Origin: Taibaiella sp. | Lineage (GTDB): Bacteria; Bacteroidota; Bacteroidia; Chitinophagales; Chitinophagaceae | Length of the DNA stretch: 64,000 nucleotides | Direction of reading: 5' to 3' | Assembly: GCA_013815385.1 (NCBI GenBank) | Contig: JACDGL010000004.1 | Span: forward strand, 1-64,000 | Shown here: positions 1 to 64,000 of the stretch, piece by piece | Position numbering within the stretch: position 1 is the stretch's first letter | Layout: every line of letters starts with the position of its first letter | Program-made: the position numbers and the translations under genes | The notes under the pieces: generated by a model | Database searches by the model: none | Seen by the model: the letters and a program-made list of their open reading frames with translations, nothing else | Told to the model about the DNA's origin: nothing

Positions 1-125
1 TATCAATAACCACTTTTAATAACTAACTTTGAAAACGCTTTTACAGCTCTCGCTGCTATCGTTCGCCAGCTAATCGCCTGGTCACTTTGCCACGGAATCA
101 GGTGGTCAACATCCTCGGAATATCA
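1..125. mobile_element. Terminus of an IS21-family-like element (body lies left of the window)
   Basis: The plus strand carries two spaced copies of TGGTCA-N7/8-CGGAAT (about 79-98 and 103-121), followed by ATCA ending at 125, where integrase-like coding sequence begins. Repeats of a TGGTCA...CGGAAT unit every 22-23 bp, ending in CA, are what I know from IS21-family termini in Bacteroidota. No transposase gene is visible; the bases left of the repeats contain stops in several frames. The family call rests on the terminal repeats only. Confidence 0.6.
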
Positions 126-1219
126 AGTACACCATTGGTTAATGTGACAGTTGTCGCAAAAGTGTGACGGGCAATATGAAAAGTCAATTTTTTGTCTATT
201 CCACAGATATCTGCTATCTCCTTTAAATATGCATTCATTTTTTGGTTTGTTAAAATAGGCAACACGGTATTTTCATTTAAACACTTTGGATGCTGATCGT
301 ATTTAGCAATGATTTCTAATGCATGAGGCAAAATAGGTACCCTTTGCGGCGTATCAGTCTTTTGCCTTTTGATCATAATCCATTTTTCACCATCAATCCC
401 ATTTACAATCTGAGTGCGTTTCAAATTGCTTACATCAACATAGGCAAGGCCTGTATAACAACTGAAAACAAAAATATCCTTAACAAGATTTAGCCGGTTA
501 ATTGAAAATATTTTGTTTCTGATAGCTTCAAGCTCTTCATTGTTTAAAGGAATAATCTCCGTTTCCTTTACACACATTTTAAAATCACTAAATGGGTCAT
601 CTCTCAACCATTTTTTTCTCATGCATTCAATGATTATGCATTTCAATGTCCTTATATATTTGATAGTGGAATTATGATTACAATTCTTTATAGTTTTTAG
701 CCAGAGCGAAAAATCTTTCACAAACTCATAATCCAGTTTTCTTATCTCAACATCTTCCAAATCATATTTCCATTTCATAAAAGACTTCGTATGCCCAAAC
801 GTTGTCCTGTACTTCTGAAAAGTTTTATACGCATATTCTTTTCCAATTAAGTTTTTGATTTCCTCAATGTGCTTTTTGAATATATCGAGCAGCAATCTTT
901 TTTCCTCACCGCTACCAGTAAGAAAGTTTTTTAACGCCTCGGCTGTTATCTCCTTGCCATCATTTATAAGTGAGCTTTTTGCGCTATAAACATTTTGTCT
1001 GAATATATCCAAATATGCGTTGAGTTTAAGCGTTTCCTCTTTTGTCCCTTTGGCTCTCCCCACGGCTTGATCCCACCTTGCGAAATTCCACATTCTTTTT
1101 GTGGACAACTCTTTCGACACACCGTCAACCGTGATTCTTAGATAAATGTACCTTTCATCACTTTTTTGATTTTTTGGCTGCTTTAAAAAAAAGAACAGAC
1201 CAAAGCTTTTTTCCAACAT
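98..1219 (-). pseudogene. Tyrosine recombinase (integrase), C-terminus cut off by IS end
   Basis: This is a site-specific recombinase of the Bacteroidota type. Residues 1-90 resemble the Arm DNA-binding domain, about 110-210 a SAM-like core-binding domain, and 220-373 the catalytic domain. Visible catalytic elements are the beta-hairpin Lys (IKRQKTD) and HIARH. At the first Arg position the protein reads TGLAY, as in several Bacteroidota integrases of the IntDOT kind. After TNGV the frame runs into the IS21-like end and stops, so the motif with the second His/Trp and the nucleophilic Tyr are missing. It is AT-rich compared with its neighbours and transcribed away from tRNA-Arg, as expected for an element integrated there. 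It is probably inactive as read here. If the IS carries its own reading frame beyond position 1, that would not restore the missing motif. Confidence 0.85.
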
Positions 1220-1320
1220 AACATTACATTTTAAGGTTAATAAAGTTGGGAATACAAAAGCTTACAAACAAGATGTTTACCTCATGAACACCTTAACAAT
1301 CAGCAGTTTAGATCATTTTG

Positions 1321-1365
1321 GTTGCGTCTTTTCTGTAAATTCCAAGACGCCACGAATGACGCAAC
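1321..1365. repeat. Three GACGC(A/C)AC iterons beside the integrase
   Basis: GTTGCGTC at 1321-1328 is the inverse of GACGCAAC at 1358-1365, and a third direct copy, GACGCCAC, lies at 1346-1353. The cluster sits between the integrase start and the 3' end of tRNA-Arg, where arm-type integrase or excisionase sites would be expected. The function is inferred from position only. Confidence 0.4.
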
Positions 1366-1410
1366 TTAATTTTGATTGTTTTTGAAAAATTTGACTGTTG
1401 GCTAAAAATA

Positions 1411-1444
1411 AAAAGCCCGCAAATCAAGTGTTTGCAGGCTTTTA
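1411..1444 (-). terminator. Rho-independent terminator of tRNA-Arg
   Basis: On the minus strand AAAAGCCTGCAAA pairs with TTTGCGGGCTTTT (one mismatch), followed by TTTTTATTTTT. It lies about 25 bp beyond the tRNA 3' end. Confidence 0.75.
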
Positions 1445-1466
1445 AAGACTTTGAAAATGCAATTTG

Positions 1467-1538
1467 TGGCCTCGCCAAGAATCGAACTTGGATCTGGAGC
1501 TTCGGAAACTCTTATACTATCCATTGTACTACGAAGCC
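1467..1538 (-). tRNA. tRNA-Arg (anticodon CCG)
   Basis: The sequence folds as a cloverleaf of 72 nt. The acceptor stem is GGCTTCG/CGAGGCC, the D stem GTAC/GTAT, and the anticodon loop TTCCGAA gives anticodon CCG (codon CGG). The T arm is CCAAG-TTCGATT-CTTGG and the discriminator is A. CCA is not encoded. The anticodon stem AGAGT/GCTCC has one outer A-C mismatch and one G-U pair. Its 3' end faces the integrase, which makes it the likely integration site. It reads the opposite strand relative to the plus numbering. Confidence 0.93.
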
Positions 1539-1548
1539 ATTATGCGCG

Positions 1549-1556
1549 CAAAGGTA
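1549..1556 (-). promoter_or_regulatory. -7 box TACCTTTG of tRNA-Arg
   Basis: The minus strand reads TACCTTTG ten bases upstream of the mature tRNA 5' end, matching the Bacteroidota -7 consensus TAnnTTTG. There is no clear TTG at -33; a perfect palindrome occupies that region. Confidence 0.6.
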
Positions 1557-1566
1557 TTAATTTTAC

Positions 1567-1585
1567 TTATGCTCCCCGAGCATAA
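1567..1585. repeat. Perfect 8-bp palindrome with 3-nt loop
   Basis: TTATGCTC-CCC-GAGCATAA, followed on the plus strand by a run of T. It lies upstream of tRNA-Arg, overlapping its -33 region, and is not next to the end of any plus-strand gene. It could be a terminator, an operator, or a relic. Confidence 0.45.
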
Positions 1586-1714
1586 TTTTTGTGCACCTGT
1601 TTACAACATCCATTTGATGAGAAAATTAATATAGCTGCTTCTATTGCCTGCTTTCCTGGCTATTTCCAGTGATGTAAGCAATATTGGGTGGCGGGTGAGC
1701 TATAAGAAATAGGC

Positions 1715-2293
1715 CTATTCTTTCACTTCCTTATACCGGCAGCAGGTAACAGTGTGGTCATTCACCATGCCTGCTGCCTGCATAAAGGCATAGCATATAG
1801 TGGAGCCAACAAATTTAAATCCGCGCTTCAGCAGGTCTTTGCTCATCGCATCCGAGTCTGTAGTTTTCGCAGGTACGTCTCCATCCCCTTTTCTTTTATT
1901 GGTAATAGTCTTTCCTGCGGTGAATTGCCATATGTATTTATCAAATGTGCCAAACTCTTTTTGCACTTCCATAAAGCGCTGCGCATTAGTTACAGTGGCA
2001 GCTATCTTTAACCGGTTGCGTATGATGCCTGCATCCAGCAGCAGCGCTGCAACTTTTGCATCATTATACTTTGCTATCATCTTCACATCAAAGTTGCTGA
2101 ATGCCTTGCGGAAGTTTTCGCGCTTATGCAATATTGTCTTCCAGCTTAGCCCTGCCTGGAAGGCATCCAGTATCATAAATTCAAACAGCTTGCGGTCATC
2201 ATGCAGCGGCACGCCCCATTCGTGGTCATGGTATTGCTGCATTAGTTCGTCTTCGCCCGGCCAGGCGCATCGGGTTATAGATTTAGCGCACAT
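1715..2293 (-). CDS. tag: DNA-3-methyladenine glycosylase I
   Basis: This glycosylase removes 3-methyladenine from alkylated DNA at the start of base excision repair. At 192 aa it matches Tag length. The zinc ligands of E. coli Tag are conserved in position: Cys9 and His22 near the N-terminus (YHDHEWG) and His180/Cys184 in HTVTCC. The QAGLSW motif is present. The acidic residue before it, Glu38 in E. coli Tag, is Asp here (LDAFQAGLSW), a conservative change. The start codon overlaps the end of hisS by 11 bp, so the two are co-transcribed and translation is probably coupled. A second alkylation-repair cluster lies 2 kb away at 4.3-6.1 kb. Confidence 0.93.
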   Translation of the reverse strand: MCAKSITRCAWPGEDELMQQYHDHEWGVPLHDDRKLFEFMILDAFQAGLSWKTILHKRENFRKAFSNFDVKMIAKYNDAKVAALLLDAGIIRNRLKIAATVTNAQRFMEVQKEFGTFDKYIWQFTAGKTITNKRKGDGDVPAKTTDSDAMSKDLLKRGFKFVGSTICYAFMQAAGMVNDHTVTCCRYKEVKE

Positions 2294-3686
2294 TGCTTTC
2301 GTTTTTCAGTACGTGTAAGCATTCTGCAAGTGTAATGGTTCGTTGCTCACCGCTTACAAAATTCTTAAGACTCACCGTATTATTTTCTCTTTCTGTATCG
2401 CCTGCCAGCAGTACATAAGGCATTTGTCGTTTATCCGCATACTTCATCTGCTTATCAAACTTTGCCGCCTCGGGATATATTTCTGCTGCTATATTATTGC
2501 TCCGTAGTTGCTGTAGTATATGCAGCGCATACGTTTCATTTGCCCCTCCAAAGTTCACCAGCATTACCTGTGCTCCTGCTGCCAGCTGTTCAGGAAATAG
2601 CTGCAGCTCTTCCAACACATCATATATCCGGTCAATCCCAAACGACACACCCACCCCGGATACTCCTTTCAGCCCGAATAGTCCGGTAAGGTCATCGTAT
2701 CTGCCACCGCCACCTATACTGCCCATCTGTGCTGTAGTGCATACTACTTCCACTATCACCCCTGTATAGTAGTTTAGCCCACGCGCCAGGCTTACATCGA
2801 CTGTTATTGTTCCCTGCCATTCTTTTGCCGCCAATCCGTTGTAGTAACTAAATGTTTTTCTTAGTTCCTGTATTCCTTCCAGTCCTATGCTGCTGGGTTG
2901 CATCAGGGTCTCCAGGCCAGCAAGTTTTTCTTCGTTATTGCCTTGCAGGCTGATCACTTTTTTTATCTGTGCTATGCCTTCCGTATGTATGCCTCGTTGC
3001 TGCAGTTCACCCACAACCCCATCCCAGCCTATTTTATCCAGCTTATCCAGCGCTATGGTCATATCCATCATCTGCTCGGGCGCACCTGCTATCTCCGCAA
3101 GACCCGCCAGTAGCTTGCGGCTGTTGATCTTTATATTGACAGGCAGTTTCAACTCGTGAAATGCCTGCTGATAAATACAAAGTAATTCCGCCTCGTTTAT
3201 CAGCGATGTGCTGCCCACCACATCCGCATCACATTGCCAGAACTCACGGTACCTACCCTTTTGCGGCCGGTCTGCGCGCCACACAGGCTGCATCTGGTAG
3301 CGCCGGAAAGGGAATGCGATCTCATTCTGGTGCATCACTACGTATCGTGCAAAAGGTATGGTCAGGTCATATCGCAGCGCACGCTCTGTAACGGTAGGTG
3401 AAGAGTAAGATCTTTCCAGCACCCTGTTCCACTCACTATGCAGCTTTTCTTTATCTGCATCTTTCTTTTCATGCAAGCCGTTGTTTAGTATCTTAAATAT
3501 AAGCCGGTCACCTTCTTCGCCATATTTCCCCGTTAGGGTTTGCAGATTTTCCATTGCAGGTGTCTCCAGTGGCTGAAAACCATAGGTCTCAAATATGGTG
3601 CGGAGTGTATTGAATATATATTGGCGCCTGCGTACTTCCGCCGGCGAAAAATCACGTGTTCCCTGTGGTATGGATGGTTTAGACAT
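2283..3686 (-). CDS. hisS: Histidyl-tRNA synthetase
   Basis: This class II aminoacyl-tRNA synthetase charges tRNA-His in the cytoplasm. The 467 aa start with PQGTRDFSP, typical of HisRS. Motif 2 lies around RYREFWQCDADV, the histidine-specific motif is RGLNYYTG, and motif 3 is GVGVSFGIDRI. The C-terminal anticodon-binding domain (about 370-460) is complete. It is slightly longer than E. coli HisRS because of an insertion near residues 60-80, as is common in Bacteroidota. It is upstream gene of the hisS-tag pair. Confidence 0.96.
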   Translation of the reverse strand: MSKPSIPQGTRDFSPAEVRRRQYIFNTLRTIFETYGFQPLETPAMENLQTLTGKYGEEGDRLIFKILNNGLHEKKDADKEKLHSEWNRVLERSYSSPTVTERALRYDLTIPFARYVVMHQNEIAFPFRRYQMQPVWRADRPQKGRYREFWQCDADVVGSTSLINEAELLCIYQQAFHELKLPVNIKINSRKLLAGLAEIAGAPEQMMDMTIALDKLDKIGWDGVVGELQQRGIHTEGIAQIKKVISLQGNNEEKLAGLETLMQPSSIGLEGIQELRKTFSYYNGLAAKEWQGTITVDVSLARGLNYYTGVIVEVVCTTAQMGSIGGGGRYDDLTGLFGLKGVSGVGVSFGIDRIYDVLEELQLFPEQLAAGAQVMLVNFGGANETYALHILQQLRSNNIAAEIYPEAAKFDKQMKYADKRQMPYVLLAGDTERENNTVSLKNFVSGEQRTITLAECLHVLKNESNVR

Positions 3687-3747
3687 TTATTATAAGAATC
3701 AATAACTGTTACAAGTATAGTTAAGATCAGTAACTATAAATCATTCA

Positions 3748-4209
3748 TCAAAAATAACTGTATTTAGCTATTATGGCATCGCAGGTACGGTCTATCATAT
3801 TATACACGGGCACATAGGCATCTTCCTGGCCAGACCACGGGTCAGGTACCGATGCATTGCTGCTCGGCTCCAACTCATTCAGAAAAAGCTCTACCTTGCT
3901 CATGTCTCCTTTTCGGCCGCCTATTCTTTTTATTTCTTCGTATACATCTTCCGCCATGGCATATATCTTATCATATTGTCCAAAATCAGCAGCGGTGAAC
4001 TGGCGTGCTCTCTGCGAGCTGATATCTACACCATTCATGGCGCATATATTCTGTGAAAACTCGTGCGGCGCGCTTCCTACATGGTAGGGTTCTGTGCCGG
4101 CAGATGCTACCTTCCAGTCCAGCCCATGTTGTTGTATCTTATGCCTCAGCAGACCCTCGGCAATGGGCGATCTGCATATATTCCCCAGGCACACCATTAA
4201 TATCTTCAT
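3748..4209 (-). CDS. Low-molecular-weight protein-tyrosine phosphatase
   Basis: This is a cytoplasmic phosphotyrosine phosphatase of the arsenate-reductase-like fold. The P-loop CLGNICRS (C-x5-R) begins at residue 7, and the general-acid loop VPDPWSG contains the conserved Asp-Pro. I place the start at the internal ATG (4209, 153 aa), because the family begins directly before the P-loop strand (MKILMVCLGN). An upstream in-frame ATG at 4260 would add 17 basic residues not seen in the family. The physiological substrate cannot be told. It stands alone, divergent from the Ada-like gene. Confidence 0.9.
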   Translation of the reverse strand: MKILMVCLGNICRSPIAEGLLRHKIQQHGLDWKVASAGTEPYHVGSAPHEFSQNICAMNGVDISSQRARQFTAADFGQYDKIYAMAEDVYEEIKRIGGRKGDMSKVELFLNELEPSSNASVPDPWSGQEDAYVPVYNMIDRTCDAIIAKYSYF

Positions 4210-4357
4210 ACTGCACAAAACTAATAAAACCCGCCTTATCCTATTCCTGATACTGTACACTATTCGCCAATATTATTTTAAATACAAAAACTCCGCAAGT
4301 TTCGGGTCGCTCTTCAGCCTGTACTATGGTACTTTTGTGTTATAAAGCAGGCATGAA

Positions 4358-5197
4358 ATGAAAGACCGGGAAATAACTAATTATGAGCGCATAGAGGAGG
4401 CTATTGGATATATAAAGGAAAACTTTAAGCGCCAGCCAACCCTCGAGGATATCGCAGCGCACATTCATCTAAGCCCCTTTCATTGTCAACGCCTATTTAC
4501 CGAATGGGCGGGCGTAAGTCCTAAAAAGTTCCTTCAGTATCTGAGTGTCAGCCATGCTAAAGCGCTGCTGGGCAACCAGGCCACTTTGTTCGATACGGCA
4601 ATAGATACCGGTCTCTCCGGTACGGGCCGCCTGCACGATCTGTTTGTGAAAATAGAAGGGATGACTCCCGGCGAATATAAAAACGGCGGAGAATATCTAT
4701 TGATCAATTACAGCTATGCCGAAAGCCCGTTTGGTAACATCATAGTTGGTTCCACAGCTAAGGGCATCTGTCATATATCATTCGCTGATAGTGAAGCCCA
4801 GGGACTGACCGCATTAAAACAGGCATTTCCCAATGCTGTATACCAGCCTATGGTAGATCTCATTCAACAAAATGCACTATACATTTTCACGCACGATTGG
4901 AGCAAGCTCCAGGAGATCAGGCTACACCTGAGGGGCACTGTGTTTCAGATCAAGGTATGGGAAACATTGTTAAAGATACCAATGGGCATGCTCTCTACTT
5001 ATGGTACTATCGCAAAGAAGATTCTGCAGCCTGCAGCTTCGCGTGCGGTAGGGAGTGCGGTGGGCGATAATCCTGTTGCATTCTTAATTCCGTGTCACCG
5101 GGTTATCCGGTCTGGCGGCGAGTTCGGACAATATCACTGGGGCAGCGATCGCAAAGCGGCTATAATTGGCTGGGAAGCTGCGCATACCTATAAGTAA
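4358..5197 (+). CDS. AraC-type regulator fused to O6-methylguanine-DNA methyltransferase (Ada-like)
   Basis: This protein combines two parts of E. coli Ada. Residues 10-105 are an AraC-type helix-turn-helix (LEDIAAHIHLSPFHCQRLF), and about 115-279 an Ogt-type methyltransferase with the alkyl-acceptor motif PCHRV (Cys246) and the following RSGGEFGQY loop. The Ada N-terminal zinc/phosphotriester domain is missing. A separate small protein resembling that domain is encoded 33 bp downstream. It probably repairs O6-alkylguanine and may regulate the cluster. Whether it can be methyl-switched as in E. coli is doubtful, because the N-domain that does the switching is not attached. Such two-domain forms are common in Bacteroidota. 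Confidence 0.9.
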   Translation: MKDREITNYERIEEAIGYIKENFKRQPTLEDIAAHIHLSPFHCQRLFTEWAGVSPKKFLQYLSVSHAKALLGNQATLFDTAIDTGLSGTGRLHDLFVKIEGMTPGEYKNGGEYLLINYSYAESPFGNIIVGSTAKGICHISFADSEAQGLTALKQAFPNAVYQPMVDLIQQNALYIFTHDWSKLQEIRLHLRGTVFQIKVWETLLKIPMGMLSTYGTIAKKILQPAASRAVGSAVGDNPVAFLIPCHRVIRSGGEFGQYHWGSDRKAAIIGWEAAHTYK

Positions 5198-5230
5198 AAA
5201 CAAAGCATTACAGAAACACACTTACCAAAG

Positions 5231-5476
5231 ATGATATTGCATTCGGATATAACAGACAAAGAATTAGCAACGAGATTCAGGAATAGAGCGGTTTTGTTGG
5301 GTGGCAATCGCTGTTTAAATATCTACGGGCGGCTAAACTGTAAATCAGGGAAACGAATGAAAAAAGGCAACCGCGTATTTTTTGCTTCTGTACAGGAGGC
5401 TGTTGATAATGGCTTCAGGCCATGCAGGCATTGTATGGCCAATAACTATAAATTATGGAAGGATGGACTTATTTAA
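5231..5476 (+). CDS. Stand-alone Ada-type zinc-binding protein lacking the acceptor cysteine
   Basis: This 81-aa protein resembles the metal-binding N-terminal domain of Ada (PF02805-like). The FRPCRHC motif (Cys65, Cys68) matches the Ada pair Cys69/Cys72, and Cys37 in IYGRLNCKSG aligns with Ada Cys42. The methyl-accepting Cys38 of Ada aligns with Gly33. Cys28 could serve as the fourth metal ligand. If this alignment is right, it binds zinc, and perhaps DNA, but cannot accept a methyl group from phosphotriesters in the Ada way. It is flanked by an Ogt-type protein and an AlkB-like oxygenase; its coding end overlaps the AlkB start by 14 bp. Confidence 0.8.
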   Translation: MILHSDITDKELATRFRNRAVLLGGNRCLNIYGRLNCKSGKRMKKGNRVFFASVQEAVDNGFRPCRHCMANNYKLWKDGLI

Positions 5477-6062
5477 TAATGACCCTACTGCAAACTTACT
5501 ACCCTACGATGGCCCAGTTACTTACCAGGGCAGGATACTTCCACCTGTGGAAGCTATACATTACTTCGACTGCCTGATGAAGACCATAGAATGGAAAAAT
5601 GATGAAGCTCGTATCTTCGGCAAGCATTTCATTACCAGGCGTAAGGTGGCCTGGTACAGCGATGCAGGTTACTCCTACACCTATTCCAATACTACCAAAA
5701 ATGCCCTACCCTGGACATCTGAATTATTATCCTTGAAAAAGCTCGTTGAAGATATGTCGGGCAGTAGCTTCAATTCATGTTTATTGAACCTCTACCACGA
5801 TGGTAGCGAAGGAATGGCATGGCATAGCGATGATGAAAGATCCTTAGGTAAGGAAACGACTATTGCATCCGTTAGTTTTGGTGCCGAAAGAAAGTTCTGT
5901 TTCCGGCATAAGGTTACCAAACAAACAATTTGCCTGGTATTGGAAAGCGGCAGTTTATTAATAATGAAAGGGGCTACGCAGACCAACTGGCTGCACAGGT
6001 TGCCACCAACCAAAAAAGTAACCACGCCCAGGATCAACCTGACGTTTAGAACAATAAATTAA
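5463..6062 (+). CDS. AlkB-like 2-oxoglutarate/Fe(II) DNA dealkylase
   Basis: This dioxygenase oxidatively removes methyl groups from 1-methyladenine and 3-methylcytosine in DNA or RNA. The iron-binding H-x-D (MAWHSDDE), the distal His (NWLHRLP) and the 2-oxoglutarate Arg (PRINLTFR) are all present. The substrate-lid region WYSDAGYSYTYS is typical of the AlkB homologue 2/3 type. I choose ATG 5463 (199 aa): the longer frame from 5382 would mostly re-read the upstream gene. It overlaps the upstream zinc-protein gene by 14 bp, which indicates a translationally coupled alkylation-repair operon. Confidence 0.92.
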   Translation: MDLFNNDPTANLLPYDGPVTYQGRILPPVEAIHYFDCLMKTIEWKNDEARIFGKHFITRRKVAWYSDAGYSYTYSNTTKNALPWTSELLSLKKLVEDMSGSSFNSCLLNLYHDGSEGMAWHSDDERSLGKETTIASVSFGAERKFCFRHKVTKQTICLVLESGSLLIMKGATQTNWLHRLPPTKKVTTPRINLTFRTIN

Positions 6063-6078
6063 AAAAGCAGCTGAGATT

Positions 6079-6858
6079 TTATTTTAAAGTAGCTCCGCCA
6101 GATGAAGTTTCCAATTCAGGTTGCTTACCCCGCTCCACTCTTACGGAAATAAATATTAGTATGGACAGCAAAGCAGCTGCTACCATGCTCGATTGTAGCG
6201 TACCTAGGTTAAGTCCGCCTTTGACTATTGGCTTAGTAAGAAAATCGCCAAATGTGGCCCCAAATGGTCGGGTAAAAACAAAGGCTATCCAGAATAAGAG
6301 TACCGCATTAATGCGGGTGAAGTAATGCAATGCTACTACTATTAGTATTACACCGGCAGTAACCATAGCGCCGTACAAGTAGCTTAACCCAAGATTATCG
6401 CTGAGAAAATCACCAAATGCTGTACCCAGGCTATTAGAGAACAGGATGGCAATCCAGTAAAGCACTTCGACTTTTACCCTGGTCACAGGATACACAACTA
6501 TTTTTTTCTCCTGTATGTGCCATATATACAATACCAGTAGCAGCAAACCAAATAGGATGGAAGAGCCAATAGCATACCCGAGGTGCAGGGTTCTGTCAAT
6601 AAAATCAGATATCTCTGTACCTACGGTAGTGGTACCTACAATTACCAGCCAGTATAGTGCTGCATAGAACCGCGACACCTTCAATTGAATGAAAAGGACA
6701 ATGAGAAAAAACACCATTGCAATTATCAGGCTTATAAGGTAGCCTATATTCATGGTCATAGAAAACAGGTCACCAAGGGTTTCTCCAAGGGTTGTTGCCA
6801 GCACTTTCATTATCCAGAAGTACAGTGTGATCTTCGCAACTTTGTTTAAATTTTCCAT
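6079..6858 (-). CDS. COG4705-type polytopic membrane protein with fourfold repeat
   Basis: This 259-aa inner-membrane protein has about eight hydrophobic segments and no known enzymatic motif. It is recognisable as the COG4705 family, described as membrane-anchored proteins of unknown function. The sequence consists of four repeats, each with a motif of the form TxxGxxxGDFLxxxLxLGY (near residues 22-40, 77-95, 140-160 and 198-220). The conserved acidic residues inside membrane segments suggest a transporter or ion-binding protein, but the substrate is unknown. It is convergent with the AlkB-like gene. Confidence 0.75.
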   Translation of the reverse strand: MENLNKVAKITLYFWIMKVLATTLGETLGDLFSMTMNIGYLISLIIAMVFFLIVLFIQLKVSRFYAALYWLVIVGTTTVGTEISDFIDRTLHLGYAIGSSILFGLLLLVLYIWHIQEKKIVVYPVTRVKVEVLYWIAILFSNSLGTAFGDFLSDNLGLSYLYGAMVTAGVILIVVALHYFTRINAVLLFWIAFVFTRPFGATFGDFLTKPIVKGGLNLGTLQSSMVAAALLSILIFISVRVERGKQPELETSSGGATLK

Positions 6859-6994
6859 CTCTGACTTTATTAAAGTAATCGTGCCGCGATACAGATCACA
6901 ACCTGATTTGGTGAAAAAATCTGAGATGAATTGTTATTAAAGCAGTACTTTTTTATGTACTGGGCTGATAATAAATAGCTTACAAATTCATTGG

Positions 6995-7669
6995 CTATTT
7001 CAGGTATATATATGCACCCAGCATTACTACTATACCAATTATATAGCCCAGCCATATCTCCCCATAACGGTGGGCGCCGAGTATCAGGCGTACTGTGCCC
7101 ATGATACCCGCAACTATAAGCGCTATAAAGAAGGCAATTACCAGGTTGGTGGGGCTTACTATCATCAGTACTATCAGTATGCCTATCATGCTTCCGGCCG
7201 CACAGGTGTGCATGCTGACCTTAAAGAAAATATTGACCATAAAGATGGCAATGATGCCCCAGAAGCTGCCTAGCAAAAGCACATGTAATACCAGCGGCAC
7301 ATTAGGAATATTACTGATCACATTGTCGGCCCAGAAGTAAAAGATCATGGTAGCCATCAGTGGAATTATCCGGTCCTTCGGGTCATCCATCTGGATGCTC
7401 TTAATAAAGTGCAGTCCCTTAAGAAGCAGAACGCTTACTAATGGAAAGAACAAGGTATTAAGGGTGATGATGGCGATCCACTTGGAAAAGTCGTGTGGCT
7501 GTATGCCTGCGAAGCTGATGGGAGATAATTTATAAATAAGCAACGTCAGGAACAACGGCATAAAAACCGGGTGCAGAACGTAAGAGATAATGGCAGCCGG
7601 TATCCGTAATCCCTTAGGATAGTGGTGAACCTTTTCTGTATGTGTGTCGGGTATTGTGGTTTCGTTCAT
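6995..7669 (-). CDS. PAP2-superfamily-like membrane phosphatase
   Basis: This 224-aa protein has about six membrane segments. It carries a recognisable PAP2 signature: SMHT in place of SGH, then R-LILGA-H-RYG-E, which fits the third motif R-x5-H-x3-D with Glu for Asp. The first motif is only loosely present as DPKDRIIP. It therefore resembles lipid phosphate phosphatases, but activity is uncertain. The start lies 4 bp after the metH stop, so it is the last gene of the metH transcript. A lipid phosphate or undecaprenyl pyrophosphate substrate would be a guess from the family. Confidence 0.65.
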   Translation of the reverse strand: MNETTIPDTHTEKVHHYPKGLRIPAAIISYVLHPVFMPLFLTLLIYKLSPISFAGIQPHDFSKWIAIITLNTLFFPLVSVLLLKGLHFIKSIQMDDPKDRIIPLMATMIFYFWADNVISNIPNVPLVLHVLLLGSFWGIIAIFMVNIFFKVSMHTCAAGSMIGILIVLMIVSPTNLVIAFFIALIVAGIMGTVRLILGAHRYGEIWLGYIIGIVVMLGAYIYLK

Positions 7670-7673
7670 TTTA

Positions 7674-10394
7674 TTATCCTTCTAGTACGGGCGATAGCCA
7701 TCTGCGCAGCTCTTCCACATCCATGCCTTTGCGTTTGGCATAGTCTTCAAACTGGTCTTCCATTATTCTGCCAATTCCAAAGTAGCTGCTCTGCGGATGA
7801 CTGAAATACCAGCCGCAAACGGATGCCGCCGGGTACATTGCCAATGACTCTGTAAGTGTTATCTCTGCATGTTGGGTAGCTTGCAGCAGGTCAAACAGTT
7901 TATACTTTTCGGTATGGTCGGGGCATGCCGGATAACCTGGGGCTGGACGTATACCCCGGTAGGTTTCTTTTACCAGCTCTTTGGTCGTCAATGTCTCCTC
8001 CTTTGCATAGCCCCAGTATTCCTTACGCACTTTCTGGTGCAGCACTTCTGCAAATGCTTCCGCCAGCCGGTCACTCATCGCCTGCAGCATTATCTTGTTG
8101 TAGTCGTCGTAGTTATCAGAAAACGCCTTCAGGTGTGGCTCTATGCCGTGTATGCTTACAGCAAAGGCGCCCATATAATCATCGCCCGCAGGTGTACCAT
8201 TATAAGATGGCCGTATAAAATCAGCCAGCGAAAATTCCGGCTGGCCTGGTGCTTTTTTTATCTGCTGCCGCAGGCATTCAAGCGTTGCCAAATCATTTCC
8301 TGCCTCATCCTTAAGCTGTATCGTGTCAGGGGCAGTTCTGTCCGCTTTCCAGAAGCCAATGACCCCTTTGGCAGTAAGCCATTTCTCGTTTATTATTTTA
8401 TCTAGCAGGTTATTTGCATCATTGTATAGCTTAGTGGCTTCCTTGCCTACTATAGCATCACTGAGTATATCCGGATACTTGCCACGCATCTCCCATGCTA
8501 TAAAGAAAGGGCCCCAGTCTATATACTGGCGTATCTCCCCCAGGTCATGGTTATCAAATATTTTAATGCCGGTAAATGCTGGCTTAGGTGCTTCATATCC
8601 ATTCCACTCTATCTGCACCCCTTGTTTCTGCGCGTCTTTGTAAGCTATATACTGCTTGGCAGAGCGCTTAGCGATAAAGTCAATTCGCAGCTTATCATAC
8701 TCCTTACCAGTACTTTCGAGGAAGGGTGCTTTCTGTTCTTTATTAAGTAGATTGCCTGCTACGGTTACGCTACGGCTGGCATCCAGTACATACACTACGC
8801 CATCTTCATATTCAGGCGCTATTTTCACCGCCGTATGCATGCGCGATGTGGTAGCACCTCCTATCAGTAAGGGCTGTTTCATTCCCCTGCGTTTCATTTC
8901 CTTGGCTACATGCACCATTTCATCCAGCGATGGTGTTATCAGTCCACTGAGGCCTATTATATCTACCTTTTCGCGTTGTGCGGTTTCCAGTATCTTATCA
9001 GCCGATACCATTACTCCGAGGTCTATTACATCATAGCCATTGCAGCCCAGCACCACGCCTACTATATTCTTGCCTATATCATGCACATCACCCTTTACGG
9101 TGGCCATCAGTATTTTAGCCGCACCTGCTGATTCTTCATTAGCGGTGCCTGCCGTGATATGTGCCTGCCTGCGCAGTTCTTTTTCAGCTTCTATATAGGG
9201 TGTCAGTATCGCCACACTTTTCTTCATTACGCGTGCGCTCTTTACAACCTGCGGCAGAAACATCTTACCACTGCCAAATAGGTCGCCCACCACGTTCATA
9301 CCATCCATCAGCGGCCCTTCTATTACATCAAGCGGCTTAGGGTATTTTACACGTGCTTCCTCTGTGTCCGCATCTATATAATCGGTAATGCCATTTACCA
9401 GTGCATGTTTCAGGCGTTCTTCCACACTGTGGCTGCGCCACAGGTCATCCTTCTTTTCTTCTTTGTCTTTGGCCTTCACTGTTTCCGCAAATGTTACCAG
9501 GCGCTCGGTAGCATCGGGGTGCTTGTTCAGTATTACATCCTCACAGAGGTCACGGAGTGTAGGTTCTATTTCATCATACACAACCAGTTGGCCCGCATTC
9601 ACAATGCCCATATCCATACCTGCCTTAATAGCATAGTATAGAAACACACTGTGCATCGCTTCCCTTACTGCTTCATTACCACGGAAAGAGAAGGATACAT
9701 TGCTCACCCCTCCACTCACTTTTGTAAGCGGCATTTTTTGTTTGATAATGCGTGTAGCCTCTATAAAGTCAACCCCATAATTATTATGCTCCTCTATGCC
9801 GGTAGCTATTGCGAAAATATTTGGGTCAAAGATGATGTCTTCCGGTTTGTAGTGTACCTGCTCTGTAAGTATTTTATAGGCACGGGTACATATATCTATA
9901 CGCTTCTGCAGGCTGTCTGCCTGTCCATTCTCGTCAAAGGCCATTACAATTACCGAGGCACCGTAGCTGCGGCATATAATAGCCTGTTCTATAAATTTCG
10001 CTTCCCCTTCTTTTAGTGATATGGAGTTTACAATGCATTTACCCTGTACGCATTTTAATCCCGCCTCGATGATAGAGAACTTAGAAGAATCTATCATGAT
10101 AGGGATCTTCGCAATATCGGGTTCGCTTTGCAGCAGGTTAAGATAGGTGGTCATTGCCTTTTCTCCTTCCAGCAGTGCATCATCCATGTTTATATCCAGT
10201 ACCTGTGCGCCACTCTCTACCTGTTGCCGGGCTACAGACAAAGCCTCTTCGTATTTATTTTCCCTTATCAGCCGGGCAAATTTCTTTGACCCGGTCACAT
10301 TGGTACGTTCACCAACATTCAGAAAATTTGTTTCAGGGCGCACAACAAGCGGTTCCAGCCCGCTGAGCCTTAAGTAAGGATGTATGTCAGACAT
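7674..10394 (-). CDS. metH: Cobalamin-dependent methionine synthase, lacking the homocysteine-binding module
   Basis: This protein transfers the methyl group of 5-methyltetrahydrofolate via cobalamin towards homocysteine. The 906 aa contain the pterin-binding domain (about 1-300, starting [12 protein letters not shown]), the cobalamin cap and B12-binding domain (about 310-560, with [11 protein letters not shown] as the DxHxxG motif) and the AdoMet activation domain (about 570-906). The N-terminal zinc/homocysteine barrel of about 340 residues is missing. In Bacteroidota it is often a separate gene next to this one, but here the upstream neighbour is a PolX-type gene, so the partner must be elsewhere. 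A promoter box lies close upstream, and the spacer is too short for a cobalamin riboswitch. Confidence 0.95.
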
Positions 10395-10410
10395 TATATA
10401 AAATAGTATT

Positions 10411-10452
10411 CAAAAACGTTGCAAAGGTACTATTAATGGCTCAATTGCTCAA
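10411..10452 (-). promoter_or_regulatory. Promoter of metH
   Basis: The minus strand has TACCTTTG (10422-10429), with a TTG 20 bases upstream, matching the Bacteroidota TTTG-N19-21-TAnnTTTG promoter. It lies about 28 bp before the metH ATG. Confidence 0.65.
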
Positions 10453-10493
10453 TGAGACAATATTTGAGATACAATAAGCAAATACGCTCTTGC

Positions 10494-12176
10494 TTAGGCA
10501 GGTATCGATCGCTTGTTGCGGCTTTCAGCAAGAAAACTTTCAAAATCTTTAAGTGAAAAGCTGCTCAGGTTATGTTGCTTTGTGAGCGCGCCTTTCTGTG
10601 CAGTCATAATGCCATAATAAATGTCATTAAATCCTTTTATGGAATGGGCATCGGGGTCTATTGATAGCATTACTCCACGCTTCATAGCATATTCTATCCA
10701 CCGCCAATCTATATCCAGCCTGCGGGGATGGGCATTGATCTCTATTACCACATTATGTTCGGCACAGGCATCTATAAGCCGTTCATGGTCCAGCGGGTAT
10801 CCCTGTCGGGAGAGCAACAGCCGGCCCGTAGGGTGTCCCAATATTGTAGTGTAGGGGTTACGCACAGCAGCAAGCACCCTATCCATTGCTTTATCCAATG
10901 ACATTTTCAGGTTGCTGTGTACGGATGCTATAACAAGGTCAAATGTATCCAGCACCTTACTATTGTAGTCCAGGTTGCCATCGTTCATTATATCGGCCTC
11001 GGTGCTTTTAAATATTTTAAAAGGGTGTAGCTGCTCATTCAGCATATCTATTTCCTGGTGCTGCGCGGATATCCGTTCTGCTGTTAAGCCGTTTGCATAG
11101 AAGGCGGCTTGCGAGTGGTCGCTTATAACAAGGTATTCAAATCCTTTATCGCGTGCAGCTTTAGCCATGTCTGCAATGGTATCTACTCCATCGCTCCAGG
11201 TGGAGTGTGAATGAATGATGCCTTTTACATCTCCTGGTTGTATAATGTCTTTAAACGAGTTAGTTGCAGCCGTATCCAGTATGCCTGCAGTTTCACGTAG
11301 GGGAGGTGCTATATATTGCAGCCTATTAGCAGTAAATATCTCTTCTTCGCTTGCCAGACTTGCAGGTATCTTATACCGTTCATTAAATACCGCTATGAAA
11401 TCTGCACTACCTGTAGTGGTAAACAAAGTGTTATAAAAACTATCCTTCCCTGCTATATGAAATTTGATAACCGGAACGCCCGGCGCTTTAATAAGCAATC
11501 GTTCATTAGGCTCTTCCTCTATAGTTATATCAGTAGTATCCTGGAAGTAAGCTATTAGTGCATCCTTATCTGTATCAGTAGCTATTTCTACCCATTCCAC
11601 CGTTTCCATTTGCCGCCTTATATCACCCGTAATTGAAAAAAGATTATCCGGTAGTGCTACCTGTAATTGTGCTACAAGCGCTTTGCCATATTCAATGATC
11701 TCGGCCCACAGATGAAAGCCCTGGCTTTGCCTGTAATAGCGTATGCTTTGTAATATGCTTTCCTGTGTTTTAGCCCCGAACCCTTTCATAGCCGCAAGGT
11801 GGTTCTCATTGCAGGCATATTCTACCTCGCCAAGTGTTTCGGCACCCATTTCCTTCCATATCACTGCTATCTTTTTAGGCCCTAATCCTTTTATTTGCAT
11901 CATCTCCAGTATGCCATCAGGCGTTACAGAAAGCAGACTCTCTAAAGCAGGCAGTTTGCCTGTTTGCACTATCTCCTTTATGCTGCGTCCTATGGCATCC
12001 CCGATGCCGCGTATGCTGAAGAGCTCGGCATCATCCATGCCAGCCAGCTCATTCGGAAGTTTTTCTATATTAAATGCCGCACTGCCGTACGATTTCGCTT
12101 TGAACGGATTTTCGCCATGTATATCCATCAGCTTCGAAAGCAATGAAAAATGATCGGCTATTTCATAGTTGTTCAT
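10494..12176 (-). CDS. PolX-family protein with degenerate polymerase centre and PHP phosphoesterase domain
   Basis: The 560 aa follow the bacterial PolX order: an 8-kDa-like helix-hairpin-helix domain and second HhH (1-130, with IRGIGDAI and IKGLGPKKI), a nucleotidyltransferase-like region (about 140-300), and a PHP domain (about 315-560). The PHP motifs HSHSTWSDG, SDHS, EINAHP and DPDAH are intact, implying metal-dependent 3'-5' exonuclease or phosphoesterase activity. In the polymerase region the usual GS.RR..ET.GDID reads GDIRRQMETVEWVEI, so both catalytic Asp are gone. Polymerase activity is therefore unlikely. I use ATG 12176, because the longer frame runs back into cmk. It lies 32 bp after cmk. 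Confidence 0.88.
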   Translation of the reverse strand: MNNYEIADHFSLLSKLMDIHGENPFKAKSYGSAAFNIEKLPNELAGMDDAELFSIRGIGDAIGRSIKEIVQTGKLPALESLLSVTPDGILEMMQIKGLGPKKIAVIWKEMGAETLGEVEYACNENHLAAMKGFGAKTQESILQSIRYYRQSQGFHLWAEIIEYGKALVAQLQVALPDNLFSITGDIRRQMETVEWVEIATDTDKDALIAYFQDTTDITIEEEPNERLLIKAPGVPVIKFHIAGKDSFYNTLFTTTGSADFIAVFNERYKIPASLASEEEIFTANRLQYIAPPLRETAGILDTAATNSFKDIIQPGDVKGIIHSHSTWSDGVDTIADMAKAARDKGFEYLVISDHSQAAFYANGLTAERISAQHQEIDMLNEQLHPFKIFKSTEADIMNDGNLDYNSKVLDTFDLVIASVHSNLKMSLDKAMDRVLAAVRNPYTTILGHPTGRLLLSRQGYPLDHERLIDACAEHNVVIEINAHPRRLDIDWRWIEYAMKRGVMLSIDPDAHSIKGFNDIYYGIMTAQKGALTKQHNLSSFSLKDFESFLAESRNKRSIPA

Positions 12177-12208
12177 GAAAGGAATAAGATTATTGGGATG
12201 TAAGTTGA

Positions 12209-12910
12209 TCAATTTGCCGCTACACGGTCTGTAGCGCGGTCTTTTATCCACTCCAGCACTATTTCCAGTTGCTCCTCGCGGGTAAGGGAGCTGTTATCAA
12301 GCACTATTGCATCATCGGCCTGGCGCAATGGGCTCTCTTCACGATTAGCATCTATATGGTCCCGCAGCTCCAGGTTGTGCCGTACCTCGTCTATACTTAT
12401 ATGGGGGTTAGTGAGGTATAGCTCTTCAAACCGGCGCATTACTCTTATATCAGCGTCAGCAGTCATAAATATTTTCAGTTCAGCTTCAGGAAATACTACC
12501 GTACCTATATCCCTTCCATCCATCACTATTGCCTTCTTTCTCCCCATTTTCTTTTGCTGTGCTACGGCAAAGGAACGGACCTCCCGAATGGCTGCAACTT
12601 CACTCACTTTATCAGCCACCAGCATTTCACGTATCAGGTGTTCTACATTCTCATCGTTCAAATGGATCTCTGAAATACCACTGGACTCATTCACCACAAA
12701 TGAAAGATGAATACTGGCCAAAGCATCCAGAATATGATCATGGTTGGAAATATCTATTGTGTGCCGTATAAAGTAAAGCGTAATAGCCCGGTACATTGCG
12801 CCGCTATCTACATAGGTATAACCCAGCCTTTTAGCACATTGCTTTGCCAGGGTGCTTTTACCGCACGATGAGTAGCCATCTATAGCAATAATGATCTTAT
12901 GGGCCGACAT
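12209..12910 (-). CDS. cmk: Cytidylate kinase
   Basis: This kinase phosphorylates CMP/dCMP to the diphosphate. The 233 aa begin with the P-loop IAIDGYSSCGKST, followed by YVDSGAMYRAI, the NMP-binding segment and MDGRDIGTVVFP, all family signatures. The LID region with FEELYLTNP follows. It is co-oriented with the PolX-type gene downstream (32-bp gap). A TAACTTTA sequence just upstream is a near-consensus -7 box. A terminator of the preceding dipeptidase gene separates the two transcripts. Confidence 0.95.
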   Translation of the reverse strand: MSAHKIIIAIDGYSSCGKSTLAKQCAKRLGYTYVDSGAMYRAITLYFIRHTIDISNHDHILDALASIHLSFVVNESSGISEIHLNDENVEHLIREMLVADKVSEVAAIREVRSFAVAQQKKMGRKKAIVMDGRDIGTVVFPEAELKIFMTADADIRVMRRFEELYLTNPHISIDEVRHNLELRDHIDANREESPLRQADDAIVLDNSSLTREEQLEIVLEWIKDRATDRVAAN

Positions 12911-12936
12911 ACTGTAAAGTTAACAGATTGCATGAT

Positions 12937-12964
12937 AAACAAAAAGTGCAGACACTGTCTGCAC
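12937..12964 (-). terminator. Terminator of the M20 dipeptidase gene
   Basis: The inverted repeat GTGCAGAC-ACT-GTCTGCAC (12946-12964) is followed on the minus strand by TTTTTGTTT. It lies 30 bp past the dipeptidase stop. Confidence 0.8.
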
Positions 12965-12993
12965 CTTCCGTATAAATAACGATTATAGAACTC

Positions 12994-14355
12994 TTATTCA
13001 GCAAAATATTTATGGAAGTAAGGGATCGTTTCTATGCCTTTAAAATAGTTGGCGACATCATACTTTTCATTAGGCGAATGGATATTGTCATTATCCAGGC
13101 CAAAGCCTAGCAATACGGTCTTTAAGCCCAGTATATTCTCAAACAAAGCAACTATTGGTATGCTTCCGCCGCCTCGTGTAGGTATAGGGTCTTTACCAAA
13201 TGTTGTTTTCAACGCTTTTTCTGCGGCTTTATATGCTTTTGAATCCGTCGGGGTTACTACAGGTTCGCCGCCATGGTGTGCCGTCACCTTTATAGTAACA
13301 GAAGCGGGAGCTATGCTTTCAAAGTGCTTTTTGAATATACCCGCAATTTCATCCGAACTCTGGTGTGGTACAAGGCGCATGGATATTTTGGCACTCGCTT
13401 TAGAGGGCAACACTGTTTTAGCTCCTTCGCCGGTATAGCCGCCCCATATTCCATTCACATCCAGCGTAGGGCGTACGCCGGTGCGCTCCAGCGTAGTATA
13501 GCCTTTTTCACCCCAATTTTCTTTTACACCCAATTCCTTTTTGTACTCTTCCAGGTCAAAGGGGGCACTGTTTAATGCCTTTCTTTCCGTATCACTCAGG
13601 TTATCTACTTTATCATAAAAGCCAGGTATAGTAATATGATTATTCTCATCGTGCATTGATGCGATCATCTTGCAAAGGATATTTACCGGGTTGGCTACTG
13701 CACCGCCATACACCCCACTGTGCAGATCACGGTTAGGGCCTACCACTTCTACTTCCATATACGCCAGCCCCCGAAGGCCTGTTTCAATAGATGGATGCTC
13801 CATGCTGATCATGGAAGTATCAGATACTAATACGATATCCGCTTTTAGCTTTTCTTTATTTGTCTCGAGGAATTTGCCCAGGTTGCTGGAACCGACTTCT
13901 TCCTCTCCTTCTATCATGAATTTTACATTGCAGGGTAGCGTATTGGTTTTTGCCATTACCTCCAGCGCCTTTACATGCATAAACATTTGCCCCTTATCAT
14001 CACACGCACCACGGGCATATATTTTGCCATCTTTTATTACAGGTTCAAACGGGCCACTATTCCATAACTCCAGCGGGTCGGCCGGCTGCACATCATAGTG
14101 ACCATATACTAATACTGTTGGCAACTTCGAGTCTACGATTTTCTCGCCATACACTATCGGATGGCCGGGCGTAGGACATATCTCCACTTTATCACAACCC
14201 GCTTTTTGAAGATTGTCCTTTACTGCCTCAGCGCAGCGCTTTACATCATCTTTATATTTGCTGTCTGCACTTACTGAAGGTATCCTCAGCAACTCCAGTA
14301 GCTCATCCAGGAAACGGTCTTTATTTTGCGACATATAGTCGGTCCATGCTTGCAT
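12994..14355 (-). CDS. M20-family metallodipeptidase
   Basis: This is a two-zinc cytosolic peptidase of the carnosinase-like (CNDP/PepV) branch, 453 aa. Metal ligands and catalytic residues appear as GHYDVQPADP (His and catalytic Asp), RGACDDKGQ (bridging Asp), EGEEEVGS (catalytic Glu plus metal Glu) and SDTSM (Asp). The last His is in DNDNIHSPNE near the C-terminus. The dimerisation domain is about 195-355. There is no signal peptide, so it probably cleaves imported dipeptides. The spacer before it holds a candidate -7 box. Confidence 0.93.
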   Translation of the reverse strand: MQAWTDYMSQNKDRFLDELLELLRIPSVSADSKYKDDVKRCAEAVKDNLQKAGCDKVEICPTPGHPIVYGEKIVDSKLPTVLVYGHYDVQPADPLELWNSGPFEPVIKDGKIYARGACDDKGQMFMHVKALEVMAKTNTLPCNVKFMIEGEEEVGSSNLGKFLETNKEKLKADIVLVSDTSMISMEHPSIETGLRGLAYMEVEVVGPNRDLHSGVYGGAVANPVNILCKMIASMHDENNHITIPGFYDKVDNLSDTERKALNSAPFDLEEYKKELGVKENWGEKGYTTLERTGVRPTLDVNGIWGGYTGEGAKTVLPSKASAKISMRLVPHQSSDEIAGIFKKHFESIAPASVTIKVTAHHGGEPVVTPTDSKAYKAAEKALKTTFGKDPIPTRGGGSIPIVALFENILGLKTVLLGFGLDNDNIHSPNEKYDVANYFKGIETIPYFHKYFAE

Positions 14356-14376
14356 GATATATCAGAATTTAGGTGT

Positions 14377-14384
14377 CAAAAGTA
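14377..14384 (-). promoter_or_regulatory. Candidate -7 box of the M20 dipeptidase gene
   Basis: TACTTTTG on the minus strand, 21 bp before the ATG, fits TAnnTTTG. No clear -33 element. Confidence 0.4.
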
Positions 14385-14411
14385 GTTTTAATTGATCAAA
14401 TGCACTACGCC

Positions 14412-14834
14412 TTATAAAGGGGTAATTACCATTTGTCGCTCAACTTCCGAAAGCAGCTCAATTTTCACAGATAGATAAGGACCATGAAGTAGCTCAGGAG
14501 CCTTCTCCGGCCACTCTATAAAACAATAAGCATTCTGTAGCAGGCAATCTTCCATACCTGCCTGTATTGCCTCTTCTGTACTATTAAGGCGGTACCAGTC
14601 CATATGATAGATGATACTCGGTTTATCTCCCGGCAATGCATATTCATTGATAAGGGCAAATGTGGGGCTGCTGACCGCATCCTTAACTTTAAGAAAACGG
14701 CATAATTCATGAATAAAAGTAGTCTTGCCAGCACCCATCTCCCCGCTAAAAGCCATAATACGCATGTCTTTTGCGTACTCCCAGAATTCCTGTACTGCCG
14801 TATGGATAGTAGTAAGTGTGTAGGTAAGTTCCAT
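14412..14834 (-). CDS. tsaE: tRNA threonylcarbamoyladenosine biosynthesis ATPase TsaE
   Basis: TsaE is the small ATPase of the TsaBDE complex that completes t6A37 modification of ANN-decoding tRNAs. The 140 aa have the P-loop FSGEMGAGKTTF (about 30-41), then the conserved SSPTFALINEY and the YHMDWYR motif. Length fits the family. It sits upstream of the M20 dipeptidase in the same direction, with a 56-bp gap that has its own -7 candidate. Partner genes tsaB/tsaD are not in the window. Confidence 0.93.
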   Translation of the reverse strand: MELTYTLTTIHTAVQEFWEYAKDMRIMAFSGEMGAGKTTFIHELCRFLKVKDAVSSPTFALINEYALPGDKPSIIYHMDWYRLNSTEEAIQAGMEDCLLQNAYCFIEWPEKAPELLHGPYLSVKIELLSEVERQMVITPL

Positions 14835-14847
14835 ATTACTCGAGCCT

Positions 14848-14855
14848 CAAAATTA
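14848..14855 (-). promoter_or_regulatory. Candidate -7 box of tsaE
   Basis: TAATTTTG on the minus strand, 13 bp before the tsaE ATG, fits TAnnTTTG. Confidence 0.4.
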
Positions 14856-14931
14856 ACTAAAACCAGAAGGGAACCCACCTTTTTTAATATATTAGCATAC
14901 CAATTATCTGATAATAGCGTTAGTTATCTTC

Positions 14932-17157
14932 ATGCATTTCCTTAAGGCCTATCTCCTTTTTTTTATACTGCTGGGAAGCTATACCATTCTCTATGCTGAT
15001 AACTCATCGGTCTGGCAATTAATACCAAAACATGCTTCAGGTAATACACTTTTGCAGCCTGCACAGGCAATATATTATTCCCTTGATACAAATAGTTTAT
15101 GGGGGCAATTGCACGCTTTACCGGATGACCCCGCTAAGGCAAAATTGATTGATCTGCCAATGCCATCAGGCACTTTCCGCACTTTCCGAATGTGGCGCAC
15201 CCACATAATGCTACCCGGCATGGAGGCGCGCTATGCAGCCATACAGACCTATAATGCGGCGGCAGTAGATGATGCGCGTGTAAGCGGCAAAATTGATATT
15301 ACCTGCAAAGGCTTTCATGCAATGATTTTTGATGGCGAGAACACTTCATTCATAGACCCATTTTCTGATGTGAATGATGGGTATTATACCTGTTATTACC
15401 GGCGCGATTATCACCGCCCCCTTGGTAACAATATGACCTGCGCCACAGAAGACGACAGTGCCAAAATGAATAATAGCATTTATGGGGGAAAAGGCGCTCA
15501 GATGCGGCTGACCAATGGCAACCAACTGCAAACCTACAGGCTGGCACTTGCCTGTACGGGTGAGTATGCAATTGCTGTATCAGGAATAGCTGTACCCACA
15601 AAGGCGCTGGTGTTGAGCGCCATTACTACTTCTATCAATAGGGTAAATGGGGTCTATGAACGGGAGCTATCGATAACCATGCAGTTTGTAAGCAATGAGG
15701 ATACGCTCATTTTTCTTAAAGATACCGTAGGCTCCTACAGCAACTTTAATGGTATAAATATGCTCACGCAGAACCAGGATACGATAGACCGGCGCATTGG
15801 CCCTGCTAACTATGATATAGGGCATGTATTCAGCACTGGTGGCACCGGCATAGCCCAGATAGCGTGTGTATGCAGGAATTCCATGAAAGCCGAGGGGGTA
15901 ACCGGCAAGTTGAACCCCGTTGGTGATTCGTATGATATAGACTATGTGGCGCACGAAATGGGGCATCAGTTTGGCGCAGACCATACGTTCAATGATAATA
16001 ACAATGGCAGTTGCGGGGGCAATGCTAATTTTCTCCAGTCGTACGAGCCCGGCAGCGGCTCCACTATTATGGCCTATGCGGGCATTTGCGATAATGACAA
16101 TTTGCAGGTCCACAGCGATGCTTACTTTCATGCTGTCAGTCTGTATAAGATCGTTACTTACACACACACGCCATTTGTGGCCACTTGCGCTATGGCTACC
16201 ACCATAGGCAACAAGGCGCCTTCACTCCCTGCTTTTTCTGCTTCTTATAATATCCCATTCCTTACGCCATTTGAAATAACAGCACCCTCAACTATTGATT
16301 CTGTAGCAGATACATCACATACCTATTGTTGGGAAGAATGGGACCTGGGCGATTACGGGGCTACGTTTGCAAATACACATATCTCTGGCCCTATTTTCCG
16401 GTCATTAATGCCAGCCACATCCAGTACAAGGGTCTTTCCTAAGATTGATATGCTTGTAAAAAATATCACCAATTACCTCGGCGAAAAACTGCCGGATGTG
16501 GCAAGGAAAATGAATTTTAGGCTTACTTCGCGTACTATTTATAACGGCGTAGGATCTATTAATATTCCGGATGATTCCATACATGTAAACGTCATCAACA
16601 CTGCTACCCCTTTCAGCATTATATATCCCACCGTTGGCGGTATTATATGGCACAAAGATTCCAGCCAGGGCATTTTATGGAAGGTATCCAATACAGATGC
16701 CTCACCGATCAATTGCACGCATGTAGATATCTACCTTTCCATAGATGGTGGCTATACCTACCCTTATCTGTTGTTGGCCGGTATACCTAATTCAGGTTTT
16801 GCCGCTGTACAAGCTCCTGACATCACCACCACCCATGCACGGATAAAAATAAAAGCATCGGACAATATATTTTTCAACATCAGCAATAACGATTTCAGTA
16901 TAGAAACAGGAGGGAGTATAGATGTATATCCGGTGCCTGCCGGGCCTGCTACCGGCAATGTTGTTCACATCCATTCTTTTAATACCGACCGGTATCAATT
17001 TGTAGTTTATAATATAGCAGGCAAGCGCATCATGACCGATTATGCTACAGAACAATACGATATTAATATAGCTACCTGGGCTAAGGGGATCTACTATATA
17101 AAACTATGGAACGCACGCACCGGCAGTGCAATAATAAAAAGCATCGTTGTCTTATAA
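14932..17157 (+). CDS. Reprolysin-like secreted metalloprotease with type IX sorting domain
   Basis: This 741-aa exported protease starts with a hydrophobic signal peptide (LKAYLLFFILLGSYTILYA). A pro-region leads to a metzincin domain with HEMGHQFGADH at 341-351 (HExxHxxGxxH: three zinc His plus catalytic Glu) and a Met-turn in STIMAYAG. About residues 425-650 form Ig/fibronectin-like segments. The last 75 residues are a type A type IX secretion sorting domain (DVYPVPA..., YNIAGKRI, GIYYIKL, ending IVVL). It should be exported by the Por/Gld system and act outside the cell on proteins. It is convergent with uvrA; the stop codons are 1 bp apart. Confidence 0.92.
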   Translation: MHFLKAYLLFFILLGSYTILYADNSSVWQLIPKHASGNTLLQPAQAIYYSLDTNSLWGQLHALPDDPAKAKLIDLPMPSGTFRTFRMWRTHIMLPGMEARYAAIQTYNAAAVDDARVSGKIDITCKGFHAMIFDGENTSFIDPFSDVNDGYYTCYYRRDYHRPLGNNMTCATEDDSAKMNNSIYGGKGAQMRLTNGNQLQTYRLALACTGEYAIAVSGIAVPTKALVLSAITTSINRVNGVYERELSITMQFVSNEDTLIFLKDTVGSYSNFNGINMLTQNQDTIDRRIGPANYDIGHVFSTGGTGIAQIACVCRNSMKAEGVTGKLNPVGDSYDIDYVAHEMGHQFGADHTFNDNNNGSCGGNANFLQSYEPGSGSTIMAYAGICDNDNLQVHSDAYFHAVSLYKIVTYTHTPFVATCAMATTIGNKAPSLPAFSASYNIPFLTPFEITAPSTIDSVADTSHTYCWEEWDLGDYGATFANTHISGPIFRSLMPATSSTRVFPKIDMLVKNITNYLGEKLPDVARKMNFRLTSRTIYNGVGSINIPDDSIHVNVINTATPFSIIYPTVGGIIWHKDSSQGILWKVSNTDASPINCTHVDIYLSIDGGYTYPYLLLAGIPNSGFAAVQAPDITTTHARIKIKASDNIFFNISNNDFSIETGGSIDVYPVPAGPATGNVVHIHSFNTDRYQFVVYNIAGKRIMTDYATEQYDINIATWAKGIYYIKLWNARTGSAIIKSIVVL

Positions 17158-17158
17158 T

Positions 17159-20005
17159 TTAATTTAGTTCCGGTAACAGATACTTACCTGTATAGCTTTG
17201 CTTTAGTGCCGCTATGTCTTCCGGTATCCCTTCTCCTACTACGCTACCGCCGCCCCCACCACCTTCGGGCCCCATATCTACTATATAATCTGCTACTTTT
17301 ATTACATCCATATTGTGCTCTATTACCAGCACAGTATTACCTCTGTCCACCAGCCTGTTAAGCACTACCAGCAGGTGCTTGATATCCTCGAAGTGAAGCC
17401 CGGTTGTTGGTTCATCCAGTATGTAAATGGTTTGCCCTGTATCCCGTTTCGATAGTTCAGTGGCAAGCTTTACGCGCTGTGCTTCCCCGCCGCTTAGTGT
17501 TACAGCACTTTGTCCAAGTGTTACGTAGCCAAGGCCCACATCCTGTAGCGTTTTTATCCTGCGATGCAGGAATGATACATTGATGAAAAACTCAACCGCT
17601 TCATCTACGGTCATTGCCAGCACATCAGCTATCGATTTGCCCTTATAACGTATTTCGAGTGTTTCCCGGTTATAGCGCCGTCCGTTACATTTTTCGCAAG
17701 GCACATATACATCCGGCAGGAAATTCATTTCTATTACCCTCATACCGCTGCCCTGGCATTCTTCACAACGGCCGCCTTTCACATTAAATGAAAACCGGCC
17801 CGCATTATAGCCCCTTATCTTAGCTTCCGGCACCTGCGCAAACAGCTGGCGTATTTCGTTGAAGAAACCGCAATAAGTAGCCGGATTACTGCGCGGCGTA
17901 CGCCCTATAGGGCTCTGGTCTATCTCTATAACTTTATCTATATGCTCCAGGCCCTGCACACTGGTATAGGGCATAGGCTGCTGCTTAAAATTATGGTAGC
18001 AATGCTTGCCCAGCAAAGGGTACAAAGTTTCGTTGATCAGTGTACTCTTACCACTACCGGACACACCGGTAATGCAAATAAAGGTTCCTAACGGCAATTT
18101 GATGGAGACATCTTTGAGGTTATTCCCCTTTGCTCCTTTCAGCACTAGGTTCTTACCATTGCCTTTGCGGCGCTCTTCAGGTATTTCTATCCTTAGGGTG
18201 TTATTAAGATAGCCAGCTGTTACCGTATTACCGCTAACCACTTCTTCGGGTGTTCCCTGGCTTACAATACGCCCGCCATGTATTCCGGCGGCAGGCCCTA
18301 CATCTATAAGATGGTCAGCTGCCATCATTATATCCTTATCATGCTCCACTACCAATACAGTATTGCCGCCATCCCTTAGGTTTTTCAAAGCATGTATCAA
18401 CCTGTGGTTATCGCGCTGGTGCAGGCCTATGCTTGGTTCATCCAGTATGTAAGTAATACCGGTCAGTTGCGACCCTATTTGTGTGGCAAGTCTTATTCGC
18501 TGGCTTTCCCCTCCGCTTAGTGTTCGTGTAGGTCTATCCAGCGTCAGGTAGTGCAAGCCTACATCCAGCAGAAAATGCAGCCGGTCCCGTATCTCTTTCA
18601 GAATATCTTTTGCAATGGCATTCTGCCTTGTATTCAGCCTGTCCTCAATATCCTTAAACCATTCCATCAGCGACAGTAGTGACTTCTGCGATAGCTCTGC
18701 TATATTAAGGTTATCCACCTTAAACCAAAGGCTTTCTTTTTTCAAACGCGTGCCCTTGCATACCGGGCAATCACTTAGTTCCATAAACCCTTCGGCCCAG
18801 GTTCGTATGGCTTCAGATGATGTTTCGCTAAACCAGCGCAGCACCATATTAACTATACCCTCGTAGTTATGCTGTGCTACATGCTCATGGTAGCTGTCTG
18901 CTTCTTCATTTACATAAGTAATTACTCCTTCCTCATTGCCGTACAATAATATATTTAGTTGCTTCTGCGGTATGTTTTTCAGTGGTTGTGTCAGCGATAT
19001 TTTATTCTTTCTGGCAAGTATGGTTGCCTGCTGAAAGGTCCAGGTATCGCGCTCCTCGCCCAGCGGGGCTATGCCGCCTTCAGTGATGCTCTTATTCATA
19101 TCAGGCAGCACTTCACTCATGTTCACCTGGTATACGCTGCCCAGGCCTTTGCATTTAGGGCATGCGCCATAGGGAGAATTAAATGAAAATGTATTGGGAG
19201 ATGGCTCTTCATAAGAGATGCTGGTATCTGCACACATTAGCTGTTTGCTGAACTGTGATAAGGCATTCCTATCTGTATCTAGGATAAAAAGCAGATCCTT
19301 ACCCATCTGCAATGCCTTTTGGGTACTTTGGCTCATCCGCCCCTGCGCATCGCCCTGTACCAGCAGTCTGTCCACTACCAGCTCTATATCATGTATCTTG
19401 TACCTATCCAGTTGCATGCGCTCTTTAAGGTCCATTACTTCGCCGTCCACACGCACCTTCAGATACCCTTGTTTCCTTAATTGCTCAAATAGTTCACGGT
19501 AATGTCCTTTACGGCCACGCACTATTGGGGCCAGTATGGCTATCTTTTTGCCCTCGTAATGTTGTTGTATATGGGTAACGATCTCTTCCTCGCTGAATTT
19601 TGACATTTTCTTACCTGTATTATAAGAAAACGCTTCGCCTACACGTGCGTACAATAGGCGCATGAAATCATATACTTCGGTAACCGTTCCTACTGTGGAC
19701 CGTGGATTACGATTGGTAGTTTTTTGCTCTATTGATATTACAGGTGATAAGCCTGTTATTTTATCTACATCAGGGCGTTCCAGATCGCCCATAAATTGCC
19801 TTGCGTACGCGGCAAAGCTTTCCATATACCTACGCTGGCCTTCAGCAAATATGGTATCGAATGCCAGTGACGATTTACCACTGCCACTAATACCGGTAAT
19901 TACCACCAGTTTATTCTTAGGGATACTTACATCTATATTCTTAAGGTTGTGCACCTTAGCGCCTAAAACTTCTATATTTCCACTATCTGCCGGTTTATTA
20001 GCCAT
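17159..20005 (-). CDS. uvrA: Excinuclease ABC subunit A
   Basis: UvrA is the damage-recognition ATPase of nucleotide excision repair, working with UvrB. The 948 aa carry two ABC ATPase modules: Walker A GISGSGKSS near residue 40 and GVSGSGKST near 645, with signatures TLSGGESQRIRLA and TLSGGEAQRVKLA. There are two zinc-finger cysteine sets (CPKCKGLG with CPVCKGT, and CEECQGSG with CEKCNGR). Length is typical. It lies 33 bp after the polyprenyl synthase gene, likely in one transcript. uvrB/C are not in the window. Confidence 0.97.
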   Translation of the reverse strand: MANKPADSGNIEVLGAKVHNLKNIDVSIPKNKLVVITGISGSGKSSLAFDTIFAEGQRRYMESFAAYARQFMGDLERPDVDKITGLSPVISIEQKTTNRNPRSTVGTVTEVYDFMRLLYARVGEAFSYNTGKKMSKFSEEEIVTHIQQHYEGKKIAILAPIVRGRKGHYRELFEQLRKQGYLKVRVDGEVMDLKERMQLDRYKIHDIELVVDRLLVQGDAQGRMSQSTQKALQMGKDLLFILDTDRNALSQFSKQLMCADTSISYEEPSPNTFSFNSPYGACPKCKGLGSVYQVNMSEVLPDMNKSITEGGIAPLGEERDTWTFQQATILARKNKISLTQPLKNIPQKQLNILLYGNEEGVITYVNEEADSYHEHVAQHNYEGIVNMVLRWFSETSSEAIRTWAEGFMELSDCPVCKGTRLKKESLWFKVDNLNIAELSQKSLLSLMEWFKDIEDRLNTRQNAIAKDILKEIRDRLHFLLDVGLHYLTLDRPTRTLSGGESQRIRLATQIGSQLTGITYILDEPSIGLHQRDNHRLIHALKNLRDGGNTVLVVEHDKDIMMAADHLIDVGPAAGIHGGRIVSQGTPEEVVSGNTVTAGYLNNTLRIEIPEERRKGNGKNLVLKGAKGNNLKDVSIKLPLGTFICITGVSGSGKSTLINETLYPLLGKHCYHNFKQQPMPYTSVQGLEHIDKVIEIDQSPIGRTPRSNPATYCGFFNEIRQLFAQVPEAKIRGYNAGRFSFNVKGGRCEECQGSGMRVIEMNFLPDVYVPCEKCNGRRYNRETLEIRYKGKSIADVLAMTVDEAVEFFINVSFLHRRIKTLQDVGLGYVTLGQSAVTLSGGEAQRVKLATELSKRDTGQTIYILDEPTTGLHFEDIKHLLVVLNRLVDRGNTVLVIEHNMDVIKVADYIVDMGPEGGGGGGSVVGEGIPEDIAALKQSYTGKYLLPELN

Positions 20006-20038
20006 ATCGCTTCCCTTCTTTCGTTCTTTATTTTATAT

Positions 20039-21010
20039 TTAATACTGCCGGCCTATTACATAGTTAACTAATTCTTCCATTGCCCTGCGTTGGGGTGTTT
20101 CCGGATATTTATAGAGCATTTGCATTGCATCCTTTTTATATTCTTCCATCTTACGCTGTGCATATTCTATACCGCCCGATGATTTCACATATTCTATAAC
20201 CTCATTCACCTTTTGCCGGTTGGTGTTCTGGTTTTTTATTATATAAATAATATTCCTTTTTACCTTGGCATCAGCATGCTGTAGTGTATAAATAAGAGGT
20301 AAGGTCATTTTTTTCTCCTTTATATCTATTCCGGTAGGTTTTCCTATATTATCACTGCTGTAATCAAACAGGTCATCCTTTATCTGAAAGGCTATTCCCA
20401 CTTTTTCGCCAAACAGACGAAAATGCTCGGCCACTTCTTCGTCATTTGTTGCAGCATAAGCGCCGGCTGAACACGCAGCAGACAGGAGCGAAGCTGTTTT
20501 AGCCCTTATTATCTCAAAATATATTTCTTCCTTAATATCCAGCTTCCGGGCCTTCTCCATTTGCAGCAATTCGCCCTCGCTCATTTCCTTTACAGCCCTC
20601 GATGTTATTTTCAATATACGGTAATCATCATGTTCCAAAGCCAGTAAAAGCCCCTTGGAAAGCATATAATCTCCAACAAGAACAGCTATTTTATTTTTCC
20701 ATAATGCATTTATTGAGAAAAAATTTCTACGAATCATCGAATTATCTACCACATCGTCATGTACTAAGGTAGCTGTGTGCAGTAATTCGATTAAAGAAGC
20801 AGCTCTGAATACGGGTTCATTTATCTCGCCGCTTATTTTTGCTGCCAGAAAAACAAACATCGGTCTCATTTGCTTCCCTTTCCTACGGATGATAAAGCGT
20901 AAAATGCGGTCGAGCAAAGGATTACTGCCCTTTACGCTCTCTGTAAATTTTTTTTCAAAAATCGCAAGTTCATCCCCTATTACTTGTTTTATACTATGTA
21001 TTGCATCCAT
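20039..21010 (-). CDS. Long-chain polyprenyl diphosphate synthase
   Basis: This enzyme condenses isopentenyl diphosphate units to make the side chain of menaquinone. The 323 aa carry both Asp-rich motifs, LVHDDVVDNSMIRR (DDxxD) and FQIKDDLFDY. The two residues before the first motif (TATLVHDD) are small, consistent with a long product, so octaprenyl or solanesyl diphosphate is likely (IspB-like). The product length cannot be read exactly. It is divergent from the OmpA-family gene and upstream of uvrA. Isoprenoid supply also appears in this window as dxs at 61 kb. Confidence 0.9.
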   Translation of the reverse strand: MDAIHSIKQVIGDELAIFEKKFTESVKGSNPLLDRILRFIIRRKGKQMRPMFVFLAAKISGEINEPVFRAASLIELLHTATLVHDDVVDNSMIRRNFFSINALWKNKIAVLVGDYMLSKGLLLALEHDDYRILKITSRAVKEMSEGELLQMEKARKLDIKEEIYFEIIRAKTASLLSAACSAGAYAATNDEEVAEHFRLFGEKVGIAFQIKDDLFDYSSDNIGKPTGIDIKEKKMTLPLIYTLQHADAKVKRNIIYIIKNQNTNRQKVNEVIEYVKSSGGIEYAQRKMEEYKKDAMQMLYKYPETPQRRAMEELVNYVIGRQY

Positions 21011-21156
21011 TTTAACACAGAAAAGTCAAAGAAACGCAATCTTCGGGAGAAGTAATTTACCCGAATACCCATTTTGGCACAATAGTTGAAAATAGTTTTG
21101 TCATAAAACAAGAGTTAAGAAACTGTGAACAAAATCGTTTTATTATAATTTATTTT

Positions 21157-21188
21157 TTTGTTTTTTAGTATCGGTAACTATACCTTTG
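21157..21188 (+). promoter_or_regulatory. Strong promoter of the OmpA-family gene
   Basis: TTTG (21157-21160) is separated by 20 bp from TACCTTTG (21181-21188), an excellent match to the Bacteroidota -33/-7 promoter. The ATG follows 51 bp downstream. Confidence 0.8.
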
Positions 21189-21238
21189 TCATAATTTTAT
21201 AAAATTCAACCAATTCTCTTTTAAATAAATAGTCTGTT

Positions 21239-22981
21239 ATGGTCAAAACAAAATACCTATTGCTTACCGCCGGCTTTTGCACGGCATTAGCAGCTCAACC
21301 TGCCCTGGCGCAGGAGAGCCGCTCTGGAAACATGCCTGCCACTACTAGCGGTGCTCAATGGGGAGCACGCGATATGACATATCGTGGCCAAAATTTTGAT
21401 GTATTAGATTCAAATCTAATACCAAAATCTCGTATGGCGCAGCACAGGAAGTTCCTGAAGAACCAATATCCTTTTCCTGCTAAGCCCCGCAGCATGTGGG
21501 AAGTAGGCTTTGGCGGTGGTTTGTATAATATCCTCGGCGATGTGCCAAGTCTTATGCCATGGCAGAAAGGCGGCTTTGGCCTGGATGTACAGGTTCGTAA
21601 ATCATGGGGTCACGTTATTTCTACCCGTGTGCAATATATATATGGAATTGGCAAAGGGTTAGATTATCAATTGGCTACCAGCTTTGCTAATAACCCCGCT
21701 TGGAGTGCTTATTATGCTCCTGGTAATGCAACTAACCACACAACAACACCAATTGTTTACAATTACCGCACAGAAACACACCAGTTAAATCTGGATGTGG
21801 TTTTCACTATTTGCAATATTAACTTTTATAAAGCCCGTACAGGCGTTTCGCTATACGCATTTGGTGGATTAGGAGCTCTTGCTTTTGGCAGCCGTATCAA
21901 TACTCTGGATGCTAATAATAAACCATATGATTTTAAATCAATCATTGGCAATTCATCTACGACATACAGTAATCGTAATGATGTTCGCAAAAAGCTGCAG
22001 GCCGCTATGGATAATACCTACGAAACTCCAGGTGAAAGCGATGCAGGTACTCAAAAACCAAGAATATTCAAAAATAAGACTCTTGATTGGTCTCCAAGCG
22101 CCGGCGCGGGTATGGAAATACGCCTGAGCAAACGCGTAAATCTGCAGATCGAAGACAGGGTAACAGTACCAGGTAATGAAGATTTGCTTGATGGCGACCG
22201 TTGGGAACAGGTTGTAAACAATACACCTATCCTTTCACATGCTAATGATATCATCAACTATATGAATGTTGGTATCAATTTCAACCTTGGTAACAAACGC
22301 AAGAATGTTGAACCTCTTTACTGGCTCAACCCGCTTGATTTTGCTTACAACGAACTTAACTACCCTCGTCACATGGTCCTTCCTGAACCAATTCTGCCTG
22401 ACGCAGATGGTGATGGTATCACTGACCAGTTTGATAAATGCCCTGGCACTCCTGCTGGTGTAGCTGTGGATAGCCATGGTTGCCCAATGGATACAGATGG
22501 TGATGGTGTTCCTGATTTCCGTGACAAGCAATTGATCACTCCTACAGAATGTCAGCCAGTAGATGCTGATGGTGTTGGTAAATGTCCATGTCCTGATGGT
22601 TGTGGTACAAAAACAACTTCAGAGTGCGGTAGCATAGGGGCTAACAGCATCAACTTCAGCTCCAACTCTGCTCGTGTCACCCCAACTATGCAGGCCCAGC
22701 TTGCTACTCTTGCTGCTCAGATGCAGGCTAATCCTACTTGTAAAGTAGTAATAGTAGGTGCAGGTAATGGCAGCAAAATACAGCAGCAGCGTTCATGGGA
22801 TCGTGTTAACGCACTGATCGAATACATGAGCGAAAAACACAACATCGATCGTAACCGCTTCATATTCCAATATGGTCAGGCTGGTGACGCTAATAATGTA
22901 ATGTACCGCTCAGCAATGAATGGTGAAGAAGGACCAGCTAACGTGGCTCCGCCTTTCCCAAATCTTAGAAGGGGCGAATAA
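21239..22981 (+). CDS. OmpA-family outer-membrane protein with thrombospondin type 3-like repeats
   Basis: The 580 aa start with a signal peptide cleaved near ALAQ-ES. Residues about 60-370 are a long beta-barrel-like domain rich in aromatic/Gly strands. The region 385-420 has calcium-binding DxDGDG repeats (DADGDGITDQFDKCPGTP, DTDGDGVPD). Residues 450-560 are an OmpA-like C-terminal domain (INFSSNSARVTP) that normally binds peptidoglycan. It probably links outer membrane and cell wall. A consensus promoter and GGT/CGT-rich codons suggest strong expression. The OmpA domain is somewhat divergent (GAGNGSKIQQQRSWDRV). Confidence 0.88.
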   Translation: MVKTKYLLLTAGFCTALAAQPALAQESRSGNMPATTSGAQWGARDMTYRGQNFDVLDSNLIPKSRMAQHRKFLKNQYPFPAKPRSMWEVGFGGGLYNILGDVPSLMPWQKGGFGLDVQVRKSWGHVISTRVQYIYGIGKGLDYQLATSFANNPAWSAYYAPGNATNHTTTPIVYNYRTETHQLNLDVVFTICNINFYKARTGVSLYAFGGLGALAFGSRINTLDANNKPYDFKSIIGNSSTTYSNRNDVRKKLQAAMDNTYETPGESDAGTQKPRIFKNKTLDWSPSAGAGMEIRLSKRVNLQIEDRVTVPGNEDLLDGDRWEQVVNNTPILSHANDIINYMNVGINFNLGNKRKNVEPLYWLNPLDFAYNELNYPRHMVLPEPILPDADGDGITDQFDKCPGTPAGVAVDSHGCPMDTDGDGVPDFRDKQLITPTECQPVDADGVGKCPCPDGCGTKTTSECGSIGANSINFSSNSARVTPTMQAQLATLAAQMQANPTCKVVIVGAGNGSKIQQQRSWDRVNALIEYMSEKHNIDRNRFIFQYGQAGDANNVMYRSAMNGEEGPANVAPPFPNLRRGE

Positions 22982-22995
22982 CCTTATATAGTTCC

Positions 22996-23032
22996 AAAAA
23001 AATAACCCCTGAAATTCAGGGGTTATTTTTTT
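22996..23032. terminator. Bidirectional terminator
   Basis: AATAACCCCTGA-AAT-TCAGGGGTTATT is flanked by A6 on the left and T7 on the right. It lies between the converging OmpA-family gene and the kinase gene and can serve both. Confidence 0.9.
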
Positions 23033-23052
23033 ATATCTACTGGAAGGGATTA

Positions 23053-23907
23053 CTACTTCATTAAGCCTCTATAATACTTTATTAATCCGTTCATTGGGCT
23101 CTTCTCTACATTAGCTATCTCCAGCTCATACTGTTCGCATAGCGAATACAGCACGTCTTTAAAAGCAAACGCTATGGAGCCGGTAAAATACAAAGGCAAT
23201 TTCCAGCTTTGGCGGTATTTTAAAATATGGTGCTGGAAAAAATCGTTAAAGCAATCTTCTATAATATTCTCCACCATAAAATGCCCGCGGTTCTTTACAA
23301 GTAGTTCGGTAAATGAAGCAAGGTATCTATTAGGAAAAGGACGACTATACAGTTTATAAATTATAGCAGGTATATCATTGCCAAATAATAATTCAAATCC
23401 CATCTTCAGCTCTGTATCAAAAGTATTGTATGCGTAATACTGCAATACACGTTTGCCCATTTGGTTGCCACTGCCTTCATCACCCGCAATATACCCGAGT
23501 GAGGCTTTCTGTTCTTTTATAGCTTTCCCATTATAGTAGCACGAGTTGCTGCCAGTGCCCAAGATACTTACCACCCCGCTATTTTCTCCACAAAGTCCCC
23601 TTGCCGCGGCAAGCATATCACTTTTCACTTCTACATCTTTTATCTCAAAGTGTTTTTTCAATACTACTAACACATCGTTCTGGCGCTGCGCACTGCCTGC
23701 ACCTGCACCATAGTAGCGTATCGCATCTGCATTGTAAAATGCGCCCCTGGCTGGCAATTCTGCTTTTAACAATGCAAGTATATCATCCTGCTGCTGTATG
23801 TATGGATTAATGCCCTGTGTACTTATATGCACCGGCTTTTTGCCTTTAGTTATCAGGCACCAGTCTGTCTTAGTAGAGCCACTTTCCGCCAGCAGTACAG
23901 AATTCAT
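23053..23907 (-). CDS. N-acetylglucosamine kinase-like ATPase (BadF/BadG family)
   Basis: This 284-aa sugar kinase-fold protein has the phosphate-1 motif LLAESGSTKTDW at the N-terminus, ADMLAAARGL and a phosphate-2 motif GTGSNSCYYNG, then GDEGSGNQMGKR. These match the Bacteroidota N-acetylglucosamine kinase branch of the BadF/BadG/BcrA/BcrD ATPase family. It would phosphorylate GlcNAc (or a related amino sugar) recovered from the cell wall or from chitin. ATG 23907 fits the family start; ATG 23928 adds seven residues. Substrate specificity is inferred. Confidence 0.82.
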   Translation of the reverse strand: MNSVLLAESGSTKTDWCLITKGKKPVHISTQGINPYIQQQDDILALLKAELPARGAFYNADAIRYYGAGAGSAQRQNDVLVVLKKHFEIKDVEVKSDMLAAARGLCGENSGVVSILGTGSNSCYYNGKAIKEQKASLGYIAGDEGSGNQMGKRVLQYYAYNTFDTELKMGFELLFGNDIPAIIYKLYSRPFPNRYLASFTELLVKNRGHFMVENIIEDCFNDFFQHHILKYRQSWKLPLYFTGSIAFAFKDVLYSLCEQYELEIANVEKSPMNGLIKYYRGLMK

Positions 23908-24036
23908 AAATGATCGTTTGTAATACAAATGTGCAATAGAGTATCATAATATCCTAATCAAATATTGTATAGCTGACTATCAGTAATTTATGGCGTAATA
24001 TTTATAGATATTTAGCTATGTTGATGTTTTTGCCAG

Positions 24037-24044
24037 TAACTTTG
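24037..24044 (+). promoter_or_regulatory. -7 box of the S41 peptidase gene
   Basis: TAACTTTG, 16 bp before the ATG, fits TAnnTTTG and implies a very short leader. Confidence 0.5.
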
Positions 24045-24060
24045 CAGTACTAATACAAAA

Positions 24061-25707
24061 ATGGACGGATATAGGAAAGGTAGGATAAGGATATGGTTAC
24101 CACTACTATTCTCAATAATACTCATAGCCGGCATGGTGCTTGGCTTTAATCTTCGCGATACGCTTCGCAATAAAAGGGATATAAATACAGTAATAGAACG
24201 TAACGATCGCCTGGAGCAGGTTATTGACCTTGTTAACGAAAAATACGTTGATTCACTCAATACAAATGTGCTTTACCACGATGCTGTCACTGGTATATTA
24301 AGCCACTTGGACCCTCATACTACATACATACCCGCCGATGAGGTGGCTAGTGCCAACCAGGATCTGAATGGAGGTTTTTTTGGTATTGGGGTGGAGTTTT
24401 CTATTGTGCATGATACCATACAGGTAACATCAGTGGTTGATAATGGGCCAGCACAAAGGGCAGGCATAGACATAGGCGACCAGCTTATAAAAGTAGATGA
24501 CAGTGTAGTGGCGGGCAAAAACATCTCTTCTGAACGTATTATAACCCTGCTGAAGGGCAAACAGCACACAAGGGTGTACCTTACGCTTAAACAACCGGTA
24601 TCTCCAGTAGCAAGGCAGGTTGCTATAGTACGCGACATTGTACCCATATATAGTGTAGAAGCATGGTTGATGATAGATAATACCACAGGGTATATTAAGA
24701 TCAATCGTTTCAGTGCTACTACTTACGATGAATTTGTAAAGGCACTAAAAAAACTTCAGGCTTTCGGGATGAAGGAATTGGTAATAGACCTTAGAGATAA
24801 TCCGGGTGGCTACCTGGATGCCGCAACAATGATAGCTGATGAATTATTAAGCAATGATAAGTTGATCGTCTACACAAAAGGATTGCATTCACCCCGCACA
24901 GATTATAAAGCTCAAGAAAACGGGCTATTTGAAAATGGAAGGCTTGCAGTACTTGTGGACGAAAACTCCGCGTCGGCCAGCGAAATTCTTGCAGGTGCAG
25001 TTCAGGATTGGGATAGGGGCATAATAGTAGGCAGGCGTTCTTTCGGCAAGGGACTGGTACAGGAGCAATATGAGCTACCGGATGGTGCTGAATTGAGGCT
25101 TACAATAGCGAAGTACTATACACCGTCTGGCCGGTGCATACAACGTTCCTTTGCAAAAGGCAAAGCCGCTTACGAAAAAGACTTTGAAGCACGTTTTGAA
25201 AATGGCGAACTTACAAGTGCTGATACATCAGGCGCCGCCGATACTACCAGGTATTACACCGCAGGCCGCAGAATAGTTTACGGTGGCGGAGGCATAAAGC
25301 CGGATGTATATGTACCTTATGATACGCTGCATTTTTCCCCGGCTTTGTTGAGCATGGTATACAGCCAGGAGATGAAGGAAATAATCTGGGATTATTATAT
25401 TCACAACCGCGCTTCTTTAAAATTCAGAAACGTAGCCGATTTTGATGAAAAATTTAACGCGCAAAAGGTACTGATACAAAAATACCTGTCCTCAATAAAG
25501 CTCCCGAAACAAAAAAAGGTTTTACAGAATATTATTAAAGAACCAGAAAGCAATGAACATCTGGAACGCCAGGTAAAAGCACAGCTAGCCCGTTTTATAT
25601 ACAGGGATAATGGTTTTTATGCGATCACAGCTAAAGACGATAATGTAGTGCAGGATGCATTACGTACCCTGCATTCTGATGCTTATTTAAAGCTCATACT
25701 CAGGTAG
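24061..25707 (+). CDS. C-terminal processing peptidase (S41A)
   Basis: This periplasmic serine protease cleaves the C-termini of target proteins. It has an N-terminal membrane segment (about 11-30), a PDZ domain (about 95-180, starting GGFFGIGVEF) and an S41 catalytic core with ENSASASEILAG (nucleophilic Ser) and RRSFGKGLVQ (catalytic Lys). A C-terminal region of about 180 residues with many Lys/Glu follows. The 548 aa fit the Bacteroidota CtpA form. Its last 21 bp overlap the convergent HsdR_N-like gene. Confidence 0.92.
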   Translation: MDGYRKGRIRIWLPLLFSIILIAGMVLGFNLRDTLRNKRDINTVIERNDRLEQVIDLVNEKYVDSLNTNVLYHDAVTGILSHLDPHTTYIPADEVASANQDLNGGFFGIGVEFSIVHDTIQVTSVVDNGPAQRAGIDIGDQLIKVDDSVVAGKNISSERIITLLKGKQHTRVYLTLKQPVSPVARQVAIVRDIVPIYSVEAWLMIDNTTGYIKINRFSATTYDEFVKALKKLQAFGMKELVIDLRDNPGGYLDAATMIADELLSNDKLIVYTKGLHSPRTDYKAQENGLFENGRLAVLVDENSASASEILAGAVQDWDRGIIVGRRSFGKGLVQEQYELPDGAELRLTIAKYYTPSGRCIQRSFAKGKAAYEKDFEARFENGELTSADTSGAADTTRYYTAGRRIVYGGGGIKPDVYVPYDTLHFSPALLSMVYSQEMKEIIWDYYIHNRASLKFRNVADFDEKFNAQKVLIQKYLSSIKLPKQKKVLQNIIKEPESNEHLERQVKAQLARFIYRDNGFYAITAKDDNVVQDALRTLHSDAYLKLILR

Positions 25708-26130
25708 GGCATCCATCCATATCACCCGTTCTTTATCGGCAGCATCTGCACACATAGATTGGTGTCCGTTGGTAATCAGCCAGTAGCGGCCTTGTACCGT
25801 TTGTTGGTAGCTAAGCAGTTGATGCAGGGTTTGCGGAGAAACAGGCACCTCTGGCTGCTTGCATTCCGCCAGTAGCCAGGGCATATGCTGGCGGTCATAA
25901 ACAACTATATCATATCGTTTAGCCATTTTGCCTACCATTATTTTTTTCTCTACAGCTATTAACGATACAGGGTATCGTAATTGTTGTATAAAAAGCTGCA
26001 GAATGTATTGCCTTACGTGCTCTTCAGGAGTCAACACAACCCACCTGCGGCGCACGGGGTCATAAACCAGCGTCACATTATTTTCCTGTTTTAGCTTTAA
26101 TTGTAAGCCCGAAAAATCAAGTGTTATCAT
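25687..26130 (-). CDS. Stand-alone HsdR N-terminal-like nuclease domain protein
   Basis: This 147-aa protein resembles the N-terminal domain of type I restriction enzyme R subunits (PF13588-like). The PD-(D/E)XK-type core is visible: RYDIVVYDRQHMPWLLAECKQP has Asp and the E-x-K pair. No helicase motor or other HsdR part is present, and hsdM/hsdS are absent. Such solo proteins are widespread in Bacteroidota and of unknown function. I use ATG 26130, since the frame from 26181 adds 17 residues without family support. It is convergent with and overlaps the peptidase gene by 21 bp. Confidence 0.8.
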   Translation of the reverse strand: MITLDFSGLQLKLKQENNVTLVYDPVRRRWVVLTPEEHVRQYILQLFIQQLRYPVSLIAVEKKIMVGKMAKRYDIVVYDRQHMPWLLAECKQPEVPVSPQTLHQLLSYQQTVQGRYWLITNGHQSMCADAADKERVIWMDALPEYEL

Positions 26131-26230
26131 AATATCCTGTGTTATCAAAGTAAAGTGTATTCCGGGTAACAGCAAAACCATAACAGCTGCGTGGTTTATT
26201 CAGTGGCAAATAATTGTAACTTTATAGTGC

Positions 26231-27001
26231 ATGAAAACCAAGCAGGAAATAACCGAGAACTGGTTGCCCCGGTATACAGGCCAGCAACTAAAAGATTTTG
26301 GCGAATACATTATCCTTTGCAATTTCAGCAATTACGTTTCCCTTTTTGCTGATATGCACAATGTAGAGATAAAGGGTGCAGACAAGCCAATGCCATGTGC
26401 TACCGCTGAAAAAATTACAATTATCAATTTTGGAATGGGTAGCCCCGGCGCTGCCACAGTAATGGACCTTTTATCTTCTATTTCCCCTAAAGGTGTTTTG
26501 TTCCTGGGTAAATGCGGCGGCTTGAAAAAGAAAAATAAGGTGGGTGATCTCATCTTACCAATAGCTGCCATAAGAGGCGATGGTACCAGCAACGATTACT
26601 TTCCTGCAGAAGTGCCTGCACTCCCTTCTTTTGAATTACAAAAAGCAATTTCAACTACTATCCGCGATTATGCACGCGACTACTGGACAGGCACCATATA
26701 TACCACCAATCGCCGCGTATGGGAGCACGATGAAGAATTTAAAGAATACCTGCGCCGTATACGTGTTATGGCGATAGACATGGAAACAGCGACTATTTTC
26801 TCTACCGGATTTTATAATAAGATACCCACCGGTGCCCTGCTGTTAGTTTCGGACCAGCCAATGGTGCCGGAAGGCGTAAAAACTGCCGAGAAGGATATAG
26901 CCGTTACTAAGAACTACGTAGACCTGCACCTGCGCATAGGTATAGACTCTCTAAAGCAACTGATAAATAAAGGCATTACAGTAAAGCACCTCCAGTTTTG
27001 A
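26231..27001 (+). CDS. amn: AMP nucleosidase
   Basis: This enzyme hydrolyses AMP to adenine and ribose 5-phosphate, controlling purine pools. The 256 aa are the short form with only the phosphorylase-like catalytic domain. Key segments are NFGMGSPGAATVMDLL, LGKCGGL, AAIRGDGTSNDYFP, DMETATIFSTGF and LVSDQPM. It is the size seen in Bacteroidota; the long proteobacterial Amn has an extra N-terminal domain. Its stop overlaps the TTG start of the next ABC gene by 3 to 4 bp, so the two are co-transcribed. Confidence 0.9.
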   Translation: MKTKQEITENWLPRYTGQQLKDFGEYIILCNFSNYVSLFADMHNVEIKGADKPMPCATAEKITIINFGMGSPGAATVMDLLSSISPKGVLFLGKCGGLKKKNKVGDLILPIAAIRGDGTSNDYFPAEVPALPSFELQKAISTTIRDYARDYWTGTIYTTNRRVWEHDEEFKEYLRRIRVMAIDMETATIFSTGFYNKIPTGALLLVSDQPMVPEGVKTAEKDIAVTKNYVDLHLRIGIDSLKQLINKGITVKHLQF

Positions 27002-28662
27002 TTGAATCTGCTGAACAGATCATATCTGTAGATAAGCTCCACATCAGCTTTGGGGAAAAGAGCCGGATAGTAGTAGTGAACGATCTTTCATTTTCAATCA
27101 ACAAAGGAAAGACCCTCGCTATAGTTGGCGAAAGTGGTTCAGGAAAATCATTGACCGCTTTAGCGCTTATGGGGCTATTGCCTGCCAATGCAAATGTAGA
27201 TGGCGAAATTATATTCAATCCTACTGCACAGCCATATTCACTTACCCATATCAACAATAGGGATTGGATAAAATTACGCGGCAAAGAAGAGGGAATTATT
27301 TTCCAGGAACCCATGAGTGCCCTTAACCCTATTATGAAAATAGGAAGGCAACTAAAAGAGGCAATAGCAGTACATACCAATACAAATAATAAAGATGCTA
27401 AGAGAATAGCCATCGAATGGTTGAATAAAGTACAACTCCCTACACCGGAAAAAATATATGACCGCTATCCTCACCAGCTTTCTGGTGGGCAAAAGCAAAG
27501 GGTGATGATAGCCATGGCCATGTGCCACCACCCATTGTTACTCATAGCAGACGAGCCCACTACAGCTTTAGATGTAACAGTACAGCAGGAAATAATACGC
27601 CTGATGGGCTATCTGCAACAGGAGCATCATACAGCCATGCTCTTTATCACTCACGATCTGGCACTTGCCACAGAAATAGCAGATGACATACTGGTAATGC
27701 AAAATGGATCAGCGGTAGAATATGGCATCACTGCTCAGATATTAAATACGCCCGTACAGTTATACACAAAGGCGCTCTTTGCCAGCCGTCCGTCACAGGC
27801 ACAGAAAGGGAAAAGACTGCTTACTGTGGCAGACCTGATGGAGAATAATGTTGCTCCTGCACAACCGAATAAAATTATTAAAGATGATAACCGAAACCTT
27901 CTTAGTGTAGACAATCTGAGAGTATGGTTTCCGGAAAAAAACAAAACATCCTTTAAAGCAGTTGATGGAGTGTCTTTTTCTATTAATAAAGGAGAAGTGC
28001 TGGGATTATTAGGTGAAAGCGGATGTGGAAAAAGTACACTCAGCAGGGCATTAATGGGTTTACTACCGGTCACCGATGGCAATATTTATTATGATGGCAA
28101 CAACGTTACCGGCTATAGCTCCAGGCAATGGAATGAGGTACGAAAGTATATGCAGATAATCTTTCAGGACCCATATGCTTCTCTGAATCCCCGCATGACG
28201 ATTGGGAACATCATTTCTGAACCAATGAAGGTGCATAGTATTGTACCGGATAATCAATTGGCAGCAGAAACAAAACGGTTGCTCGATCTGGTGCATCTTC
28301 CTTCAGATGCGATGCACAGGTACCCGCATCAATTCTCAGGCGGGCAACGGCAACGAATAGGAATAGCACGCGCGCTGGCGCTGAGGCCACAGATCCTTAT
28401 TTGCGATGAAAGCGTATCCGCGCTGGATGTAAGTGTGCAGGCACAGATACTTAACCTGATGAAAGACCTGCAATATGAATTAGGGCTTACTTACCTTTTC
28501 ATCTCTCACGATCTGGCCGTAGTGCATTACATCAGCGATAGGATAATGGTAATGAAAGAAGGAAAAATAGTGGAAACAGGTACCGCCGATGCTATTATCA
28601 ATAATCCGCAGAACGACTATACCAGGAGATTATTAAATGCAATGCCTAAAATGAGCGCTTGA
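26998..28662 (+). CDS. Fused oligopeptide/nickel ABC transporter ATPase (DppD-DppF type)
   Basis: This cytoplasmic ATPase has two complete nucleotide-binding domains in one chain, as in Bacteroidota and some proteobacteria (GsiA-like). Domain 1 has GESGSGKSL and [13 protein letters not shown]; domain 2 begins about 300, with [21 protein letters not shown] and [12 protein letters not shown]. It powers uptake of peptides or related ligands. The start is TTG, which overlaps the upstream TGA. No permease or binding protein is adjacent; a DppB-type permease lies at 47.1 kb. Confidence 0.93.
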
Positions 28663-28667
28663 TCTGA

Positions 28668-29870
28668 TCATTTATGTATCGTAAAATGAAACGTGGAACC
28701 CTTATCCGTTTCTGATGTTACATTTATCGTCCCACCCAATTTTTCTATTAGTTTCTTTACCGTATTCAACCCTATACCATGCCCTCTGTTATTAAATCTA
28801 TCATACTGGTGGGCAGTCTGGAATAGCTCAAATATGGTTTTCTGTACCTTCTCGGGTATTCCCATGCCATTATCACCAACAGCAAAGGCGTAATATTCTC
28901 CCTCTTCCTTAAATGTTACATTTATCAGCCCCTTATCTTTATCGTTATATTTTATCGCATTGGTACATAGATTTATCATTATCTGCATGAGTGCTGTATG
29001 CGACGAATAAATATCACTATCGCAAGGCATAAATTGCAATTGAAAATCCGGAGGTATTTCCAGTAAGTCCTTTATTTCTTTCATCAGCGACGAGAAAGTA
29101 AAATGAACTTTCTCTTTTCCCAGCAAATGTACGGTGCGTGTATGTTCCAGTATTCCGTCTACCATTTCTTTAAGGCTCGTAGATGATGTTAAAAGGTGTT
29201 TTAGCAGTTCTTTACCATCATCATCCAGCTTGTCAGTATATTCTTCGCTAACCATCCCGGATATAGTGATCAGGTTATTGCACGGCGATTTAAGATCGTG
29301 GGCTACAGTCTGCGCAAATCGCTCCAGTTCTTCATTTACTTCTGCCAGGTCTGCACGGCTTTGCTCTATATCCTTGTTCTTTTTTCTCAGCTCCAGCAGG
29401 CACACTACCTGGTTAGCCAATGCAACTAACGTTTCCCTTTGGTCATCTGTTAGGTGTTTAGGTTTGTTATCCAGCACGCACAGGGTGCCTAGTGGATAGC
29501 CACCTTCTGATACTAATGGGATTCCTGCGTAATAAATAAGATTAAAAGGGCCCGTAACCAATGGATTATCATGAAAACGAATGTCCTTCGTCGAATCCGA
29601 GACTTCAAATAATTCACGCGGCTTCAATATAGCGTGTGCGCAAAATGCCTTATCCCTTGTTGTTTCAGGAACTCCTAATCCCTGTTTGGATTTGAACCAT
29701 TGCCGCTTCTCATCAATTATACTTATCAGCGATATAGGTGTATTGCATATTTGCGAGGCAATTTTAGTGATGTCGTCAAATACCTTTTCCGGCAGTGAGT
29801 CCAGGATATCATAGTCATATAATTCAGACAACCTTTCTACTTCGTTATCCGGAATAGCTGCAGCTACCAT
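28668..29870 (-). CDS. GAF-domain sensor histidine kinase (orphan)
   Basis: The 400 aa contain an N-terminal GAF domain (about 20-165), a short coiled coil (about 165-185), a HisKA dimerisation domain with the phosphoacceptor in AHDLKSP (His191), and a HATPase domain (about 290-400) with NLCTNAIKYN, GDNGMGIPEK and GHGIGLNTVKKL. There is no membrane segment, so the signal is cytoplasmic. No response regulator gene is adjacent. The GAF ligand is unknown. It converges with the ABC ATPase gene with a 5-bp gap. Confidence 0.9.
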   Translation of the reverse strand: MVAAAIPDNEVERLSELYDYDILDSLPEKVFDDITKIASQICNTPISLISIIDEKRQWFKSKQGLGVPETTRDKAFCAHAILKPRELFEVSDSTKDIRFHDNPLVTGPFNLIYYAGIPLVSEGGYPLGTLCVLDNKPKHLTDDQRETLVALANQVVCLLELRKKNKDIEQSRADLAEVNEELERFAQTVAHDLKSPCNNLITISGMVSEEYTDKLDDDGKELLKHLLTSSTSLKEMVDGILEHTRTVHLLGKEKVHFTFSSLMKEIKDLLEIPPDFQLQFMPCDSDIYSSHTALMQIMINLCTNAIKYNDKDKGLINVTFKEEGEYYAFAVGDNGMGIPEKVQKTIFELFQTAHQYDRFNNRGHGIGLNTVKKLIEKLGGTINVTSETDKGSTFHFTIHK

Positions 29871-29951
29871 TTCTCTGTATTATTGATTGGTGTAAAGTTA
29901 ATTATTAAATACGCCTATCCTGCGCTTTATAAAAGACAAATGCATGTTATA

Positions 29952-30287
29952 TTATCCTTCGTAGGTCACCTGCGCATATCGCACATCGCTCCCCATAGGT
30001 GGTCTTAATTTCCTTACCGATACTCTTATTTTTTCCGCCGCGGGCACCTGTAATTTCAAGGCAGTATGTATATCTTTTACAAAGGCTTCCAGCAGCTGCC
30101 CTTTCTTGCTAAAAGCCTTACTTACTATACTATTGATAACTGTATAATCAATAAATGGCCAGGGTGCATCTGTAGTAGCTACCCATACATCCACATCTGT
30201 ATCAAACTCATTTCCCAGCAGGTTTTCCTGTGGGTACATGCCGTGCGGTGCATGTATGCGTATACCGTGTAATGATACAGTTAACAT
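29952..30287 (-). CDS. folB: Dihydroneopterin aldolase
   Basis: This 111-aa protein cleaves 7,8-dihydroneopterin to 6-hydroxymethyl-7,8-dihydropterin in folate synthesis. The start LHGIRIHAPHGMYPQE matches the FolB signature (GxxxxHGxxxxE), and the active-site Lys is in the RVSVRKLRPP region. Length fits. It is 38 bp after the MBL/rhodanese gene in the same direction. folP lies far away at 44.5 kb. Confidence 0.9.
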   Translation of the reverse strand: MLTVSLHGIRIHAPHGMYPQENLLGNEFDTDVDVWVATTDAPWPFIDYTVINSIVSKAFSKKGQLLEAFVKDIHTALKLQVPAAEKIRVSVRKLRPPMGSDVRYAQVTYEG

Positions 30288-30325
30288 AGAGGGTAGTAAA
30301 ATATACCTGACTGCTTTAATTCAAA

Positions 30326-31729
30326 TTATATTTTTACTTCGTCGGGTATTACAATTGGCATATTCTTCACCTGTTTCATTTTGGCATATCCGCCTACCAC
30401 ATTCCTGAGATTATGATAACCGTGGCGCTTCAGAATCGATGCCGCTATTACAGATCTGTAGCCACCTGCACAATGCACGTACAGGTTATTCTCATCATCT
30501 ATCATTGCTGCATTCAGCGGATCCATCAGGGTATCCAATGGGGTGTTGATAGCGCCCTTTATATGGCCCGATTCATATTCAGTTGCTTTACGCACATCTA
30601 TTACTTCAAGTCTGGGATCATGTGGAATATCCATAGCCAGTTCGTCTGGTTCTATATCAATGATCATATCAGTGTGCTCACCGGCATTTCTCCACGCTTC
30701 ATATCCACCTTTAAGATGGCCCTGCACATTATCTATCCCAACGCGTGCTAGGCGTACGGTGCTTTCCTTTTCTTTCCCTTCTTCTGTTACCAGTACCAGT
30801 GGCTGCGACAATGGCAGCAGGCTGCCTGCCCACTCGGCAAAGCGCCCGTCAAGGCCTATGCTTATTGCTTCTGGTATAAAGCCTTCTGTAAACGTTCCCG
30901 ATGCCCGTGTATCCAGTATCCATGCCCCTGCTGTTACTTTATCTTTAAATTCTGCTATTGATAAGGCCTGTAATCCTCGTTTCAGCACATCTTCCATGGG
31001 TGCATATCCCTGCTGGTTTATGCGTGCGTTCTCTGCGAAGTGGGCAGGTGGTTTGGAAAGGCCGGTAGTTACCGTCTTTACAAATTCTTCCTGGCTCATA
31101 TCCTGTAGCGCATAGTTGGTTTGTCGCTGCTCCCCTATGGTACTGAATGTTTCCGGGCCAAGGTTTTTACCACATGATGAACCTGGGCCGTGAGCTGGAT
31201 ATACTATAATATTATCAGCCAACGGCTTTATTTTAGTTTGCAGTGTTTCATACATCATCCCTGCCAGTTCTTCCTTGCTCATATTGCCGCTGAAAAGATC
31301 GGGGCGGCCTACATCTCCTACAAATAATGTATCGCCGGTAAAAATGCAGTAGGGGGTTCCTTCTTCGTTACTTAGCAGGTAGCAGGTGCTTTCCAGTGTA
31401 TGGCCGGGTGTATGAATGGCTTTAATTTTTATTTTACCTATCGAAAATTCTTCGCCGTCCTTAGCAAGGTGGATATCGAAATTAGCATCAGTCTGCGGAC
31501 CGTATACAATAGGCGCTCCGGTCTTTTTAGAAAGTTCCAGATGGCCGCTTATAAAATCTGCATGAAAATGGGTTTCAAATATGTATTTGATCTTCACCCC
31601 TTTTTCTTCTGCCATCTTCAGGTACACATCTACATCACGCAGCGGATCTATGATCGCTGCTTCTCCTTCGCTGGCTATAAAATACGCTGCTTCGCTGAGG
31701 CAGTTGGTATATAATTGTTCAACGTACAT
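30326..31729 (-). CDS. Persulfide dioxygenase-like metallo-beta-lactamase with two rhodanese domains
   Basis: This 467-aa protein has an ETHE1-like MBL domain (1-250; THFHADFISGH, a TPGHT His, GDTLFVGDVGR and YPAHGPGSSCG), then two rhodanese domains (about 265-355 and 370-460). The second has an active-site loop starting with Cys in HCAGGYRS. The first lacks the catalytic Cys at this position (VTEEGKE). It should oxidise glutathione or low-molecular-weight persulfides and transfer sulfane sulfur. Such fusions are well known in Bacteroidota and other bacteria. Confidence 0.9.
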   Translation of the reverse strand: MYVEQLYTNCLSEAAYFIASEGEAAIIDPLRDVDVYLKMAEEKGVKIKYIFETHFHADFISGHLELSKKTGAPIVYGPQTDANFDIHLAKDGEEFSIGKIKIKAIHTPGHTLESTCYLLSNEEGTPYCIFTGDTLFVGDVGRPDLFSGNMSKEELAGMMYETLQTKIKPLADNIIVYPAHGPGSSCGKNLGPETFSTIGEQRQTNYALQDMSQEEFVKTVTTGLSKPPAHFAENARINQQGYAPMEDVLKRGLQALSIAEFKDKVTAGAWILDTRASGTFTEGFIPEAISIGLDGRFAEWAGSLLPLSQPLVLVTEEGKEKESTVRLARVGIDNVQGHLKGGYEAWRNAGEHTDMIIDIEPDELAMDIPHDPRLEVIDVRKATEYESGHIKGAINTPLDTLMDPLNAAMIDDENNLYVHCAGGYRSVIAASILKRHGYHNLRNVVGGYAKMKQVKNMPIVIPDEVKI

Positions 31730-31850
31730 TTCTTACAGTTTTATCTTGCAAAGTTCCTGATTACTAACAATAATAAAAATGATTATTACTTATAGTGCTA
31801 TCGGTCTTTAATTGTTAAAGGAAGTTAATGAAATAAATATCATTGTTATC

Positions 31851-34055
31851 TTATCCTAGCAGCTTTTCTATAGCTGTATCATATGCGTTTTTCCAATCGC
31901 TTGTATAACCCCACTTTTCGTCGTCGATCACTATTTCCGCACTTGCAGTTACTACACCCAGCTTAGTAAACGGTGTATGTTGTAGTTCTGCTTCAAACAA
32001 AGCCTGGATATTAGGGTTAATGCTAACGATCACACGGCTTTGTTTTTCACCAAACAGGTAGGCATCCTTCCGGATGTTGTTATCTGTAGTTATGTGAAAG
32101 CCAAAGTTATTGACCATAGCGCTCTCCAGCAGGCAGGTAAATAAACCGCCCTCTGATATATCATGCGCAGAAATAACAAGCATATTGCTGATCACCTTGG
32201 CAACCGCACGTTGCACACCATACTCTTCATTTAGCTCAAATTCAGGTGCCGGGCTATGGGTCACACCCTGTATATGGTGTAGGTATTCAGAACAGTTAAT
32301 ATCGTTGCTGTTAGTGCCTATCACGTATATCAGGTCACCTGCGTTTTTGAATGATAAGCTCATCTTGGCATCCAGTCTATCCAGCACGCCCACCATGCCT
32401 ATAGTAGGGGTGGGGTATACAGGCCCATCTTCGCTCTGGTTATAAAAGCTCACATTACCACCGGTAACAGGCGTGTCAAATTTAATGCAGGCCTCGCCCA
32501 TCCCTTTTATGGCATTTACAAACTGGTAGTATACTTCAGGATTATACGGATTGCCAAAGTTCAGGCAGTTGGTAATTGCTACAGGGGTACCACCACTGCA
32601 AACTATATTGCGTGCAGCCTCGCTTACTGCTATCATGGCGCCTTTGTATGGGTTGGCAAATACATAGCGGCTGTTACAGTCGGTAGTAACAGACAATGCT
32701 TTCTCCGCCCCGTGTATGCGTATTACAGCAGCATCGCTTGGCTCATTGGTGTGTGTATTGCCTGTACCCACCATCGAATCGTACTGTTCGTAAACCCAGC
32801 GTTTTGATGCTATATTAGGAAGCTGCACCAGCTGGTAGGCTATTTCTTTAAGGTCGTTAGGCACAGCTATAGAACCCGCATCAAAAGCATTTATCTGCTG
32901 CATGTATGCTGGTTCTTTGTATTCCCGGTCATATATAGGGGCGCCACCACCGAGTACCATACTCTCAGCAGGCACGTCTGCTACCAGCGCTCCGTTCATA
33001 TAGTACTTCAGGTTCAGGTCTTTGGTTACCTCTCCTATCTGTACGCAATGGATATCCCATTTATCAAATACCTTCTGTACCGCAGCATCCTGCCCTTTTT
33101 TCACCACTATCAGCATACGCTCCTGGCTTTCGCTCAGCAGCATTTCCCATGGTTTCATGTTTGCCTGGCGGGTAGGTACTTTATCAAGGTGAATGATCAT
33201 CCCATGTTCACCTTTTGCGCTCATTTCGCTGGTAGAGCAGGTGATACCTGCCGCTCCCATGTCCTGCATACCTATAATAACACCTGTCCTTATTGCTTCA
33301 AGGCAGGCTTCAAGTAATTTTTTCTCTTCAAACGGGTCACCTACCTGTACCGATGGCAGTTGCTCAGCGCTGTTTTCGCTGATGTCGGCAGAGGCAAATG
33401 ACGCACCACCTATTCCATCCTTCCCCGTAGAGGCGCCTACTATAAATACAGGATTGCCCTCGCCATGCGATGTTGCCGATACCGTATCACCTACACGTAC
33501 CACACCCACGCTCATTGCATTCACCAACGGATTGGTTTGGTAGCAGTTTTCAAAATATACCTCGCCGGCTACAGTAGGTACACCAAAGCAGTTTCCATAA
33601 TGGCCTATCCCCTTCACCACGCCTTTCACCAACCACTTGGTTTTCGGGTTATCCAGCTTACCAAACCGCAGCGAATTAAGCGATGCTATTGGCATAGCGC
33701 CCATTGTAAAAATATCGCGATGTATGCCCCCTACCCCGGTTGCCGCTCCCTGGAAAGGCTCTATTGCAGAGGGGTGGTTATGTGACTCTATTTTAAATAC
33801 ACAACCCCAGCCGTCGCCTATATCTACGAGTCCCGCATTTTCTTCTCCAGCTTTTACCAGCAGCTTAGCGCCATCACGGGGCAGGGTCTTGAGCCACTTT
33901 ATTGAATTTTTATAGCTGCAGTGCTCGCTCCACATAACCGAATACATGGCTGTTTCAGTAAAATTGGGGGTACGGCCAAGTACTTCTTTTATTTTTTCAA
34001 ATTCTTCTTCGCGAAGGCCCAGCTTAACGGCTTGTTCCAATGTTGCTGACTGCAT
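31851..34055 (-). CDS. purL: Phosphoribosylformylglycinamidine synthase, PurL subunit
   Basis: PurL converts FGAR to FGAM in purine synthesis using ammonia from PurQ. The 734 aa are the small bacterial form with SEHCSYKNS, ESHNHPSAIEPFQGAATGVGG and DMGAAGITCS, and repeated AIRS-like halves. The formylglycinamide-site segment GGNVSFYNQSE is present. It therefore needs separate purQ and purS, which are not in this window. Two overlapping -7 candidates lie 37-52 bp upstream. Confidence 0.96.
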   Translation of the reverse strand: MQSATLEQAVKLGLREEEFEKIKEVLGRTPNFTETAMYSVMWSEHCSYKNSIKWLKTLPRDGAKLLVKAGEENAGLVDIGDGWGCVFKIESHNHPSAIEPFQGAATGVGGIHRDIFTMGAMPIASLNSLRFGKLDNPKTKWLVKGVVKGIGHYGNCFGVPTVAGEVYFENCYQTNPLVNAMSVGVVRVGDTVSATSHGEGNPVFIVGASTGKDGIGGASFASADISENSAEQLPSVQVGDPFEEKKLLEACLEAIRTGVIIGMQDMGAAGITCSTSEMSAKGEHGMIIHLDKVPTRQANMKPWEMLLSESQERMLIVVKKGQDAAVQKVFDKWDIHCVQIGEVTKDLNLKYYMNGALVADVPAESMVLGGGAPIYDREYKEPAYMQQINAFDAGSIAVPNDLKEIAYQLVQLPNIASKRWVYEQYDSMVGTGNTHTNEPSDAAVIRIHGAEKALSVTTDCNSRYVFANPYKGAMIAVSEAARNIVCSGGTPVAITNCLNFGNPYNPEVYYQFVNAIKGMGEACIKFDTPVTGGNVSFYNQSEDGPVYPTPTIGMVGVLDRLDAKMSLSFKNAGDLIYVIGTNSNDINCSEYLHHIQGVTHSPAPEFELNEEYGVQRAVAKVISNMLVISAHDISEGGLFTCLLESAMVNNFGFHITTDNNIRKDAYLFGEKQSRVIVSINPNIQALFEAELQHTPFTKLGVVTASAEIVIDDEKWGYTSDWKNAYDTAIEKLLG

Positions 34056-34091
34056 GATATGCCTGATAATTTATTGAGGGAATTGAGGGGG

Positions 34092-34107
34092 CAAAACTAC
34101 AAAATTA
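34092..34107 (-). promoter_or_regulatory. Overlapping -7 candidates for purL
   Basis: On the minus strand TAGTTTTG (34092-34099) and TAATTTTG (34100-34107) both match TAnnTTTG, about 37-52 bp upstream of the ATG. Confidence 0.45.
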
Positions 34108-34216
34108 ATGGCTCAAATATTAAACCCTATTGGTGAATTGCCTATAGCCCCGGTTTTAAAATGGGGAACCCAGCCCATTTTTCTTTTCTACGCTGCAAAC
34201 GGCTTTTTATCTTTAC

Positions 34217-34260
34217 CATACCTCTATAACTGCTGTATCATACCCTTATAACTGTAGTAC
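34217..34260. repeat. Two tandem 22-bp units
   Basis: CATACC(T/C).TATAACTG.(T/A)GTA repeats at 34217-34238 and 34239-34260, with a few changes and a CATA start of a third copy. It is in a non-coding spacer; function unknown. Confidence 0.5.
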
Positions 34261-34380
34261 CATAAAGAACAGATTTGCACAGCATACCCCCCCAATAGTA
34301 TCTTGCTTCTTAACCCAGGGTATTGGGTTGCAGTTCTTTGAAATATTGTCTGTTACCTTGTTAGGAAAGCATCAGTTTAT

Positions 34381-34490
34381 GCAAACCCTGCATTCCGAAA
34401 AGGTTAATCCGAACGGAAAAATTAACCCTGATGGAAGTAAAATTAACCTAAAATGGAAGTAAAACGGCGAAGAATTAACCTTTTTCGGCA
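34381..34490. repeat. IS21-end-like repeat cluster (orphan)
   Basis: From TGCATTCCGAAAAGG at about 34390 the spacer carries ATTAACC three times (34421, 34442, 34474), the inverse GGTTAAT at 34402, and TGGAAGTAAAA twice exactly 22 bp apart (34432 and 34454). The pattern of 22-bp spaced short repeats starting TG...ATTCCGA is like the IS21-type end at the left of this window. No transposase gene is next to it, so it may be a relic. Confidence 0.4.
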
Positions 34491-34700
34491 CTAAATTACC
34501 ATATTTTTAAAATTAATAACAGCCATAGGCAGTGTATCTGGCGTATACTATCCACAAAAAGGTAAAGAACAGCAACATTTTCCGACAGCACCCCATCGGG
34601 GCTACTGGTTTTTTGAATTGTTGCATTTAAATCGTCCCAGTCGAGTCTCTGCTTCAGGACTCGGCTGCTCGCGCTGAATACAACAAACCAACTCAAATAA

Positions 34701-34732
34701 AAATCCCGGAAGCATTTTAGCTACCGGGATTT
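34701..34732 (-). terminator. Terminator of porV
   Basis: AAATCCCGG and CCGGGATTT enclose a 14-nt loop; the minus strand continues TTTTTATTTG. It lies 23 bp past the porV stop. Confidence 0.85.
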
Positions 34733-34754
34733 ACTGAAAGTAGATATCAATTAA

Positions 34755-35948
34755 TTATTCTGTACCCGCATCACTTGGTGCCTTTTCGAACTTATCAAAC
34801 TCGAATAGCAGGCTAAAACGAAGGGTATTAGACAGCGGATTTCTGGTAACGCCTGAACCGGATGGTATAAGGTAAGAGAAGTTAAGTCCAAAAACATTGT
34901 ATTTAACGCCAAGGCCCGTAGTAAAATACTGGCGGTTACCGTTATCAGGATTTTCATAAAAATAACCTGCACGGAATGCGATCGTATTCTGGTACCAGTA
35001 TTCTGCACCTATTGATACATCAATTTGCTTCACAGTACCGCTAAAACCACCTGGGGCATCGCCAAATGAGCTGAATACGCCGGCTACCACTCCCTTATCA
35101 GGATAAGCTACATTCCCGTTTGCATCAGTTTGCGGAGAAGGTACAAGTAGTTTATTAACGTCCAGCGCAAAGGTCAGTTTATTGTATGCATCCAGTTGTG
35201 TTGTATAAGCGGCTCCTAAACCCAGATTAATAGGTATGAAATCTTTTCGCAGAGAGCTATAAGATATTTTAGAACCAAGGTTGCTGATCACCGCGCCCAG
35301 GCTTAATGTGTTTTTACGAAACTCGTCTATCTCTTTAGTTTTGGCATAATAAAAACCAAGATCGGCTGCAAAGGCATTGCCTGGCTTATAGTCGGCCTGT
35401 CCGCTGGCGCCCGCCGCTATATCAGAATGTATGTACCGCAGGCTTAAGCCGGCAGATAAGTAAGTGGATAGCTTACGGGAATAACCTACATCAAATGAAT
35501 ATTCTCTTGGCAGCCCGGTACCTAATGATTGTGCATTAATATCTGTATAGCTTATGTTACCTAAAGAGAAATAACGCATAGAGGCACTTATTGCCTGGTC
35601 GCCATTGGTGCCAAATTTTGCATACCCCGCCAGGTAAGCCAGGAATATATCAGGTACCAGGTCTTTAAGCCATGGCGTATACGTAAGGGATACACCATAG
35701 TTTTTTTCCGCAAAGGGAAGCTTGGCAACATTCCAGTATTGGGCATTAGCATCTGGAGATACTGCTATACCGGCATCACCCATCGCGCCTGCGCGCGCAT
35801 CAGGAGATATGCGAAGAAAAGGAACCGCTGTTGTAACAGGTGTATTAGTACCGTTAAGATTGGTCTTAGTGGTGGTTTGGGCAAAAGAGGGGGAGGCAGA
35901 AAGACCTAACATCAGGCCAAAACCTACGAAAGCAATGCGTTTAGGCAT
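34755..35948 (-). CDS. porV: Type IX secretion outer-membrane protein PorV (LptO)
   Basis: PorV is an FadL-like 14-stranded outer-membrane barrel that carries cargo from the Sov/SprA translocon to the sortase PorU. The 397 aa have a signal peptide ending near SFAQ, then the family start with FLRISPDARAGAMGDAGIAVSPDANAQYWN. The rest is a pattern of amphipathic strands. It is directly downstream of porU? In this window porU lies at 36.0-39.8 kb and is transcribed in the same direction, 96 bp before porV, so both belong to one cluster with gldJ divergent. This is the conserved Bacteroidota arrangement. Confidence 0.94.
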   Translation of the reverse strand: MPKRIAFVGFGLMLGLSASPSFAQTTTKTNLNGTNTPVTTAVPFLRISPDARAGAMGDAGIAVSPDANAQYWNVAKLPFAEKNYGVSLTYTPWLKDLVPDIFLAYLAGYAKFGTNGDQAISASMRYFSLGNISYTDINAQSLGTGLPREYSFDVGYSRKLSTYLSAGLSLRYIHSDIAAGASGQADYKPGNAFAADLGFYYAKTKEIDEFRKNTLSLGAVISNLGSKISYSSLRKDFIPINLGLGAAYTTQLDAYNKLTFALDVNKLLVPSPQTDANGNVAYPDKGVVAGVFSSFGDAPGGFSGTVKQIDVSIGAEYWYQNTIAFRAGYFYENPDNGNRQYFTTGLGVKYNVFGLNFSYLIPSGSGVTRNPLSNTLRFSLLFEFDKFEKAPSDAGTE

Positions 35949-35982
35949 TATATTTTAATTTATTTTACTGTTTTAAAAAATA

Positions 35983-35990
35983 CAAAATTA
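35983..35990 (-). promoter_or_regulatory. Candidate -7 box of porV
   Basis: TAATTTTG on the minus strand, 34 bp before the porV ATG, fits TAnnTTTG. It lies in the porU-porV gap, so porV may be made from its own transcript too. Confidence 0.4.
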
Positions 35991-36044
35991 TACTGGATGC
36001 AATAATACGCCTTTTCCACATTATGCCGAAAAAGCAATGGGATA

Positions 36045-39000
36045 CTAACGGATGAGTACTACTTTTTGGTATACTATATCCGCAACATTTTTTGCATTGG
36101 CTATTTTCATACGGCACAGGTATACCCCTGAAGGCAATTTGGCGCCACTGGTGGTAGTACCATCCCAGGTTACCTGATCAGTACGGCTGCCGCTCGCCAT
36201 GAATGATTGTTTTAGCGTGCGAACTAACGCCCCTGTCGTGTTATAGATACTTATCTCCACCTGCAGTTGCTCCTCAGGATGGTTGTGGTCAAATACAAAA
36301 TGGATAATGTCTCTGAACGGATTAGGATAGGTAAGTACGTTTTGTACAGCCATTACATTACTGTCGGCAACAACAAAATTCACACTTCCTTCACCGGAGT
36401 TATTATTTACATCCCATGCCTTTACAGTAATGGTGTGTTTTCCACTACTAAGCCCTGCCATCGGAAAAGATACAAATCCATATTGATAAGTATTGGGTAA
36501 GGTTTCGTAAAAATCATTGAGGATGTAAGGATTTTGTACGTCGCCATCCAAAACAGCCGTTAGATCGTGCCCTACAGCATTACCAGATACATTGATGCCT
36601 GTACGGTCGTATAATTGTACATACAAAAGGCTCTTGCTCCCGGTAATGCCGCCATTCCGGAAAAGGGTATCGTTCATAAAAGGCTTTACTACAGGTGGCT
36701 CGGCGCTTATTACAGGGTTATCAGAATAGCCTCCTATTGTTAATCCCGTGTTACCACCTGCTGCATCAGTAACGCCATTATCCGCATAGTAGCTGATCTT
36801 ACCATCCCCGAAACTATAGTTAATATCTTTAGGGGCTATAAAGCTATAGGTAAAATGCCCGTTAGTTACGCTCACTTTCCCCTTATAAATGATGTTATCC
36901 TGTACATTGAAAGATTTCGCTCCCCAATAGGTATTTAGGTTCACTGTTCGGGGCTTGTCATAAATAGTAACATAAAGTGTGCCGGTAAAAGCAGGGAGTA
37001 CATTGTTAGCAGCATCCACAATACTACCACTGAAAAGATAGGAACCCAATGCGCCAATAGAATCAATAGGGCGATGTGTACTACCATCCAGGATGCTATC
37101 TGTAAGTACCTTATACTGTGGAAAGTCTGGCTCCAGGGCAGGATCGCCTAGCAACGCAAATTTCCTGAAGTTAGCAAGATTGCCATTTTTATGTATGTAG
37201 GTAGCGTTCTTACCTATCCTGAATGCTTCGCCAAAACTATTCCAGGTGTCATCGCTGTGCCGTGCAAACTGCGCTCGCAGGTAATTTGTATCCAGTTCTT
37301 TATTTTCACTTTCATAGGTCTGTTGTGTAGTAGTAATGGTTGCAATAGCGCCCCCGTTATTCCTGATCACAAGCTGCTCACCTGCTGATACATAAGATGG
37401 GTTATCAAATTGGCCAAAATCGCAGGTGGCTGTAATTATGAAAGGTAGCTTTGTAACGTTATTCCAGCTATTATAATCATCAGAGGTAAGAATGCGATAG
37501 TTAGACCATACCTGGGTATTACCATGGCCTGTATAATTAATAATAAAGGTGCCCTTATATATCTGGTTATCAATTGCCTGGTTTGCATTAGGACTACGTG
37601 ACCCACCAGGTGTAGAAATAGTATTTATAGCATCTACAAAAACCTTGTTATTATTATATAAAGGGCCACTGTAGGTTGATGCGTTATCCGCATCACTCAT
37701 ATGCGCGCCGGCATCATCTTCCTTATCTCCTACATAGGTACCGGATATGCGCCATGGGCCTAAAGATTGCGGGCTTTTATACACCTGTATCTTGTTAATT
37801 ACCGAAGCGGCATCTGAAGTGTTGTATATAGGTAACCTTCCTACACCAATATCAAGGGTATTATAAATGTTTCCATTCTCAATATTCTCATTGCTATCCA
37901 ACATCCCGAAAAAATCATCACTGGCAAAGCTGTTAACCGGATAATGAGATTCAGGTGATTCAAACGTAGGTACATAGTTGCTATTATTGGCCACCCGGTT
38001 CTTATAATCGTAGGAACCATTTCCGAATAATAAAATACTCTTGGGCATTTGTGTTGTATCAGTACCAGCACGGTCATAAAACATACGTGCCATATCGCGT
38101 ATAGCGCTTATATCCTGCGCACCCGATGAGAACTCATTATATACCTGGGTAGTAGTTGCTACCAGCACCCGCATATTATCATGAGACTGGTGAAACGCCG
38201 ACAGTTCATTTGCCGCATCTATAAATGAAGGATAAGTAACTATCAGAAGATCTACCTGGGGTGACCCATGTATATCCTGGTTAGGTACGTTGCCAATATA
38301 GGTTGGAGTAAACACTGCATCGCTGTTAAATGCAGCAAATTCATGTAGTTTATACGCTTCTCTGCTGAAGTTATATACACTTCCTGATAAATTACCATTC
38401 ATTCGCACCGGATTTATTGGGTCTGTGATGTCCCAGGCCTGGGTAAACCCATTCGCATTCTGTATCTGGTAGTTGGCAACTTTTCCTGCGCCTACACTAT
38501 GCCAGTCTCTGAAACTGAGTTGAGCATCAGTAAATACCAAAGAGCGTCTGTAATTTAGTTCTATAAAATTCAGGTACCCAAAATTACTACCCGATATAGC
38601 AGGTGTATAAGTAAGCGAAAATGTAGCAGTACTACCGGTAAGGGCTGCTTGCCAGGTGTTCACTCCCTCACTTACAGATATATCATCTTGCCCTTGCCCT
38701 GCTGACCCCAGAATATTATCGCCCAATGCGCTACCATTCAGTACAAAGGTGAATGTGCCACCATCAGGCCCGCGTGAGCCAACAGCAGAATAGACATTTA
38801 CTGGACCCGTGGCAGGGCCTGTATTGAAAGTAAATAATTGTGTAAAGGGAGCAGTGGTGGTGCCTGTAAAGCTTTCGCCCCACCATTCACGACCATAAGG
38901 GCCTAGATTTATTAATTCCTGCTCATGCAGCATATAGGCATTGTAGTCTGTAATTGTTTCATTAGCTGCAGGCACCACTGCCTGTGTGGTGATCCGGTTA

Positions 39001-39785
39001 CCTGGTCCATCAAAATTCAGAAAATAATAAGCAGTATCGGAGTATATATTGGTTTGATGTGTAAAAAGCTGCGTGCCCGCATCACCAATCCAACCCGTAG
39101 GCCCGGTGCCATAAAACACCAGATAATCACCTTTGTCAAAAGTGCCATTGTTGTTATTGTCATTCACCCAAATTGCATTCTGAGCAAGATCATTTATACG
39201 AGGCACCGCATTATCTTCTGACAACATGTTACCGCCATTTCCAAATACTCGGATGTTAGACAAAGTAATACCAGTAGTACTGATACCTGCTTTAGCGAGA
39301 AAATCAAAGTCAACCTTATAAAACCCGGTATTTGTTATTCCTATTTTATACCAATTACCCGTTTTCAATACAGAACTGGCTGCTGCTGTGCGTTCCAGCC
39401 GAGTAGGTGAACCAGGTAAAGTGTTTTTTTCAGTAATTGTTATTGTAAAGTCGGTAAGTAGTCTCCCTGTTCCTGGAGTACTTGCCGAAGTGTACACTGG
39501 TACTGTGATCCACGCAAATGGTCTTTTGCGTTCTTCGCCTAATACTATAGTATAATGAGCAGCATCATCGGGTTTAATACCAGTGGGGATGGGTGCTGAC
39601 ACATTGTTATATAATACATTGCTAATCTTTATAAGTGGGAGTTCGTAGTTAGTCAGCCATACTTTTCTTGCTACGAAGCCTTTATGTGCATCAACAGACG
39701 TTACGTGACAAGCTTCTTCCTGCGCTGCCAGACCAGCCATTAGCGCAAAAAAGTAAAAAAAGACTACTGTAGTTAATTTTTTCAT
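36045..39785 (-). CDS. porU: Type IX secretion sortase PorU (C25 gingipain-like)
   Basis: PorU is the cell-surface cysteine protease that removes type IX sorting domains and attaches A-LPS to cargo. The 1246 aa have a signal peptide, a gingipain-type C25 domain with catalytic His in YTGHGN (His754) and Cys in TATCDFG (Cys788), 34 residues apart (33 in RgpB), then Ig-like parts. A sorting-type domain closes it (YPNPF..., GVYLCRMKI, VVLIR). The sequence is long but intact. It is divergent from gldJ with a 265-bp AT-rich spacer, and porV follows. Confidence 0.95.
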   Translation of the reverse strand: MKKLTTVVFFYFFALMAGLAAQEEACHVTSVDAHKGFVARKVWLTNYELPLIKISNVLYNNVSAPIPTGIKPDDAAHYTIVLGEERKRPFAWITVPVYTSASTPGTGRLLTDFTITITEKNTLPGSPTRLERTAAASSVLKTGNWYKIGITNTGFYKVDFDFLAKAGISTTGITLSNIRVFGNGGNMLSEDNAVPRINDLAQNAIWVNDNNNNGTFDKGDYLVFYGTGPTGWIGDAGTQLFTHQTNIYSDTAYYFLNFDGPGNRITTQAVVPAANETITDYNAYMLHEQELINLGPYGREWWGESFTGTTTAPFTQLFTFNTGPATGPVNVYSAVGSRGPDGGTFTFVLNGSALGDNILGSAGQGQDDISVSEGVNTWQAALTGSTATFSLTYTPAISGSNFGYLNFIELNYRRSLVFTDAQLSFRDWHSVGAGKVANYQIQNANGFTQAWDITDPINPVRMNGNLSGSVYNFSREAYKLHEFAAFNSDAVFTPTYIGNVPNQDIHGSPQVDLLIVTYPSFIDAANELSAFHQSHDNMRVLVATTTQVYNEFSSGAQDISAIRDMARMFYDRAGTDTTQMPKSILLFGNGSYDYKNRVANNSNYVPTFESPESHYPVNSFASDDFFGMLDSNENIENGNIYNTLDIGVGRLPIYNTSDAASVINKIQVYKSPQSLGPWRISGTYVGDKEDDAGAHMSDADNASTYSGPLYNNNKVFVDAINTISTPGGSRSPNANQAIDNQIYKGTFIINYTGHGNTQVWSNYRILTSDDYNSWNNVTKLPFIITATCDFGQFDNPSYVSAGEQLVIRNNGGAIATITTTQQTYESENKELDTNYLRAQFARHSDDTWNSFGEAFRIGKNATYIHKNGNLANFRKFALLGDPALEPDFPQYKVLTDSILDGSTHRPIDSIGALGSYLFSGSIVDAANNVLPAFTGTLYVTIYDKPRTVNLNTYWGAKSFNVQDNIIYKGKVSVTNGHFTYSFIAPKDINYSFGDGKISYYADNGVTDAAGGNTGLTIGGYSDNPVISAEPPVVKPFMNDTLFRNGGITGSKSLLYVQLYDRTGINVSGNAVGHDLTAVLDGDVQNPYILNDFYETLPNTYQYGFVSFPMAGLSSGKHTITVKAWDVNNNSGEGSVNFVVADSNVMAVQNVLTYPNPFRDIIHFVFDHNHPEEQLQVEISIYNTTGALVRTLKQSFMASGSRTDQVTWDGTTTSGAKLPSGVYLCRMKIANAKNVADIVYQKVVLIR

Positions 39786-40056
39786 TCTAATAGAATAATA
39801 GAGCAGTAATAAGTTGGAAATGTATATTTTAATATAATCAAAAATACGGAATAACGCGGTGTTTGACCTTTAAATGGCGAAATATGACAATACAAAAACG
39901 TAAAACCTCGAAGAATATTATTATATGGGTGAAAACATAAAAAGAAAGTTTTTTTTTATGAATTATTTGAATGCTTGACTTTATGAAAAGAATGCTCTAT
40001 CATTGTAATACTTTTAACAATTTTCAACCCAATACGAGCAAATATTTTCTTTGATT

Positions 40057-41589
40057 ATGAAAAGATCTCTCTACGGCGTGAGCTTGCTGTGCTTAGGGGC
40101 AGCTGCAATTTTTTCAAGTTGCTCTTCGAAAAAATCTCATCGCGGCATGTCAGATAAAACTGGCTGGGATTATAATGATTCCAAGCTCGGTGGTTTTGAT
40201 GTAGCGAATTATCCAGGACAGCAGGTGGGCCCGGGCCTTACCTTTGTAGAAGGCGGCCGTTTCACCATGGGACAGGTGGAAGACCAGCTTCCAACTGTGG
40301 AGCGCAATAATACAGCGCGTAACGTATCTGTTTCTTCATTCTATATGGATGAGACAGAAGTTGCCAATGTACACTATCGTGAATATGTGTACTGGATTGG
40401 CCGTGCTTATAATAATGACTATCCTGAACTGGTAGCTAAGGTATTACCTGATACTACCACGTGGCGTAGAAACCTGGCTTATAATGAGCCATTGGTACAA
40501 TATTATTTCCGTGCAGCCGCTTATAATTATTATCCTGTAGTAGGTGTAAACTGGTACCAGGCAAATGAATATTGCAAATGGCGCAGCGATCGTGTTAATG
40601 AGTATATCCTTATTAAGAACGGTATGCTTAAGAAAAACCCTAATCAGGTGAATGAAGATGTGTATTCTAATGATACTTATGTAGCAGGGCAATACGAAGG
40701 TGTTGCCGGTAAAGGCAAGAAGAAAGATCTGGATCCAAGTGGTTCCGGTAAACGCAATACCAGCTATTCCGATGGCTACCTTCTTCCTAATTACCGTCTC
40801 CCAACAGAAGCTGAGTGGGAATACGCAGCGCTAGGCCTGATAGGTAACAACCCTCAACCTGAAACTAAACGCCGCCGTGGTGAAGAAGCTATTACAGAAC
40901 GTAATACCTACCCATGGGGTGCTAAAAATACTACCCGTTACGGTCTTCGTAATGAATACCAGGGTGAGTTCCTAGGTAACTTCAAACGTGGCGCTGGTGA
41001 TAACATGGGTGTTGCCGGTGGTCTCAATGATAATGCAGATATCCCAGCACCTGTATATTCTTACAAGCCAAATGCTTTTGGTCTTTATAATATGGCCGGC
41101 AACGTAAGCGAATGGACACTGGATACTTATCGTCCTACTTCTTCTGAAGATGTGAATGATTTCCGTCCATTCCGTGGTAATGTGTATGAAGAATACAAGA
41201 AAGCTGAAGATGGTTCTCTGGATGATAAAGATAGCTTAGGTCAATTACAGAGAAAAGTGATGACCAATGAAGAAATGATGGCTAAACAGAGTCCTAATAT
41301 GATATCCCGGACTGCTGATGTAAGAGATTATGGTGATGGTGACAGCACTTCTCAGTTCTCTTATAACTATGGCGTTAATACACTAGTTAATAATGATACT
41401 AAAGTTATTAAAGGTGCATCATGGAACGATCGCGCTTATTGGATGTCTCCTGGTACACGTCGTTACCAGCAGGCTGGTCAGGGTAGCTCTACAGTTGGCT
41501 TCCGTTGTGTAATGGATCGCCTTGGTAGCCCTAATGGTGACAACCGCGAAACTGCAGGTAACCATTTCGGTAAAGACAAACATAAATAA
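40057..41589 (+). CDS. gldJ: Gliding motility / type IX secretion lipoprotein GldJ
   Basis: GldJ is an outer-membrane lipoprotein needed for type IX secretion and gliding in Bacteroidota. The 510 aa start with a lipoprotein signal (lipobox FSSC, Cys22). The rest is an FGE-sulfatase-like domain: FTMGQVE, the VGVNWYQANEYCKWRS segment, YRLPTEAEWEYAA, GLYNMAGNVSEWTLD and GFRCVMDR. ATG 40057 is the start; an in-frame TTG lies six bases before. Codons are strongly biased to GGT/CGT/CCT, suggesting high expression. It lies between porU and murF, the order known from Flavobacterium. Confidence 0.92.
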   Translation: MKRSLYGVSLLCLGAAAIFSSCSSKKSHRGMSDKTGWDYNDSKLGGFDVANYPGQQVGPGLTFVEGGRFTMGQVEDQLPTVERNNTARNVSVSSFYMDETEVANVHYREYVYWIGRAYNNDYPELVAKVLPDTTTWRRNLAYNEPLVQYYFRAAAYNYYPVVGVNWYQANEYCKWRSDRVNEYILIKNGMLKKNPNQVNEDVYSNDTYVAGQYEGVAGKGKKKDLDPSGSGKRNTSYSDGYLLPNYRLPTEAEWEYAALGLIGNNPQPETKRRRGEEAITERNTYPWGAKNTTRYGLRNEYQGEFLGNFKRGAGDNMGVAGGLNDNADIPAPVYSYKPNAFGLYNMAGNVSEWTLDTYRPTSSEDVNDFRPFRGNVYEEYKKAEDGSLDDKDSLGQLQRKVMTNEEMMAKQSPNMISRTADVRDYGDGDSTSQFSYNYGVNTLVNNDTKVIKGASWNDRAYWMSPGTRRYQQAGQGSSTVGFRCVMDRLGSPNGDNRETAGNHFGKDKHK

Positions 41590-41609
41590 GAAATATTAAG
41601 CTCGTTATA

Positions 41610-41643
41610 AAGAAGCCCCTTTCAAAACGAAAGGGGCTTCTTA
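41610..41643 (+). terminator. Terminator of gldJ
   Basis: GAAGCCCCTTTC and AAAGGGGCTTC enclose a short loop, followed by TTATTTAT, 20 bp past the gldJ stop. It separates gldJ from murF. Confidence 0.85.
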
Positions 41644-41661
41644 TTTATAAGAGATCAAACC

Positions 41662-42951
41662 ATGCAAACACCTGAACTATACAAGATATATAAGCAGTAC
41701 CCGCAAGTACAAACCGATACCCGAAAACTGAAAAAAGGCGATCTTTTTTTCGCCCTGAAGGGCCCTAATTTTAATGCTAATGAGTTTGCCGCACAGGCAC
41801 TTGAAGCAGGAGCTGCCTATGCCGTAATAGATCAGGCGCAATATGCAAGTGATAACCGGTATATAGTAGTTCCAGACGTGCTGGCATCCCTACAGGACCT
41901 TGCCCTTTACCACCGGCAACAATTTCCTATACCCTTCCTGGCCATAACCGGATCTAATGGCAAAACCACCACGAAAGAATTGATAACTGCCGTTTTGCGA
42001 AGCAGGCACATCACTTATGCTACCGAGGGGAATCTAAATAATCACATAGGTATTCCGCTGACCTTATTAAAAATAAAGCAAGATGCCCAGATGGCCGTAA
42101 TAGAGATGGGCGCTAATCACCAGGGCGAAATAGCATCTTACTGCCGGATAGCATTGCCCGATCACGGGCTGATCACTAATTGCGGCAAAGCACATATAGA
42201 AGGCTTTGGAGGTATAGAAGGTGTACGAAAAGGCAAAGGGGAGCTATTCGATTTTCTAAGAGCGCATAAAGGGACTATTTTCCGCAACACTGACCTTGAG
42301 TACTTAGCCGATATGGCAAACGGAATAGTGAATCAGATAACTTATGGCAGTGCCAATGCCCAGTACATTGGCAAACCTTTGATCAACGATGTGTTCATAT
42401 ATGCATGCGTATTAACAACCGGTTCGGAAACTGTAGTGAAATCCCATCTTGTAGGCGAATATAACTTTTCCAACATCATGGCTGCTATAGCCGTGGGATT
42501 ACATTTCAATATTCCCATTGATGAAATAAAAACAGCGATCAACAATTACCTGCCTGACAATAGCCGCTCACAATGGCTACAGCAAGGAAGCAATAAAATA
42601 ATACTGGATGCCTATAATGCCAACCCTTCCAGCATGCGGGCTGCGATCATAAATTTTGCCCGTGCTGACCTTAAAAATAAAATATTGTGGTTAGGTGGGA
42701 TGAAGGAAATGGGGCAGGATGAAGAGGAAGAACACCGTGAAATAGTGCGACTGATAGAAGAATATAATTGGCAGGATATAATATTGGTAGGTAAGGAGTT
42801 TGAAAAGGTAAAAGCTACAAATAAGTGGTTCCTCACCTCAGCAAATGCAGCTGAATATATACAACATAATACTCCTCGTAATGCGAGTATCTTAATAAAG
42901 GGTTCTCGTGGCAGCAAGATGGAAGTGCTCCTAAATGTGCTGGATAAATAA
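41662..42951 (+). CDS. murF: UDP-N-acetylmuramoyl-tripeptide--D-alanyl-D-alanine ligase
   Basis: MurF adds D-Ala-D-Ala to the UDP-MurNAc-tripeptide in peptidoglycan synthesis. The 429 aa have the Mur ligase pattern: N-terminal substrate domain, P-loop AITGSNGKTTTKELI (about 93-107), EMGANHQGEIASY, ITNCGKAHIEGFGG and DAYNANPSSMRAAI. It is short compared with E. coli but standard for Bacteroidota. The start is 19 bp after the gldJ terminator. Confidence 0.95.
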   Translation: MQTPELYKIYKQYPQVQTDTRKLKKGDLFFALKGPNFNANEFAAQALEAGAAYAVIDQAQYASDNRYIVVPDVLASLQDLALYHRQQFPIPFLAITGSNGKTTTKELITAVLRSRHITYATEGNLNNHIGIPLTLLKIKQDAQMAVIEMGANHQGEIASYCRIALPDHGLITNCGKAHIEGFGGIEGVRKGKGELFDFLRAHKGTIFRNTDLEYLADMANGIVNQITYGSANAQYIGKPLINDVFIYACVLTTGSETVVKSHLVGEYNFSNIMAAIAVGLHFNIPIDEIKTAINNYLPDNSRSQWLQQGSNKIILDAYNANPSSMRAAIINFARADLKNKILWLGGMKEMGQDEEEEHREIVRLIEEYNWQDIILVGKEFEKVKATNKWFLTSANAAEYIQHNTPRNASILIKGSRGSKMEVLLNVLDK

Positions 42952-42987
42952 CCTAGATAATCACTATCTTCATTTAAAATTGGAATA

Positions 42988-44142
42988 ATGCATTTACATA
43001 AAGTGCAGACTGAGGCGGATAAGAAATTATTTCTGAAAGTAGCCACTGATATATATATAAACGACCCTAGCTGGATATCTCCTTTGGATAAGGATATTGA
43101 AGAAGTATTCGATCCTAACCAAAATAAGTATTTTAAAAAGGGAGAATGCAACAGATGGATATTAATAGATGACTGTGATAAGGCCATAGGCCGTGTTGCT
43201 GCTTTTGTAAACCGTCAATACAAAGAGGACCAACCTACGGGCGGTATCGGTTTTTTTGAATGCAGCAATAACCAGGGAGCTGCGGATTTCATTTTTGATC
43301 ATTGCAGAAAATGGCTGGAAGAACGCGGAATGGAGGCAATGGATGGCCCTATAAATTTTGGAGAACGAGATAAATGGTGGGGACTGGTTGTGGAAGGATT
43401 TTACTCCCCTTTGTATGGCATGAATTACAACCCACCCTATTACCAAAAGTTGTTTGAGCAATATGGTTTCAAAACTTATTTTAACCAGGTTTGCTTTGCT
43501 ATGAAGGTACAAGACCGCCCAGATGAAAAATTTTACCAACGACATGCCTTAATAAAAAAAGACCCTGATTATAAAGCGGTAACCATCCGAAAAAGCCAAC
43601 TGGAAAAATTTGCCAAGGACTTTACTTACATCTACAATAAGGCATGGGCAGGGCATGGTGGTGGTAAATCTCTCGATGAAAGGCAGGTGATAAAAATGTT
43701 TAAAAAAATGAAGCCGGTAATGGATGAAGACATTATCTGGTTTACCTACTATAAAGAAGAACCAATAGCCATGTGGGTCAATCTGCCTGATCTGAACCAG
43801 TATTTCAAACACTTGCATGGCAAGTTTGGCCTGGTACAGAAACTAAAATTCCTTTGGTTGCAAAAGTTTGGTAAATGTTCCCGTTTTGTAGGCCTGGTAT
43901 TCGGGATCATCCCCGAACACCAGGGTAAGGGGATTGATGCATTTATTATAATTGAAGGTGCGAACCTGATACAGCCTAAGGCAAAGTACGATGACTATGA
44001 AATGTTGTGGATAGGCGATTTTAACCCTAAGATGATAAACATTGCAGAGAACCTTGGCACCACCAGAAGCCGGATACTTAGTACCTATAGGTTCCTGTTT
44101 GACAGGGAAAAGGAATTTCACCTTCATCCTATATTAGGATAG
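42988..44142 (+). CDS. GNAT-like protein of unknown substrate
   Basis: This 384-aa cytoplasmic protein begins with a region resembling an N-acyltransferase fold (residues 1-170, with FLKVATDIYINDPSWI, AIGRVAAFVN and GGIGFFEC). The C-terminal half has GIIPEHQGKGIDAFIIIEGA, the GNAT acetyl-CoA motif (QGKGI). It is similar to an uncharacterised Bacteroidota acyltransferase-like family. No substrate can be read. It follows murF by 36 bp. Confidence 0.7.
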   Translation: MHLHKVQTEADKKLFLKVATDIYINDPSWISPLDKDIEEVFDPNQNKYFKKGECNRWILIDDCDKAIGRVAAFVNRQYKEDQPTGGIGFFECSNNQGAADFIFDHCRKWLEERGMEAMDGPINFGERDKWWGLVVEGFYSPLYGMNYNPPYYQKLFEQYGFKTYFNQVCFAMKVQDRPDEKFYQRHALIKKDPDYKAVTIRKSQLEKFAKDFTYIYNKAWAGHGGGKSLDERQVIKMFKKMKPVMDEDIIWFTYYKEEPIAMWVNLPDLNQYFKHLHGKFGLVQKLKFLWLQKFGKCSRFVGLVFGIIPEHQGKGIDAFIIIEGANLIQPKAKYDDYEMLWIGDFNPKMINIAENLGTTRSRILSTYRFLFDREKEFHLHPILG

Positions 44143-44221
44143 CTATTTACATTCCATAGTCGCGCTCTACCTTGCAGATGCGCGTTTTATAATGTGCATA
44201 CCATTTTTGCTTTCCAAGCTG

Positions 44222-44458
44222 CTATGCAGCAAGATGGTCAGCGTTTTGCTTCCAGTTCTTTATATCTTCAAGCGAGCTCCAGTATGATACAGAAACCCCA
44301 ATATTATTACGTGCATGTTCCATGCCCAGATAACCGGGTTGCGTTGCCGCTAATTCTTCCATAGTATCTGCCATAGCAGCATAACCCTCATCCCCTTCAG
44401 TACGTACTGATGTAAAGATAACTGCGTAATATGGGGGAGGTGGTGTATTTACTATCAT
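44222..44458 (-). CDS. Antibiotic-biosynthesis-monooxygenase-like protein cut by an in-frame amber codon
   Basis: These 78 aa form a ferredoxin-like ABM fold (YAVIFTSVR, MEELAATQPGYLGMEHAR, SYWSSLEDIKNWK). The frame stops at TAG (44222-44224). Beyond it the same frame continues for 24 more codons, reading QLGKQKWYAHYKTRICKVER and a few more, to TAA at 44147. This is the usual end of this family, so the stop is a likely nonsense mutation, CAG to TAG being one base change. The tail is otherwise intact, which points to a recent event, a sequencing error, or true truncation. It is 7 bp after folP, co-oriented. Confidence 0.75.
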   Translation of the reverse strand: MIVNTPPPPYYAVIFTSVRTEGDEGYAAMADTMEELAATQPGYLGMEHARNNIGVSVSYWSSLEDIKNWKQNADHLAA

Positions 44459-44465
44459 AGTTTCA

Positions 44466-45323
44466 TTAATTATTCAATTGCTGATGAAGCAAAATACATT
44501 GCATTGCTTCCTTTACGTCATGCACACGTAGTATAGAGGCTCCCTGTGCAAGAGCTACCATATGCAGCGCAGTAGTGCCATTAAGGGCATTAGCGGGCGA
44601 TACTTTCAATGGCTTGCATATCATAGACTTCCTGGATAGGCCTGCCATTATTGGTTTTTCTATAATTCGCAAAGCTTGTAAGTCATTTAGCAACGCAAAA
44701 TTATGCTGCACTGTTTTTCCAAATCCGAAACCGGGATCAATTATGATATCAGTAATCCCTGCCCTGGCACATTGTAATACCTTGTTTGCCAGATAGTCAA
44801 TAATCTCGCTTACTACATTTGTATAAGTTGGGTTATCCTGCATATTTGCCGGTGTGCCCTGCATATGCATAGCTATATAAGGTGCTTTTAATGATGCTAC
44901 TGCCGCTATCATTGCCTCATCAAGTGTGCCACTGCTTATGTCATTAATAATATCCACCCCGGCAGACACCGCTTGCCGCGCCACCTGTGCACGGAAAGTA
45001 TCAACCGACAGCCACTGATCAGGAAATGATTTTCTAAGTATTTCAATAACCGGCATTATTCTATCCAATTCCTCCGCTTCAGATATCATCTGTGCCCCAG
45101 GTCTTGTGCTCACGCCCCCAATATCCAGAATAGCTGCACCGTCTGCTACCATTTTTCCTGCCACAAGAAGCAATTCTTCCCGATTACTTTCCAAACCTTT
45201 ATTATAAAAGCTGTCTGGTGTAGCGTTTAGAATACCCATAATTGCGGGTGTGGATAAATCTAAAAGCCGTCCGCCGCTTTGCAGCATTGTTTGTATAGGT
45301 AAAAGTGTATTTTTGAAACGCAT
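44466..45323 (-). CDS. folP: Dihydropteroate synthase
   Basis: This enzyme condenses hydroxymethyldihydropterin pyrophosphate with p-aminobenzoate to make dihydropteroate, the target of sulfonamides. The 285 aa include IMGILNATPDSFYNKG, DIGGVSTRPGA, MHMQGTPANMQ, DPGFGFGKT and GLSRKSM. The length and motifs are typical. The start could be one of two Met (45323 or 13 residues later). It is divergent from the DUF1599 gene and has a clear -7 box. Confidence 0.95.
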   Translation of the reverse strand: MRFKNTLLPIQTMLQSGGRLLDLSTPAIMGILNATPDSFYNKGLESNREELLLVAGKMVADGAAILDIGGVSTRPGAQMISEAEELDRIMPVIEILRKSFPDQWLSVDTFRAQVARQAVSAGVDIINDISSGTLDEAMIAAVASLKAPYIAMHMQGTPANMQDNPTYTNVVSEIIDYLANKVLQCARAGITDIIIDPGFGFGKTVQHNFALLNDLQALRIIEKPIMAGLSRKSMICKPLKVSPANALNGTTALHMVALAQGASILRVHDVKEAMQCILLHQQLNN

Positions 45324-45351
45324 CTTTATTATACTGGAATGGATTATTATT

Positions 45352-45359
45352 CAAAAGTA
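45352..45359 (-). promoter_or_regulatory. -7 box of folP
   Basis: TACTTTTG on the minus strand, 28 bp before the folP ATG, fits TAnnTTTG. Confidence 0.5.
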
Positions 45360-45394
45360 AAAAGATACTGCATTACGAAATCATAAATTTGAAG

Positions 45395-45931
45395 ATGGCC
45401 GATACGCTGATACAATACCGAACCGAAGTCGCCGCATGCCAGGACCTGTACTTGAAAAAAGCAAAGGACTATGGTACATCGTGGCGGGTACTACGTCCCA
45501 TTTCTATTGTAGACCAGTTATATATAAAAGCATGGCGAATACGCCAGATACAGGAAAACGGAGAACAGCGCATACAGGACACTGTGGAGAGCGAATTTAT
45601 AGGAATAGTGAACTACGGCATAATAGCACTGATACAGGCAGCATTGCCTGTAGATTCGGACACGGAAATGCAGTATGAAGACGCAGCCAAGTGGTATATG
45701 ATAAAGGCAAAAGAAATTGAAGACCTGATGTTGCAAAAGAACCATGACTATGGTGAGGCCTGGCGCGATATGTCTCAACAATCGTTTGTAGACCTGATAC
45801 TGGTGAAGCTATTGCGTATAAAGCAGATACTTGCTAATAACGGGCAAACTATAGTGTCTGAAGGAATGGATGCGAATTTCACAGATATTGTTAATTACTC
45901 AATTTTCGCACTTATTAAATTGCATGAATAA
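45395..45931 (+). CDS. DUF1599 protein, internally duplicated
   Basis: The 178 aa contain two copies of one domain of about 65 residues (about 18-85 and 105-175). Each shows K..DYG.(S/A)WR, a V(D/D) pair, a R(I)(R/K)QI and an FxxIVNY.I.ALI end. This is the DUF1599 pattern, thought to be related to nucleotide-modifying or MazG-like folds, though the function is not established. ATG 45395 is used; an upstream TTG is also in frame. It is cytoplasmic, with no signal peptide, and is divergent from folP. Confidence 0.8.
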   Translation: MADTLIQYRTEVAACQDLYLKKAKDYGTSWRVLRPISIVDQLYIKAWRIRQIQENGEQRIQDTVESEFIGIVNYGIIALIQAALPVDSDTEMQYEDAAKWYMIKAKEIEDLMLQKNHDYGEAWRDMSQQSFVDLILVKLLRIKQILANNGQTIVSEGMDANFTDIVNYSIFALIKLHE

Positions 45932-45978
45932 TAAAGACATCATAACTTTATTCAGCAATACAAAATCAATATAGGTAT

Positions 45979-47106
45979 ATGAAATATTTCCTTTGGCTGA
46001 TAAGAATAGTAGTAGGTGTATTATTTATTTTCTCCGGCCTGGTGAAGGCGAATGATCCTTTTGGCCTGGCCTATAAGATGAATGAGGTATTCGAGATCTG
46101 GCATATTGATTTCATGTCGCACCTCTCCCTTACCTTTTCCTTGTTTATGATCGCGTTCGAGATCATTGCCGGGGTTGCTTTGTTATTGGGTTACGCCTTC
46201 CGAGTATTTTCATTTTTATTACTACTTCTTAATCTATTTTATACCTTCCTTACAGGGTATGCCCTTTTTACAGGCAAAATAAAGGAGTGCGGGTGTTTTG
46301 GCGCATGTATCCCCTTAAGCAATACGGCCACATTTTATAAAGATGTGGTATTGCTGATACTCAGTATTATCCTTTTTGCCAATCGCAGGCGTATTATGCC
46401 GATATTCACGAAATATCCGGGTACAGCTTTAATGGTTATCACTACGTTCCTCTCCTTTGGCATACAGTGGTGGGCATTGGAACATCTACCTTTTTATGAT
46501 TGTCTGCCCTATAAAACCGGAAATAATATGTGGCAGAAAATGCAGCCACCACCAGGCTCTACCCCAGACCAGTACCAGACTGTTATGATCTACCAGAAGG
46601 ATGGGATAAAGAAAGAGTTTACTATGCAAAACTATCCCTGGCAGGATTCTACCTGGAAATTTGTAGACCGTAAAGACAAACTGATAAAGAAAGGCAACTC
46701 CGACCCTGAAATAAAGGATTTTACACTTACTGATACTTCAGGAACGGACCATACCAAGGAGATCCTTACAGCGCCGGGATATACCTACTTATTGTTTGTA
46801 AAAGATCCTGCTACGGCCCGTACAGATAATATGGAGCGTATACAATTGCTATTACAGAAAACAAACCAGAAGAATATACCTATCTATGTTATTACTTCAG
46901 GAAGCAAAACAGATGCACTTACCTATCAGCATAAATGGCACCTCGAAAGTGTTCCTTTCTTCACTTTAGATAATACGGTTACCAAAACAGCAATGCGCTC
47001 TAACCCCGGATTAATGCTACTAAAGGATGGGGTAATAGAGCATAAATGGAGTTTCCGCGATTACCCGGTTGATATTCCTGCTGATAATGCAAAACCAACA
47101 CCATAG
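45979..47106 (+). CDS. DoxX/MauE-like membrane protein with C-terminal thioredoxin-like domain (BT_3928 family)
   Basis: The 375 aa have four membrane segments (about 1-150) with the DoxX-type start RIVVGVLFIFSGLVKANDPFG, then ECGCFGACIPLSN, a conserved Cys cluster like that of MauE and vitamin K epoxide reductase-related proteins. Residues 240-370 resemble a thioredoxin fold without a CxxC. This matches the BT_3928 family of Bacteroidota, possibly involved in redox work in the membrane. The last base of its stop is shared with the GTG start of the permease gene. Confidence 0.82.
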   Translation: MKYFLWLIRIVVGVLFIFSGLVKANDPFGLAYKMNEVFEIWHIDFMSHLSLTFSLFMIAFEIIAGVALLLGYAFRVFSFLLLLLNLFYTFLTGYALFTGKIKECGCFGACIPLSNTATFYKDVVLLILSIILFANRRRIMPIFTKYPGTALMVITTFLSFGIQWWALEHLPFYDCLPYKTGNNMWQKMQPPPGSTPDQYQTVMIYQKDGIKKEFTMQNYPWQDSTWKFVDRKDKLIKKGNSDPEIKDFTLTDTSGTDHTKEILTAPGYTYLLFVKDPATARTDNMERIQLLLQKTNQKNIPIYVITSGSKTDALTYQHKWHLESVPFFTLDNTVTKTAMRSNPGLMLLKDGVIEHKWSFRDYPVDIPADNAKPTP

Positions 47107-48164
47107 TGCTGCGTTTCCTTGCACGGCGTTTGCGCTATAGCTTGCTGGTACTGGCAGGGTTGGTAACAGTTGTGTTTTTTCTGTTCAATGTGCTGCCGGG
47201 CGATCCGGCAAGGCTAACACTCGGGCAGCGTTCAGATCTGGCCACCGAGCAGAGTGTAAGGCATGAACTAAACCTTGACCGGCCATTAATGGTGCGCTAC
47301 GTGCTATATCTTAATGACCTTTCGCCGCTCAGCCTGTACGAAAATGACAGCGAATCAAAGACAAGGTATAAGTATATACGGTTACTACCATTGCCACGTC
47401 AAAAATGCATTGTTCTGAAATGGCCTTATCTGGGCCAGTCTTACCGTACTAAAAGAGCGGTAGATGCTGTATTAGGCGATGCATTACCCAATACAATTAT
47501 CCTGGCACTGACTGCAATGTGTTTCGCCACCTTTTTTGGAGTACTGCTTGGTATTCTGGCCGCTCTAAAGAAAGATACCTGGATGGATACTGCCGCCATA
47601 GCAGCCAGTGTGGCTGGTATATCATTGCCTTCATTTTTCGCTGGACTTATTATTGCCTACCTGTTTGGCTATTTGCTAAGCCCTTATACCGGTCTTAATA
47701 TGACCGGCAGCCTATGGGAATATGATGCATTTACCGGAAAGCACCTGGTGTTAAAGAACCTTATTCTGCCTGCCTTTGCATTAGGTATTCGGCCACTAGC
47801 CATTATTACCCAGCTCACACGCAGCTCAATGCTCGATGTGCTTACACAAGATTATATACGCACAGCTTATGCAAAAGGGCTTACAGAAAAGCAGGTAGTG
47901 TACAGGCATGCATTACCCAATGCATTAAATCCGGTATTAACAGCAGTCTCCAGCTGGCTTGCGGAGTTACTTGCCGGATCTTTTTTTATAGAATATATCT
48001 TCGGGTGGAAAGGAATTGGCAGAATAACCGTTGACGCACTAGACAAATTTGATTTTCCACTTGTTATGGGCTCGGTATTGCTCACAGCATTTATCTTCAT
48101 CATTATTAACTTGCTAACTGATCTTTTATATGGTTGGCTGGATACACGCGCACGTGCTTATTAA
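47106..48164 (+). CDS. Oligopeptide ABC transporter permease (DppB/OppB type)
   Basis: This inner-membrane permease has the N-terminal pattern RFLARRLRYSLLVLAG..VFFLFNVLPGDPA, a binding-protein-dependent transport domain and the EAA loop (TAYAKGLTEKQVVYRHALPNALNP). The six membrane segments end GWLDTRARAY. The start is GTG, sharing one base with the upstream stop. The extracytoplasmic loop (about 60-110) is expanded. DppC and a binding protein are missing; the fused ATPase at 27 kb may be its partner (inference). Confidence 0.92.
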   Translation: MLRFLARRLRYSLLVLAGLVTVVFFLFNVLPGDPARLTLGQRSDLATEQSVRHELNLDRPLMVRYVLYLNDLSPLSLYENDSESKTRYKYIRLLPLPRQKCIVLKWPYLGQSYRTKRAVDAVLGDALPNTIILALTAMCFATFFGVLLGILAALKKDTWMDTAAIAASVAGISLPSFFAGLIIAYLFGYLLSPYTGLNMTGSLWEYDAFTGKHLVLKNLILPAFALGIRPLAIITQLTRSSMLDVLTQDYIRTAYAKGLTEKQVVYRHALPNALNPVLTAVSSWLAELLAGSFFIEYIFGWKGIGRITVDALDKFDFPLVMGSVLLTAFIFIIINLLTDLLYGWLDTRARAY

Positions 48165-48252
48165 ATAACTGGCTGCTGGTGTGTATAGTATTATGCAACT
48201 ATTTATAATAGCTTCAATTGCCCGTTTAAAAATAATGATTTGCCCTAAAAAA

Positions 48253-48280
48253 ACAATGGTTGCCAATTGGCAACCATTGT
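48253..48280 (-). terminator. Terminator of the alpha operon
   Basis: A perfect 28-bp palindrome (ACAATGGTTGCCAA and its inverse) has T7 on the minus strand beyond it, 21 bp past the rplQ stop. Confidence 0.85.
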
Positions 48281-48300
48281 AAAAAATATTAAATAGAAAA

Positions 48301-48837
48301 TTAAGCGTTATTTTCTTCTGTACTTGCTTCGTGCGCAGGTGCTTCAGGGGCACTCTCTGTTGCAGTTGCTGCTACGGGAGCAGTAGCTGTTTCAGCTTGT
48401 TTTGGTGTAGCAGTAGAGGGGCGACGGCCACGACGGGTTTTCTTTGCGCCGGCGGCTTTACCATCTTTAGTATATATCTCGTTAAAATCTACCAGTTCTA
48501 TCATTGCCATTTCAGCAGCATCACCAGCACGGGGCTGTAGCTTTATGATACGTGTATAACCACCTGGGCGGGTTGATACCTTATCGCCAATGGTGCCAAA
48601 CAATTCTTTTATTGCTTCCTTATCCTGCAGGTAGCTGAATACAACACGACGATTGTGCATGTTATCTGTCTTAGAGCGTGTTATTATTGGCTCTGCATAT
48701 ACCCGCAGTGATTTTGCTTTAGCAAGTGTAGTTGTAAGGCGCTTGTACTGAATAAGCTGGCAGGTAAGATTAGACAGCAATGCTGCACGATGTGAGGCAG
48801 TGCGGCCTAAATTTTTGATCTTGTCTCCGTGACGCAT
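48301..48837 (-). CDS. rplQ: 50S ribosomal protein L17 with Ala-rich C-terminal extension
   Basis: L17 binds domain III of 23S rRNA near the peptide exit tunnel. Residues 1-125 are a complete L17 (MRHGDKIKNLGRTASHRAALLSNL). A tail of about 55 residues rich in Ala/Thr/Glu/Pro follows (KTRRGRRPSTATPKQAE...). Such tails are common in Bacteroidota L17 and are likely disordered. It is the last gene of the alpha operon, separated from rpoA by a spacer with a perfect hairpin. Confidence 0.96.
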   Translation of the reverse strand: MRHGDKIKNLGRTASHRAALLSNLTCQLIQYKRLTTTLAKAKSLRVYAEPIITRSKTDNMHNRRVVFSYLQDKEAIKELFGTIGDKVSTRPGGYTRIIKLQPRAGDAAEMAMIELVDFNEIYTKDGKAAGAKKTRRGRRPSTATPKQAETATAPVAATATESAPEAPAHEASTEENNA

Positions 48838-48926
48838 GACGTTTTAAATTTTAGTGCCTTTCGGCGTTCCCCCATACCGTGTCAGGATTTATGGAGTACT
48901 GGATTAATAATTTGTTGATTTATAAA

Positions 48927-48960
48927 TTATGATTGGTGATTTAGAAATCACCAATCATAA
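48927..48960. repeat. Perfect 16-bp inverted repeat between rpoA and rplQ
   Basis: TTATGATTGGTGATTT and its exact inverse are separated by 2 bp (in RNA a hairpin with a slightly larger loop). It follows the rpoA stop by 5 bp. No T run follows on the minus strand, so processing or mRNA stability seems more likely than full termination. Confidence 0.6.
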
Positions 48961-48965
48961 ATAGT

Positions 48966-49961
48966 TTAGTCTTCTCCCCTGCGGAATTTGCTGATATCCA
49001 TACCAAAGTGCAGGCCACGATCGTGTAATACCTGTTCTATTTCAGATAAAGATTTCTGACCGAAATTGCGGAATTTCATCAGTTCTTCCTGTGTGTATTG
49101 TACCAGTTCGCTTAGTGAATTTATCTTAGCTGCTTTCAGACAGTTGAAAGCACGTACTGATAATTCCAGGTCTTCCAGTGGTGTATGCAATACTTTGCGA
49201 AGCTGCAGTGTTTCTTCATCTACAACAGTTTCTTTTTCTTCACGCTTGGTATCCAGGCTTATATTCTCATCAGTGATGATCATAAGATGCTGGATAAGTA
49301 TGCGTGAAGCTTCTTTAACTGCTTCTTCGGGATGGATGGTACCATCTGTAGAAACTTCCATTATCAGCTTTTCAAAATCAGTGCGCTGTTCTACGCGGGT
49401 ATTTTCTATCGTGTACTTCACATTCTTGATAGGAGTGAAGATAGAATCGATGGCTATAATACCCAGGGGTGCATCTACAGGGCGGTTTTCTTCGGAAGGA
49501 ACATACCCACGGCCTTTGCCAATATGTATTTCTATCTGGAAGTTAGTAGATGGCTCCATGCTGCATATTACCAGTTCAGGGTTCATAACCTCGAAGTTGG
49601 GCAGCGCTTCACCTATCATACCTGCTGTAAATACTTCTTTACCTTTTATGTTCAGTTCTACTTTGTCGGTAGCTACATCACCTTCCACTGCTTTCTTCAG
49701 GCGTACCTGCTTCAGGTTCAGGATCATTTCTGTAACATCTTCCAAAACACCTTTTATAGTAGCAAACTCATGATCTGCACCGGCTATCTTGATAGCGGTA
49801 ATGGCATACCCTTCCAAAGAGGAAAGAAGTACACGGCGCAATGCGTTGCCTATGGTAACACCGTACCCGGGTTCCAAAGGACGGAAATCAAACTGTGCTT
49901 CGAAATCACTCGCTTTCTGGAGCGCAATCTTATCCGGTTTCTGGAAATTCAATATGGCCAT
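48966..49961 (-). CDS. rpoA: RNA polymerase alpha subunit
   Basis: RpoA starts polymerase assembly and contacts promoter UP elements and activators. The 331 aa have the N-terminal domain (about 1-235, with FRPLEPGYGVTIGNALRRVLLSSLEG) and the C-terminal HhH domain (about 255-320, with LELSVRAFNCLKAAKINSL). The family is easily recognised and length is usual. In the operon it sits between rpsD and rplQ. Its 75-bp upstream spacer holds a hairpin. Confidence 0.98.
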   Translation of the reverse strand: MAILNFQKPDKIALQKASDFEAQFDFRPLEPGYGVTIGNALRRVLLSSLEGYAITAIKIAGADHEFATIKGVLEDVTEMILNLKQVRLKKAVEGDVATDKVELNIKGKEVFTAGMIGEALPNFEVMNPELVICSMEPSTNFQIEIHIGKGRGYVPSEENRPVDAPLGIIAIDSIFTPIKNVKYTIENTRVEQRTDFEKLIMEVSTDGTIHPEEAVKEASRILIQHLMIITDENISLDTKREEKETVVDEETLQLRKVLHTPLEDLELSVRAFNCLKAAKINSLSELVQYTQEELMKFRNFGQKSLSEIEQVLHDRGLHFGMDISKFRRGED

Positions 49962-50007
49962 ATTGAGATTTATTGTTTTTTTTAAATAATTGTTATGAAG
50001 TCGAAAA

Positions 50008-50029
50008 CTAAAAGGATAACTCCTTTTAG
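50008..50029. repeat. Hairpin between rpsD and rpoA
   Basis: CTAAAAGGA-TAAC-TCCTTTTAG, 8 bp past the rpsD stop on the minus strand, then TTTTCG. It could attenuate or process the transcript. Confidence 0.55.
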
Positions 50030-50036
50030 TAAATTA

Positions 50037-50642
50037 TTACTTAGAATACAATTCGACGATCAGTTGTTCTTTGATATTTTCCGGTACACTGTCACGTTCT
50101 GGGTGGGCAATGTATATACCTTTCATATCTTTTTCATTCCAGTCTACCCAGTTTATCCTCTGGCCTTTACCACGGATCATGCCGGTAACTGTAGTGTTTG
50201 CTTTGCTCTTAGGCTTCAGTTCTATTGTATCACCTGGCTTCAAAGAGTAAGACGGTATGTTTACCACATCGCCGTTCACCATTATGTGCTTATGAGATAC
50301 AAGCTGGCGTGCTGCAGGACGTGTAGGAGCTATACCCATACGATATATGGTATTGTCCAGGCGTGCTTCGAGCAGCTTCATAAGGTTTTCGCCGGTTGCG
50401 CCTTTCAGGCGTGCAGCTTCCACATACGTATTGCGGAATTGTTTTTCCAGCAGGCCATAAGTGTACTTGGCTTTTTGCTTTTCCTTTAGCTGTATAGCAT
50501 ACTCACTCTGTGTCTTGCGCTTGCGCGAAGGGCCATGCTGGCCTGGAGGGTTGCTGTTCTTTCCCAGGCTTTTGCCTGATCCTAGGATCGGTTCGCCGAA
50601 TATACGGCAGATCCTGTTTTTTGGTCCTGTGTAACGTGCCAT
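50037..50642 (-). CDS. rpsD: 30S ribosomal protein S4
   Basis: S4 nucleates 30S assembly by binding 16S rRNA and often represses its own operon in translation. The 201 aa show the usual start ARYTGPKNRICRIFGEPIL, an S4 RNA-binding domain (about 95-155, RLDNTIYRMGIAPTRPAARQLVSH) and C-terminal YIAHPERDSVPENI. There is no zinc-binding Cys cluster, so it is the Cys-free type. It is the gene before rpoA. Confidence 0.98.
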   Translation of the reverse strand: MARYTGPKNRICRIFGEPILGSGKSLGKNSNPPGQHGPSRKRKTQSEYAIQLKEKQKAKYTYGLLEKQFRNTYVEAARLKGATGENLMKLLEARLDNTIYRMGIAPTRPAARQLVSHKHIMVNGDVVNIPSYSLKPGDTIELKPKSKANTTVTGMIRGKGQRINWVDWNEKDMKGIYIAHPERDSVPENIKEQLIVELYSK

Positions 50643-50738
50643 TACGATTTTTGTTTACCCGTTCCGTCTCCTATAAAAATCGTAAAAGCCGATCCGGAAC
50701 AGGGTTGTTAATTATTAATTATGAAAATATGTTATTGA

Positions 50739-50769
50739 ACATCCACAGAGATGTGATCCCTGTGGATGT
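50739..50769. repeat. Hairpin between rpsK and rpsD
   Basis: ACATCCACAG and CTGTGGATGT form a 10-bp stem with an 11-nt loop, 11 bp past the rpsK stop. A second pair, ACGATTTTT and AAAAATCGT, lies at 50643-50683, next to the rpsD start. Confidence 0.55.
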
Positions 50770-50780
50770 AATTTTTTTGT

Positions 50781-51188
50781 TTATACGCGGCGTTTCTTAG
50801 GCGGGCGGCAACCGTTGTGCGGCATTGGTGTCATATCCTTTATAGAAGTAACCTCGATGCCATTATTGTTAAGTGAACGGATAGCACCTTCGCGGCCAGA
50901 TCCGGGACCCTTTACTATTACATCTGCTTTTTTCATGCCTGCATCTACAGCCACTTTAGCGCACTCTTGTGCTGCCATCTGTGCTGCATAGGGTGTGTTC
51001 TTTTTAGAACCACGGAAACCCATTTTACCAGCAGAAGACCAAGATATTACCTGCCCGCTCTTGTTGGTAATGCTGATAATGATGTTGTTGAAAGTAGCGC
51101 TGATATGCACATCTCCGTGCGTATCTACCTTCACTACCCGCTTTTTGGAAGCGGTTTTTGCGTTTGCTGCTGATTGTGCCTTCGCCAT
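50781..51188 (-). CDS. rpsK: 30S ribosomal protein S11
   Basis: S11 lies on the platform of the 30S subunit near the mRNA and E site. The 135 aa begin with a lysine-rich extension ([16 protein letters not shown]), then [31 protein letters not shown] and the end [16 protein letters not shown]. It is the standard length for Bacteroidota. It is in the infA-rplQ operon. Confidence 0.98.
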
Positions 51189-51252
51189 TTTGTTTAAATA
51201 AGGTAGTCAAAAAAATTAAGCTGCTGTTAAGCCAACCCATACACACTCCTCC

Positions 51253-51269
51253 CCGGTGCACCTCACCGG
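51253..51269. repeat. Short GC hairpin between rpsM and rpsK
   Basis: CCGGTG-CACCT-CACCGG, in the 100-bp spacer between rpsM and rpsK. It is the third type of stem in the spacers of this operon. Confidence 0.45.
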
Positions 51270-51289
51270 ATCCGGCAGCGTAAATGTTA

Positions 51290-51670
51290 TTACTTCTTAG
51301 GTGCTTTTTTCTTACCGGCAACAGTGCGGCGTTTACCTTTACGGGTACGGCTGTTGGTACGTGTGCGTTGTCCACGCAGGGGCAAGCCCTTGCGATGACG
51401 CAGACCACGGTAACAGGCGATATCCATAAGGCGTTTGATGTTCATTTGCACTTCTGAGCGCAACTGACCTTCAACCTTGAACTCACTGTTGATGATATTA
51501 CGGATAGCAGTCTGCTCTTCATCGTTCCACTCAACAGCTTTCTTGTCATAATGAATGCTTGCCTTGTCGAGGATGTACTGTGCAGTGCTGCGGCCTATAC
51601 CAAAAATGTAAGTGAGCGCTATTTCGCCACGTTTGTTTTTCGGAAGATCAATACCAGCTATACGAGCCAT
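51290..51670 (-). CDS. rpsM: 30S ribosomal protein S13
   Basis: S13 is in the 30S head and contacts the P-site tRNA and the 50S. The 126 aa begin [25 protein letters not shown] and carry [27 protein letters not shown], the family signature. The C-terminal basic tail is complete. It follows rpmJ. Confidence 0.98.
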
Positions 51671-51707
51671 TAATATTGAGTATTTAAATTTAAAAATTGA
51701 AAAAAAA

Positions 51708-51824
51708 TTATCCTTGTCTCTGTTTGTAGCGTGGGTTCTTTTTGTTTATGATGTACAACCTGCCTTTGCGGCGTACTATCTTACAGTCCACACTGCGCTT
51801 TTTTATTGATGCTCTAACTTTCAT
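51708..51824 (-). CDS. rpmJ: 50S ribosomal protein L36
   Basis: This 38-aa gene lies between infA and rpsM. The product reads [20 protein letters not shown] and continues [18 protein letters not shown]. This is L36. Only one of the zinc-binding residues is seen: Cys14 remains, and the other Cys/His positions are replaced (C-minus type, common in Bacteroidota). It lies 19 bp after infA and 37 bp before rpsM. Confidence 0.95.
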
Positions 51825-51843
51825 TGTTAGTTAATTTTTTTGT

Positions 51844-52062
51844 TTACTTATACCTGTATATTATACGGCCTCTGCTCAGATCGTAAGGGCTCATCTCTAC
51901 TCCCACCTTATCTCCTGGTAGTATGCGTATGTAGTGCATGCGCATTTTACCTGATATTGTTGCCAGAATTTCGTGCCCGTTTTCAAGGCGTACACGAAAC
52001 ATAGCGTTGGATAAAGCTTCAATAATTACCCCGTCTTGTTTAATCAAAGACTGTTTAGCCAT
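51844..52062 (-). CDS. infA: Translation initiation factor IF-1
   Basis: IF-1 binds the 30S A site during initiation. The 72 aa are a complete S1/OB fold with [24 protein letters not shown], then [15 protein letters not shown] and the end [13 protein letters not shown]. It is the first gene of the operon here. Usually secY and map lie upstream, but here the next gene upstream is an unrelated sorted protein, so the alpha operon starts at infA. Confidence 0.97.
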
Positions 52063-52076
52063 ATAAAAAAGGACTG

Positions 52077-52084
52077 CAAAGGTA
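52077..52084 (-). promoter_or_regulatory. -7 box of the infA operon
   Basis: TACCTTTG on the minus strand, 14 bp before the infA ATG, with TTTTTG 22 bp upstream (one to three bases longer spacing than usual). It gives the ribosomal cluster its own promoter and a very short leader. Confidence 0.65.
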
Positions 52085-52160
52085 ATGAAAACTTTTTTAT
52101 TTACCGCAAAAATTAAATTCTGTAATTATAAGTTATTATATGACTGGAAAATAAAAAGTG

Positions 52161-53027
52161 TTACAGCCTTATTACTGGAAAGGTTTGTGCGGAATTACCT
52201 TGAGTAATGCAAACATAGTACATTCCAGCCTGCCATGAGGCGGTATTGACAATTATATTTGACTGATTACTAAGTTTAAAGATCATTTTTCCTGCCATAT
52301 TAAATATTTCAACATTGATGTACGGCTGAATAATGCTATTAAAAGTAAGCACAAGAGTGTTAACGAAAGGGTTTGGAAAAATACTAACTGAAAGCAGATT
52401 AGGAATTATAGGAGTTGCAACATTTGCCCTGTAAAGTATTGTGCGTTGGCTTCTAGTACATACTTCAGAATCCAGGATCCGATTGCCGTTAGTTGCACAC
52501 ATATTGCCGGTAAGTAAAATGGTATCGGTACCTATAGGAGCTGTCCATGGAATGGAAAACTGAAATGAATTCGCTGTGGAAGAGGGTATGTTATCCGTTT
52601 GCTCTATAATTACTCCGTTACTTATTGCAAAAGTATCTATGCTGTGCGAAGAGGCCGAAGCAAAATCGAATATTCCGTTACTAGTGGAATGGGTGAACGA
52701 ATCCCTCCATCCAAAAACTCCCAATGCAAAACCAAAATAGGAAAGTGAATTTGGTTCTTCAATTAATGTATGAGAATAAACACCACGAATATTTAGAATA
52801 TATTTTCCTCCTGGTAAAAAGCTTTGGGATATGCCGCCTGTTGAATCCTGAAGGAAAGTGATACACGATAAACTAGGAGAGGAAGTCGTATGGCACCCTG
52901 TTCTATGATCGCAACCATTAATTGCAGATCCCCTATAGGCGCTACCCTTTAAACCCGTGTGGTAGCTGGACAACAGTGCAGAAATCAGGAGAAGAAACCC
53001 AGCAACTATTATTGCCCTTATTTTCAT
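52161..53027 (-). CDS. Secreted protein with type IX sorting domain (choice-of-anchor V-like)
   Basis: The 288 aa begin with a signal peptide (IIVAGFLLLISALLSSYHTG). The main domain (about 30-200) has GCDHRTGCHT and a PGGKYILNI segment similar to the reelin-like choice-of-anchor V domain, with weaker confidence. The last 75 residues are a type IX sorting domain (SVFPNPF..., VEIFNMAGKMIF, GMYYVCI). The product is exported and surface-attached or released. The Cys spacing C-x5-C-H is not a haem motif. No enzymatic function is visible. Confidence 0.72.
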   Translation of the reverse strand: MKIRAIIVAGFLLLISALLSSYHTGLKGSAYRGSAINGCDHRTGCHTTSSPSLSCITFLQDSTGGISQSFLPGGKYILNIRGVYSHTLIEEPNSLSYFGFALGVFGWRDSFTHSTSNGIFDFASASSHSIDTFAISNGVIIEQTDNIPSSTANSFQFSIPWTAPIGTDTILLTGNMCATNGNRILDSEVCTRSQRTILYRANVATPIIPNLLSVSIFPNPFVNTLVLTFNSIIQPYINVEIFNMAGKMIFKLSNQSNIIVNTASWQAGMYYVCITQGNSAQTFPVIRL

Positions 53028-53081
53028 AAATGCTATTTACTTGTGAAAATAACACTATTATGAAATATTTAATAATGGGGC

Positions 53082-53111
53082 AAAAAAAATCCTCCTGATA
53101 TTCAGGAGGAT
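53082..53111 (-). terminator. Terminator of gmhA-gmhB
   Basis: ATCCTCCTGA and TCAGGAGGAT enclose 3 bp, and the minus strand continues with T7. It lies 19 bp past the gmhB stop. Confidence 0.85.
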
Positions 53112-53129
53112 CAATGAAATAATTAACTA

Positions 53130-53705
53130 TTAAGCTAACTCTGCTGCCTTCAGCGTAGCAGCCCATGCCTGTAGTGAAGCATATTGCTCATCTATCAGAT
53201 CATTCGGCAGATCAAACGGCTCATGCTTCGTGGTTAAGAATACCGTATGCATAGCCAGGCGCTTGCCAAATTCCATATCCGTAACACTATTACCTACCAT
53301 TACGCTCTTATGAAAATCTATTTCCGGAAAATCTTCCCTTGCCTGGAGCGCCATACCTGTATTTGGCTTACGATTATGGTCCTCATCTCCCACTGCGGTG
53401 CATGAATATACCTTGTCTATCCTACCGCCGATGTTTGCTACTTCAGTTACCATCCGGGTGTTTATATCTTTCAGTGTTTCAAAGGTCATTATACCCCTGC
53501 CTACACCACGCTGGTTGCTGACTACTACTATATTACCAAATATCTCGGATAGCGATTCCAGGGCGTTTAATGCGCCTTCGCTGAAGGTAAATTCGTTCCA
53601 GTTGGTTATATAAGACCCTACAGTTTCTACATTCACCACACCATCCCTATCCAGGAAAAGGGTCCAGCTTTTATCTACTTGCTGCTGTATGTTCGATTGA
53701 TCCAT
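53130..53705 (-). CDS. gmhB: HAD-IIIA phosphatase, D-glycero-D-manno-heptose 1,7-bisphosphate phosphatase-like
   Basis: This 191-aa HAD hydrolase has LFLDRDGVVN (nucleophile Asp and acid Asp), SNQRGVGRG (motif II) and MVGNSVTDMEFG (motif IV). It also resembles histidinol-phosphate phosphatase, but it directly follows gmhA (10-bp gap), so heptose phosphate is the likely substrate. The zinc-binding loop of classical GmhB (four Cys) is not obvious here, so the chemistry is HAD-like but the substrate is inferred from context. Confidence 0.8.
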   Translation of the reverse strand: MDQSNIQQQVDKSWTLFLDRDGVVNVETVGSYITNWNEFTFSEGALNALESLSEIFGNIVVVSNQRGVGRGIMTFETLKDINTRMVTEVANIGGRIDKVYSCTAVGDEDHNRKPNTGMALQAREDFPEIDFHKSVMVGNSVTDMEFGKRLAMHTVFLTTKHEPFDLPNDLIDEQYASLQAWAATLKAAELA

Positions 53706-53715
53706 TGTTCTAAGT

Positions 53716-54288
53716 TTAAAATAATTGTTGTTCTACTAACTGGCATATTATATGTCCAATCATTATGTGTGTTTCCTGGATCCTGGGGGTATCCGTGCTG
53801 GGCACGTTAATTAAAAAGTCGCTAATTTCTTTCATCTTACCACCACTCTCTCCTGTAAATGATGCAGTAATCATACCAATCTCTTTGGCCTCTTGTAATG
53901 CTTTGGTAATATTTACAGAATTACCCGAGGTACTTAATCCTATCAATACGTCTCCTTTCTTTCCCATTCCCCTTACCAACCTACTATAGACGACATCATA
54001 CCCATAATCGTTAGCTACTGCAGTCATATACGATGTATTGCAGTGCAAGGCTTCCGAAGGTAGCGGATTACGATCGGTATAGAATCGACCGGTAAATTCG
54101 GCTGCTATGTGTTGTGCATCTGCTGCACTGCCACCATTACCGCATAGCAATACTTTATTACCATTTCGGAATGCACCAATAATGGCAACTACCAGTTGTT
54201 CTATTACTGACAGCATAGCCTTATCTGACAGTACCTTTTGCTTGGTATCTATAGATGCCTTTATTATTTCAGTGATCTTTTGTTGCAT
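53716..54288 (-). CDS. gmhA: Sedoheptulose-7-phosphate isomerase
   Basis: GmhA isomerises sedoheptulose 7-phosphate to D-glycero-D-manno-heptose 7-phosphate, the first step of ADP-heptose for LPS. The 190 aa form a SIS domain with LLCGNGGSAADAQHIAAEF, GLSTSGNSVNI and IQETHIMIGHIICQ. The length fits. It is followed by gmhB. HldE/HldD are not in the window. Its upstream region overlaps the queA terminator. Confidence 0.92.
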   Translation of the reverse strand: MQQKITEIIKASIDTKQKVLSDKAMLSVIEQLVVAIIGAFRNGNKVLLCGNGGSAADAQHIAAEFTGRFYTDRNPLPSEALHCNTSYMTAVANDYGYDVVYSRLVRGMGKKGDVLIGLSTSGNSVNITKALQEAKEIGMITASFTGESGGKMKEISDFLINVPSTDTPRIQETHIMIGHIICQLVEQQLF

Positions 54289-54299
54289 ATGCGGTTACT

Positions 54300-54337
54300 C
54301 AAAAATACTACAGCGCACGTTATATAGTGCGCTGTAG
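54300..54337 (-). terminator. Terminator of queA
   Basis: CTACAGCGCAC and GTGCGCTGTAG enclose 8 nt; TATTTTTG follows on the minus strand. It also overlaps the upstream region of gmhA. Confidence 0.85.
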
Positions 54338-54401
54338 ATAAAACGTTGTAAGACAATGTTTATTACCTGTGGATAAGAAACTCGTATAGCCGTATATATA
54401 A

Positions 54402-55451
54402 TTACAATACAAGCATTGCATCGCCATAGCTAAAGAAGCGATATTTTTCTTTTATTGCAGTCTGGTAAGCCTCCATGGTTAACTCATATCCTGCAAATGC
54501 ACATACCATTATCAGCAGGCTGGTCTTTGGCAGGTGAAAGTTAGTAATAAGCGAATTGGCTATTGAAAACTCATAAGGCGGGTGGATGAAAACATTTGTC
54601 CATCCTTCTGCGGGCTTTAGCAAGCCCTGTGCAGTTACCGCGCTTTCTACAGCACGCATGCTAGTAGTACCGATAGAACAGATATTACGGTTCTCTGTTT
54701 TTGCCTTGTTCACTATACGCGCAGCATAGTCATCTACCTTAAAGTATTCCGCATCCATCTTATGTTTAGACAGGTCTTCTACTTCTATAGGGCGGAAGGT
54801 GCCCAGGCCAGTGTGTAAAGTAACTTCAGCAAACTTTACACCCACTATTTCCAGGCGTTTTATCAGCTCGCGGCTAAAATGCAGGCCGGCAGTAGGGGCA
54901 GCCACTGCACCCTCGTACTTGGCATACACTGTCTGATAGCGTTCTTTATCTTCTTCTTCGGGCTTCCGTTTTATGTATTTAGGCAGTGGAGTTTCGCCTA
55001 GTTTTTCCAGCATATCGCGGAAACCGGCATCATCCCCTTCAAACAGAAAGCGTATGGTACGGCCACGAGAGGTGGTATTATCTATTACCTCAGCTACCAG
55101 CTCATCATTATCCCCAAAATATAATTTATTACCTACGCGTATCTTACGTGCAGGGTCTACTATTACATCCCAGAGACGGTTTGGTTTGTTCAGCTCACGC
55201 AGCAGAAAAACCTCAATTTTAGCACCCGTTTTTTCCTTACGGCCATATAGGCGGGCAGGAAAAACTTTGGTGTTATTAACGATCATTACATCCTTATCGT
55301 TATAATATCCCAGCACATCGCGGAAAGTCTTATGCTCAATTTTACCTGTATCGCGATGAACGATCATCAGGCGGCTATCTTCACGGGTTTTAGCCGGATG
55401 CTGGGCTATAAGATTTAATGGGAGGTCGAATTTGAATTGCGACAACTTCAT
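54402..55451 (-). CDS. queA: S-adenosylmethionine:tRNA ribosyltransferase-isomerase
   Basis: QueA transfers the ribosyl of AdoMet to preQ1 in tRNA to make epoxyqueuosine. The 349 aa have [20 protein letters not shown] at the start, [32 protein letters not shown] and the end [17 protein letters not shown]. It is fully intact. It is divergent from the FKBP gene. Its promoter is not clear. Confidence 0.96.
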
Positions 55452-55529
55452 AGGTAAAATTGAGTTGTTTAAAAGTGTGCGAAGTTACTAAATTTAAATT
55501 AATGTTTATTTTTCAGTCCTGTGCTGTTA

Positions 55530-55559
55530 TTTGGGATAATTGCAGAAGCCTTAATTTCG
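55530..55559 (+). promoter_or_regulatory. Candidate promoter of the FKBP gene
   Basis: TTTG (55530-55533) and TAATTTCG (55552-55559) are 18 bp apart, close to the consensus with one mismatch. It lies inside the longer reading frame that starts at 55521, which supports the ATG at 55575. Confidence 0.4.
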
Positions 55560-55574
55560 TCCAAATATTCCAAA

Positions 55575-56009
55575 ATGGGAATTGCAGACAGATTATTTAA
55601 AATGAAACAGGATACTATGGAAAAAAATCTTCAGGAAGGTAAAGATTTCTTAGCCGCAAACAAGCAGAAACCGGGTGTTACAGAACTACCTAGCGGCCTG
55701 CAGTACGAAGTGCTGGTGCAGGGCGATGGGCCAAAGCCGGGGGTACAAAACAGTGTTACTTGCCATTACCATGGTACGCTGATAGATGGTACTGTGTTTG
55801 ATAGCTCGGTACAACGTGGGCAGCCAGCTACCTTCCCGCTTAATATGGTAATAAAGGGCTGGACAGAAGGCGTGCAGTTAATGCCACAGGGCAGCAAATG
55901 GCGGTTCTTTATACCACCCAACCTTGCATACGGCGACAGGCAGACAGGAAAACACATAGGACCTAACAGTACGCTAATATTTGACGTAGAGTTATTGGGG
56001 ATCAATTAG
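55575..56009 (+). CDS. FKBP-type peptidyl-prolyl isomerase
   Basis: The 144 aa from ATG 55575 have a short coiled N-terminal helix (MEKNLQEGKDFLAANKQKPGV) and a full FKBP domain with LPSGLQYEVL, VTCHYHGTLIDGTVFDSS, VIKGWTEGVQLMPQGSKWRF and PPNLAYG, ending LIFDVELL. It catalyses prolyl isomerisation, like FkpA/Mip. There is no signal peptide, so this may be cytoplasmic; the frame from GTG 55521 adds residues with no clear signal. Its stop overlaps the next gene's stop by 4 bp. Confidence 0.9.
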   Translation: MGIADRLFKMKQDTMEKNLQEGKDFLAANKQKPGVTELPSGLQYEVLVQGDGPKPGVQNSVTCHYHGTLIDGTVFDSSVQRGQPATFPLNMVIKGWTEGVQLMPQGSKWRFFIPPNLAYGDRQTGKHIGPNSTLIFDVELLGIN

Positions 56010-56572
56010 TTCTCAAAACCCATGTTGGTCGGGTCGTTTGGTGCGGTAGTTCCGGTAGTAGGTATTTCCTTACCTACTACCGCAAATTGCAGTTGGTCAA
56101 ACCATATTTGACCATTGCCAGCCAGCAAAGCACCGTAGGCTATGTTCAATGCATTTACTGGTACATCCAGCACTATCTCATATTTCTGCCATTGGGTAGT
56201 ACCAGTTACTTTCCGGTTACTCATGTTGTCAAAGGCCAAAGGATTGTATGACCTTTCTTTGTCCACCCGCAGCCAGAAACCTGCCCACCCTTTTATATTC
56301 AAGGATTTCATGTAGCCAGTCAAGCGTACTCGTTTGCCCATATATCTGGCAGGGGAAATATTTTGCATTAATGTTCCAAACCCGTCTATCTGTTCTTTAT
56401 TTGATTGGATGGTAGCTGCATTACCGCCATGGTAGCCTGCACCAACATCCGTGCCCATATTATAATCAGTTGGCCTGTTACCTGCAACAAACCAGCCTTT
56501 AGGGATGTTGTAAGCACACAGGGCGAATGTAAAGAGGATAGCTAGCGTAGATAAGATGGGTTTAACTTTCAT
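56006..56572 (-). CDS. Secreted protein with AraC-sensor-like domain, function unknown
   Basis: The 188 aa start with a signal peptide (LSTLAILFTFALCA). The rest is a domain with RYMGKRVRLTGYMKS, GWAGFWLRVD and LAFDNMSNRKVTGTTQWQKYEIVLDVP. A similar domain occurs attached to some AraC-type regulators. Jelly-roll folds of this kind bind carbohydrate, but the ligand is unknown. Here it is free and exported. It converges with the FKBP gene, stops overlapping by 4 bp. Confidence 0.6.
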   Translation of the reverse strand: MKVKPILSTLAILFTFALCAYNIPKGWFVAGNRPTDYNMGTDVGAGYHGGNAATIQSNKEQIDGFGTLMQNISPARYMGKRVRLTGYMKSLNIKGWAGFWLRVDKERSYNPLAFDNMSNRKVTGTTQWQKYEIVLDVPVNALNIAYGALLAGNGQIWFDQLQFAVVGKEIPTTGTTAPNDPTNMGFEN

Positions 56573-56703
56573 AACTCTGTTTTAAAGGATAAATATAGCG
56601 ATTTTCCAGTTTTAGCTGTAACATCGCCTATACATAGGCTAGCGTAAATTCTATTAAAACAATTTTTCACACTATTTTTACCGGATAACGGTTCTATTTG
56701 ATT

Positions 56704-57279
56704 ATGGCTATTTTACGCTTCAGGGTTTATTGGGAAGAAGACGACCAGGTATACAGGGATATAGAGATACAGGCAGGACAATCATTTGCTGATCTCCACA
56801 ATGTAATACTGAAGGCTTATGAATTTGATGGAAAACATTCAGCTACTTTTTTTGAAAGCAATGATCGCTGGCAGAGAAACAGGGCTATTAGCTCTGAGGT
56901 ATTAGTAAATAAAAAAGATGCACCTGCTTTATCAATGATAAAGACTCCGGTTACTGCATTGATCGCTTTACCTGATCAGAAGTTTGTGTACGAATACGAC
57001 CCTGTCAAAAACTGGGTATTCCTTATAGAACTGATAGGCGTAAGCAAGGACGAAGATCATAAGCGCACCTATCCTTTTGTATTGCGCAAAGAAGGTATAG
57101 GCCCATCTCAATACGGTATAAAGGGAATGGGCACTGATAAAATGGTGGAAATGGAGGAGAAGTACGACCTTGGTGCTGAAGAAATGGCCGAAGGGTTTAG
57201 TAATGAGGGAGAAGGTGCTGCTCCTGAAGCGCCCGAAGAAAGTTTTACAGAAGAGAATGATAGCGGCGGGTTTGAATAG
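56704..57279 (+). CDS. pRiA4b ORF-3-like protein
   Basis: The 191 aa start at ATG 56704 (MAILRFRVYWEED), with an in-frame TTG just before. The N-terminal part resembles the plasmid pRiA4b ORF-3 domain (VYRDIEIQAGQSFADLHNVILKAYEFDGKHSATFF, KFVYEYDPVKNWVFLIEL). An acidic tail of about 30 residues follows (EEMAEGFSNEGEG...). The domain is found in many bacteria and on plasmids, but its function is not known. It precedes miaA by 18 bp and may be co-transcribed with it. Confidence 0.78.
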   Translation: MAILRFRVYWEEDDQVYRDIEIQAGQSFADLHNVILKAYEFDGKHSATFFESNDRWQRNRAISSEVLVNKKDAPALSMIKTPVTALIALPDQKFVYEYDPVKNWVFLIELIGVSKDEDHKRTYPFVLRKEGIGPSQYGIKGMGTDKMVEMEEKYDLGAEEMAEGFSNEGEGAAPEAPEESFTEENDSGGFE

Positions 57280-57297
57280 GCATCTTAAACTTATTGA

Positions 57298-58215
57298 TTG
57301 CAATACCACGATAATACGGTTTATGTTATAGCCGGCCCTACCGCATCAGGCAAAACGAATATAGCCATCAGGTTAGCCCAATCGCTGGGCACAGATATCA
57401 TATCGGCCGATAGCAGGCAATGCTACAAAGAAATGAATATAGGCACAGCAAAGCCCTCAGAAAAGGAGCTACAAGCTGTCAGACACTATTTTATCAATGA
57501 GTTTTCTGTTTCTCAAGACATAACAGCTGCAGACTTTGAACGTCTGTCTCTTGGCTACCTGCACGAGATATTTCAGCAAAATAAAAATGCAATTGTGTGT
57601 GGGGGTACAGGTCTGTATATTAATGCACTTTGCAATGGCCTTGACGAAATGCCTGTTGTAGACAGTAAAATAAGTAAAGAAGTAAACGAACAATTTGAGG
57701 CTAAAGGCCTGGAGTGGCTTCAGGAAAGTATTACGATACATGATCCCGGCTATATAACAGGTGGTGAAATGCAAAATCCCGCTCGTATTATCAGGGCATT
57801 GGTATTCAAGCTATCCACAGGCAAAAGCATACTGGATTTTCGCACAGGTACCAGAAAGAACCGAGCATTCAATATAATAAAAGTAGGGCTGGATATACCA
57901 CGGGAAATACTATACGCGAGGATCAATGACCGCGTAGACAGTATGATGAAAGCAGGACTGCTGGAAGAGGCCAGAGGATTATTTCATAACCGGCGCCTTA
58001 AAAACCTACAGACTGTTGGCTACTCAAAGCTGTTCGACCATCTGGATGGCAAATACAGCATTTACGAAGCAGTAGAAAAAATAAAGCAGCATACCCGTAA
58101 TTATGCAAAGCGCCAGCTTACCTGGTTCAAGAAAGACAGGGAAATACATTGGGTGCCTGCTGATGATAAAGATATACTCGCTAATATTTTAGCACTAAAA
58201 AAGGTGCAACTATAA
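57298..58215 (+). CDS. miaA: tRNA dimethylallyltransferase
   Basis: MiaA adds the isopentenyl group to A37 of tRNAs that read U-starting codons. The 305 aa have AGPTASGKTNIAIRLA (P-loop), DIISADSRQCYKEMNIGTAKP, GGTGLYI and the C-terminal QTVGYSKLFDHLDGK. The start is TTG, because a TGA lies immediately upstream in this frame and no ATG exists before the P-loop. It could be read into from the upstream pRiA4b-like gene. Confidence 0.94.
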   Translation: MQYHDNTVYVIAGPTASGKTNIAIRLAQSLGTDIISADSRQCYKEMNIGTAKPSEKELQAVRHYFINEFSVSQDITAADFERLSLGYLHEIFQQNKNAIVCGGTGLYINALCNGLDEMPVVDSKISKEVNEQFEAKGLEWLQESITIHDPGYITGGEMQNPARIIRALVFKLSTGKSILDFRTGTRKNRAFNIIKVGLDIPREILYARINDRVDSMMKAGLLEEARGLFHNRRLKNLQTVGYSKLFDHLDGKYSIYEAVEKIKQHTRNYAKRQLTWFKKDREIHWVPADDKDILANILALKKVQL

Positions 58216-58228
58216 GCTGCACCTTTTA
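58199..58228 (+). terminator. Terminator overlapping the miaA stop
   Basis: AAAAGGTGCA and TGCACCTTTT form a 10-bp stem with a 9-nt loop that contains the miaA TAA. The arms supply A and T runs, so it may act in both directions and also end the facing small gene. Confidence 0.7.
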
Positions 58229-58251
58229 AAATTTATAAGGGGTAATAAAAA

Positions 58252-58440
58252 CTAAGACTTCTTTTCAGCTTCTTTTTTGTCTTTATCGCATTCTTTACTG
58301 CAATGCTTCTTGTCTTTGCAGCACTTAGCGTCTTTTTCGCATTTAGCGCCGCCTTTTTTGCAGCAGCTGCCGTGGCCTGCGTAAGAGAAGGTAGAACCTG
58401 CTATCATCAATACGCTCATTAATAAAGTGAGTTTTTTCAT
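58252..58440 (-). CDS. Small secreted Cys/Lys-rich peptide
   Basis: The 62 aa begin with a signal peptide (LTLLMSVLMIAGSTFSYAG). The mature part of about 40 residues holds seven Cys (CC, C, CC, C and C) and many Lys. No disulfide fold or known family is recognisable. Such short Cys-rich secreted peptides might bind metals such as copper, but this is a guess. It has the right signal sequence and its own frame, so it is probably real. Confidence 0.65.
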   Translation of the reverse strand: MKKLTLLMSVLMIAGSTFSYAGHGSCCKKGGAKCEKDAKCCKDKKHCSKECDKDKKEAEKKS

Positions 58441-58489
58441 TTCTGTGTGTTTAAGATTATAAAGATAAATTTTTTTGCTAAGTGTAAAT

Positions 58490-59143
58490 TTATGATAAAT
58501 GGGCTAATATAGTAACACCACCCTTTACAATATCGCCAATTTTAACATCCAGTTTAGTCCCCACCGGAAAGAAAACATCCACCCTTGAGCCAAAACGGAT
58601 AAACCCGAATTCATTATTCTGCTTCACTTCGTCACCCTCTTTTACATAAAAACAGATACGCCTGGCCATAGCGCCCGCTATCTGCCTTAGCAGCAGTTCG
58701 CCTCTATCATTGGCTATTACCAACGTGGTACGTTCGTTTTCGGTTGATGATTTAGGATGCCAGGCCACAAGGTATTTACCTGCATGGTACTTCATGTACT
58801 TTACAACCCCGCTTATGGGGTTGCGGTTCACATGCACATTCAGGGGGCTCATGAAGATGGATACCTGCAGGCGCTGGTCCTTAAAATATTCAGGTTCATA
58901 GGTTTCTTCTATCACCACCACCTTGCCATCTGCGGGGGCTATTACTTTTTCCTCGCCATGTACCATTATACGGTTCGGCAGGCGGAAGAACCAGATGATC
59001 CAGAACCACACCAGGAAACATACAAATGTAATGAGGCCGCTCAGCCAGAAAATGTCAATGTAGTGCGCCGTGAGCATGCCAATGATGATCCACAGTACTG
59101 TTGCTATAATAATGTATTTATATCCCTCGCGGTGAAGTCTCAT
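58490..59143 (-). CDS. psd: Phosphatidylserine decarboxylase-family protein
   Basis: This enzyme makes phosphatidylethanolamine from phosphatidylserine. The 217 aa have two N-terminal membrane segments (about 12-55), HVNRNPISG and the self-cleavage motif FIRFGSRVDVF, where a pyruvoyl group forms from the Ser. This is the shorter Psd of the archaeal/Bacteroidota type. It is 18 bp after cdsA in the same operon. Confidence 0.9.
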   Translation of the reverse strand: MRLHREGYKYIIIATVLWIIIGMLTAHYIDIFWLSGLITFVCFLVWFWIIWFFRLPNRIMVHGEEKVIAPADGKVVVIEETYEPEYFKDQRLQVSIFMSPLNVHVNRNPISGVVKYMKYHAGKYLVAWHPKSSTENERTTLVIANDRGELLLRQIAGAMARRICFYVKEGDEVKQNNEFGFIRFGSRVDVFFPVGTKLDVKIGDIVKGGVTILAHLS

Positions 59144-59161
59144 GCTGCAAATGTAAATGAT

Positions 59162-59995
59162 TTAGAAAATAACTAACGGCAGGGCCGGCATGAAAAAATA
59201 AGCATAACAGAAAGCGAATGGTGTAGCTACCAGAAGGGAGTCAAAACGGTCTAATGCTCCACCATGCCCGGGCATCAGCTTGCCTGAATCTTTTACATTC
59301 GCCATTCGTTTCAATTTAGATTCCAGCAGGTCACCTGCAGTGCCTGCCAAAGCAGCGCATAATGCCAGCGCCATCCAGTCTGTAAGCTTATAATTGCCGG
59401 AGAAGTGGCCCCACATCATAGCCACAACTACGGTAAGTACAGCGCCACCAATAGTGCCTTCCCAGGTTTTATTGGGAGATATATCAGAGAACGGCCTTTT
59501 GCCTATCACAGACCCTACCAGGTACGCCATTGTATCATTTACCCATATCAGCAGTATCAGTGCAAGTGGCAGTAACAGGCTCTGCATTCGTAGTTGCAGC
59601 AGCAGTGCCATTGGCAGCATTATATAAAACATACCTCCCAAAGCAATCAGCGCAGCCAGTAATGCCTCTCTTTGCGATAATCCGGCTATTAGTATGATAA
59701 TGATAGGGAAGCAAAGCATCACTGGCCAGTAGACCATGCCTATAAGCGAAAAATAAATGAGCCATAGCCACGCCATGCTGCCCACCTGTATCGATACAGA
59801 TAGCCAGCCCGGCCATACTACATCCGGATATATTTTCTGAGCCAGTCTGTGTACATCGCGTAGGCAAAGGAACTGTATGGCACTTACCAGCAACAGAAAG
59901 GCCCACTCATTCCAGAGTAATCCGGCCAGCATAATGATGGAGAATACTATTGCGCTACCCAGGCGGGTAAAAAATGTTGGCCAGTTAAAAGCCAT
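59162..59995 (-). CDS. cdsA: Phosphatidate cytidylyltransferase
   Basis: CdsA makes CDP-diacylglycerol for phospholipid synthesis. The 277 aa have about eight membrane segments and the signature SPNKTWEGTIGGAV, then GDLLESKLKRMANVKDSGKLMPGHGGALDRFDSL, the CDP-alcohol motif. It is followed by psd and preceded by a CPBP-family gene in the same direction. Lengths and motifs are usual. Confidence 0.95.
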   Translation of the reverse strand: MAFNWPTFFTRLGSAIVFSIIMLAGLLWNEWAFLLLVSAIQFLCLRDVHRLAQKIYPDVVWPGWLSVSIQVGSMAWLWLIYFSLIGMVYWPVMLCFPIIIILIAGLSQREALLAALIALGGMFYIMLPMALLLQLRMQSLLLPLALILLIWVNDTMAYLVGSVIGKRPFSDISPNKTWEGTIGGAVLTVVVAMMWGHFSGNYKLTDWMALALCAALAGTAGDLLESKLKRMANVKDSGKLMPGHGGALDRFDSLLVATPFAFCYAYFFMPALPLVIF

Positions 59996-60022
59996 AATTA
60001 CTGATTGTGTTTGATCCTAAAA

Positions 60023-61027
60023 TTATAATTCCTTTTTAGAAAGTTCTGTATAGTCCGATGCCCATTGTGGTGGTAAAGGTGTTTTATTCTTCCATAGCAG
60101 GTAGAAGGAGATAACAAATACTATTGCACCGGTAACAGGTATGTAAAAAGGTAAGTGATTGCTTTCCATAAAGGCCCTTATCGTAACATTATCATGTGCC
60201 ATGTATACAATTATCAGTTGCAGGCCATTGTTCAATAGGTGAAAGAGCATGCTGCACCATATAGAGCCTGTCAGATAATAGATAGTGCCCAATAAGATAC
60301 CAGCCATAAAAATGGGGATAAAGCCATATACTGTAAAGTGGGCAATTGCAAATAAAAGGCCAGATAAAATAATAGGGTAGATCATGTTTCTGCTCCTTTT
60401 TTTCATAAAACGCATCAGTATTCCGCGGAAGAACAACTCTTCCCCTATAGCAGGCAATAAGGCAAGTATGGCAAATACCTTTATGAAGTCGCCAAAAGAG
60501 GTAAAATTGAAAAATGGCTTTTCCATTTTCTCTATCGCCTTTTGTGCATCATCGGCCCATTTACCGAGGTGCATTCCCTCAAATAACCCTTCCAGACCCA
60601 TTAATACCGGGATTGCCCCCAGTGTTATTAAAAGCACCAGCACCCACTGCACCGGCTTACCCGGTTTGCGCAGCCCTAAATAAATTGCCGGTCGGGGGGT
60701 AGTCATGTACCCAAATAACAAAGATGGCAACAGGAAAATACAAATATGCAGTATACCCTGCATTATTAGCGCAGCTCTTACGAGGGATGAGGGGCTAGCT
60801 TCATTGATAGTAAGTATCTCCTTTATAGTATATCCGGTTGCCTTAGGAAGTATATACAAGCATATACTATCCCCGAAATAAAAGAATGTGAATATCATGA
60901 AGGCAAACAGCACCAGTTGTAACCACACAGGGAAATTGCGCCAGTAAGGCATCCGAAACATAGACTTGATTTGCGGCAAAGATAACTGGTAAGATCTATT
61001 GCCGGAAGTCATTGATATATGAAACAT
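60023..61027 (-). CDS. CPBP-family intramembrane metalloprotease
   Basis: The protein has about eight membrane segments and the CPBP (Rce1-like) motifs EELFFRG, AHFTVYG and LFHLLNN, which provide the Glu/His metal site. Substrates are not known; some CPBP proteins process prenylated or bacteriocin peptides. The start is uncertain among Met codons at 61060, 61027 and 61012; I use 61027, since dxs begins nearby on the other strand. It is the first gene in the run CPBP-cdsA-psd. Confidence 0.85.
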   Translation of the reverse strand: MFHISMTSGNRSYQLSLPQIKSMFRMPYWRNFPVWLQLVLFAFMIFTFFYFGDSICLYILPKATGYTIKEILTINEASPSSLVRAALIMQGILHICIFLLPSLLFGYMTTPRPAIYLGLRKPGKPVQWVLVLLITLGAIPVLMGLEGLFEGMHLGKWADDAQKAIEKMEKPFFNFTSFGDFIKVFAILALLPAIGEELFFRGILMRFMKKRSRNMIYPIILSGLLFAIAHFTVYGFIPIFMAGILLGTIYYLTGSIWCSMLFHLLNNGLQLIIVYMAHDNVTIRAFMESNHLPFYIPVTGAIVFVISFYLLWKNKTPLPPQWASDYTELSKKEL

Positions 61028-61100
61028 TAACATCATTTTTCCACTTATATAGCAAGGCATCGCGATTTTTATTTATTTTTGAATGTTATTACAATGCTTA

Positions 61101-63050
61101 ATGGAAGAAATTGCTGCAGGGCCGCTGCTCAGCCAGATAAACACCCCCGATGACCTCAGGCAACTGGACAGGTCTCAATTACAACAGGTTTGCACCGAAT
61201 TACGCCAGTTCATTATTGATTGCGTTAGTGTGCATGGTGGCCATTTTGGCGCCAGCCTGGGTGTGGTGGAGCTTACCGTGGCGCTGCATTATATTTTCAA
61301 TACGCCCGATGACCAGTTGGTATGGGATGTAGGTCACCAGGCGTATGGCCATAAGATACTTACAGGGCGTCGCAAGCAATTTCACACAAACAGGAAATAT
61401 GGCGGCCTCAGTGGTTTCCCTAAGCGTAGCGAAAGTATTTATGACGCATTTGGTGTAGGGCATTCATCCACCTCTATTTCCGCAGCATTGGGCATGGCCA
61501 TTGCATCTAAGTATAAAGGCGAATTAAGCCGTCAGCACGTAGCGGTAATTGGCGATGGTGCCATGACAGCAGGCCTTCCTTTTGAAGCACTGAACCATGC
61601 AGGCGTGAGCAATGCCAACATCCTCATTATTCTCAACGACAATAACATGTCGATAGATCCCAATGTAGGTGCGCTCAAGGAATACCTTACAGATATTACC
61701 ACTTCCCATACTTACAATAAATTTCGTGATGATGTATGGAAGCTGTTAGGCAAGCTGCCTTCCAAAGGTTTCCAGCATCTGGCTTCTAAAGTGGAGGCAG
61801 GATTAAAAGGTGTCATTTCTACCTCAAGCAATCTTTTTGAGGCATTAGGTCTGCGCTATTTCGGTCCTATTGACGGGCATAATATTACCAAGCTCACAGA
61901 AACCCTCAAAGACCTGAAAGATATACCCGGCCCTAAGCTACTGCACATAAAAACTGTAAAAGGTAAGGGGTATGATGTAGCAGAAAAAGACCAGACCCTT
62001 TGGCATGCCCCGGGCACATTTGATAAGATAACAGGAAAGATCAATAAGAAAGTTTCCATAGTAGCTGAACCTCCTAAATACCAGGATGTGTTTGGCCTGT
62101 CTATAATAGAATTAGCAGAGAAGAACCCGCTTATTATGGGTATTACCCCTGCTATGCCATCAGGATCCTCCCTCAAATTTATGATGGATGCCATGCCAGA
62201 CCGCGCATTCGATGTAGGTATAGCAGAGCAGCACGCGGTCACGCTTAGCGCTGGCCTGGCCACACAGGGTATGAAAGTATTCTGTAACATCTACAGTTCT
62301 TTTATGCAACGCGCGTATGATATGGTGATACATGATGTGGCCATACAGAAACTGCCCGTAATTTTTTGCCTGGACAGGGCCGGACTGGTTGGTGAAGACG
62401 GTGCTACCCACCATGGTGCTTATGATCTAGCTTTTATGCGCTGCATACCCAATATGGTAGTAAGCGCACCTATGAATGAAGAAGAGCTGCGTAACCTTAT
62501 GTACACAACACAGCTACCGGAAACCAATGTTCCTTTTACCATACGCTATCCACGCGGCCAGGGTGTAATGCCGGAATGGCGCACACCTTTCAAAAAGATA
62601 GAAATAGGTACCGGCAGAAAGATCTGCGATGGTAACGATATAGCCATATTAACGATAGGCCACCCTGGTAACTTTGCTGTTAATGCATGCAAAATGCTGG
62701 CTGCCGATGATATATATCCTGCTCACTTTGATATGCGGTTTGTAAAGCCACTTGATGAAAAGATGCTGCATCAGATAGCGCAACGTTATGCTAAGATACT
62801 TACAGTAGAAGATGGCACTGTAGTAGGCGGTTTTGGTAGTGCTGTACTGGAATTTATGGCCTTGCATAACTATACTCCTGAGGTAAAAATGCTGGGCATA
62901 CCCGATACTATCATAGAGCACGGCAAGCCTGAGCAGCTACAGCACGAATGTCATTTTGATGCACCGGCCATAGCTGATACCGTACGTAAATGGTTAGGGA
63001 AAACGGCAACATATACTCCACTGGTTAAAAACACCATTTACCCTTCATAA
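61101..63050 (+). CDS. dxs: 1-deoxy-D-xylulose-5-phosphate synthase
   Basis: Dxs joins pyruvate and glyceraldehyde 3-phosphate in the first step of the MEP isoprenoid pathway, using thiamine diphosphate. The 649 aa include HVSVHGGHFGASLGVVE-type sequence (about 35-55), GDGAMTAGLPFEALNHAG (ThDP motif), DNNMSIDPNVG, and transketolase-like parts with FDVGIAEQHAVTLSAGLA and DRAGLVGEDGATHHGAYD. ATG 61101 is chosen as the usual start; ATG 61083 adds six residues. It feeds the polyprenyl synthase at 20 kb. Confidence 0.96.
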   Translation: MEEIAAGPLLSQINTPDDLRQLDRSQLQQVCTELRQFIIDCVSVHGGHFGASLGVVELTVALHYIFNTPDDQLVWDVGHQAYGHKILTGRRKQFHTNRKYGGLSGFPKRSESIYDAFGVGHSSTSISAALGMAIASKYKGELSRQHVAVIGDGAMTAGLPFEALNHAGVSNANILIILNDNNMSIDPNVGALKEYLTDITTSHTYNKFRDDVWKLLGKLPSKGFQHLASKVEAGLKGVISTSSNLFEALGLRYFGPIDGHNITKLTETLKDLKDIPGPKLLHIKTVKGKGYDVAEKDQTLWHAPGTFDKITGKINKKVSIVAEPPKYQDVFGLSIIELAEKNPLIMGITPAMPSGSSLKFMMDAMPDRAFDVGIAEQHAVTLSAGLATQGMKVFCNIYSSFMQRAYDMVIHDVAIQKLPVIFCLDRAGLVGEDGATHHGAYDLAFMRCIPNMVVSAPMNEEELRNLMYTTQLPETNVPFTIRYPRGQGVMPEWRTPFKKIEIGTGRKICDGNDIAILTIGHPGNFAVNACKMLAADDIYPAHFDMRFVKPLDEKMLHQIAQRYAKILTVEDGTVVGGFGSAVLEFMALHNYTPEVKMLGIPDTIIEHGKPEQLQHECHFDAPAIADTVRKWLGKTATYTPLVKNTIYPS

Positions 63051-63115
63051 CATACTTCTTTATTTTAAACTTTTCATTAACGTAGGGAGTCCTATTTTAC
63101 ATAAAACTTACAGTT

Positions 63116-63820
63116 ATGATAAAGAGATGCCTATTGGCGCTTTCATTGTGTCTATCCGTTTCCTGCATTGCCCAGGTACAGCAAACCGAAAAGCCTTTTA
63201 TAGAAGTAAATGGCTATGCAGAACGCGAAGTTGTGCCAGATGAAATATACATAACTATTACCCTCACAGAACGTTATGATGGCCATACCAAAATAACCAT
63301 CGAAGAGCAGGAACAGCAGCTTAAGGATATTGTAAAAAAGCAGGGTATAGATTTATCTTCTCTTTCACTCAGTAGCGCAGATGCTTCCTATGTTCGTATC
63401 AACTGGCTGAACAAAGATGTAATAGCCAAGAAAGTATACAATCTGAAGGTATCTAGTGCCGATATGACCAGCCGTATTTTTCATGACCTGGAAGATATTA
63501 ATATTAAAAATGCAGTTGTCTCGAAGGTAGATTACTACGGAAAGGATGTGTTGAAAAAAGAATTACGTATTGCTGCAGTGAAAAATGCTAAAATTCAGGC
63601 TGAATATATGCTTGAGGCCATTGGACAAACTGCAGGCAAGCCCCTTTATATTAATGAGAACTCTAACAACTACATGCCTTACATGAATATGGCCATGTCT
63701 AAAAGGGCAAATGTCGATAATGCACAAACAGATAATACCTCAGCAGATAATGGTGATTATATTGAGTTCAAGAAGATAAAATTTTCTTCAACGGTAAATG
63801 CTAAGTTTGAGATAAAATGA
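63116..63820 (+). CDS. SIMPL-domain (DUF541) periplasmic protein
   Basis: The 234 aa start with a signal peptide (LLALSLCLSVSCIAQ). The SIMPL domain follows (about 27-230; FIEVNGYAEREVVPDEIYITITL, then RIAAVKNAKIQAEYMLEAIGQTAG). The domain is named after a signalling mediator in mammals, and bacterial copies protect against oxidative stress in E. coli (YggE), but the mechanism is unknown. Length fits. It is followed directly by the end of a membrane protein gene on the other strand. Confidence 0.88.
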   Translation: MIKRCLLALSLCLSVSCIAQVQQTEKPFIEVNGYAEREVVPDEIYITITLTERYDGHTKITIEEQEQQLKDIVKKQGIDLSSLSLSSADASYVRINWLNKDVIAKKVYNLKVSSADMTSRIFHDLEDINIKNAVVSKVDYYGKDVLKKELRIAAVKNAKIQAEYMLEAIGQTAGKPLYINENSNNYMPYMNMAMSKRANVDNAQTDNTSADNGDYIEFKKIKFSSTVNAKFEIK

Positions 63821-64000
63821 TTACCCTGCTTCTGCTGACTCCACATCTGCGCCAAGTGTTTTATCTTTTCTAAAGAAGAGCAGGCCCATCATCATTATAA
63901 GGCTGGTGAGCGTTACCACAAAGAAAAGTACTCCCTTATTAAATCCCTGCAATTGCCTGGAGGCAGGTATGCTATAAAACAACAGGATAGTTACCAGGCC
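63821..64000 (-). CDS. C-terminal end of an integral membrane protein (partial)
   Basis: The last 59 codons of a reading frame enter from the right edge. Visible are the ends of a membrane helix (GLVTILLFYSIPAS), a short loop, another helix (GVLFFVVTLTSLIMMMGLLFF) and a tail RKDKTLGADVESAEAG. The stop TAA is immediately after the SIMPL gene's stop. The family cannot be told from this piece. Confidence 0.7.
   Translation of the reverse strand, partial: GLVTILLFYSIPASRQLQGFNKGVLFFVVTLTSLIMMMGLLFFRKDKTLGADVESAEAG

Follow-up and report, generated by a model that had tools for sequence, protein, structure and literature searches.

A dispersed repeat between purL and porV that may be a lineage-specific regulatory leader in Taibaiella sp.

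The repeat block between purL and porV in Taibaiella sp. is one of 27 copies of a modular sequence found in the same genome, and on balance this sequence appears to be a regulatory leader, specific to the lineage and dispersed through the genome, that a putative DNA-binding protein would bind. The window, i.e. the whole stretch of DNA that was analyzed, is 64,000 nucleotides in length. The full unit spans positions ~34225–34590 and begins upstream of the block start given in the initial annotation. The features of the unit and its surroundings are as follows.

34225–34268, plus strand: two 22-bp direct repeats (TATAACTGCTGTATCATACCCT / TATAACTGTAGTACCATAAAGA) immediately 5′ of the promoter, read from the sequence
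34274–34306, plus strand: promoter-like sequence, TTTGC (34274–34278), 20 nt, TATCTTGC (34299–34306), from the sequence and a pattern script
34311–34330, plus strand: small stem-loop TAACCCAGGGTATTGGGTTG between promoter and boxA, listed as terminator-like
34333–34348, plus strand: rRNA-type boxA GTTCTTTGAAATATTG, the same motif being present in rRNA operons of two relatives
34389–34590, plus strand: type A site array, from copy alignment and constraint analysis
34639–34666, plus strand: separate hairpin repeat AGTCGAGTCTCTGCTTCAGGACTCGGCT, from genome search and pattern search
34701–34732, no strand assigned: 13-bp inverted repeat, 92% complementary, from the repeat listing
31851–34055, minus strand: purL, the upstream neighbour, divergent from the element (ORF list and Pfam)
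34755–35948, minus strand: porV, the downstream neighbour, facing the element (ORF list; Pfam PorV)

The type A array of the window starts with TGCATTCCGAAAAGG at position 34389, as read from the window sequence. ATTAACC is at positions 34421, 34442 and 34474, TGGAAGTAAAA at 34432 and 34454, and the 12-mer ATGGAAGTAAAA at 34431 and 34453. The repeats annotated initially are therefore present, but their spacing is not uniformly 21–22 bp; it is 21 and 32 bp for ATTAACC and 22 bp for TGGAAGTAAAA. The array consists of GGAAGTAAA and TT(A/T)ACCTTTTT motifs in both orientations, with the invariant TTACCATATTT at 34496–34506 and CTATCCACAAAAAGGTAAAGA at 34548–34568. The absence of an open reading frame after the block holds as far as porV. 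The inverted repeat at 34701–34732 is probably the transcription terminator of porV on the minus strand, as its position and T-run indicate. The window copy points at the 3′ end of porV and is divergent to purL; its target may be purL, or it may have none.

A search of the genome (39 contigs, 3.25 Mb) with positions 34381–34700 gives 35 rows, i.e. 25 with the array, eight with the hairpin alone and two short ones that led to the divergent copies L039 and L040. The 24 array rows other than the window copy show 77%–88% identity to it. A profile search of the genome (E-value up to 1) gives 29 rows, which are 25 main copies and the two divergent ones (E-value 1.9e-7 or better) and two fragments beside known copies. 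Since the array recurs 27 times, the block is more than a chance arrangement of short repeats. Homology between the copies extends over at least 250 bp, and their outer flanks are mostly unrelated, some of them carrying other shared repeat families. This homology within mostly unrelated flanks suggests that the module was copied about the genome. The check on multi-copy status proposed in the initial annotation thus came out positive, and the single-copy state which it held to count against its reading was not found. Only one of the 25 main copies overlaps a listed open reading frame of at least 90 aa (a 91-aa frame, L027).

Array copies were not found in the sampled relatives. Blastn against 39 genomes, in which the Taibaiella genome itself is included and is the only member of its genus, gives a single other match of 25 nt (G033). 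A sequence profile run against 244 genomes of the family (own genome included), drawn from a larger group than the blastn set and under more stringent filtering in which weak matches are lost, gives one other match of 94 nt (E-value 3e-4, G220), which by eye was judged to be due to chance. An exact 21-mer of the array has one match each in the genome contig and viral contig collections; the viral match lies in a listed open reading frame and the genome match looks coding by eye. No array match is present in plasmid and phage collections. These collection scans (21-mer, plasmid, phage and the viral patterns given below) are of collections that may omit records of the same or a very near genome. 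The type A family thus appears lineage-specific within the genomes searched.

The hairpin at 34639–34666 is a repeat family separate from the array. A stem-loop downstream of the block had been annotated at 34629–34658; the structure exists at the slightly different coordinates and belongs to this independent family. The hairpin sequence AGCCGAGTCTCTGCTTCAGGACTCGGCT (up to three mismatches) is found at eight places, i.e. in the window and on contigs C3, C5, C23, C24, C28 and C32, with one further partial place at C3:106689, and is not found in 194 other genomes of the family (up to three mismatches). Some copies differ at both bases of the outermost pair (AGCC..GGCT versus TGCC..GGCA). Another dispersed repeat, ~198 bp long, occurs in tandem upstream of the array in L021, where it begins near CGTCATTGCGAGGAGGC and ends near GGGCAAGCAAAAAAGTAAAGAACA; related stretches are found in L015, L017, L022, L026 and L029–L031.

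A further repeated sequence, starting with TAAGAGCGGCAAAACG, is found at three contig ends (L024 at the end of C35, L027 at the start of C28 and L088 at the end of C32). It cuts the arrays of L024 and L027 at the right end, within a base or two of one point. The shared cut point suggests that an insertion element may target the right end of the type A array in a site-specific manner.

The order promoter, boxA, array is constant across the copies. The predicted Bacteroidota-type promoter upstream of the array has the form TTTGG or TTTGC, 20 nt, TATATTGC or similar. A pattern script, tuned on these same copies, matches it in 23 of the 27, and the spacing is 20 nt in 21 of the 23 as printed, or in 22 of 23 when counted to TAT (L010 has 19). 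Four copies are without a recognized promoter. In 20 of 27 copies TGTGGATATnTTTATTTGG, with up to two mismatches, precedes the promoter. Copy L010 also has a near-identical pair of direct repeats with 21-bp spacing, and a stem-loop resembling the one at 34311–34330 is seen by eye only in L010, L032 and L033. In L028 the promoter is ~120 nt before boxA. An 8-bp repeat, AGCTAATY, is present upstream of the core in many copies; at least one AGCTAAT is found in 20 of the 27 but not in the window copy.

BoxA is detected in 25 of the 27 copies (23 by script, L011 and L027 by eye) and is missing in L012 and L013. The sequence TTCTTTGAMATATTG (up to one mismatch) occurs at 22 places in the genome, 21 at type A copies and one inside an open reading frame, and the reversed control sequence at one. 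The short form TCTTTGA(A/C)A is not rare, with eight occurrences in 464 kb of this genome and nine in 400 kb of the relative G022. Two of the three 16S loci examined in relatives display the motif: the 16S leaders of G004 and G022 have GTTCTTTGAAAG..TTGG, and the sequence 3′ of 16S in G022 has GTTCTTTGACATATTG. The script recognized no 16S start string and no boxA at the third locus (L112). By eye the rRNA promoters of G004 and G022 have the same TTTGG..TA..TTTGC layout as the promoter of the element. A search for 16S in the genome of the window gave no match, and the same search missed five of 14 control genomes.

The array core aligns without gaps over 144 columns in the 25 main copies. Parsimony on a neighbour-joining tree of these copies gives 272 changes, and 73 columns are unchanged, compared with 21.8 expected under a uniform rate (variance-to-mean ratio 3.8). 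The longest unchanged block is 15 nt (P = 0.0014). The unchanged blocks are AATGGAAGTA, ACCTTTT, TTACCATATTT and TATCCACAAAAAGGT. The sites are direct repeats at 10–11 and 22 bp, are also inverted, and are spread over 105–180 bp. Fixed spacing of conserved sites, as in a multi-site operator, is found in type A with the exception of L039 and L040. In these two divergent copies the motifs are kept with changed spacing, and 11-bp tandems of the GGTAGTAAAAT/GGAAGTAAAA type are present. In L040 the long motif is inverted, which points to recognition of DNA rather than RNA.

A downstream open reading frame of at least 90 aa is present at 23 of the 25 main copies. With gene directions taken from a simple ORF caller, 18 of the 23 are co-directional with the array and five are opposed, the window copy being one of the five (P = 0.011). 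The downstream products belong to Pfam families such as DUF520 (yajQ-like), succinyl-CoA ligase-type ATP-grasp, ETF, aromatic amino-acid lyase, M1 peptidase, glycosyltransferase, PaaA_PaaC and porin, among others, and have no obvious common function.

Placement before housekeeping genes, the constant module order, the near-fixed spacing and the co-direction argue for a cis-regulatory leader. The upstream Bacteroidota-type promoter would start a non-coding transcript, and the rRNA-type boxA near its 5′ end would probably recruit the Nus complex. The transcript would then cross the array of DNA sites in both orientations, and these are most likely bound in phase by a putative DNA-binding protein. 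At most loci the array ends before a co-directional gene, and the expression of that gene would be set by the array-bound protein together with read-through from the promoter of the element. Many of the genes seem by eye to own a promoter between the array and the start codon, thus the promoter of the element may be secondary. Against the leader, five of the 23 type A copies face an opposed gene, and homology over 250 bp fits a mobile repeat equally well. Further points against it are the lack of an obvious common function downstream of type A, the frequency of the short boxA form, the copies without promoter or boxA, the type C leaders without boxA, the scores of the RNA consensus folds, and a second gap between type C sites that is conserved above background.

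An origin as a mobile element is rather unlikely but is the most probable of the alternatives. Here the copies would be an old MITE-like or mobile-promoter family. The element would be non-autonomous, with TGTGGATA...TATCCACA-type ends and an array that once served a now lost transposase as its recognition region; it would have spread by copying and would now be decaying or locally co-opted. Such an origin would account for the long homology between flanks that share nothing but other repeat families. Mu and Tn7-like ends, too, typically have rigid multi-site arrays. Nested composites are present, since other repeat sequence is inserted between promoter and array in L015, L017, L022 and L024. 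Among the individual copies, a perfect 13-bp inverted repeat bounds the unit of L040 from promoter to array; in L010 such a repeat pairs the left end with an array-internal site, and imperfect TG...CA-like ends are seen by eye. However, a search for exact 13-mer inverted repeats (−400 to +200, all 27 copies; imperfect ones were judged by eye only) finds pairs at unit ends only in L040; those in L010, L028, L032 and L033 involve internal sites. No terminal inverted repeat is common to the 25 main copies, and in about 16 of the 25, by eye, conservation continues ~30 nt beyond TATCCACA and stops at a TTTACCTTTT-like end. Target-site duplications are not seen by eye in the flanks, the unit ends being ill defined. 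A Pfam scan of 30 flanking proteins shows no transposase; six have no family and one, beside L012, matches the phage Terminase_5 domain. A full-length insertion sequence with the same ends was not found near the copies, in an assembly of 39 contigs that may lose multicopy insertion sequences. Invariant blocks among freely varying ones are unlike uniform decay, and the direction bias of the downstream genes also speaks against this origin.

The initial annotation had likened the block to an IS21 end at the left edge of the window. This likeness does not stand, as bases 98–1219 encode a tyrosine integrase with Pfam matches to Phage_int_SAM_5, Arm-DNA-bind_5 and, below the cut-off, Phage_integrase. 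An IS21 gene pair is not seen by eye among the open reading frames of the first 8 kb, where the Pfam scan covers ORF 98–1219 only. The integrase is near the contig start and its catalytic domain, being below the Pfam cut-off, may be cut short. Three options had been offered for the block; of these, the family of structured repeats is the closest, since the repeat is multi-copy and confined to its own genome as searched, and neither a solo insertion sequence end nor a non-autonomous element is supported by the copy ends, flanks and 30 flanking proteins inspected.

An RNA element that would act on the downstream gene, either as a small RNA or as a structured leader headed by boxA, is improbable. 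The promoter and boxA lie 5′ of the array, long complementary stretches are present within it, and the consensus folds below shuffled columns with z-scores of −4.2 for the plus strand and −8.4 for the minus strand. The pairs of the folds are however mostly invariant or broken, and for this reason the array sites are read as probable DNA sites. The variable base of the main helix (TTWACC...GGTWAA) shows no covariation, as 15 of 25 copies are matched (12 + 3) compared with 13.2 expected from the margins. In the plus-strand fold the 8-pair main helix is without a double change, and only one of 13 pairs has one, in a single sequence; in the minus-strand fold one of 23 pairs has a double change. 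There is no Rfam match (14 loci at gathering scores; three loci at E-values up to 5). A structured RNA was rejected as compensatory changes are almost absent and Rfam is silent, though the fold z-scores are negative. A small-RNA gene with its own terminator was likewise rejected; an intrinsic terminator follows the array in one of 25 copies and in one of 117 control stretches. The inverted long motif of L040 is also contrary to an RNA element.

A site for chromosome organisation or DnaA titration is very improbable. The DnaA-box-like TATCCACA is at both unit ends: all 25 main copies have it in their longest invariant block, and it recurs inverted at the promoter edge (exact in 14 of 27, the longer motif within two mismatches in 20 of 27). 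But the usual spelling of the array boxes is CTATCCACA (23 of 26 exact-type hits; three read TTATCCACA), and there is no such box near dnaA (L121).

Two small genes elsewhere in the genome (L122 at C28:127.6k and L123 at C3:24.0k) encode a DnaA C-terminal DNA-binding domain. By eye their neighbours resemble Mu-like prophage genes of the MuB, Gam and repressor types.

The leader reading may extend beyond type A. The promoter motif TGTGGATATnTTTATTTGG (up to two mismatches) is found at 47 places in the genome, and its reversed control at none. By inspection, the 47 comprise 22 at type A copies or at an edge fragment (L142), 22 before arrays of three other types and three without an array. Two promoter places share one array in L147. 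The three other array types are the following.

Type B: GTAGGGTGATGATGGGG-like, three loci
Type C: CAAACTTCCGTTT...AACGGAAGTTTGCC...AATGGAAGTTTGCGGAAGTTTGA, 14 loci (L190–L198, L200, L203, L092, L035 and L147)
Type D: ACATTATGCGACATTATG-like, four loci without type C

The association of promoter and array was also viewed from the side of the array. In a non-random sample of 502 kb (the window, two 19-kb stretches originally chosen for other reasons, and 20 more of 20 kb each), the type C tandem is found by its own pattern five times at four loci, and all four have the promoter motif upstream, 160–200 bp before the nearest tandem. The promoter motif (up to three mismatches) has six hits in the same 502 kb, of which four are before type C, one is before type D (L189) and one is before neither as far as checked. 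In 400 kb of the relative G022 neither the type C tandem nor the promoter motif is found, and both patterns are likewise without a match in the viral contigs.

The spacing of type C is also nearly rigid. Site 1 is 79–82 bp before the tandem in 15 of 16 cases (74 in L195), and site 2 is 51–54 bp from it in all 14 cases where the script found the site; none was found in L191. Pairwise identity was calculated on fixed columns for 13 loci (L191 excluded, one tandem per locus) and is 0.91 for the tandem, 0.48 for site 2 and 0.39 for site 1, the site offsets varying by a few bases. The first gap and both flanks are at background (0.26–0.27) and the second gap, at 0.45, is above it. By eye the type C leaders inspected are without boxA.

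The genes 3′ of type C and D arrays, with names inferred from Pfam, include those for alanine dehydrogenase, an FAD/NAD oxidoreductase, an SRP54-type GTPase (ftsY or ffh), uppS, frr, a double-GTPase protein (der), a pyruvate:ferredoxin oxidoreductase subunit, yidC, aconitase, a polA-type exonuclease (type D), a DNA polymerase III clamp-loader subunit (dnaX-like) and ctaA/COX15. At the loci with arrays other than type A, 17 of 21 are co-directional with the next gene (P = 0.007), or 18 of 22 when L189 is added; L201, L092, L143 and L146 are opposed. For type A and the other types pooled, before addition of L189, 35 of 44 are co-directional (P = 1e-4). Orthologs of two of 29 query genes (purL and a clamp-loader gene) are present in 400 kb of G022 (E-value 1e-15), and by eye neither is preceded by the motif or an array.

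It is tentatively suggested that one lineage has placed a shared promoter and one of at least four rigid arrays (A, B, C and D) before dozens of genes, core housekeeping genes included, with an rRNA-type boxA as an addition in type A. Such a set would be a new layer of global control, private to the lineage and made of copied leaders, and its array variants might track regulators of changed specificity. If the leader reading holds, housekeeping genes (ribosome recycling, cell wall, secretion, clamp loader) have been rewired in one Bacteroidota lineage by the spread of a cis-regulatory module, and an rRNA anti-termination signal has been borrowed for use outside rRNA. It would also be a natural case of a genome-wide regulon built by the copying of control regions, with many replicate loci.

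Several known systems are comparable. The rRNA operon leaders of the relatives have the same boxA core and promoter layout; unlike these leaders, no rRNA or other Rfam RNA follows the element at the loci scanned, and the 27 copies are mostly before protein genes. BoxA also precedes CRISPR arrays. OmpR/PhoB-type winged-helix response regulators use tandem-site operators, and the direct repeats at 10–11 and 22 bp, i.e. one or two helical turns, are similar to these. Here, however, the sites are also inverted and are spread over 105–180 bp, and the likeness is no more than a lead. Solo insertion sequence or MITE ends are similar in having dispersed homologous copies with several repeats resembling binding sites, but the transposase partner, common terminal repeats and target duplications were not found here.

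The listings of the literature search show no boxA-bearing dispersed repeat. BrickBuilt, a MITE of Porphyromonas gingivalis, is described as always intergenic, of restricted host range and with 19 copies in one genome (PMC4596501). It has a modular leader, short 23-nt direct repeats and a tail; promoter activity is reported and it is proposed to be mobile-promoter-like (PMC4596501). Both families are thus from Bacteroidota, host-restricted, intergenic, modular and promoter-bearing, with 19 copies in BrickBuilt and 27 here. BrickBuilt differs in its tandem 23-mers of variable number, in the terminal inverted repeats of one copy (perfect, 12 bp) and in target duplications shown by empty sites (PMC4596501), whereas the Taibaiella element has an array of fixed length, a boxA and a fixed promoter, and common terminal repeats or duplications were not seen. 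Among the literature examined, BrickBuilt is the nearest published relative in kind.
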